This document shows, one piece after another, positions 1 to 32,257 of a DNA stretch of 32,257 nt. This DNA comes from an uncultured Sporosarcina sp. (GTDB taxonomy: Bacteria; Bacillota; Bacilli; Bacillales_A; Planococcaceae). The position numbers and the translations under genes are program-made. Within the stretch, counting starts at the first letter, position 1; every line of letters starts with the position of its first letter. The DNA lies in the NCBI GenBank assembly GCA_947644645.1, contig CANSAF010000031.1, forward strand, positions 1 through 32,257, read 5' to 3'. The notes below the pieces were generated by a model. That model searched no databases and was not told the origin of the DNA. It saw only the letters and a program-made list of their open reading frames with translations.

Positions 1-15
1 GTTGCCAAGCACTAA

Positions 16-49
16 AAAAGTCATTACCTTTATGGTAGTGGCTTTTTTT
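16..49 (+). terminator. Rho-independent terminator of an upstream gene outside the window
   Basis: A stem of AGTCATTACC against GGTAGTGGCT (including G-U pairs) with a 4-5 base loop is followed by seven T residues. It probably ends transcription of a plus-strand gene lying left of the window. The remaining bases up to 224 show no coding potential that I can support. Confidence 0.7.
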
Positions 50-224
50 GTATATTTATGAATATCTTTTCTTTCTATTATAGCCGAGATATCTTTTGCT
101 TGGATTGAAAAACATCTTATAATCTTGGAAATTAAAGCCAATACTTTAGAACCTTCTATCTCAAATTGAAAAGCTTATCACATAGTCATGAATGACAATC
201 GATATCAAATAAATGAAAATGTCA

Positions 225-253
225 TTGATTTTCACATGAAGCGATAAGATAAA
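225..253 (+). promoter_or_regulatory. Possible sigma-A promoter for the yihY-regulator-kinase operon
   Basis: TTGATT and GATAAA are separated by 17 bases, ending 26 bases before the first start codon. The -10 matches the consensus at four of six positions. Just upstream is a dyad AATGACA (191-197) / TGTCATT (220-226), which could be an operator, perhaps for the regulator encoded in the operon. Both are pattern matches only. Confidence 0.3.
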
Positions 254-279
254 GGGTATATTAAAATAGAGGTGAACGA

Positions 280-1098
280 ATGGAAATTGTAAGGAGAGTT
301 ATTAAACGGTTTTTTAAAGAACGTTTTTTTGATCAAGCTGCACAAACGGCTTACTATTTACTATTATCCATGCTACCCTTTCTTATTTTTACAATATCCT
401 TATTAAGTTTAATTCGAGTGGATGAAGAGATGCTGTTAAACTTACTAGAACCTTTTACTCCAGTTGACGCGTTTATAATTATTGAAAGGAATTTGCATTT
501 TATTTTAAATGCAAATCAAGGAAAGGTTGTTTATATAAGCTTAATCAGTGCTTTTTGGGTTTCTTCAATAGCCGTACAATCATTGGCACGTTCTTTAGAT
601 TTGGCAAATGGACATAAGCGGCGTTATTCTTTTTTGCGTGTATTAATCCGTGATCTTGGGATTACATTGTTGTTTATGCTTGTGATTCCATTGTCTGTAG
701 CACTTCCACCAATTGACGAAGCGCTGCACCGGATGATGATTCATATGGATTCTTTCCAAATGTGGGAAGGTTGGTTGTCTATTCGACCGGTGATTCGTTG
801 GGGAATGGGTTCTTTGTTTTTACTTGGATTCTTTTTACTTTTTTATAAAATTGTTCCGACTGGAAGAATGTCTTTAAAGGCTGTATTTCCAGGTGCTTTA
901 TTCACGACAGTTGTTTGGCAATTATTTTCTTTATCGTTTGGAAAGTATGTTTCGAATGTAGATTATACGTTATTATATGGACAGTTGTCTGGAATTATTT
1001 TACTGATTCTTTGGTTTTATTCGACGGCAGTTATTATTTTATTGTCTGGGCTTATTAATGCAGAGTTTGGTAAGTTATACAAAAAGGGGCGTGTGTAA
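280..1098 (+). CDS. YihY/BrkB-family inner membrane protein
   Basis: A 272-residue polytopic membrane protein of the YihY/virulence factor BrkB family (formerly annotated 'RNase BN'). About six hydrophobic segments are visible. The N-terminal motif AAQTAYYLLLSMLPFL and the segment ISAFWVSSIAVQSLARSLD near residue 90 are typical of the family, as is the C-terminal block with YGQLSGIILLILWFY. The molecular function of this family is not established; the RNase assignment has been abandoned. The start is set by GAGGTGAACGA before ATG. The stop codon overlaps the start of the response regulator by one base, so the three genes form one transcript and the protein may act in the same envelope-related response. 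Confidence 0.85.
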   Translation: MEIVRRVIKRFFKERFFDQAAQTAYYLLLSMLPFLIFTISLLSLIRVDEEMLLNLLEPFTPVDAFIIIERNLHFILNANQGKVVYISLISAFWVSSIAVQSLARSLDLANGHKRRYSFLRVLIRDLGITLLFMLVIPLSVALPPIDEALHRMMIHMDSFQMWEGWLSIRPVIRWGMGSLFLLGFFLLFYKIVPTGRMSLKAVFPGALFTTVVWQLFSLSFGKYVSNVDYTLLYGQLSGIILLILWFYSTAVIILLSGLINAEFGKLYKKGRV

Positions 1099-1775
1099 TG
1101 ATGTTGAAGATACTTGTTGTAGATGATGATCCAAATATTTTAGAACTAGTGAGTATCCAATTAACGAAAGCAGGCTATTCGGTACAAAAGGCATCGAATG
1201 GCAACGAAGCGCTACAGTTAATTGAAGAAGAGTATCCGGACTTGGCGGTTGTCGATGTGATGATGCCGGGGATGGATGGGTATACATTAACACGAGAAAT
1301 TCGTTCCTTTACGGATATTCCAGTGCTATTGTTGACGGCGAAAGGCGAATTGGAAGATAAAGAGAAAGGTTTTCTTTCGGGATCTGATGATTATGTCGTA
1401 AAACCATTTGAACCAAAGGAACTTCAGTTTCGCATTAACGCGATTTTACGTCGATATGATAAAGCAGTTGATGCCTTTATTCAAGCAGGTCCATTGAAAA
1501 TTAATCGGCAAAGCTATGAAGTATCAGTGGGCTCTAAAACATTGCTATTACCTTTAAAAGAGTTTGAGTTATTATCAGTATTAGCTTCGCGTCCAAGCCA
1601 TGTTTTTACTAGAGAGATGCTGTTAGAACGCGTCTGGGGATATGACTATGAAGGAGATGAACAGACGTTAAATGTTCATATTAAGCGAGTCAGACAAAGG
1701 CTTGAAAAATTAACAGATGAAGTGATGATTTTGACCGTACGCGGTGTCGGTTATAAGTTAGAGGTTCAGGAATGA
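1098..1775 (+). CDS. OmpR/PhoB-family response regulator
   Basis: A two-component DNA-binding regulator of 225 residues. The N-terminal receiver domain (about 1-115) has the acidic pocket DDD at 9-11, the phospho-acceptor D53 in VVDVMMPG and the conserved Lys in VKPF. The C-terminal winged helix (about 130-225) ends in the usual VRGVGYKLE. It overlaps the yihY-like gene by one base and the downstream kinase by four bases (ATGA), so it is translationally coupled to both. Its cognate sensor is clearly the next gene. The signal and targets are unknown; the neighbouring YihY-like protein suggests envelope control, but that is inference. Confidence 0.9.
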   Translation: MMLKILVVDDDPNILELVSIQLTKAGYSVQKASNGNEALQLIEEEYPDLAVVDVMMPGMDGYTLTREIRSFTDIPVLLLTAKGELEDKEKGFLSGSDDYVVKPFEPKELQFRINAILRRYDKAVDAFIQAGPLKINRQSYEVSVGSKTLLLPLKEFELLSVLASRPSHVFTREMLLERVWGYDYEGDEQTLNVHIKRVRQRLEKLTDEVMILTVRGVGYKLEVQE

Positions 1776-3160
1776 TGAAGTCACTGTATGGAAAACTTGT
1801 TTTTATTACAGCTATGATTATGGTCAGTAGCGGTTTACTCGCTTTTTTAGGAATTAATACATATTATCATCAAGTGTTAAAAGGGCAAAATGATGAAAAG
1901 AATATGCAAATCGTCAATGATCTTGTTCACTTTATTGAAGGGAGTGAAGCACTAGATTTAGATGCTTATTTAACAACACAAGCTGCAGCAGGATATAAAC
2001 TGTATGTTGTCAACAATGACGAGGTAGGAACTTTTTATGGAGAACCTTTTCGAGCGCATAATTTACCTGAAGATGCAGTTAAGGAAGTATTAGAGGGACG
2101 CGCTTACCATGGCATGGCGAATTTACCGAGCGAAACATTTGTAACGGGATTTTTTTCGGATGAATCGATTAATACAGTCGGGCAATTTTTTCAGTATGAG
2201 GGAGAACGCTATGCTTTATTTTTACGTCCTGATATTAAGATGCTTTTTTCAGAAATGCATTATATTTTAGCGGGATTACTCGTATTAATGGGCGTCATTA
2301 GTTTACTGGCGATGTTAATTGTTGCGAAAAAGTTAATAGACCCGATTACTGAGCTGACGATTGCGGCTGAAAAAGTTGGTGAAGAACAATTTTCGAGTGA
2401 TTTACATATTCACAGACGAGATGAAATTGGCAAGTTGGCACAAAGTTTTAAGACGATGACAGAGAAATTAAGTGAAAACCAACGACTTCGAAAAGAGTTT
2501 ATTAGTGATGTGTCACATGATTTTCAATCGCCTTTGTTAAATATTAAAGGTTATTCGGATTTATTGTTACAAGAAGATTTAAGCGAAGTCGACCGCGTGA
2601 GTTATGCTAAAGTAATTCAAGCTGAAACGGACCGATTATCGATTTTAACGAAGCAATTATTATTATTAACATCGCTAGATCAGTTATCTTCGCCATTGTC
2701 GGTGAAAAAGTTTCCTTTGGATGAACAATTAAAAGAAGCGATTCGCAAGTATAGATGGTTACTGGAAGAGAAGGGACTTTCATTGTCGATGCATATCGAA
2801 CAGGTTACGATGGTAGGAGACCCTAGTTTTTTGGAAAAGGTCTGGGATAATTTATTGTCAAATGCTTTGAAATATACGCCAGACGGAGAGGGAATTGAAA
2901 TTTCATTAACGGAGACGTCTGACGCAATTATTGTCGTTATTGAAGATACGGGTATTGGTATGGATGAAGTTGAAGTGTCACGTGTTTTTGACCGGTTCTA
3001 CCGTGCGGATACGTCGAGAACGGGTGAGGTCAGTGGAACAGGATTAGGACTTGCGATTGTGGAGGAAGTTGTTCAATTACACGGAGGCACGATTACGATT
3101 GATAGCGAAAAAGATGTTGGCACGGTTTGTACGGTGAGGTTTCCTGTGGTGAACGACTAA
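1772..3160 (+). CDS. HAMP-containing sensor histidine kinase
   Basis: A 462-residue membrane sensor kinase. Transmembrane helix 1 spans about 8-28, an extracytoplasmic sensing region about 30-160, helix 2 about 163-185, and a HAMP linker about 186-240. The HisKA domain carries phospho-acceptor H249 in SDVSHDFQSPL; this H-box departs from the common HELRTPL form (F-Q-S in place of L-R-T). The HATPase_c domain has the N box DNLLSNALKYTP, G1 DTGIGMD and G2 GTGLGLAIV. It starts inside the regulator gene (ATGA overlap) and phosphorylates that regulator. The stimulus cannot be read from the sequence. Confidence 0.9.
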   Translation: MMKSLYGKLVFITAMIMVSSGLLAFLGINTYYHQVLKGQNDEKNMQIVNDLVHFIEGSEALDLDAYLTTQAAAGYKLYVVNNDEVGTFYGEPFRAHNLPEDAVKEVLEGRAYHGMANLPSETFVTGFFSDESINTVGQFFQYEGERYALFLRPDIKMLFSEMHYILAGLLVLMGVISLLAMLIVAKKLIDPITELTIAAEKVGEEQFSSDLHIHRRDEIGKLAQSFKTMTEKLSENQRLRKEFISDVSHDFQSPLLNIKGYSDLLLQEDLSEVDRVSYAKVIQAETDRLSILTKQLLLLTSLDQLSSPLSVKKFPLDEQLKEAIRKYRWLLEEKGLSLSMHIEQVTMVGDPSFLEKVWDNLLSNALKYTPDGEGIEISLTETSDAIIVVIEDTGIGMDEVEVSRVFDRFYRADTSRTGEVSGTGLGLAIVEEVVQLHGGTITIDSEKDVGTVCTVRFPVVND

Positions 3161-3162
3161 TC

Positions 3163-3303
3163 AATCGCCTTCATCAGCATTTATTTATCCAGCTTCAGAA
3201 GGCAGATACTCGGGTCATAAGTTGTCTCAACTACGTGGTAGAGTGCGCCACTTCGTTGATCCACCTTATGCCAGTCGCATCTAATCACCTTCATCAGCAT
3301 TTA
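3163..3303. repeat. Structured intergenic repeat with 21-bp direct-repeat ends
   Basis: Two near-identical 21-base copies (3163-3183 and 3283-3303, one mismatch, core CCTTCATCAGCATTTA) lie exactly 120 bases apart. Between them is a nested imperfect hairpin: GAAGG 3198-3202 with CCTTC 3288-3292, AGAT with ATCT, CATAAG 3216-3221 with CTTATG 3265-3270, CAAC 3228-3231 with GTTG 3255-3258, and GTGG 3235-3238 with CCAC 3248-3251. The CATAAG...CTTATGCC frame reminds me of dispersed intergenic repeats in Bacillaceae genomes. That resemblance is from memory and unchecked. It could be a small mobile repeat or a structured RNA. Confidence 0.55.
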
Positions 3304-3387
3304 CAATTTGTAATGTTGCGTTCATCTTCTGTTAATGTTCGATGTTTAAGATAAGGATATCAGATAAACGATATGGGAGGAATTTAT

Positions 3388-3789
3388 ATGGAACAAACAT
3401 GGAGCTTACGTTTAATTCGTATTGCGGCAGTTTTTGGTTTAATAGGTGCGGTATTAGGTTCACATATGGCTGGAGCAGGATCTTATGCATTTCGTCCAGT
3501 TCACGCACATATTTTAGTCGTTGGTTGGTTATCAATGTTCGCGTGGGGAATTTTCTATAAAGCTTACAAAGTACGTGCGAAAAAGTTAATGACTGCACAA
3601 GGTTGGACAGCAATCATTGGTTCGGCGGGATTATCATTTGGTATGTGGCTACAATTTTTACAACCATTTAATGTGAATGAAGTGTTCGCGTTGATTTTCT
3701 ATATTGTCGGTGGAACAATTTTATTAATTAGTTTTGCGTTATTTTTACTTGTTACGTTCTTTGTTGAAAAAGAAGGTAAGCGTGCATAA
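3388..3789 (+). CDS. Small membrane protein related to haem-copper oxidase subunit I
   Basis: A 133-residue protein with four predicted membrane helices: about 6-25, 38-58, 70-92 and 98-122. The segment RPVHAHILVVGWLSMFAWG resembles the histidine-bearing helices of cytochrome oxidase/NorB subunit I. Similar short stand-alone proteins are often labelled 'cytochrome-c oxidase' without proof of activity. It has only a fraction of the helices and none of the full haem/CuB ligand set, so it is not itself an oxidase; a haem-binding, sensor or assembly role is possible. ATG 3388 is chosen over the upstream in-frame ATG at 3373 because GGGAGGAATTTAT sits correctly before 3388 and overlaps the other. 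It is followed by a strong terminator. Confidence 0.7.
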   Translation: MEQTWSLRLIRIAAVFGLIGAVLGSHMAGAGSYAFRPVHAHILVVGWLSMFAWGIFYKAYKVRAKKLMTAQGWTAIIGSAGLSFGMWLQFLQPFNVNEVFALIFYIVGGTILLISFALFLLVTFFVEKEGKRA

Positions 3790-3801
3790 TGCAAGGGATA
3801 G

Positions 3802-3842
3802 GTGTTCAGAAAGTGGGAAAATCACTTTCTGGACACTTTTTT
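3802..3842 (+). terminator. Rho-independent terminator after the oxidase-like gene
   Basis: A 14-bp stem (3802-3815 with 3823-3836, one G-U) and an A-rich loop are followed by TTTTTT. It separates the plus-strand gene from the convergent exonuclease gene and may serve both directions. Confidence 0.85.
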
Positions 3843-3845
3843 CAT

Positions 3846-4499
3846 TTAAAGGGAAATCAAATGATTATGCTTAATGCGCAGTAAATCAGCAAAGGTTTTA
3901 ATGCCGCTTTCCTCTAAACGTTGAATTAATGCAACAAATAAATGAGCAGTTGTTAAAGCATCACCTAAAGCACGATGCCTTTCAAAAATAGGCGTTTGAA
4001 AGCAATTTGCATAGCCTTCTAAGTCCAGATTAGGCGTATTCGGTAATAGATAATCTATCAACTCGAATGTGTCAAATGTGGAAGGTGGGTCATAAACGTA
4101 TTTTTCACGTTGCAGTTCTTTTTTTAATATGGTGGTATCGAATTGTAAACGATGGCCAACCCAACCATTGCTTCCAGATGCCTCAACAAATTGAAAGTAC
4201 TGTTGAATCGCTTCTAGTGGAGGCGAGGCATTGTCTACATGATGCTGCTTAATGGATGTAAGTTCGGAAATATGGGCAGGGATTTCACAAGATGGATTAA
4301 TAAGCGTTTGAAATGTTTGATCAGTTACGTTTAATTGTTCAACGACAACTGCCCCGATTTCGATGAGTCGATCATGCGTCTCAATCGCAAAACCAGTTGT
4401 TTCGGTATCAAAGACGATAAAAGACATATCTTTTAATTTTGTACTTAATTGTAAAGGTTGACTAAGTGTATAAGGCAATCGGTTTTTTCGCCAAAACAT
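3846..4499 (-). CDS. DEDDh 3'-5' exonuclease (DnaQ/epsilon-like)
   Basis: A 217-residue exonuclease of the DnaQ superfamily. Catalytic residues are visible: D31 and E33 in FDTETTG, D121 in LQFDT, and H175 and D180 in HRALGDA, so the DEDDh set is complete. It is short and stand-alone, not fused to a polymerase. It lies 20 bases downstream of the DUF294 nucleotidyltransferase with its own GGAGGG site, so it belongs to the acetate-symporter gene set. This pairing (DUF294 protein plus DnaQ-like exonuclease beside an acetate symporter) recurs in several bacterial phyla, but the biochemical link is unknown. Its substrate (DNA, RNA or a signalling nucleotide) cannot be decided here. Confidence 0.85.
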   Translation of the reverse strand: MFWRKNRLPYTLSQPLQLSTKLKDMSFIVFDTETTGFAIETHDRLIEIGAVVVEQLNVTDQTFQTLINPSCEIPAHISELTSIKQHHVDNASPPLEAIQQYFQFVEASGSNGWVGHRLQFDTTILKKELQREKYVYDPPSTFDTFELIDYLLPNTPNLDLEGYANCFQTPIFERHRALGDALTTAHLFVALIQRLEESGIKTFADLLRIKHNHLISL

Positions 4500-4519
4500 G
4501 AAATTCCCTCCATTCCAAA

Positions 4520-6421
4520 CTACAGTTTTCTAAGTAAATGCATTTGTAAGGCATGTACTGTTTTTAACATTGTTTTTAATTCATCTCTTTCCCAACGGCG
4601 AATCTTATGAAAGTGAATGGTCGTGGTACTTTGTTTGTTTTGTAGATGTCTTTTCCATGATAATTGAATTCTTGCCTTTAAAGCGACTTCATATGCGTGG
4701 CGAATATCGACCGCAAATCCCTCAGACAATTCTTTCGCGTCAACGAGTCCTCTTAATAACTGTAAAGGCGTGTGATTGATCAAATTTTTTTGGATGCCAA
4801 GAATTTGTAAGCAATGGTGCATTGGAAAAAGCGCGTTTAACTTAATATCAATGGTCTCATATTTTTCTTTTGTTTTAAATCTTTGAAAGAAGCTCGGTTC
4901 AAATTGAGGAATCGGATTATTTTGTTCTTGCCTTGCCATATAATAAAGGAAAGTTTGAGCAGACTTAAATTTTTGCTGCACCATTGCTGTAAAATTTTTA
5001 TCAATAGAATGATCCCCATATAAAAATCTAAAGGATAGAAAATTATAGCCGAGTAGGATTTGTTCATCGGTTGTTTGGACAAACCATGTTTGTAAACGAG
5101 TTTCCCAGTCTGAAAGAGAGCCGCGCCAAATTTCTTCACTTGCCATCATTTTTCCATCGCATTTTTTATAGCCTGCTTGCACTAAATATTGAACAATTTT
5201 TTCACCTAATAAAAAGAAATACTTTGCAGTTTTTTGACTGGTACCATTCCCATAAACAAGAAAATGATCTTGATCGGTTAACATAAATTGTTCCCCCCGT
5301 GCTCCACTCCCCATTTGGTACCAAGCAAAAGGAACTGGTGGGACACCGTAGCCTTCCTCTTCTAAAGTTTTCACAGCAAGTCCAACACAATGTCTTGCGA
5401 GGCGGTCATATAATTGAGTAATAATTTCCAAAGTATGAATGGTAGAAATTTCATCTGCAATCAAATTCGTCAATACATTATAAATAGCGTCTTTCACGAT
5501 TGGTAAATCATCGTAGGAAGCATTTTCAATCGTTTTTAAAATGCCCATTGCACCGCGGTCTCTTTTAGAAATTAAGTTTTGAAAAGTAATCATCCCGATC
5601 ACTCGACCTTGCTCGACAACAGGTAAATGTTTAATGCGATGATTAAAAAAGCTTGCCAACACATTGTAGTAATGTGTATGAGGAGAAATTGTAAATGGCG
5701 ATTGGGTCATAATGTCGATCGCAGATGCTTGTGTTGATAAACCTTTACTAAGTACTCTTTGCACGAGATCTTTTTCGGTAATAATTCCGATTAATTGTTC
5801 TTGTTGATCAACGACTAAAACAGAACTAACGGATTTTTCTATCATCAAACGAGCCACTTCTTGAATAGGCATATTGGATTGAATGGTGATGGCTGGTTTA
5901 TGCATGAAATCTTTCGCTTTACGAATAAATGATTCACTTTCTCCCCAAGTATTCCCAAATTTGACTTGTTCACCGAGTGTCGCGTAGATATGTCCAAGAC
6001 GAGCAGCAGCTTTTCCCAATAAATATTTTTTCACAGAAGCGTCAACTAATCTTTCTTTGATAACCATACCTGGAACTTGTAAACAATAACTATCTTCTAC
6101 AATTTCTAATTCAAAATGATGTTGGTGAAGCGCGTCTGTTCTCTCACCTAAATAATGTGCAATATGAGAAAGTCCAAGCATTTCTCCTTCTTGTAACACT
6201 TCCAAAAGTACCGAAAGTCTATCTTCACGTTCGATAAAAACATCGATTTTCCCTTCGAGAACGATTAAGATGCCTTCATCTGATGTTTTAAAATAAGTTA
6301 GTCGATCGCCCTTCTGATAGTGTTTTAATTCGCATTGCTGGATGAACTGTTCAATCTTAGATTCATGAATATTTTTAAATAAAGTATGTTTGGAAATTTG
6401 ATGATACTGTTCCACTTTCAT
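4520..6421 (-). CDS. cNMP-binding/CBS/DUF294 putative nucleotidyltransferase
   Basis: A 633-residue multidomain cytosolic protein. A cyclic-nucleotide-binding-like domain lies at about 10-135. A pair of CBS domains follows at about 170-290 (VLVVDQQEQLIGIITEKDLV; HLPVVEQGRVIGMITF). Then comes a DUF294 nucleotidyltransferase domain with GSGARGE (371-377) and TDQDH (382-386), giving the Gly-Ser and acidic-pair signature of the polymerase-beta fold, and a DUF294 C-terminal domain at about 480-630. Homologues resemble GlnD-type uridylyltransferases, so it may modify a partner protein in response to adenine or cyclic nucleotides. The target is unknown; the adjacent symporter is the obvious candidate (inference). 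A hairpin lies between it and the symporter gene. Confidence 0.85.
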   Translation of the reverse strand: MKVEQYHQISKHTLFKNIHESKIEQFIQQCELKHYQKGDRLTYFKTSDEGILIVLEGKIDVFIEREDRLSVLLEVLQEGEMLGLSHIAHYLGERTDALHQHHFELEIVEDSYCLQVPGMVIKERLVDASVKKYLLGKAAARLGHIYATLGEQVKFGNTWGESESFIRKAKDFMHKPAITIQSNMPIQEVARLMIEKSVSSVLVVDQQEQLIGIITEKDLVQRVLSKGLSTQASAIDIMTQSPFTISPHTHYYNVLASFFNHRIKHLPVVEQGRVIGMITFQNLISKRDRGAMGILKTIENASYDDLPIVKDAIYNVLTNLIADEISTIHTLEIITQLYDRLARHCVGLAVKTLEEEGYGVPPVPFAWYQMGSGARGEQFMLTDQDHFLVYGNGTSQKTAKYFFLLGEKIVQYLVQAGYKKCDGKMMASEEIWRGSLSDWETRLQTWFVQTTDEQILLGYNFLSFRFLYGDHSIDKNFTAMVQQKFKSAQTFLYYMARQEQNNPIPQFEPSFFQRFKTKEKYETIDIKLNALFPMHHCLQILGIQKNLINHTPLQLLRGLVDAKELSEGFAVDIRHAYEVALKARIQLSWKRHLQNKQSTTTIHFHKIRRWERDELKTMLKTVHALQMHLLRKL

Positions 6422-6452
6422 ATGAATCTGCCGCCTTTACAATGAAATAAGT

Positions 6453-6484
6453 TGTCCAGCCAGTCTAAAACGACTCACTGGACA
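6453..6484 (-). terminator. Intercistronic hairpin, possible partial terminator
   Basis: A TGTCCAG...CTGGACA stem with GTC/GAC at the loop side (about 11 of 13 pairs) lies between the symporter stop and the DUF294 start. It lacks a clean U tract on the minus strand, so it may only attenuate transcription or stabilise the symporter mRNA. Confidence 0.45.
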
Positions 6485-6501
6485 TATTTAAATTAAGCGA
6501 C

Positions 6502-8043
6502 TTAACTTTCTAATTCTTTGAAGCCAACTTCAGCTTTAAATTTAACTTCCGCATAGCTAATTTCATCTTTTGCACGTGAGGAAACAAGCGTACCGATAAT
6601 TGCTGCTAAAAATCCAGCAGGTACGGAAATGATGGCTGGGTTTTCAAGTGGAAAAATTGGATTTCCAACGAAGAAAGCCGCGCCTTCAACAGGATTAATC
6701 ACGTTAGGGCTCACTGCAACTAAAATTAGTGCGGTAAATAAACCTACCAGCATTGAAGCAACTGCGCCTGTCGTATTAAATCGTTTCCAATAAATTGTAA
6801 ACAATATCGTTGGAACGTTGGCGGAAGCTGCAATACAGAAAGCAAGAGAGACTAAAAAGGCTACGTTCATTTTCTCTGCACCAAGCGCCAGTAAGATTGA
6901 AATGACAGCAACGCTAAGTGCTGCGATTCGTGCCGCATTCACTTGTTGCTTTTCTGTTACTTTTCCTTTTTTAATAATTTCACCGTATAAGTCATGGGCA
7001 ATTGCGGAAGCACCTGATAATACAAGTCCTGCAACAACTGCTAGAATTGTTGCGAATGCTACAGCTGCAACGAAAGATTCTAAAGCATCCCCGCCGAGTA
7101 TTCCGGCAAGCATTGGTGCGGCCATATTACCGGCTGCGTTTTCTGCAACAATCGCGTCCGCTCCTACAAATTTAGCAGCGCCGAAACCGAGGAAAATCGT
7201 CAACACATAAAATAGTCCAATAATCCAAACAGCATACACGACGGATGAACGTGCTGTTTTCGCGTCTTTTACGGTAAAGAAGCGCATTAAAATATGTGGT
7301 AATCCTGCAGTTCCGAGGACAAGTGCGATCAGCACAGAAATGAGTCCAATCGGATCTTTATAAACAACACCTGAGTGAAGGAATGCCTCCCCGTGAGGCG
7401 TAGCAGTTCGCATGGCATCGAACATACCGATAAAATTAAAATTAAATTTAAGTAAAACAAGGAAAGAAATAATAATTGTCCCAGCCATGAGTAAAATTGC
7501 TTTGACAATTTGTACCCAGCTTGTAGCAGTCATGCCACCAAAAAGTACATAAATTGTCATCATAAAACCAACAATCAAAACAGATAACCAATAATCGATG
7601 CCGAATAGTAACTTAATCAGTGCTCCAGCACCTACAAGTTGTGCAAGCATATAAAACAACACAATTGTAATTGTATTTAAAGCGGCGGCTCCGCGAATTT
7701 TTCGCGCATGGAAACGAGCACCAATCATATCCGCCATCGTAAATTTCCCAAGATTTCGTAGCGGTTCAGCAATTAAAAATAAAACAACTAAGTAAGCCGT
7801 TAACCAACCTACACTATAATAAAATCCGTCAAATCCATTTAAAGAAATGGCCCCTGCAATTCCGAGGAAGGAAGCAGCTGATAAATAGTCTCCTGCAATC
7901 GCCATTCCATTTTGCCAACCAGTTAAAGAACCACCCGCTGTATAAAAATCACTCGCTGTTGTCGTTTGTTTAGCTGCCCAATACGTAATCGCAAGTGTGA
8001 GTCCGATGACACCAACGAAAATAATGATAGAAATAAAACTCAT
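6502..8043 (-). CDS. actP: Cation:acetate symporter (SSS family)
   Basis: A 513-residue sodium:solute symporter of the ActP/YwcA type with about 13 transmembrane helices. Characteristic stretches include the N-terminal TTTASDFYTAGGSLTGWQNG, AGDYLSAASFLGIAG, and the conserved GLPHILMRFFTV after helix 6. These are the hallmarks of the acetate/monocarboxylate branch of the SSS family. The upstream DUF485 partner 12 bases away matches the yjcH-actP arrangement of Escherichia coli. It should import acetate with Na+ or H+ when preferred sugars are absent, consistent with the cre box upstream. ATG is preceded by AAGGGGGAAG. Substrate specificity could extend to propionate or pyruvate. Confidence 0.88.
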   Translation of the reverse strand: MSFISIIIFVGVIGLTLAITYWAAKQTTTASDFYTAGGSLTGWQNGMAIAGDYLSAASFLGIAGAISLNGFDGFYYSVGWLTAYLVVLFLIAEPLRNLGKFTMADMIGARFHARKIRGAAALNTITIVLFYMLAQLVGAGALIKLLFGIDYWLSVLIVGFMMTIYVLFGGMTATSWVQIVKAILLMAGTIIISFLVLLKFNFNFIGMFDAMRTATPHGEAFLHSGVVYKDPIGLISVLIALVLGTAGLPHILMRFFTVKDAKTARSSVVYAVWIIGLFYVLTIFLGFGAAKFVGADAIVAENAAGNMAAPMLAGILGGDALESFVAAVAFATILAVVAGLVLSGASAIAHDLYGEIIKKGKVTEKQQVNAARIAALSVAVISILLALGAEKMNVAFLVSLAFCIAASANVPTILFTIYWKRFNTTGAVASMLVGLFTALILVAVSPNVINPVEGAAFFVGNPIFPLENPAIISVPAGFLAAIIGTLVSSRAKDEISYAEVKFKAEVGFKELES

Positions 8044-8055
8044 ACGACTTCCCCC

Positions 8056-8376
8056 TTATTTTACGATGTGTTTTTTTATAATTTCTTCTACGTCTTTATC
8101 AAATTCTTTTGCTTTGTTCATATAAATTGATGTGAGCACCCATACCATAACAAAAATGCTGAAGGAATAAATCCAAGTCCATGTCATCCAGCCGATTGCA
8201 CGGATTTCAAGAAGGGAAGTATAACTTGTTAAAACAGGTAATGTAAAAAATACTAAAAAGAAAAAAATGACATATGGTGTTGTAAATCTGTGTTTGCGTT
8301 TCACAAGGCTTTTAAATTCTTCCGTTTGAATGGTGTACTCATAATCGATTTTTTGTTCATTCATTTTTTGACTCAT
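8056..8376 (-). CDS. DUF485 membrane protein, partner of acetate symporter
   Basis: A 106-residue protein of the DUF485 (YjcH-like) family. Two transmembrane helices (about 35-55 and 68-90) sit between a charged N-terminus and a Lys/Asp/Glu-rich tail. DUF485 genes almost always precede an SSS-type acetate symporter, as here, and are thought to be accessory subunits; the mechanism is unproven. ATG 8376 has GGGAGATGGGATC before it. It is the first gene of the minus-strand acetate operon. Confidence 0.85.
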   Translation of the reverse strand: MSQKMNEQKIDYEYTIQTEEFKSLVKRKHRFTTPYVIFFFLVFFTLPVLTSYTSLLEIRAIGWMTWTWIYSFSIFVMVWVLTSIYMNKAKEFDKDVEEIIKKHIVK

Positions 8377-8729
8377 GATCCCATCTCCCTTTTATAGAAT
8401 TTTTAGAAATGTTACAGCGTACGAATTTATACTCCTTCCCGTATTATTTTGCCGGACATGCCATTGTGAAACGCCATAATTTTTATATTTTAAAAGCGCT
8501 TACAATCTAATTTTAAAAAATGTTATACAACAAAAATAATTAAAAGAAAATTCTGAAATCATTCCCGCTATTAGAATATCAACTTATTAAATAATATGCA
8601 AGGATTTTTTTTATTAGTCTTTTTCATGAAGAATAAATGAAGATTGCGTGAATTCTATGAAAGCTAAGTCTTTAATTGGAAAATATTTGCTACACTGAAG
8701 GTAAATAAGCACAAAAGGAGCGGAATGAT
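8377..8729. other. Divergent regulatory region between acetate operon and multicopper oxidase
   Basis: This gene-free 353-base, very AT-rich region separates two divergent transcription units. It contains the cre box (8491-8505). On the minus strand, TTGTAA overlapping the cre box has AATTAT 18 bases downstream, a weak promoter candidate that would put the cre box over the -35. For the oxidase, TACACT at about 8690 is a possible -10 without a convincing -35. I see no open reading frame or RNA gene in it. Confidence 0.4.
8491..8505 (-). promoter_or_regulatory. CcpA cre box upstream of acetate operon
   Basis: Read on the minus strand, TTGTAAGCGCTTTTA fits the Bacillales cre consensus TGWAARCGYTWNCW at all but one position (T for C near the end). 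It lies about 115 bases upstream of the DUF485 start, at or near the promoter. CcpA repression of acetate uptake during growth on sugars is the simplest reading. Confidence 0.65.
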
Positions 8730-10226
8730 ATGAGGATAAAAATGACAGCATTACTCCTAAGCTTAATGATTATAGGCGGTTGTAGTTATGGGCAAAGTCA
8801 TCAGAATTCTACGCCAGATATTCAGGAAGGGCATCATAGAAATGTAGAGCCACCACAAGAGCGTAGCATGATGGGACAAATGGGGATGGGCGGGCATCGA
8901 ATGATTGAACTGAATCATTCAACAGGTACAAATGAATTAAATATCCCCCCATTACTCGAATCTGAATCGGATCAAGCGTTTATGTATACGATTCGTGCAA
9001 AACAAGGAATGACGGAAATTTTTGAAGGAATTGAAACGACGACTTATGGTTATAATGGTTCATTTTTAGGTCCGATGCTTAAATTCCAGCAAGGAGAAAA
9101 AGTGAACATCAAATTGGTCAATGACTTAGACGAAGAAACGACTTTACATTGGCATGGACTAGAAGTGGCAGGGGAATCAGACGGGGGACCGCATGACGTT
9201 TTAGGACCCGGGGAAGAAAAGGTGATTGAATTTGACGTCAATCAAGAAGCTTCTACATTGTGGTTTCATCCGCATCCTTTAAGCAAGACAGCTAGGCAAG
9301 TTTATCAAGGATTGGCTGGGTTAATTTACGTCGAGGATGAAAATACTAAAAATCTTCAACTTCCAAAAGATTACGGTGAAAATGATATTCCATTAATATT
9401 TCAGGATAAGTTATTTGATGAAAATGGGCAGTTGAATTACCAAATGGCATGGAATCCAGATGGGACGACAGGGAATACTTTATTGGTTAATGGTACGGTC
9501 AATCCGAAATTGACGGTGAAGCAAGAACAAGTTCGTCTTCGTTTATTAAATGGTTCAAACGCAAGGAATTTTACGTTTAAATTGAATACGGGGGCGTCAT
9601 TTGTTCAAATCGCAACAGACGGTGGTTTATTGAATGAGCCTGTCAAATTAGATGAAGTCACTTTAACACCTTCTGAAAGAGCGGAAATTATCCTTGATTT
9701 TTCGGCAGTAGATGCTGCGGAAGAATTAGCACTCATCGATGACAAAGGAACAGTATTACTGCCATTTGATGTGAAAAATGAGAAGGGAATTCAATCTGAA
9801 CTTCCTGCACAATTAAATGATTTTATGTTGACTGAGGAAGAGAAGAGTTTACCTGTAACAAAAGAAATAGAATTATTTGGGCATATGAATATGGTGATGA
9901 TTAACGGTAAAAAATTCGATCCAAATCGTATGGACCTTCAGCAAAAACAAGGCGTTACGGAAGTGTGGGAGATTTATAATAAACCAGATATGATGGGCGG
10001 AATGGTTCACCCATTCCATGTTCATGGGACGCAATTTAAAATCGTTTCAAGAGATGGAAAAGCACCTTCTGAACATGAACAAGGCTGGAAAGACAGTATT
10101 TCTGTTGAACCAGGAGAACGTGTGAAAATTGCCATTCAATTTAAGGAAAAAGGTGTGTATATGTTCCACTGCCATATCTTGGAACATGAAGACAATGGCA
10201 TGATGGGGCAAATAAAAGTAGACTAA
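8730..10226 (+). CDS. Lipoprotein multicopper oxidase (laccase/CueO-like)
   Basis: A 498-residue, membrane-anchored exported multicopper oxidase. A short signal peptide ends in lipobox IGGC with lipidated C18. A Met/His-rich stretch follows at about 46-60 (RSMMGQMGMGGHRM) that could bind Cu(I). All four copper motifs are present: HWHG at 140-143, HPH at 180-182, HPFHVH at 427-432, and HCHILEHEDNGMM at 480-492 with T1 ligands C481, H486 and probably M491. It should oxidise Cu(I), Mn(II) or phenolic substrates with reduction of O2 to water; copper tolerance is the likeliest role. It is preceded by AAAGGAG and followed by its own terminator, so it is monocistronic. Confidence 0.9.
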   Translation: MRIKMTALLLSLMIIGGCSYGQSHQNSTPDIQEGHHRNVEPPQERSMMGQMGMGGHRMIELNHSTGTNELNIPPLLESESDQAFMYTIRAKQGMTEIFEGIETTTYGYNGSFLGPMLKFQQGEKVNIKLVNDLDEETTLHWHGLEVAGESDGGPHDVLGPGEEKVIEFDVNQEASTLWFHPHPLSKTARQVYQGLAGLIYVEDENTKNLQLPKDYGENDIPLIFQDKLFDENGQLNYQMAWNPDGTTGNTLLVNGTVNPKLTVKQEQVRLRLLNGSNARNFTFKLNTGASFVQIATDGGLLNEPVKLDEVTLTPSERAEIILDFSAVDAAEELALIDDKGTVLLPFDVKNEKGIQSELPAQLNDFMLTEEEKSLPVTKEIELFGHMNMVMINGKKFDPNRMDLQQKQGVTEVWEIYNKPDMMGGMVHPFHVHGTQFKIVSRDGKAPSEHEQGWKDSISVEPGERVKIAIQFKEKGVYMFHCHILEHEDNGMMGQIKVD

Positions 10227-10233
10227 GAAAAAA

Positions 10234-10267
10234 TGGGAAAGTCTACAAAGGCTTTCCCAACTTTTTT
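10234..10267 (+). terminator. Bidirectional terminator between multicopper oxidase and lipA
   Basis: The stem TGGGAAAG (10234-10241) / CTTTCCCA (10252-10259) has T-rich sequence on the plus side and, read on the minus strand, TTTTTTC after the stem. It can end transcription of both convergent genes. Confidence 0.85.
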
Positions 10268-10273
10268 AAAATA

Positions 10274-11224
10274 CTATGATTCAAATGTAAAATCGATTTC
10301 TTTCTGTTCTTGAGCTTCTACATTTTTCATATAATCAATGCGGCGTTGTCGTGAGGATTGGTTGACTTGTTCATCCGCGTGATAAGACGATCTAACAAGT
10401 GGACCGGATTCACAATGGTCAAATCCTTTACTCAACGCAATTTCTTTCAACTCCGCAAATTCATCTGGATGGTAATAACGTTCTACTTTTAAATGATTTT
10501 TAGTTGGTTGCAAATATTGTCCAATGGTCATGATATTGACATTATGTGCGCGTAAATCGTCCATTGCTTGAATGATTTCTTCTTTTTCTTCACCTAATCC
10601 GACCATAATGCTAGATTTTGTCGGCGTATTTGGTGAGATTTCTTTTACGCGTTGAAGGAGCGTAAGAGAACGATCGTACATGGCACGGGCACGTACTTTT
10701 TTCGTTAATCTTCTAACGGTTTCGATATTATGGTTGAAAATATCGGGCTCACTGGACATTAAAGTATGTAAACTTTCATAATCACCTTTCATATCAGAAG
10801 GTAAAATTTCCACTGTACATGCTGGATTTTTTCTACGGATGGCACGCACTGTTTCAGCAAAAACTGCAGCCCCGCCGTCTTTTAAGTCATCTCGTGCAAC
10901 TGCCGTCACGACAACATGTTTTAAACCCATGATTTCCACAGAATCAGCAACGCGCTCAGGTTCTCCCCAATCTAACTCATTTGGTAATCCAGTTTTAACA
11001 GCACAAAAACGACAGCCACGCGTACAAGTATCCCCAAGAATCATAAATGTCGCCGTTTTTCTTTCACTCCAGCATTCATGAATATTTGGGCATCTTGCTT
11101 CTTCGCATACTGTATTCAATTTTTTGTCTCTCATTAAATTTTTTAATCCAGTGTAAGATTTATTCGTATTTAATTTGATTTTCAGCCATTCAGGTTTACG
11201 CATGTATTCTTCTTGTTTTGTCAT
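10274..11224 (-). CDS. lipA: Lipoyl synthase
   Basis: A 316-residue radical SAM enzyme that inserts two sulfurs into octanoyl groups carried on lipoyl domains. The auxiliary cluster cysteines C40, C45 and C51 ([12 protein letters not shown]) and the radical-SAM cluster C67, C71 and C74 (CTRGCRFC) are visible. The C-terminal SSYHAD carries the conserved serine. The length is slightly above the usual 298-310 because of a charged tail. It starts three bases after the lipM stop, so it is the second gene of a lipM-lipA operon. It acts in the cytoplasm on GcvH and 2-oxoacid dehydrogenase E2 subunits. Its expression probably depends on the TPP riboswitch upstream of lipM. Confidence 0.95.
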
Positions 11225-11227
11225 TGT

Positions 11228-12079
11228 TTATACACGTCCTTCAATAGATGATTGGAGAGAAAACTTTTGCTTTGTTGCATACTTTTCTTCAGCTAACTGA
11301 TGTACTTCATCCCATTGGGCATTTGTCAGTTCGATAGGTTTAAATTGAACATCTAGCCCCGTTTGAAAACCTTTATAAAATGCATCCACTAACAATTCAT
11401 ACGTATGTTTTTTATTCGTAATTTGATTAATCGCAATGGCTTTAGTGGAAAATGCATGACGCTTTCGTTCCCTCACTTGTTCAGAAGGAAAACGGAAAAG
11501 GTCAAATAACATTTTTTCATTAATGCTCATTGGAATGGATCCATGTTGTAGTAAAATCCCGTCTTTTCGAGTTTGTGCATTCCCCGATAATTTTTTGCCA
11601 TCTACAATCATTTCATAATAGGCGACTTGTTCGAAACATACGGCAGACCGGTCTTTACTTCTAACATCTCTAGAAGGATAGGCATAATCTGCTTGAATGC
11701 CTAAATTTCGATAACCTTCCATAATTCCTTTCGTTAAAACATGATAGGCTTCACGAACCGATCTAGGAATATTCGGGTGATCTTCAGTGATAACGATGCT
11801 ATATGTAAGTTCATCGTCATGAAGAACAGCGCTACCACCTGTTAATCGCCGTACGAAATCACAGTTGTATCGACTCACTGCGTCCAAGTCGACTTGCTCT
11901 TCAACTTTTTGAAAACGCCCTACAGATAAACTCGGTGCATTCCATCCGTAAAAACGTAAAGTAGGCGGAATGTCTCCTTTTTTATGCCAATTTAATAAGG
12001 CTTCATCCATTGCCATGTTAATCGCAGCATCGTGAAAGCCCGTATTTAAAAATCCCCATTGTTCTTGTATGACAACCAC
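11228..12079 (-). CDS. lipM: Octanoyl-[ACP]:protein N-octanoyltransferase (LipM)
   Basis: A 283-residue member of the BPL/LplA/LipB fold that moves octanoate from acyl carrier protein to GcvH in the Bacillus-type lipoate pathway. Motifs are RRLTGGSAVLHDDELTYS near 77-94, catalytic C148 in SAVCFE, and GKKLSGNAQTR with K163, arranged as in Bacillus subtilis LipM (C150) rather than LplJ or LipL. The start is unusual. The only standard in-frame start after the upstream stop is GTG at 12079, immediately against AGGAA. An in-frame ATA three codons later has normal spacing to AGGAAG and aligns with the Met of B. subtilis LipM. The upstream leader holds a TPP riboswitch and its terminator. Confidence 0.9.
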   Translation of the reverse strand: MVVIQEQWGFLNTGFHDAAINMAMDEALLNWHKKGDIPPTLRFYGWNAPSLSVGRFQKVEEQVDLDAVSRYNCDFVRRLTGGSAVLHDDELTYSIVITEDHPNIPRSVREAYHVLTKGIMEGYRNLGIQADYAYPSRDVRSKDRSAVCFEQVAYYEMIVDGKKLSGNAQTRKDGILLQHGSIPMSINEKMLFDLFRFPSEQVRERKRHAFSTKAIAINQITNKKHTYELLVDAFYKGFQTGLDVQFKPIELTNAQWDEVHQLAEEKYATKQKFSLQSSIEGRV

Positions 12080-12170
12080 TTCCTATTTGTCTTTTAAAAC
12101 GATTTTTCATTTCCAAATTTCAAATGCTAAAGCTGACTATGATGCAAATAAAATCCCCCTTTTATTGAAT

Positions 12171-12207
12171 AAAAAAAGACTGCGCTCTTGGATATAGGAG
12201 GCAGTCT
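12171..12207 (-). terminator. Riboswitch-controlled terminator in lipM leader
   Basis: On the minus strand AGACTGC (12207-12201) pairs with GCAGTCT (12184-12178), extended by GAG/CTC, and is followed by seven T residues. A competing antiterminator is available: CAGTCT (12230-12225), just 3' of the aptamer, is complementary to the AGACTG of the terminator's left arm. This arrangement predicts premature termination when TPP is bound. Confidence 0.85.
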
Positions 12208-12230
12208 CATAGATAATCTTAATTAGACTG

Positions 12231-12310
12231 TACTTCCTCACGCTGGGATTATCCAGATCGAGTACGAAGGGTCAAAAAATTCTCTCAGCCAAGAAAATGG
12301 CTCCCCTAGT
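12231..12310 (-). promoter_or_regulatory. TPP riboswitch (THI element) aptamer upstream of lipM-lipA
   Basis: Read on the minus strand, the conserved TPP aptamer landmarks appear in order: ACTAGGGGAGCC, then GGCTGAGA, then GACCCTT, then GATCTGGATAAT, then CCAGCGTGAGGAAGT. All core nucleotides that I know for the thi-box are present, so the aptamer looks functional. It is oriented toward lipM with no gene between; the following XRE gene lies on the other strand and is transcribed away. TPP riboswitches normally control thiamine synthesis or transport genes, so lipM-lipA is an unexpected target. A TATTAT -10-like hexamer lies just upstream at about 12315-12320 (minus strand). Confidence 0.93.
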
Positions 12311-12636
12311 GCGCATAATATTCAATGATATTTTCATTGTATCGTTCTGAAAGAAATAAGTAAAGACTCTGATTAATGGTAACATTGCTATATAACAGAC
12401 TGGTGGAGTATGGAGAATTGCTGTTGATTGAGTGATATTTTTCATCAGAGTAAGCTTATTAACTTATCGATAAAAGTTGTTCATGCTTGCCTGTATTTAT
12501 CTATCAAATATTAGAATATTGCTGTGCAATACATATGATAAAATGATTTTACATGGAGAAATAGGGCAATGTAAAAGAAGTTAGGTCGTCTTGTTTCAAG
12601 CTTTAACGTAGTCTGAAAGTGAAGGGAGGAAGAAAG
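12311..12636. other. Intergenic region upstream of riboswitch and XRE gene
   Basis: This gene-free AT-rich stretch should hold both divergent promoters. For the riboswitch transcript (minus), TATTAT just upstream of the aptamer is a good -10, with a poor -35. For the XRE gene (plus), TTAGAA and TATGAT with 17-base spacing near 12510-12540 are plausible. Nothing else is recognisable. Confidence 0.3.
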
Positions 12637-13197
12637 ATGAACTTAAGTAAGCAAATTCAACAATTAAGAAAAAGAGATGGATTGTCGCAAGAAGCATTAG
12701 CTGAAAAGATGTACGTATCCCGCCAATCAATTTCCAATTGGGAAAATGAAAGGAGTTATCCAGATATTCATAATTTGCTCATGTTAAGTGCGATCTTTAA
12801 TATCTCCCTTGATGAACTCGTTAAAGGGGATGTAGAGATGATGAAAGACGCGCTTCAACAATCGAATATGATGAGGTTATCCTGGGTTATGTTGGTAGGC
12901 TTAATTGCAGTTCCATTGTCAATTGCACCTGTTATGAAGTATTTAGGAATGATAGGGTTATTGATTCCATTAGGATTATTTATAATCACGATGATGGCGG
13001 CTTCTAAAATTGAGAGATTAAAGAAAACCCATCAGCTAAAAACATACCGACAAATTATGGATTTCATTGAGGGGAAACCGATTCAAGTAGAACAACCTAC
13101 TCGAAAAGATTTGTGGTCTAAAGTGATGGTTGTAACGCTTAGTGCCATTAGCGGCTTCGTTATTGTGTATATTGGACTAACAATTTTAAATGTGTAA
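12637..13197 (+). CDS. XRE-family regulator with membrane-spanning C-terminus
   Basis: A 186-residue protein with an N-terminal helix-turn-helix of the Cro/XRE type (about 5-58; LSQEALAEKMYVSRQSISNWENERSYP). It is followed by two adjacent transmembrane helices (about 78-118) and a third near the C-terminus (about 160-183). Such membrane-tethered XRE proteins are common in Bacillales and are thought to regulate nearby envelope genes; no target is evident. ATG 12637 is chosen because GGGAGGAAGAAAG directly precedes it; an in-frame GTG 18 bases upstream would overlap that site. A strong terminator follows. Confidence 0.8.
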   Translation: MNLSKQIQQLRKRDGLSQEALAEKMYVSRQSISNWENERSYPDIHNLLMLSAIFNISLDELVKGDVEMMKDALQQSNMMRLSWVMLVGLIAVPLSIAPVMKYLGMIGLLIPLGLFIITMMAASKIERLKKTHQLKTYRQIMDFIEGKPIQVEQPTRKDLWSKVMVVTLSAISGFVIVYIGLTILNV

Positions 13198-13201
13198 AAA
13201 A

Positions 13202-13240
13202 CACAAAAGGTAAATCAGTGGATGATTTACCTTTTTTGTG
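13202..13240 (+). terminator. Terminator of the XRE gene, overlapping the topB remnant
   Basis: An AAAAGGTAAATCA / TGATTTACCTTTT stem with a five-base loop is followed by TTTTTT. The last codons of the convergent topB remnant lie in its right arm, so it may act in both directions. Confidence 0.8.
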
Positions 13241-14286
13241 GTGGAGAAGTTGTTTGCTCTTCGAAATGAAAAACGACTTGACCTTGCGATAACTTTAGCT
13301 TGGCATTAAACTTCTTGCCACCTTTGGAAGTGAAGCCTTTAATGAGTGCTGTTTCGCCTTTTGTATACAATGCTTTAATTTGAGTTGGCGATAATTTTTT
13401 CTTCGCGAGATATCCTGGAAAGGTTTGTTTACAACCATCTTTATAAGCTGAACAACCGTAAAACTTTTCGGAAGCAATGATTGTTCCTTTTTGGCAAGTC
13501 GGACAGATCGCCACTTTCGTAAAGCGTGTTGATTTCTTTTTAGTCGAAGGGATTGATTGATTGAATGTTGAATGTTGTCGATTCAATTTTAGTCGGCACC
13601 TGCTCAATCAGTGCGTGAATAAACTTCTCAATATTTCCTAGGAAATAATCTGCAGAGCCATCACCATTTCCAATTTTTCTCAAATAGCCTTCCCATTTCG
13701 CGGTCATTGAAGGACTTGAAAGCAAGCTACCCGCAATCGCTTCACATAAAATCCGACCTTTATCAGTAATGGACACGATGTTTTTAGAAACTTGAATATA
13801 CCCATGCTTTTTAATTGTTTCGATAATGCTACTGCGTGTTGCTTCGGTTCCAATGCCTTCTGTTTCTTTTAAAATCTCGGTTTCCTCAACATCCTCTACA
13901 AATTTCCCACCTGCTGTTTTCATCAGCGTAATGAGCTGACCTTCTGTATAAGGCTTGGGTGGTGTTGTTTTCCCTTCATGAATCTCGATTTTACTTTGCA
14001 CTTGTTCATTTTGCTGGAGGGGTGGTAATTTTTCATCTTTTTCTTTTTTTGCTGTGGGAAATAAAGCTTTCCAACCTAAATCGCGCTCTATTTTCCCAGT
14101 AGTGAAAAAGGGAAGTCCGTTCACATCGGTTGTCACTTTTGTTTCTCTATATAAATAATCGGTATGAAACATTGCGAGAGTCGTGCGCAGAATTTCTTCA
14201 TATAATTTTCTTTCATCCGCTGGCAATTGACCAATTCTTGCTGTTTTGGGTACTTTTTTCGTTGGAATGATGGCGTAATGTTCTTG
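13227..14286 (-). pseudogene. topB remnant A: C-terminal half of topoisomerase III, frameshifted
   Basis: Homology starts abruptly at QEHYAIIPTKK (14286) and runs through the C-terminal catalytic core (GTEATRSSIIETIKKHGYI) to a zinc-finger and basic tail (CPTCQKG...GCSAYKDGC...SKGGKKFNAKLKL). The N-terminal Toprim and active-site tyrosine regions are absent. A frameshift at about 13560-13590, in an ATTCAATCAATCAAT tract, splits it into 13540-14226 and 13227-13607 reading frames. It is unlike the intact topB at 17.6 kb and closer to the fragments at 21 and 29-30 kb, judging by eye. It is non-functional, and it marks the left edge of the accessory mosaic. Confidence 0.85.
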
Positions 14287-14400
14287 AAATCAAGAGTATA
14301 TTATTAATCTTTCTTATTTGATAGAATTCAATTCATTGGATACATATATTCAACAATAGGATATATATTAATCTAAACTTTAGTATATTCGTGTTGCTCA
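14287..14400. other. Non-coding junction sequence left of the plus-strand stub
   Basis: This AT-rich stretch separates the broken 5' edge of topB remnant A from a plus-strand gene stub. It has several TATATATT-like tracts and no readable gene; it is probably a recombination scar. Confidence 0.3.
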
Positions 14401-14487
14401 AGTACTATTTTTCCAGAATTCAAGTTAGGTAATGAATCGTATCAACAGTTTTTACAAGCGTATAATAATTTGGCGAGTAATGAATAA
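14401..14487 (+). pseudogene. C-terminal stub of an unknown plus-strand gene
   Basis: An open frame without a start encodes about 28 residues (SSTIFPEFKLGNESYQQFLQ, then AYNNLASNE) and stops directly before a good terminator. It reads like a real protein tail whose 5' part was lost. I do not recognise the parent family. Confidence 0.35.
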
Positions 14488-14522
14488 ACAACAGAGGTGC
14501 ATTTTGCTCCTCTGTTGTTTTT
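14486..14522 (+). terminator. Terminator retained after the gene stub
   Basis: AAACAACAGAGG (14486-14497) pairs with CCTCTGTTGTTT (14509-14520), followed by more T. It now ends no intact plus-strand gene in the window. Confidence 0.75.
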
Positions 14523-14637
14523 AGTTTCTTTTTTCTTGATAATGGAATGAGAATGAAAGGTTTTATCTTTTGTTTAACCAGTTCCGTATGTTTTTATTAT
14601 CATACTGTTATTGCTAGATGCTTTTTCTTTGATACTT

Positions 14638-15201
14638 CTACTCTTTCTCATCGGACACCGATGTAGAGCGATCATCTAAATAACGATATAAAGTAGACTT
14701 ACTAATTCCAGTCGCTTCTTTTATGTCGTATAGCGTATAAGTCTTACTGTCATACATTGAAAAAGCCAGCTGTAAATTGTCATCTGGTTTTCGTGGCCGA
14801 CCAATCGATTTACCCTGCTGTTTAGCAGATTGTAGCGTAAATGTAGAAGAATGGCTTAGAAATTTTGATTGCAAATCCGCAAAAAATGTAGCGCTTTGAA
14901 GTAATGAAGCTTTTTGTATCGTTTGGTTGGTTAATTGTTCATCGACAAAGTAAATAGTGATTTGATCTCGTTCTGCTAGTCGCAAAATATCTAAAAGTTG
15001 CTGAAGGGAATCTGCTAATACTGCAATATTTTGGACGAACAGCTCGTCATCTTTTTGAACAGTCATCAATAATTGTTCAAGCTCAGTTCGTTTCTTGGCA
15101 AGTCCATGTGCCTCTTTAAATAATGTATCAAAGAAAAGTTCGTTTAATTGATGGGTGCATTGTTGATCCTGAACAATCGGGCGGATGTATCCATATTTCA
15201 T
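14638..15201 (-). CDS. Degenerate serine-recombinase-like DNA-binding protein
   Basis: A 187-residue protein with the architecture of small serine resolvases. A catalytic-like domain (about 1-125) begins MKYGYIRP. A GRPRK motif lies at 134-138 and a C-terminal helix-turn-helix at about 155-176 (YDIKEATGISKSTLYRYLDD). The key chemistry is missing. The Ser of the usual RVS motif is replaced (RPI, residues 7-9). The Arg pair of the LDRLGR motif is replaced by AVLAD (60-64). The basic ER..ER segment before the linker is also absent. It therefore probably binds DNA without recombining it, perhaps as a regulator of the divergent SulP gene 120 bases away. AGGAG precedes the ATG. Confidence 0.65.
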   Translation of the reverse strand: MKYGYIRPIVQDQQCTHQLNELFFDTLFKEAHGLAKKRTELEQLLMTVQKDDELFVQNIAVLADSLQQLLDILRLAERDQITIYFVDEQLTNQTIQKASLLQSATFFADLQSKFLSHSSTFTLQSAKQQGKSIGRPRKPDDNLQLAFSMYDSKTYTLYDIKEATGISKSTLYRYLDDRSTSVSDEKE

Positions 15202-15320
15202 TTTTTTGCTCCTAACTTCCCAAAACTATTCACTTTTGGGAATTGAAATGATATGCTACATACATTCTAACATCGATAGTAGCTATGTTGAAATTTTTGT
15301 CTTTATGAAAGGGGAACAGT

Positions 15321-16730
15321 ATGCATACTTTAAAACAACAGTGGTTTGGGAATGTGCGCGCTGATATTTTAGCGGGCATCGTTGTTGGGCTGGCGCTCAT
15401 TCCTGAGGCATTAGCTTTTGCGTTCATTTTGGGTGTAGACCCACGTGTCGCATTATACGCTTCGTTTACAATGGCGGTCATTACTTCTTTTGTTGGAGGC
15501 CGTCCTGGATTAATCTCATCAGCAACAGGTGCAATGGCATTAGTGCTTGTCAGTTTAATGGCAGCTCATGGTTTACAATATGTGCTTATAGCAACTATTT
15601 TAACGGGAGTTATTCAATTTATACTTGGAATTTTTGGTGTTGCGAATTTAATGCGCTTTATACCAAATTCCGTCATGCTAGGATTTTTAAATGCGCTAGG
15701 GATTATGATTTTTATGACACAAATGCCTTATTTAATAGGTGGAAGCGTCATGACATATCTCTTTGCAGGTGTGACGTTAATACTCATATATTTGATCCCG
15801 AGATTTATTAAGGTGATCCCTGCACCACTCATTGCTATTGTCGTCATGACAAGTATTGCACTTATCAGTGGAGTGAATTTACAGACGGTTGGTGATCTTG
15901 GAACAATGCCGAATACATTACCAACCTTTTTGTTCCCAGATATTCCATTAAATCTTGAAACCTTAAAAATTATCTTGCCATACTCATTGGCACTTTCGAT
16001 TGTTGGTTTATTAGAATCTCTACTGACAACTCAGGTCCTGGATGATATGACAGATACGCCCAGTAATAAACATAGAGAGTCACGTGGACAAGGGATTGCT
16101 AACATCGTTACTGGATTTTTCGGTGGAATGGCAGGTTGTGCATTGATTGGGCAATCAATTATCAATATTAAATCAGGAGGACGTGGGCGCTTATCGACAT
16201 TTACATCAGGTGTATTTCTCATGTTTTTAATCATTGTTTTAGGTGATGTCGTCATAAATATTCCGATGCCTGTTTTAGTTGGCGTTATGGTAATGGTTAG
16301 TTTCACAACATTTAATTGGAGTTCATTTAAGTTTATGGTACAAGCGCCTAGATCAGAGACACTCGTCATGGTTATCACAGTTGCGATTATTTTATATACA
16401 CAGAATTTAGCAATTGGTGTTGTCGTTGGGGTTATTTTAAGTGCACTTTTCTTTGTTGGAAAGATTTCACGTGTGACAGTAACACATGAAAATGGAGAGT
16501 ACAGAGTAAAAGGACCGTTGTTTTTTGCATCGACTACAAAGTTTATGAAATCATTTGAAGATGTTAAAGAGGGTAAGATTACGATTGACTTTGAAAATAG
16601 TCAGCTCTGGGATGAGTCTGCAGTCGGAGCTGTGTTAAAATTGAAACAACAGCTTGAAGAAAAAGGCGTAAAAGTGCATATTCAAGGGTTAAATTCTTCA
16701 AGTGAACAATTGTATAAACAATTCACATAG
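15321..16730 (+). CDS. SulP-family anion transporter with STAS domain
   Basis: A 469-residue SLC26/SulP permease. The membrane part (about 1-385) starts with the family signature region DILAGIVVGLALIPEALAFA and contains GFFGGMAGCALIGQSIINIK near 270-290. A C-terminal cytosolic STAS domain (about 395-469) includes ITIDFENSQLWDESAVGAV. SulP proteins carry sulfate, bicarbonate or other small anions; the substrate cannot be read here. The Usp gene 12 bases downstream suggests an operon, and SulP-Usp pairing is seen elsewhere. AAAGGGGAACAGT precedes the ATG. The gene is expressed away from the resolvase-like gene. Confidence 0.88.
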   Translation: MHTLKQQWFGNVRADILAGIVVGLALIPEALAFAFILGVDPRVALYASFTMAVITSFVGGRPGLISSATGAMALVLVSLMAAHGLQYVLIATILTGVIQFILGIFGVANLMRFIPNSVMLGFLNALGIMIFMTQMPYLIGGSVMTYLFAGVTLILIYLIPRFIKVIPAPLIAIVVMTSIALISGVNLQTVGDLGTMPNTLPTFLFPDIPLNLETLKIILPYSLALSIVGLLESLLTTQVLDDMTDTPSNKHRESRGQGIANIVTGFFGGMAGCALIGQSIINIKSGGRGRLSTFTSGVFLMFLIIVLGDVVINIPMPVLVGVMVMVSFTTFNWSSFKFMVQAPRSETLVMVITVAIILYTQNLAIGVVVGVILSALFFVGKISRVTVTHENGEYRVKGPLFFASTTKFMKSFEDVKEGKITIDFENSQLWDESAVGAVLKLKQQLEEKGVKVHIQGLNSSSEQLYKQFT

Positions 16731-16742
16731 GGAGGATTCAGA

Positions 16743-17156
16743 ATGAAGATTGCAGTAGCAGTGGATGGATCAGATAATGCATTACGTGCCGCAAAACATG
16801 CCATTTTACTTGCCCAATATTTACCGGAGGCGCATTTAGAAATTATTAATGTCGCGGATCATAATAAAGCTAAAGATGAGTATCTGTTGGCACAGAGTCC
16901 GGAAAGCTTAGTATTAAAACGTGAACAAAAATTACACCCAATTAGAGAACTTGCAGAGTCTGTTGGGGTAGAAATAAAGATTACAATGTTAAAAGGAAAT
17001 CCAAGTCAGGAAATTATAAAACACGTAAAAGAACAGTCGATTGATCAACTTGTCATCGGAAGTCGTGGCCTAAATGTTTTTCAAGAAATGGTGCTCGGTA
17101 GTGTAAGTCATAAAGTGATGAAACATGCTCACTGCCCAGTGACGATTGTTAAATAA
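16743..17156 (+). CDS. Universal stress protein (UspA family)
   Basis: A 137-residue single Usp domain. It has the N-terminal beta strand MKIAVAVDGSDNA and the ATP-binding signature G-x2-G-x9-GS (GSRGLNVFQEMVLGS), followed by VMKHAHCPVTIVK. The signature predicts an ATP-binding, UspFG/MJ0577-like member. It is translated from GGGAGGATTCAGA 12 bases after the SulP stop, so the two are co-expressed. A regulatory link between this Usp and the transporter's STAS domain is plausible but unproven. Confidence 0.9.
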   Translation: MKIAVAVDGSDNALRAAKHAILLAQYLPEAHLEIINVADHNKAKDEYLLAQSPESLVLKREQKLHPIRELAESVGVEIKITMLKGNPSQEIIKHVKEQSIDQLVIGSRGLNVFQEMVLGSVSHKVMKHAHCPVTIVK

Positions 17157-17285
17157 AGAGCTTTCATTCCCAATATATACGATGTGATGACAGGTGAGAA
17201 ATTGAGTAAAGAGTGCCAGCACAAATTTATCTGTAGTGCGGCCCAAAAATTATTAGCTGAACCTCTTAAGCGGTCAAAATAAAGG

Positions 17286-17315
17286 AAAGCCATCTTCTTC
17301 GGAGGGTGGCTTTTT
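17286..17315 (+). terminator. Terminator downstream of SulP-Usp
   Basis: An AAGCCATC / GGGTGGCTT stem is followed by TTTTT. It is the first clear terminator after the Usp gene and probably ends that operon. Confidence 0.75.
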
Positions 17316-17431
17316 ACATTCCGAAATATAGGTAAAGACAATGGGGACGCTCAATGATTATAAATAAGTGAACCTATAAGCTCCACGATTATTCGGATGT
17401 TACGACAACAACAAGAGTAATAGCCATGAAC

Positions 17432-17480
17432 GGAACAGGCTGTCCATAAAATCAGTTTTCACTGACTTTCTGGACAGTTC
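17432..17480. terminator. Long hairpin, possible bidirectional terminator
   Basis: A near-perfect stem CTGTCCATAAAATCAG / CTGACTTTCTGGACAG (14 of 16), extended by GGAAC/GTTCC-like flanks, has a moderate T-rich tail. It shares the CTTTCTGGACA arm with the terminator at 3.8 kb. It may end topB transcription on the minus strand. Confidence 0.55.
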
Positions 17481-17558
17481 CTTATTGTTTTATAGTTATA
17501 TTTTTGTTATTAATTGTACTATTTGAGTCTCTGTTCGACACAGGTTTTTCGTAATCAA

Positions 17559-19718
17559 TCAATCTTTATTAAACTCCATCTTCCAACTGAAATACTCGTT
17601 TTCCTGATTCTTTTCATATCTCATCTTGGCATCAAATTTATTCCCTTTTTTGCTTGTTAATCCTTTCACTGTCACTACACCATTTTTCAAAAGCGTTTTC
17701 ACCATCGTTTTTGTTGGTTTTTTCTTCATAGAAGCCAAGAACTTATCATTCTTCCAAATAACATATTTACACCCATTCCTCCAATTACTGCAACCGTATC
17801 CTTTAGTCCCTTCAATGATTCCATGGTCGCAAAGAGGGCATTTACCCAATACTTCTTTCTGTATTTCCTTTTGTTGGACTTCGTTAATAATCACTTTGGG
17901 TTCGTTTTTTATTCTATCAACGGCATTGGTAGTAAATTTGTAAATCAAGTCGAGGAATGCGTCTTTAGTAAACTTTTGTTTTTCAATATCTGATAAAGTT
18001 TTTTCCAGTCGACCTGTGAACTCTAAATCAAACAATTCTTTAATTGGAAATGTTTCTACTAGTTTTCTTCCAAGCTTGGTACAGATTAAGTTTTTATCTT
18101 GTCCAACAATGTACCCGACATCTTTTAACTTTTTGATTGTCTCGGCTCTTGTAGCTGCTGTACCAATACTATAGCCACTTAAAATTGCAGCCATCATTTC
18201 CTCGCTGTCTTCATTCTTATAACCCTTTCCGCATGTTTCCATTACTCGTAGTAATGTTCTTTCGGTATGATGCTTTGGTGGCTCTGTAATATGTGATGTT
18301 AGCTCTCGTTTTACAATACTAACGACATCATTTGTATTCACAAAGGGTAACATTGCATCTTTTGATTCAATCTTTTCGACTTTTTTCCAACCTTCCACCA
18401 ATTGTACCCGACCCTTGGATACAAAATATCCTTTTATTTCACTGCTATTAACTTTAGTGATTATTTTTGTTTCTTCATGTTCTGCAATAGGCATGAACTG
18501 CATAATGAAACGGTTCCTTATGGCTGTATAAACCATCTGTTCATCGCTTGTTAAGATTTTGGGAATTAAATAAGTTGGTATGATGGCGCTATGGCTATCA
18601 ACTTTGGAATTATCGAAAACACGTTTTAACTTCGCAAACTTAATTTCATTTTCATAGGGCAAATCTTTTTTCAATTTGTCTAGTACATTAGCCGACTTTT
18701 CTACCAGGCTTTCTTCTAGCACAACACTGGCAGTCCTCGGATATGTAATGTATTTCTTTTCATATAACGATTGGGCTACTTTTAAAACCTTGTCAGATGT
18801 CCAACCCTTGTATCTGTTTGTAATATACCCTTGTAAATTTGAAAGATTAAACAAATACGGGGGATATTCTCTTTTTCGGTCAACCTGCTTGTCCTTGATG
18901 GATGCAGTTTGATTTGATAGCGCTTGTTCAATTTTTTCAAGTGTTTCCTTAGAATCAAATTTTTCATTTTTCTTTTCAAAATAAGTTCCATTGTATTCTT
19001 TTTCATCTTTAGTTTTAAATGTGGCTTTCAATTTAAAGAAATCTTTTGGGACAAAGTTTTCTATTTCTTTATCTCGATCATAAATCACCTTTAGAGTCGG
19101 CATTAATACTCTTCCGATATTTAGGGCTTGTCCTGCACCTTTCTGATACTGCAATGTTGCCACTGATGTTAGGTTTATGCCAATTACCCAGTCAGCCCAT
19201 TGTCGGCTAATACCAGCATCCAGAAGGGGTCTCATTTCAGTATTAGGTTTTATATTTTGAAGTCCTTTTAACACTTCTTCAGGGGTCCACTCATTTTGCA
19301 GAAGTCGATATACTTTTTTCTGTGTCTTGAGATTGTAAATAATCGTATCACCTATAATTTGGCCTTCTCTATCAAAATCGCAAGCTGAAATAATCATATC
19401 TACATCATTTCTTTTCATTAGACTATGAATGATTTTCAACTGTTTTCTAGCGCCGGAATCTTCTTTCCCACGATTTCGTGGATCACTTTTCACCTTGTAT
19501 CGAAAACCCGATGGAATGAAAGGGAAGTTCTCAAGATCCCACCTTGCCATCTTTTCATCATAATCTTTTGCATCGTAGAGCTGGAGTAAATGTCCGAATG
19601 CCCATGTGATGATATATCCATTACCCTCAAAATAACCGTCTTTCCTGTTTTTTATTTTTAATGCATCTGCAATGTTTTTTGCGACAGAAGGTTTTTCTGT
19701 AATGATTAACCTAAGCAT
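17559..19718 (-). CDS. topB: DNA topoisomerase III (type IA), intact
   Basis: A full-length 719-residue type IA topoisomerase. The Toprim domain has E8 in ITEKPSVAKNIADAL and D114/D116 in DFDREGQ. The active-site tyrosine is Y326 in ITYPRTAS. IGRVLMPTLKVIYDRDKEIENF at about 201-222 and the C-terminal zinc finger (CPLCDHG...GCSNWRNGCKY, about 644-670) plus a basic tail complete it. It relaxes and decatenates single-strand-containing DNA. It is not the source of the topB remnants nearby, which have a different N-terminus (VELKEPKAYDARWNRWT). Its setting among remnants suggests a mobile-element type TopB rather than the housekeeping copy. GGAGGT precedes the ATG. Confidence 0.93.
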   Translation of the reverse strand: MLRLIITEKPSVAKNIADALKIKNRKDGYFEGNGYIITWAFGHLLQLYDAKDYDEKMARWDLENFPFIPSGFRYKVKSDPRNRGKEDSGARKQLKIIHSLMKRNDVDMIISACDFDREGQIIGDTIIYNLKTQKKVYRLLQNEWTPEEVLKGLQNIKPNTEMRPLLDAGISRQWADWVIGINLTSVATLQYQKGAGQALNIGRVLMPTLKVIYDRDKEIENFVPKDFFKLKATFKTKDEKEYNGTYFEKKNEKFDSKETLEKIEQALSNQTASIKDKQVDRKREYPPYLFNLSNLQGYITNRYKGWTSDKVLKVAQSLYEKKYITYPRTASVVLEESLVEKSANVLDKLKKDLPYENEIKFAKLKRVFDNSKVDSHSAIIPTYLIPKILTSDEQMVYTAIRNRFIMQFMPIAEHEETKIITKVNSSEIKGYFVSKGRVQLVEGWKKVEKIESKDAMLPFVNTNDVVSIVKRELTSHITEPPKHHTERTLLRVMETCGKGYKNEDSEEMMAAILSGYSIGTAATRAETIKKLKDVGYIVGQDKNLICTKLGRKLVETFPIKELFDLEFTGRLEKTLSDIEKQKFTKDAFLDLIYKFTTNAVDRIKNEPKVIINEVQQKEIQKEVLGKCPLCDHGIIEGTKGYGCSNWRNGCKYVIWKNDKFLASMKKKPTKTMVKTLLKNGVVTVKGLTSKKGNKFDAKMRYEKNQENEYFSWKMEFNKD

Positions 19719-19768
19719 ATTTCTACCTCCAAACTATATATATTTATTTCTAGAGAGTTGAATAAATC

Positions 19769-19798
19769 TAACCCTGTCCTGTAATTTGGATAGGGTTA
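19769..19798 (-). terminator. Hairpin between HEPN-like gene and topB
   Basis: The stem AACCCTGTCC / GGATAGGGTT (one internal mismatch) has an 8-base loop. There is no clear U tract in either direction, so termination may be weak and some read-through into topB is possible. Confidence 0.4.
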
Positions 19799-19834
19799 AA
19801 GTTGTATGTCATTTCAGTTCAGTATAGGCCTACC

Positions 19835-20821
19835 TTATGCTCGTTTAAAGAATTTATCTAAGTCTAACGAGGAACTTCTGAATTTTGTAGACTCTAATAA
19901 CGGATTAAATTCCAAATGTGAATCAATTAAATCACTGATCTTATCATATAAATCAATAATACCATTCGTATAACTAATTAATTCTCTATGAATCTCATCT
20001 AGACTGTATAGAGATTCTTTTTTTATATAATCTTTGGCTCTGAATTTTTCACCTGGCTGGTATTCTATATCGATATATAAATCGTCTTTATACTCCATAC
20101 TTATATTTCCGAGTACAGTACTAGGAGAGGTCACTTCATAAAAAGGTATGGTACATGACAACCCTAATTCGTTATCTTTTAAATTGATTTTTCCCTGCGG
20201 GGTATCAACATTAAATTCATAAGGTTTATTTATTTCCTTCACCTTTAAACTGTGTTTATGCTTTATTTGGTTAGCGATTGTGCGGACTGTAAAAGGCTTT
20301 GATGTGCTAAAGATACTTGTGTTTTTGAAATCTTGGAAGAGGTTTTTTAAATTACTAAGGTCTTGGATATTTTGAGAACTAAAGTAATTTAATATCTTGG
20401 AAAGAGAACATGATTCTTCCGCCAACTCAACCCAACCGTCATTATTTCTAACTATTGTTAAAGGATTTTTGCTCCTATCTACTCCATTATTTAATCTGTT
20501 ATGTTGATAAAGATTTTCCCCTGGATTGTAATTCTCCCAAATTCGATAAAAAAACCATGGAACCTGTAGTAACAAGTCAAAACAATTATTTAAGTCAATA
20601 ACTGCATGTCTTAAATGTATTCTTCTAATTACAGATAACTCAAGTTCCTTAGCGTTTGGATGCTCTGCTGGGTTAGCATATGTAAGCCCAACATAAGCGT
20701 CTCCCAGTGTCTCTAAAAAATCATTCATTTTTAAAACAGCCAGACGAATATCAAGTCCTTCAGTTTCCATATAGTTCTCAGGTGAAAATAGTATATCGGG
20801 TATTTTTGTCAAAGTATACAT
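19835..20821 (-). CDS. Uncharacterised protein, possibly HEPN-like (Cthe_2314 type)
   Basis: A 328-residue soluble protein with no signal peptide or membrane helix. The N-terminal half is helical, with IHLRHAVIDLNNCFDLLLQVPWFFYRIW (about 69-96) and RTIANQIKHKHSLK (about 180-193). These two blocks remind me of Cthe_2314-family HEPN proteins, where the second block would be the H-containing active helix. The C-terminal part has a beta-rich segment (about 200-260) and a final helical pair. The family call is tentative. A toxin, RNase or defence role follows only if it is right. GGGAGGAGAGCAA precedes the ATG. It lies 116 bases upstream of topB on the same strand and may be co-transferred with it. 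Confidence 0.6.
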   Translation of the reverse strand: MYTLTKIPDILFSPENYMETEGLDIRLAVLKMNDFLETLGDAYVGLTYANPAEHPNAKELELSVIRRIHLRHAVIDLNNCFDLLLQVPWFFYRIWENYNPGENLYQHNRLNNGVDRSKNPLTIVRNNDGWVELAEESCSLSKILNYFSSQNIQDLSNLKNLFQDFKNTSIFSTSKPFTVRTIANQIKHKHSLKVKEINKPYEFNVDTPQGKINLKDNELGLSCTIPFYEVTSPSTVLGNISMEYKDDLYIDIEYQPGEKFRAKDYIKKESLYSLDEIHRELISYTNGIIDLYDKISDLIDSHLEFNPLLESTKFRSSSLDLDKFFKRA

Positions 20822-20894
20822 TTGCTCTCCTCCCTATTATTTGGTTCAAGCTTAAAACTAGGTTAAAACGATTTTTGGGGGAATTATTTTAAAA

Positions 20895-20990
20895 TACACC
20901 CGAAAATACTTGGGTGCAATTTGTACAACTTAGGTATATTCACAAATCTACAATTACACCCGAAAATATGAAGGATACAATTGCACCCTT
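20895..20990 (-). repeat. Two 32-base imperfect direct repeats in a promoter region
   Basis: The 14-mer TACACCCGAAAATA occurs at 20895-20908 and 20955-20968, exactly 60 bases apart. On the minus strand each copy extends to about 32 bases of the form AATTG-A-CC...TATTTTCGGGTGTA. Each has a dyad TGCACCC...GGGTGTA (or TGTATCC...GGGTGTA), with differences that keep G-U pairing. The proximal copy contains TTGCAC-17-TATTTT, a possible promoter for the HEPN-like gene. A 20-bp near-palindrome centred on CAATTG lies at 20971-20990. These look like operator sites; the regulator is unknown. Confidence 0.5.
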
Positions 20991-21587
20991 CCAATCTAAA
21001 GGCTTTCATTAAAGCCTTTTTGCTGTAACAGAAGGGTATAAAGCCGACTTCCATTCATTCCAACGAGACAGTCACTAACTTGTCGTGTTTTTACTTCGTA
21101 ATAAAGCAGCAGGTCTTTTTTATTATCCTGAAGGTTATTGAATCCTTTACGAACTTCATCAACTTCCAATGAATTGATCCATAAGCGCTTAATCGTCTTA
21201 TTCCTTGCACCTGTCATGTAGTAGATGGAATAGAAGATATTAGATCCTTCACGATCGCACGTCACATGCATTAATCACTGTTGAAGCTGATAAAATAAAT
21301 TTTTTCACCGCTTGAAACTGTGCATATTTGCCTTTCGCAATTTGAAATTCATAGCGTTCGGGTAAAATTGGTAAACTGCCAAGTGTCCACCGATTCCAGC
21401 GTGCATCATAGGCTTTAGGCTCTTTTAATTCGACAAGGTGGCCGACACCCCAGGTAATAATAGCGCCGTGCGGAAAAAGTTGACTATTGGCAAGTTCGAT
21501 ATGTGTTTTGTGGCGGCTTTTCACCGTGAAAGCTTCTGCATAGGCTTTTGCTTGGGATAGTTTTTCGGCTACAATAACTGGTTTCAT
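20981..21587 (-). pseudogene. topB remnant B: N-terminal third of topoisomerase III, frameshifted
   Basis: It starts with a proper ATG (MKPVIVAEKLSQAKAYAEAF) and AGAGGTGTTCCT site. It reads through the Toprim region to INACD, where a one-base insertion breaks the frame before DREGSNIFYSIYYMTGA. It then carries a TAG in place of a Ser codon (GFNESL*IGRVQ). Homology ends at about 20981, inside the repeat region that serves the next gene. About 200 residues of the N-terminus remain. It is similar to remnant C at 29-30 kb and not to the intact topB. It cannot make active enzyme. Confidence 0.85.
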
Positions 21588-21790
21588 AGGAACACCTCTT
21601 TTCTTTTTGCGATGATACAGTAGTTCTTATAGTTGAATTATCGCATATACGGAGGTGGTTTCCAAATGCATTATTAAGGCCAATTAAGAACATATATGTT
21701 CCTAACAAAGTGATTCACTGATTCTTTTAAAAATAATTCTTTAACATTTTTATTGTGCTTTTCTATAAGGTGATTAGTTGTTAAATCAAT

Positions 21791-21925
21791 TTATATTATT
21801 TTACATTCAGCTGGTAGCCTCTGTATTAATTCTTTAAATTTACTAATAAAGTATACGCTGTTTGGATTTTTATTAAATTTCTCAACTGAAATCTCATAGA
21901 TTGATATATAGTCTTTAAAATTCAT
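21791..21925 (-). CDS. Small ORF, 44 residues, unknown
   Basis: MNFKDYISIYEISVEKFNKN continues to PAECKII. AAGGG lies six bases before the ATG, giving plausible translation. The composition looks protein-like (a charged amphipathic helix). It begins 21 bases after another small ORF on the same strand. No family is recognised; it could be a decayed fragment. Confidence 0.35.
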   Translation of the reverse strand: MNFKDYISIYEISVEKFNKNPNSVYFISKFKELIQRLPAECKII

Positions 21926-21946
21926 CTCAAAGCCCTTTTCCGAATT

Positions 21947-22084
21947 CTATGCGTAAATGAATGGCATTAAGGAATCTAAAACCGACAATCGTGACATTTT
22001 GTCAGCGGATAAGTAACAATAATCTTGTTCTCCTATTTTTACAATACAAGTATCATTAGAGCATATCCCTCTTGGATTCCTCAT
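21947..22084 (-). CDS. Small ORF or fragment, 45 residues, unknown
   Basis: MRNPRGICSNDTCIVKIGEQ continues to SLMPFIYA. There are three cysteines and no convincing ribosome binding site. In another frame upstream, LIDENNRLKENHEESKRDML also looks protein-like, so this may be a frameshifted piece of a larger gene truncated by the IS 45 bases away. Confidence 0.3.
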   Translation of the reverse strand: MRNPRGICSNDTCIVKIGEQDYCYLSADKMSRLSVLDSLMPFIYA

Positions 22085-22129
22085 GGTTTTCTTTCAATCG
22101 ATTATTTTCATCAATCAGAATCGTAAAAT

Positions 22130-22177
22130 GTACCCTATAAGATAGACACTTTGAAAAAAGTCTATCCTATAGGGTAC
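22130..22177 (+). terminator. Long hairpin inside the IS left end
   Basis: Bases 22130-22147 pair with 22160-22177 (17 of 18), starting at the IS terminus and followed by TTTTG. It probably blocks transcription entering from outside, as seen in several insertion sequences. TATAAT at 22185-22190 directly after it is a good -10 for orfA. Confidence 0.65.
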
Positions 22178-22217
22178 TTTTGTTTATAATGATAAAAAGA
22201 GATTGGAGCGGAACGAT

Positions 22218-22637
22218 ATGACAAAAAGATTACTGACTAAAAAAGAACAAGAACAACTAAAACGAAATCCAAATGTGGTGGCAGTTAGTGAAAAGGCAAT
22301 TACATATACAGATGAATTTAAACGCCATTTTATTGTAGAAAATGAAAACGGGAGATTGCCACGGGAAATCTTTGAGGAGGTAGGATTAGACGTTGAATTA
22401 ATTGGTATAGAGCGTATCCGTTCTGCTGGGAAACGTTGGCGTTCCGCGTATCGTCAAGCTGGCGTAGAGGGTTTGCAAGATACACGCAAAACGAATTCAG
22501 GCCGTCCATCAGAACGTGAATTCACATTAGAGGAAAAGATTTCCCGTTTAGAAGCAAAAAATCAATTATTACGCGCAGAGAATGAACTCCTAAAAAAGCT
22601 CGATCTACTCGAAAGGCAGATGTTGAAGAAGAAATAA
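22218..22637 (+). CDS. IS3-family OrfA (helix-turn-helix protein)
   Basis: A protein of about 139 residues starting at ATG 22218, preceded by GGAGCGGAACGAT; the in-frame TTG at 22203 overlaps that site. It has a helix-turn-helix region (FEEVGLDVELIG...KRWRSAYRQAGVEGL) and a C-terminal leucine zipper (ISRLEAKNQLLRAENELLKK) used for dimerisation with the transposase. The A-AAA-AAG tract at 22592-22598 allows -1 frameshifting into orfB to give the OrfAB transposase. Confidence 0.88.
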   Translation: MTKRLLTKKEQEQLKRNPNVVAVSEKAITYTDEFKRHFIVENENGRLPREIFEEVGLDVELIGIERIRSAGKRWRSAYRQAGVEGLQDTRKTNSGRPSEREFTLEEKISRLEAKNQLLRAENELLKKLDLLERQMLKKK

Positions 22638-23548
22638 AAATCGTATCAGAATTGAAATTTGAATTAATTCAACGCGCAATTAAAAAGCACAAACTAAAGC
22701 GTATGATGAGCTATCTTTGTGAAGTAATGGAAGTTTCCCGTTCAGGTTACTACAATTATTTCACGGAAAAATCGATTGAAAAGCGTGCAGCTAAAGAAGA
22801 AACAGATGAAGTAGTGAAGGAAATCATTTTAAAGGCGTATCATTTTCGGGGACGCAAAAAAGGGGCGCGCCAAATTAAAATGACACTTCAGAATCAGTAT
22901 CAGATTACGTACAACTTAAAACGTATTCGCCGTATTATGAAAAAGTTCGATATTATTTGTCCTATACGAAAAGCGAATCCATATCGCCGCATGGCAAAAG
23001 CAACAAAAGAACATCGCACCTGCGCAAATGACTTACAACGCAACTTTAAACAAGGCGTTGCAGGGCGCGTACTGTTAACCGATATTACGTATTTAACGTA
23101 TAGAGGTGGGAAACGTGCTTATTTATCAACGATTAAAGACGCAGAAACAAATGAAATTTTGGCGTATGAAGTATCCGATTCATTAAGTATAGATATTGCG
23201 CTCAATACGCTTCATAAACTGAAGAAACATCACCATTTAACAGAGGATGCCTTTATTCACTCCGATCAAGGCTTCCATTATACGAATCCACAATTTCAGA
23301 AACTTGTGAAGAAAATAGGATTAGGACAATCTATGTCACGCCGTGGAAACTGTTGGGACAATGCGCCACAAGAGTCGTTCTTTGGGCATTTTAAGGATGA
23401 AACGAATATTAAAGAATGCGAGACATTAGGAGGAGTAAAACGAGAAGTTAAGAGTTATATGATTTATTACAACCATTATCGGGGTCAATGGAATTTGAAA
23501 AAGCTACCGCCTGCAAAATACAGACAGCAGCTTCAACAAATTGCCTAG
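22592..23548 (+). CDS. IS3-family transposase OrfB (DDE), made by -1 frameshift
   Basis: The OrfB frame is open from the slippery site at 22592 and has no ATG near its start; the first usable codon is TTG 22652. This supports production as an OrfAB fusion. It includes an HTH_21-type region (SGYYNYF...), then the rve integrase core with the DDE triad: D in LLTDITYL, D in FIHSDQG, and E in DNAPQESFFGHFKDE. The catalytic set is intact. It would cut and join the IS ends. Confidence 0.9.
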   Translation, partial: KKARSTRKADVEEEIKIVSELKFELIQRAIKKHKLKRMMSYLCEVMEVSRSGYYNYFTEKSIEKRAAKEETDEVVKEIILKAYHFRGRKKGARQIKMTLQNQYQITYNLKRIRRIMKKFDIICPIRKANPYRRMAKATKEHRTCANDLQRNFKQGVAGRVLLTDITYLTYRGGKRAYLSTIKDAETNEILAYEVSDSLSIDIALNTLHKLKKHHHLTEDAFIHSDQGFHYTNPQFQKLVKKIGLGQSMSRRGNCWDNAPQESFFGHFKDETNIKECETLGGVKREVKSYMIYYNHYRGQWNLKKLPPAKYRQQLQQIA

Positions 23549-23582
23549 TTTTTTTCAAAATGTCCTTTACAAAGGGTACACT

Positions 23583-24245
23583 TTATCGCGTTGGCATGGT
23601 TTTTTCTAGTTGCAAAAGTTTTTGATTTTTTAATTCAAGAACCACGTCGGCCTGATTCGCAAGGTGTTTACTGTGGGTTACGACAATGACGCATTTTCCT
23701 TGCATATGCGCACTCTGCTTTAAAACTCCAATAATATCATCCGCAGTCTCTGCATCTAAGTTACCGGTTGGCTCATCTGCTAAAATGATCGGAACGTCCG
23801 TCACTAACGCCCTTGCAATCGCCACACGCTGCTGCTGCCCGCCTGATAGTTGCAAAACATTACGTTTGATATCCGTTAAATCCAATCCAAAATCTAACAG
23901 GATCTGCTTATCAGCCCGTTTGTTGACAAGCTTCAAGTTTTCCAAAGGCGTCATGTAATCAATCAAATTATAATTTTGGAAGACTAGTGAAATTTGGTTT
24001 TTTCGGTGATGCCGATAGCCTTTCACCTTAATATCTTCTCCGGTGAATTTCACTTCGCCATATTGTGGCTCATCCAATCCGGCAAGCAACGACAATAATG
24101 TCGTTTTGCCGGATCCGGATGTACCAAGGATGGCATAAAACACACCTTTCTCGAATTCCGTGCTTACACTGTTCAATATTTTTTTATTCTTGTTGTTTTT
24201 GTATGCATATGAAACATTTTTCAGTTGTAAAATTGCCATGTTCAT
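23583..24245 (-). CDS. ABC transporter ATP-binding protein (MacB/LolD type)
   Basis: A 220-residue nucleotide-binding subunit with Walker [10 protein letters not shown] (41-49), Q-loop in LVFQNYN, signature LSGGQQQR (133-140), Walker B IILADEP (153-159) followed by TGNLD, and H-loop in VVTHS. It partners the FtsX-like permease encoded six bases upstream. The LolD/MacB-type subfamily exports or extracts lipoproteins or peptides or resists antimicrobial peptides. The stop codon is only two bases from the IS right end, so the extreme C-terminus may have been shaped by the insertion, but the catalytic domain is complete. Confidence 0.9.
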
Positions 24246-24251
24246 CTACTC

Positions 24252-25640
24252 CTAACTCATTTTCGAAAGTATTTCTTTCGGTTTCAACCGAATGATAAAG
24301 ATGGAAGAGATACTGACTGACAGCAAGATGATCAATCCACCGATGAACCATACATACCCCATTTCAGCGAGTGTAATGGATACATCGATACCGTCCAATG
24401 TTTTTGTGAATGTACCCGAATTGGGATCCGCTCCTAGCTGCATCCCTCCAAGATCTTGCTGGGCACTCATTGCACCTACTTCACTAGCCTGCTGAACTAT
24501 GCTATCCCCAATCTTTTGCGCAATCGCTTGGCCTGAGAAATAGGACAGACCGAAACTAACGACAGCTATAATTACTATTTCAACAACATATTGAGTGATG
24601 ATGTTTATTTTTGAGACGCCTAATGATAGTAAGACACCTGTTTCATGAATTCTTCCATTCACCCAAAAAGCAAGAACTAACGATAAGATAATTGCGCTGA
24701 TGACGATAATTCCAATCAGCATCTTATTGATGAGTTCATCCATGCTATCCAAGGAAGCTGTTAACGCCGGATAGTCATTGGAAGACTTTGTGATTTGGTA
24801 ATTTGACCAATCAATCGGCAGTTTGCCTACCTTGTCAAGTATGGTGGGCAGCTCTTTCGGGTCATTTAGATAGAAGTTGACATTTTGGTAGATGGCCGAC
24901 GTATCGTTATACCCTCTCAGTAACTTAACTGTTTGCATATCTGAGATGATGGCATTCTCTACTAGTTCATGCTCTGTCGTCGCCCTATCCATATTGCTTC
25001 CACTGAACATCCCTATAATTTCAAGCGCCATTTTTTCTTTTGTTACAGCTTCGTTTGGTGGAACCGAAGATAATACACTTGCCTGTACGTAAATTTTATC
25101 ATGCAGTTTTAGATCGTTCAGTTCTGCAAATTCCTCATGCACTAGTACTTTTTGTGTATCCTCTTTCGTAATATGTCTTCCTTTTGAAAGCGAAAGGACT
25201 CCACTGATGAATTTATTATCTAAAGAAGAATCTGTCATTCCTTCCAAGTCGGAGAAGTTCTTATACGCTTCAAGCGACTCATTATACTGGACCCTGGGAT
25301 TCGTAAGTTTCACTTTTTGTAAATCAATCAGATCGACCTCACCTATCATCCTTGCATTGACTTCTGTAATTCCGTCAATCGACTTAATCTGTTCGACTGC
25401 AGAAGCGGGTACATTCCCCAGGCCACGGCTACCAACTCCCATATTGTTCTGTAAATTATTTTCTAGCGTGAAGCTAGCATTGATTGATTGGTTGAGTTTA
25501 CTTCTCGTATCTACAGTCGCCTTTTTAATTGCAATTCCGCTAATTGTCGCAGTGGCGATACCGAACAGAATGAGGAACATGAGCAGCGACTTGCTCTTTT
25601 TTCTTGTGACGTAATACCATGCACGTTTTATCATTGACAT
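24252..25640 (-). CDS. FtsX/MacB-like ABC transporter permease
   Basis: A 462-residue permease. One transmembrane helix lies near residue 15-35 (SLLMFLILFGIATATISGIA). A large extracytoplasmic MacB_PCD-type domain follows at about 40-285. Three C-terminal helices belong to an FtsX domain: about 300-325, 345-375 and 425-450. The start is taken at the ATG 30 bases inside the longest frame, because AAAGGAGGCATTTGGA directly precedes it. It forms a transporter with the following ATPase, probably for peptides or lipoproteins. Its own promoter must lie in the 129 bases after the kinase, as a terminator separates the two. Confidence 0.85.
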   Translation of the reverse strand: MSMIKRAWYYVTRKKSKSLLMFLILFGIATATISGIAIKKATVDTRSKLNQSINASFTLENNLQNNMGVGSRGLGNVPASAVEQIKSIDGITEVNARMIGEVDLIDLQKVKLTNPRVQYNESLEAYKNFSDLEGMTDSSLDNKFISGVLSLSKGRHITKEDTQKVLVHEEFAELNDLKLHDKIYVQASVLSSVPPNEAVTKEKMALEIIGMFSGSNMDRATTEHELVENAIISDMQTVKLLRGYNDTSAIYQNVNFYLNDPKELPTILDKVGKLPIDWSNYQITKSSNDYPALTASLDSMDELINKMLIGIIVISAIILSLVLAFWVNGRIHETGVLLSLGVSKINIITQYVVEIVIIAVVSFGLSYFSGQAIAQKIGDSIVQQASEVGAMSAQQDLGGMQLGADPNSGTFTKTLDGIDVSITLAEMGYVWFIGGLIILLSVSISSIFIIRLKPKEILSKMS

Positions 25641-25713
25641 TCCAAATGCCTCCTTTGCTTTACAAAACATAGATTACAGATGCAATATGAAACCTATATG
25701 AATTCAGGAAAAT

Positions 25714-25756
25714 GAAAAAAGATAGCCTGTAGAGGAATTTTCTACAAAACTATCTT
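25714..25756 (-). terminator. Terminator after the histidine kinase gene
   Basis: On the minus strand AAGATAG and TGTAGA pair with TCTACA and CTATCTT around a short loop, followed by TTTTT. It separates the two-component genes from the ABC genes on the same strand. Confidence 0.75.
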
Positions 25757-25769
25757 GATCACTTTATTC

Positions 25770-27188
25770 CTATTGAGTCTGGGGGCATTCAATGATGAAT
25801 TTCATCCCTATGTCAGTCGGTGTAAAAGAGTGGCGGAGATTTGTATGTGTCAAAATATCTTTTACAATGTACAGGCCTAAACCCGTTCCACCGTCTTTTC
25901 GATTCCTGCTGAAGTCTGGTCGGTAAAAAGCTTTAAAAACTTGCGCCAATACTTCCTCTGAAAGTGGCGTGCATTCATTTTCGATGGAAATTTGTCCTTC
26001 CGCAATTCGGAGTATGATTCTTTTTCCCCTAGGAGTATAGTTGACGGCATTCGCTAGAAGATTGGAGAATATTTTTCTCAAAGCACTCTTATTCATATAG
26101 ATGAAGCAAGTATCTTCTATTTGTAGGGTCAATTGGATTTCTTTTGCTTTCGCCAAAATCTTATAGGAATCGATTGTCTCTAATAAAACTTCCCTGACAT
26201 CTACATTTTCCTTCTGTTCTTCGTGTGAGACGGTCTGCAATTTACTCGTATTTAATATGTTTTGCACCATTTTGGTGGAATCCATTACCATCTCTTGGGC
26301 CTGTCCCAAATAGAAATCCCTGTCCTTGTATTTACCAATTTCATATCTCATGTTTTCCAATAAAACATGTAAGGATGTTAACGGTGTTTTCAATTCATGG
26401 GAAGCAGCTCGTAAGAATTCTACTTTTTCTTTTTCCACCTCGCTGATATCATTGAGCTTTTGTTCAAGCGATTCAATCGTATTCCATAAGGTGTCATATA
26501 GAGAGTTAATGTTTTCTGCTAACATCCCGATTTCGTCTTCGCTTTCGACAAGGCAATGGCTATCCTTGATTAGTTTTTCCATATCTTTTGTGGCGGACAG
26601 GATGTTTTTGATGGGCCTTGTAATGACCGAACTATAAATATAGGCAGCAATAAGGGAAATGATAAAGCTGATGGCTATCGAATAAGGAAGTAATTTGAAA
26701 GCCACTTGCTTCGTCTCATTTACCGGTTGAATGCTTAATAAAAGATGAAATTCATAAGGCAAATAATCTTCATTTTCAAATGTACGCTTCCCAAGGATGA
26801 CTTGAGGTGACTCTGTTTCGCCTAGTTGAGCTGTATTGATTTCCACCTCTGAAGGGATTTCGAATAGCTCCTCTTCCATTCCAGGGTCGAAGAAAATATC
26901 AATAGGTGTAAATCCTTGGTATCTGTAAGCTTTATCGTTAATAAAAAGCGTAATATTCACGTTATGCTGAATCGCATATTGCTCGGCGATTTTCACGGCT
27001 TGCGCTTCATTTGTTTTCTCCAATGCGCTCATCAGCTCATTCGCCTTCATATTCACTTCTTCTTTCTTCTGTTCAAGATAAAAAGAGGGGAGCATGACAT
27101 ACATGAGCCCGTGGACGAGCAAGACGATAATGCTCATAATGCCCATCGTGTAGAGGAAGGTCTTCGGAAACAGTTTCAGCTTTTTCAT
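25770..27188 (-). CDS. Sensor histidine kinase of the ABC-exporter module
   Basis: A 472-residue kinase. Helix 1 is at about 12-34, an extracytoplasmic domain at about 36-164, and helix 2 at about 167-188. HAMP follows at about 188-242, a coiled coil to 257, HisKA with H264 in ASHELKTPL, and HATPase_c with N box FSNLLANAVNYTP and G box GGTGLGLYIV. It overlaps its response regulator by four bases. The large extracellular domain distinguishes it from the short BceS-type sensors, so direct ligand sensing is likely. Physical linkage suggests it controls the ABC exporter and perhaps the divergent protease. Confidence 0.9.
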   Translation of the reverse strand: MKKLKLFPKTFLYTMGIMSIIVLLVHGLMYVMLPSFYLEQKKEEVNMKANELMSALEKTNEAQAVKIAEQYAIQHNVNITLFINDKAYRYQGFTPIDIFFDPGMEEELFEIPSEVEINTAQLGETESPQVILGKRTFENEDYLPYEFHLLLSIQPVNETKQVAFKLLPYSIAISFIISLIAAYIYSSVITRPIKNILSATKDMEKLIKDSHCLVESEDEIGMLAENINSLYDTLWNTIESLEQKLNDISEVEKEKVEFLRAASHELKTPLTSLHVLLENMRYEIGKYKDRDFYLGQAQEMVMDSTKMVQNILNTSKLQTVSHEEQKENVDVREVLLETIDSYKILAKAKEIQLTLQIEDTCFIYMNKSALRKIFSNLLANAVNYTPRGKRIILRIAEGQISIENECTPLSEEVLAQVFKAFYRPDFSRNRKDGGTGLGLYIVKDILTHTNLRHSFTPTDIGMKFIIECPQTQ

Positions 27189-27853
27189 ACAGATTCCTCA
27201 TATTTATATCCGACGCCTCTTACGGTTTTTATGCAGTCAAGATGAAGCTTCTTCCTAAGATTCTTAATATACACATCAATGACACGGTCTAGTGGTGCCT
27301 CCTCATAATCCCATAATTTGTCTAAAATTTGCTCGCGCGTAAGGACTTGTCCGGGATGCTCGACCAATAGCTGCAATAACTTAATTTCTTTCGGTTTGAC
27401 ATCGACCGCTTCCTCTTGATAGGTTGCACTAAAGCCGGAGAAATCCACTTTTCCATCCCCATATATCCATAATTCCCTGTTATAATCAGGCCTGCTTCTT
27501 CTGAGCAAGGCCTCAATCCGCTTTTCTAGCACGGCAAGGGAAAATGGTTTACTCATATAATCATCCGCTTGTTCCTCGAAGCTCATGATTTGTGTGTACT
27601 CGTCGTCCATCGCAGTTAGCATAAGTACCGAAGTCCGGCTTGAATCCCTAATCGTCTTCAGAACGTCAAAGCCGTCCGCTTTTGGAAGCATAATATCTAA
27701 AACGACTAAGTCGAAAACCGTGCGGCTAAATTCGTGAATCGCGTCTTCGCCGTCCTCTACAGCCACCACTTCATACCCTTTCACTGTGAGATATTCGGCA
27801 ATGCCTTCTCGTGTCGTTTCCTCATCTTCTACTAATAAAATCTTTTTTTTCAT
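27185..27853 (-). CDS. OmpR-family response regulator of the ABC-exporter module
   Basis: A 222-residue regulator starting MKKKILLVEDEE, chosen because GAGGAATCGACA precedes this ATG; the longer frame to 27895 lacks a site. The receiver has acidic residues E9/D10, phospho-acceptor D53 (VVLDIMLPK) and Lys in MSKPF. The winged-helix domain ends with VRGVGYKYE. The kinase gene overlaps its stop. The 160-base divergent space to the protease gene could hold its binding sites for both directions, but I see no clear repeat there. Confidence 0.9.
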   Translation of the reverse strand: MKKKILLVEDEETTREGIAEYLTVKGYEVVAVEDGEDAIHEFSRTVFDLVVLDIMLPKADGFDVLKTIRDSSRTSVLMLTAMDDEYTQIMSFEEQADDYMSKPFSLAVLEKRIEALLRRSRPDYNRELWIYGDGKVDFSGFSATYQEEAVDVKPKEIKLLQLLVEHPGQVLTREQILDKLWDYEEAPLDRVIDVYIKNLRKKLHLDCIKTVRGVGYKYEESV

Positions 27854-28013
27854 TGTCGATTCCTCATTTCTGCTGTATTTCGTCAACATCATCATATTAT
27901 CAATGGATGGTCATTTCATATCAACCGCTAAACTTTTTTAATTTCATCTACGTTTCATATTGCCACTGTAAATTAGCGGTGTCGACAGAAAGAACTAGAG
28001 AGGAGAAAAAAAT

Positions 28014-28802
28014 ATGAGAAGACAGTTTAGACTAAATGCTCTTTTAATTGGGGGGATACTTATACTGACCGGTTGCGGGATGACGAAGGAAAAAGTAGAC
28101 CAAGAAAGGATAACGGAGCTAGAAAAAGAAGTAGCTGAAAATGGAAAGGCGGTTGAAATAGAAGAGGAAGATAAGGATAAAAGTAGATCTGAAATTCAAC
28201 AGGTTGAAAATACTAAATACCAATCAATTGTATGGATTGGAGAAGCAGGAAAAAAAGAACACGGTACAGGGTTTTTGATCGGTAATAGTAAAATCCTGAC
28301 GAATAGGCATGTCGTAGATTCTGTCGAGGAAAATAAGATAATTGTCCGTGTAAAAAATGATTCTGGTGAGACGATTGATTATAAAGTGAAAAAGGTCACG
28401 CCTTCTCCAATTGAAGAAATAGATTTGGCCATCATTGAAGTAAGTCCGACTGAGGATGGACAAACAATCAATGACAATCTTGAACATTTCGAGCTTGCTT
28501 CACTGGAGGACATAAAGAAAGTCAAAGTAGGAGATGCCGTCAACACAATCGGCTATCCAGGTGATAAGAAAGACGGAACATTATGGGATAGTAAAGGGAA
28601 AATTTTAATGTTTTTAGGCGAAAACTACCTAGCATATGATGCCTTCATTACACATGGCAATTCGGGATCTCCTTTATTTAATGAGGATGGTAAAGTTATT
28701 GGCTTATCGAATGCGAGCAATGATGGAGCCGACGGTGAGATTATGGGTTTCGGCTTTTTGCTGACAGACGAGATATATACATTTATTGAAAATAATAGAT
28801 GA
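28014..28802 (+). CDS. Secreted trypsin-like serine protease lipoprotein
   Basis: A 262-residue lipoprotein. The signal peptide ends in LTGC (C21). A charged coiled-coil spacer rich in Glu and Lys (about 25-65) follows, then a chymotrypsin-fold protease with the triad H99 (TNRHVV), D137 (EIDLAI) and S217 (GNSGSP). It resembles V8/glutamyl endopeptidase-like or degradative trypsin-like peptidases rather than HtrA; there is no PDZ domain. It would act on the outer face of the membrane. It is divergent from the two-component operon, 160 bases away, so the regulator may control it, for example to cut a peptide or signal. GAGAGGAG precedes the ATG. Confidence 0.88.
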   Translation: MRRQFRLNALLIGGILILTGCGMTKEKVDQERITELEKEVAENGKAVEIEEEDKDKSRSEIQQVENTKYQSIVWIGEAGKKEHGTGFLIGNSKILTNRHVVDSVEENKIIVRVKNDSGETIDYKVKKVTPSPIEEIDLAIIEVSPTEDGQTINDNLEHFELASLEDIKKVKVGDAVNTIGYPGDKKDGTLWDSKGKILMFLGENYLAYDAFITHGNSGSPLFNEDGKVIGLSNASNDGADGEIMGFGFLLTDEIYTFIENNR

Positions 28803-28847
28803 TGTTCTTTTCAAGCTGCGCTTAGAGAGTAGGGGATTCATATAATA

Positions 28848-28893
28848 AATTAAATGTGATTGGATCGTATCTATCCCAATCACATTTAATTAT
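28848..28893 (+). terminator. Terminator after the serine protease
   Basis: A 16-bp stem AATTAAATGTGATTGG / CCAATCACATTTAATT with an 11-12 base loop is followed by a T-rich stretch. It is a strong hairpin whose arms are symmetric enough to act in both directions. Confidence 0.75.
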
Positions 28894-28993
28894 TTGCAGG
28901 TGCCTCAAACCGGTCTCCGGGAACAGGAACGACTTTATCCCCATTTCTCACAACATACATACTATCTACACCTGTTCCTAGCTGGATGGCCAT
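28886..28993 (-). pseudogene. 35-residue C-terminal fragment of unknown protein
   Basis: MAIQLGTGVDSMYVVRNGDK continues to PGDRFEAPANN. It reads like a genuine protein end, and a shifted frame upstream (WMPGGVDAS) also looks coding, which suggests a frameshifted remnant. No family is recognised. The sequence from 28994 to 29154 shows nothing else. Confidence 0.25.
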
Positions 28994-29154
28994 GATGCAT
29001 CTACTCCGCCCGGCATCCACCTATTCTCATGATCCCTTTATGTTTTGTATGATAAAAGTTTATTCTGTCTTTTTCCTTAAGTCTTATTAAAAAAATGATC
29101 GAGCATCTATTCTGATTTTCCTTCTACCGTGACATCTTATCTTATTTTTAATTC

Positions 29155-29287
29155 TTCGCTCAGGTAAAATCGGTAAACTGCCAAGTGTCCTCCGATTCCA
29201 GCGTGCATCATAGGCTTTAGGTTCTTTTAATTCGACAAAGATGCCCAATCCCCCAAGTAATGATTGCACCTTGGGGAAACAATTGGA
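29155..29287 (-). pseudogene. topB remnant D: short N-terminal piece
   Basis: QLFPQGAIITWG, then after a frameshift KAYDARWNRRTLGSLPILPER, matches roughly residues 37-85 of the remnant-type TopB. It is joined directly to the 3' end of remnant C, so a second topB N-terminus follows the middle of another copy. It is clearly non-functional. Confidence 0.75.
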
Positions 29288-30344
29288 AACGAGACCCCTG
29301 CAATTTGTTGATAGCGTTCTACGTTGTCTGCGAGATAGGCAAACTCATTGTCAGTAATGAATTGTGTATCGGTTCGCGGGTAGGTGACAAGTTTTTTCTC
29401 ATATAGGCCTTGTACTATCTTTAGTACATTGGCAGGACTGTATCTCCATCTCCTATTTGCAACGGCTTGAAGCGTCGAAAGAGCATGTAATTTAGGTGAT
29501 TTAGTACGCTTTTCTTTCTTCGTTACTGATTTTACAAACCCTTCATTTTTTTCCATGATGTTATGCTGTTCCAATAATTGAAGAACTTCCTCTTTTTTAT
29601 CACTCTTAATTTTTGTCTTACCTATATACGTCCCATTTTTAGCCGTGAAATTCCCCATAATCTCATAAAATGGAGTAGAAACAAAATTTTCTATTTCTTT
29701 TTGGCGTTGGTAAATGAGATAAACTGTTGGAGATTGAACTCGTCCAATCGAAAGACTCTCATTGAATCCTTTTTGCTGCAATAGCAGGGTATAGAGCCGA
29801 CTTCCATTCATACCAACAAGCCAGTCGCTAATTTGTCGGGTTTTTGCTTCGTAATAGAGTAACAAATCTTTTTTGTTATCCTGTAGGTTATTGAACCCTT
29901 TTCGCACTTCATCAACTTCCAATGAGTTAATCCAGAGTCGCTTAATTTTCTTGTTTTTTGCACCGGTCATATTGTAAATAGAATAAAAAATATTAGAGCC
30001 TTCTCGATGTCAATGTCACATGCGTTAATAATCGTATCTGCAGAAAGCATTAACTTTTTCACAACATGAAACTGCGCACATTTTCCCTTTGCGACTTGAA
30101 ATTCATAGCGCTCAGGCAAGATTGGCAAGCTGCCAAGCGTCCACCGATTCCAGCGTGAATCATAGGCTTTCGGTTCTTATAGTTCGACAAGATGTCCAAC
30201 ACCCCAAGGAATGATGGCACCTTGTAGAAATAGTTTACTGTTTGCCAGTTCAATATGTGTTTTCTGTCGACTTTTCACAGTGAAAGCATCTGCATATGCT
30301 TTGGCCTGTGATGGTTTTTCGGCGAGCAATAATACAAGTCCCAT
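29277..30344 (-). pseudogene. topB remnant C: N-terminal to central part of topoisomerase III, disrupted
   Basis: It starts at ATG 30344 with GGAGGTTGACCC upstream and reads MGLVLLLAEKPSQAKAYADA. It hits a TAA where remnant B has Lys (VEL*EPKAY), then a frameshift after INACD. It is open again from about 29970, through MTGAKNKKIKRLWINSLEVD, SIGRVQSPTVYLIYQRQKEI, and the active-site tyrosine in LVTYPRTDT, to YQQIAGVSFP, where it runs into remnant D. About 320 N-terminal residues survive; the C-terminal half is missing. By eye it is about 80% identical to remnant B, so the two are related but not recent duplicates. Confidence 0.87.
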
Positions 30345-30732
30345 TTATGGGTCAACCTCCTTTAATTTATATTTTATTTGATATAGGTCTTGATTGACTT
30401 TTTTTTAGGTCAAACAAGTAGATCTTGAATAGCTTTACGCTATACAATACGAGGAATGTTTAGTGTCTTGAGATATGTTCACTTGGAAGAATTTGATTTT
30501 GAATATAGCTGATTTATCCTTATACTATTCCGTTTTACTGGAAATAAACAAAAAGAGATAGCAAAATTGCTATCTTTTATTTGCTTATTTTCCACAAGTA
30601 TCCTTTTTTATGGAATAACTATAATAAAACCTCTGTCCTAAGAACTTTTGCTACCCATTAGCACATCAGTGATTTTGGAAGTCCTATTAAATGCCAATCT
30701 AAATTATAACAACACAAATAATATATGGAAAA
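30345..30732. other. Gene-free region between topB remnant C and the SLATT gene
   Basis: AT-rich, with a single clear hairpin terminator at 30556-30580 for the minus-strand defence operon. The 150 bases between SLATT and that hairpin and the 180 bases beyond it have no recognisable coding sequence or structured RNA. Confidence 0.4.
30556..30580 (-). terminator. Terminator of the SMODS-SLATT operon
   Basis: The 8-bp stem AGATAGCA / TGCTATCT with a four-base loop is followed on the minus strand by CTTTTTG. It is about 150 bases after the SLATT stop. Confidence 0.7.
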
Positions 30733-31305
30733 TTATTGCGTCTTTTCTCGCCTTATAGAATTAGGGAGCATTACGTCAATTTCTTTTTCTGAAAAGGTTT
30801 GTTCCTCCTCAGTCTTTAATGCCTGTTGAGCTTCCTTATAACTTTTAGCGTCAGTTCTTGGTGATTGAGAATAAACTTCTGCTGTGCGTTCTTGCAAGTT
30901 ATTTCTACGTTTAATAATTTCTTCCCTCTCTAAAGACTCAAATTCAATTAAAAGCGAGACATAATCTTCCCTTATAACCCATAATTCATCGGCTGCTTTT
31001 TGGTGAGATTGAGCAATCTCAATTAGATCAAAGTTTTTAACGTATGCATTTAATATTAATAAAATTATTGAGAAAATAGCTCCTAATACCGCAATAATCA
31101 CTTCATCATTTATTATTGTTGCTAAGAAGCTTCCTGTAGTTAATGCAGACAATATAATTTGCCAAACCTTTATTCTATTGTTCTTTTTTAGTAATCTATG
31201 CACTATCTTATTATGACAAGTGAATGTATACACTATTCTACCGTAAGCTTCTCTGATTTGTGATTCTAGCTTATATCCTTGACTATTAGGAATATCTTGT
31301 TCCAT
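30733..31305 (-). CDS. SLATT-domain membrane effector
   Basis: A 190-residue SLATT-type protein (SMODS/SLOG-associating two-TM effector). An N-terminal helical region (1-45) is followed by two close transmembrane helices (about 48-68 and 70-90) and a long helical cytosolic tail with charged coiled-coil character (to about 165). The family is predicted to open pores or disrupt the membrane on receiving a nucleotide signal, causing abortive infection. The start ATG 31305 has GGAGGGATATAT and lies inside the end of the CD-NTase gene (20-base overlap), so the two are translationally coupled. The membrane topology and pairing fit; the subfamily is not assigned. Confidence 0.82.
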   Translation of the reverse strand: MEQDIPNSQGYKLESQIREAYGRIVYTFTCHNKIVHRLLKKNNRIKVWQIILSALTTGSFLATIINDEVIIAVLGAIFSIILLILNAYVKNFDLIEIAQSHQKAADELWVIREDYVSLLIEFESLEREEIIKRRNNLQERTAEVYSQSPRTDAKSYKEAQQALKTEEEQTFSEKEIDVMLPNSIRREKTQ

Positions 31306-32164
31306 ATATATCCCTCCATTTATTATTTGCGGAGTACCAATATTCTTTATCCTGATATTGGATTGCTTCTAAAGACAATTTATATGCCGAAGAAGCTTTC
31401 GATTGGAAGTTGCCAGACTTATAAACTCTTCTGTTGCTGCCAGGAGCTAACCAATAATCAGTTTCTTTATCTAGTTCTTTAAGATATTTAAAAAAATCTC
31501 TACTAATAAAATCATAATATAAGAATGACTTGTCTTTGTGTTGATATTCACTAATAAACTTATACGCTAATGTATCAACAAGAATACCACTGATAGGAAC
31601 ATTACAGTTATCTTTCCAAGCCCTCGCCATTCTGCACAATCTTTTCAAATTTTTATTTGTCAACAAATTACGATTTTTCATTGCTTCCATTTCAGCACGC
31701 GGATTTGTAGTTTTCCAGCTCCCACCGTTGTTAGAGTCAGGATAAGTGTAGCTTTTCCCATCTTTATTAATAAAAGCAGGAACAATCTCAAAGCTTATAT
31801 AATCATCAAAATTAATTCCTATAACTTGTCCGTCTCCCTTTATATGGGAGGTAGCGTATGTTTTTTGTAGTGCCCTCTTTACATCCTGTAATAGAGCAGA
31901 TTGTCCATTCCCAATATAATTATTGTATTTCTCATATATCTTATAAGGTAGATGAATTATAATATCGATATCGCTAGTCCATATTTCCGTTCCTCTTCCA
32001 TATGATCCTACGTATAAGCTATATGAGGTTTCAGAGTCAAGATTTCTGTATTCCTGATTTATTCTCTTAGTAATTCTTTTATAGCGTTTTTGAATTTTAC
32101 TTATAATATTATCACTCATTTTTAAATTGCTACAGAATGTAGAAAAATTGTTACTTACCGACAC
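31286..32164 (-). CDS. SMODS-type CD-NTase (cyclic oligonucleotide synthase)
   Basis: A 292-residue cGAS/DncV-like nucleotidyltransferase. The active site is readable: GS at 53-54 (YVGSYGRGTEIWTSDIDIII), metal ligands D65 and D67, and third acid E126 in FEIVPAF. The C-terminal helical region ends ANNKWRDIYG, typical of SMODS. It should make a cyclic di- or oligonucleotide on phage infection to activate the SLATT effector. The start is set at GTG 32164, because AAAGGAGCGAGATCC precedes it and homologues begin MSV-N-F; the longer frame to 32230 runs through the promoter. No regulatory (HORMA, Cap2/Cap3) genes are visible, so this is a minimal type I CBASS. Confidence 0.88.
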   Translation of the reverse strand: MSVSNNFSTFCSNLKMSDNIISKIQKRYKRITKRINQEYRNLDSETSYSLYVGSYGRGTEIWTSDIDIIIHLPYKIYEKYNNYIGNGQSALLQDVKRALQKTYATSHIKGDGQVIGINFDDYISFEIVPAFINKDGKSYTYPDSNNGGSWKTTNPRAEMEAMKNRNLLTNKNLKRLCRMARAWKDNCNVPISGILVDTLAYKFISEYQHKDKSFLYYDFISRDFFKYLKELDKETDYWLAPGSNRRVYKSGNFQSKASSAYKLSLEAIQYQDKEYWYSANNKWRDIYGTRYS

Positions 32165-32182
32165 TGGATCTCGCTCCTTTGC

Positions 32183-32215
32183 ACTATAGATGATTTTGGT
32201 GAATTGGATTGTCAA
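32183..32215 (-). promoter_or_regulatory. Possible promoter of the SMODS-SLATT operon
   Basis: On the minus strand a perfect TTGACA (32215-32210) is followed by TATAGT (32188-32183), five of six matches to the -10. The spacing is 21 bases, longer than optimal, which would make it weak or activator-dependent. The bases from 32216 to the window end show nothing else. Confidence 0.35.
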
Positions 32216-32257
32216 CACTATTTCAAACAAATATTATAAGGTCTGTAATCGATATTC

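Follow-up and report, generated by a model that had tools for sequence, protein, structure and literature searches.

The window, by which we mean the whole stretch of 32,257 nucleotides that was analysed, contains a predicted TPP riboswitch directly in front of the lipoate synthesis genes lipM and lipA. The features of this region are as follows.

12336..12364, minus strand: likely promoter, TTTACT-17-TACAAT, from a consensus scan only (9/12 matches); it ends 18 nt before the aptamer
12218..12317, minus strand: TPP riboswitch aptamer RF00059, full length, 69 bits, with covariation across 31 lipM leaders
12225..12238, minus strand: antiterminator 5′ strand, AGGA plus CAGUCU, able to pair with the terminator's 5′ arm (duplex −11.5 kcal/mol)
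12171..12207, minus strand: intrinsic terminator, stem 12207-12177, AGACUGCC...GCAGUCU, then a U run to 12171
12155..12163, minus strand: orphan ribosome-binding-site-like AAAAGGGGG, read from the sequence, after the terminator and far from the lipM start
11228..12079, minus strand: lipM, lipoate/octanoyl transferase family, 283 aa (PF21948, 141.1 bits; listed with a GTG start)
10274..11224, minus strand: lipA, lipoyl synthase (TIGR00510 equivalog, 411.6 bits against a cut-off of 310.25)
10228..10259, minus strand: probable terminator after lipA, GGGAAAG...CTTTCCC followed by a T run, read from the sequence and unscored

LipM and LipA constitute the endogenous lipoate pathway of Bacillota, as in Bacillus subtilis. 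The LipA protein of the window has both Cys motifs, one of them CTRGCRFC, which are presumably those of lipoyl synthase. LipM is a putative octanoyltransferase, an assignment that is based on its membership of the LplA/LipB catalytic fold family PF21948 (141.1 bits) together with an invariant Cys residue. This residue, Cys148, which we take to be the octanoyltransferase nucleophile, is conserved in 135 of 135 LipM rows, and a Lys column is likewise invariant (135/135). Four lipoate ligase models of NCBIfam match LipM, none of them at cut-off, and no model for LipM is among the matches. The exact start of lipM is uncertain (12079-12070): the ATG of the related genome G046 corresponds to ATA in the window, and the listed GTG upstream of it is poorly spaced from the ribosome-binding site. 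In the window's genome lipA is a single match, and the LipM-related matches are lipM itself and one lipoate-ligase-like gene. The upstream neighbour is a divergently oriented gene for an HTH regulator, and the downstream neighbour is a convergently oriented multicopper oxidase gene. Because of this divergent and convergent arrangement of the flanking genes, the riboswitch and lipM-lipA look like a transcription unit of their own.

The aptamer (12317-12218) matches RF00059 over its full length with 69 bits (E 9.2e-12; gathering score 54.3) and nothing else in the window reaches an Rfam gathering score. A complete thi-box aptamer had been described here by the sequence-only reading, an earlier set of notes on this DNA; the Rfam match bears this out and moves the 5′ start to 7 nt outside the range that had been assigned. 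The same reading had proposed an antiterminator in which CAGTCT pairs with AGACTG. That pairing is present (12230-12225 with 12207-12202) and turned out to be longer than proposed, comprising 10 bp in two blocks, CAGTCT/AGACTG and AGGA/UCCU. AGGA (12238-12235), located partly in the 3′ strand of P4 and partly in the junction between P4 and P1, pairs with UCCU in the terminator arm, and of CAGUCU (12230-12225) only C12230 belongs to P1. Folded as a hairpin, CAGUCU/AGACUG reaches −5.4 kcal/mol. At −11.5 kcal/mol the complete duplex is among the weaker antiterminators of the 31 leaders described below, and switching may perhaps be weaker in the window, where the antiterminator shares just one base with P1, in addition to P4 and junction bases.

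The terminator is a stable hairpin with a U run (−12.4 kcal/mol, z −4.8), and none of 200 shuffled sequences was equally stable, in agreement with the intrinsic terminator that had been read at this position. A terminator consensus scan of the leader, which has a loop limit of 8, did not list the hairpin 12207-12177, probably because its 10-nt loop exceeds that limit. Between terminator and lipM lie 91 nt (12170-12080), so that the earlier estimate of about 92 bases was correct, and the view that no gene intervenes also holds in that no ORF of at least 80 aa was found in this gap. A promoter scan of 801 nt at the leader returned 4 sites against 2.5 in shuffled sequences and listed none in the 91 nt after the terminator; this stretch may nevertheless contain a promoter that the scan missed.

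To define how widely this arrangement is conserved, we scanned 135 distinct lipM loci, in sets of 87, 28 and 20, with a model built from 30 TPP aptamers, three of which precede lipM in the window's genus. The scan of the 87 loci also took in 10 lipA-centred loci and one duplicate. The sample is not random, since the loci were the best-scoring ones or were picked by hand: the window's family, represented by 261 genomes, contributes 103 of the 135, and 158 family genomes were left out in all, including G149, G157, G158, G162 and G169, for which lipM coordinates were not listed and which belong to genus g13, possibly Planococcus. A TPP riboswitch was found directly before lipM in 31 of the 135 loci (16, 13 and 2 in the respective sets), each scoring above 68 bits; weak matches of 15.0 and 9.4 bits in the set of 28 and of 10.8 bits in the set of 20 were not counted. 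All positives belong to three genera of a single family, namely the window's genus with 3 (the window's genome G000, G046 and G051), g5 with both loci examined, and g13 with 26 of 41 examined. Rfam RF00059 confirmed all 11 further positive loci that were re-tested (72.7-79.3 bits) as well as those of G046 and G051, and found nothing in the negative loci L028 and L009. The order riboswitch-lipM-lipA, with no thi gene in between, is conserved in 31 genomes of three genera, which is what the sequence-only reading had suggested looking for in relatives.

The distribution of the riboswitch follows gene organization. In 37 of the 135 loci lipA adjoins lipM, and 31 of these 37 are led by the riboswitch. 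No riboswitch precedes lipM in any of the 98 loci in which lipA was not seen beside it (L099 ends 122 nt after lipM and could still have lipA). Among the g13 loci examined, all 26 lipM-lipA operons have the riboswitch and all 15 solitary lipM genes are without it; counted together with g5, it is carried by 28 of 28 operons examined. In the window's genus LipM is usually encoded by a solitary gene, and a riboswitch precedes this gene in none of the 26 such loci scanned. The riboswitch goes with the lipM-lipA operon and not with lipM as such. Operons that lack it occur in G006, Virgibacillus alimentarius, S. fordii, two Listeria species and G289. A degenerate riboswitch in G006, V. alimentarius or S. 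fordii was considered and rejected, as the best match in an unfiltered full-model search reached 12.1 bits (E 0.075). For the lipM-lipA operon, G006 is the nearest relative of G051, and its lack of a riboswitch shows that the riboswitch is dispensable.

In a LipM tree, all 31 riboswitch-associated proteins fall into one clade of 36 of the 135 rows (SH-aLRT 98) and none among the 99 rows outside it, although the method flagged long branches for the group of the window and for the Listeria rows. A LipA tree of 28 rows gave the same grouping. Each of the 31 riboswitch genomes has one lipA. A second lipA acting as a backup was rejected, since none was found among 32 genomes, and weak radical-SAM matches occur only in G006, G051 and G159. 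The lipA of the riboswitch-led operon in G164 (C1:2684351-2685273) is split over two frames, reflecting either a frameshift or an assembly error. In G000, G046, G051 and G006 the operon seems to replace the solitary lipM and separate lipA that are usual for the genus, and the LipM proteins of G000 and G046 are nearest to that of V. alimentarius. The single lipA and the kinship of LipM suggest that these four genomes acquired the operon by horizontal transfer. Two of the other loci contain additional RNA elements: in L011 (Fictibacillus, 7901-8287) and L020 (Bacillus dakarensis, 7995-8297) a group I intron (RF00028) lies 1.1-1.2 kb after lipM, and each has, in addition, a glycine riboswitch some 5 kb upstream of that gene.

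Next to the aptamer itself, the expression platform is retained in all 31 loci. Each of the 31 leaders contains a hairpin with a T-rich tail between the aptamer and lipM (−10.7 to −26.5 kcal/mol), and among 100 dinucleotide shuffles of each leader, 0 to 9 did equally well. In all 31, the 5′ arm of the terminator can pair with the 3′ side of the aptamer (−9.4 to −21.3 kcal/mol), as found in a search that was confined to the sequence from the P4-P1 junction or from the 3′ strand of P1 onward and that had no shuffle control. The sequences of the competing pairs differ by lineage: TGCAGTCTA pairs with TAGACTGCA in G046, GGAAGTGGT with ACCACTTTC in G051, and GGGAAGTGGT with ACCGCTTCCC in 11 g13 leaders. 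The competition between terminator and antiterminator has thus been kept despite sequence change between the lineages. In the aptamer alignment of 31 rows, 25 of which are distinct, 10 of 27 pairs have changed on both sides, a number that was not reached in any of 500 shuffles, a control that is inflated by kinship. These 27 pairs were named from the Rfam structure, with one Rfam pair omitted because it is not formed in the g13 rows. Pairing is kept in 93.9% of their cells, and two of the pairs do not form in 11 and in 13 of the 25 distinct rows. The sequence-only reading had also asked about co-variation in relatives, and it is present both as compensatory aptamer pairs and as terminator/antiterminator pairs of differing sequence. 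The distance from aptamer to lipM is 73-179 nt in all 31 loci, and no intervening gene was seen in the leaders read, including a set of 13. In 12 of the 31 leaders, at most about 33 nt separate the end of the terminator from lipM, as judged from lipM starts estimated by alignment, and a gap of this size is too small for a separate promoter. A promoter-like TTGACA-16-TAAGAT lies before the riboswitch of G051, and a stretch that by eye is closely similar to it lies directly before lipM in G006.

These features lead to a model in which RNA polymerase would start upstream of the aptamer. When TPP is lacking, the 3′ side of the aptamer (the P1 3′ strand and its neighbours) would pair with the terminator's 5′ arm and lipM-lipA would be transcribed; when TPP is bound, the aptamer would be locked, the terminator would form and transcription would stop before lipM. 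Since the antiterminator is drawn from the 3′ side of the aptamer, the element is expected to be an OFF switch, and TPP should stop lipM-lipA transcription. We consider it likely, with good confidence, that the riboswitch controls the transcription of lipM-lipA in this way; TPP binding and termination in vivo are what we infer here from the sequences. The predicted consequence is that more TPP should lead to less lipoate synthesis.

The window's genome (3.36 Mb, 160 contigs) has seven TPP riboswitches, and the six others comprise five before thiamine genes and one before a pair of genes for an SDR protein and a monooxygenase. Their targets are YkoF with an NMT1-like gene, thiE, tenA-thiW (two aptamers), a YuaJ-type thiamine transporter, and the SDR/monooxygenase pair. 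The two aptamers before tenA-thiW are arranged in tandem (C75:5431-5538 and 5613-5702; L003, L005). The riboswitch in front of the SDR gene, which is followed by a luciferase-like monooxygenase gene, is found at C114:2839-2939 (L004) and also in G046 (L117); a role of this pair in thiamine metabolism is not obvious, and its Pfam check was done on the G046 copy. No thiC gene was found in the window's genome. In fact, thiC is absent from all 31 riboswitch hosts (G046 is a MAG of 90% completeness), and a lipoate ligase C-domain gene is present in all 31. In the absence of thiC, TPP would depend on the uptake or salvage of thiamine or its pyrimidine, and the presence of a lipoate-ligase-type gene implies that lipoate could be scavenged. 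High TPP may accordingly be read by these cells as the sign of a vitamin-rich setting, in which lipoate synthesis would be lowered and lipoate would be scavenged by the ligase. We regard this as the likeliest purpose of the switch, at about an even chance. The absence of thiC was rejected as a specific correlate of the riboswitch: the gene is absent from 190 of the 261 family genomes, 159 of which are outside the 31 and include 15 g13 genomes whose lipM has no riboswitch. It is at most a permissive condition.

The origin of the riboswitch was approached through an aptamer tree. The lipM aptamers of G000 and G046 lie near those that precede ykoF in the respective genome (69.7-73.3% identity), that of G051 lies near the thiE aptamer of V. 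alimentarius (78.5%), and those of g5 and g13 lie together. This hints at two or three recruitments of a TPP riboswitch to lipM-lipA; a topology with a single group for the lipM aptamers could not be rejected (p-AU 0.123). The switch of the window's lineage may have been captured from a thiamine-uptake leader of the ykoF type, leaving a ribosome-binding-site-like scar. As definite sources, the ykoF and thiE leaders were not retained: the aptamers are suggestive, but the similarity of the stretch after the aptamer to the ykoF leader is weak, and a tenI leader gave the highest z for G000, G046 and G051. A possible scenario, to which we give somewhat less than even weight, is that up to three independent events brought a TPP riboswitch to this operon (a ykoF type in the window's lineage, a thiE type in G051, and one in g5/g13), with TPP serving as a general vitamin-supply signal that sets the synthesis of a second cofactor.

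The sequence-only reading had offered two accounts of the locus, and both can be judged against these data. One was that a thiamine gene had sat here and been deleted, leaving a relic; the switch would then be irrelevant to lipM. Some features would fit such a history: downstream of the terminator, G000 and G046 both have an orphan ribosome-binding-site-like stretch, which in G046 (GAAGGAGG) resembles the one before ykoF, and after each other the lipM aptamers of these two genomes are nearest to their own ykoF aptamers. After the aptamer the similarity to ykoF is weak, and a tenI leader is higher by z. Against this account stand the aptamer-lipM distances given above, with no gene between in the leaders read, and the fact that all 31 leaders keep an aptamer, a terminator and a matching antiterminator, with aptamer pairing maintained through double changes. 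Moreover, G000 and G046 share 81 of 100 aptamer positions versus 73 of 176 positions upstream. A dead relic is unlikely because the element is conserved and covarying and has lineage-specific terminators, and we give this account very little credence. The other account was that the TPP riboswitch controls lipM-lipA and thereby matches lipoate supply to TPP status. TPP and lipoate are indeed cofactors of the same 2-oxoacid dehydrogenase complexes, which is the attraction of this idea. Its first half, control by the riboswitch, is very probable in view of the 31 genomes, the covarying aptamer pairs and the terminator/antiterminator pairs of differing sequence. Its second half is not, because the OFF architecture of all 31 expression platforms predicts the opposite sign, and that more TPP would lead to more lipoate is highly improbable.

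Two further explanations accept control by the riboswitch and differ in what it would be for. In the main rival on purpose, low TPP would cripple the E1 component of the 2-oxoacid dehydrogenases, and the switch would compensate for weak E1 activity by raising the lipoylation of E2, or of the glycine cleavage H protein. This predicts the same sign as the scavenging model and draws on the shared use of both cofactors by the same complexes, but extra lipoyl groups would presumably not restore apo-E1; the present data do not separate compensation from scavenging, and we consider compensation unlikely. It is also conceivable, if slightly less probable still, that the operon came to lie behind a TPP riboswitch by capture and is still under its control but gains little from it. 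The patchy occurrence outside g13 and g5 would fit this, as would the absence of the switch from G006 where the similar promoter-like stretch is kept. However, the presence of the switch in every one of the g13 and g5 lipM-lipA operons examined, with sequences that differ by lineage, speaks against it. Control in response to vitamin supply, with scavenging of lipoate when TPP is high, is the reading that we prefer.

The element belongs to a class of riboswitch that is known, and its conserved target is new. It has the same aptamer, antiterminator and terminator as the TPP riboswitches (THI elements, RF00059) that act through transcription termination on the thi genes of Bacillota. A 2022 review refers, in one of its passages, to TPP riboswitches as the most abundant single riboswitch class in bacteria, and in another to lipoic acid as lacking a validated riboswitch class (PMC10043782). 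According to the main text of a 255-genome survey, TPP riboswitch targets are thiamin biosynthesis and the transporters of thiamin and its precursors, and this main text, supplements aside, contains neither 'lipo' nor 'lip' (PMC3766115). In the open-access PMC literature, subscription papers and supplementary tables aside, we found no report of a TPP riboswitch in front of lipoate genes. If a conserved TPP switch governs the sole genes for lipoate synthesis in at least 31 species, this would represent cross-cofactor control by RNA and would connect, in a way open to experiment, two cofactors that serve the same dehydrogenase complexes. It would also mean that the class of a riboswitch need not by itself tell the pathway of the gene that it controls, and it suggests that TPP mimics may lower lipoate as well in such cells. 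The known targets of the TPP regulon make, salvage or transport thiamine, whereas the targets here are lipM and lipA. With the LipM-LipA pathway of the Bacillus subtilis type the locus shares a LipM-type transferase with an invariant Cys and a radical SAM LipA; compared with the usual form of that pathway, the two genes here make up one operon and LipM belongs to a clade of its own (36 of 135 rows, SH-aLRT 98). As in other coenzyme riboswitches, a coenzyme-sensing RNA precedes genes for cofactor synthesis, but here the coenzyme that is sensed is not the product of the genes that are controlled.
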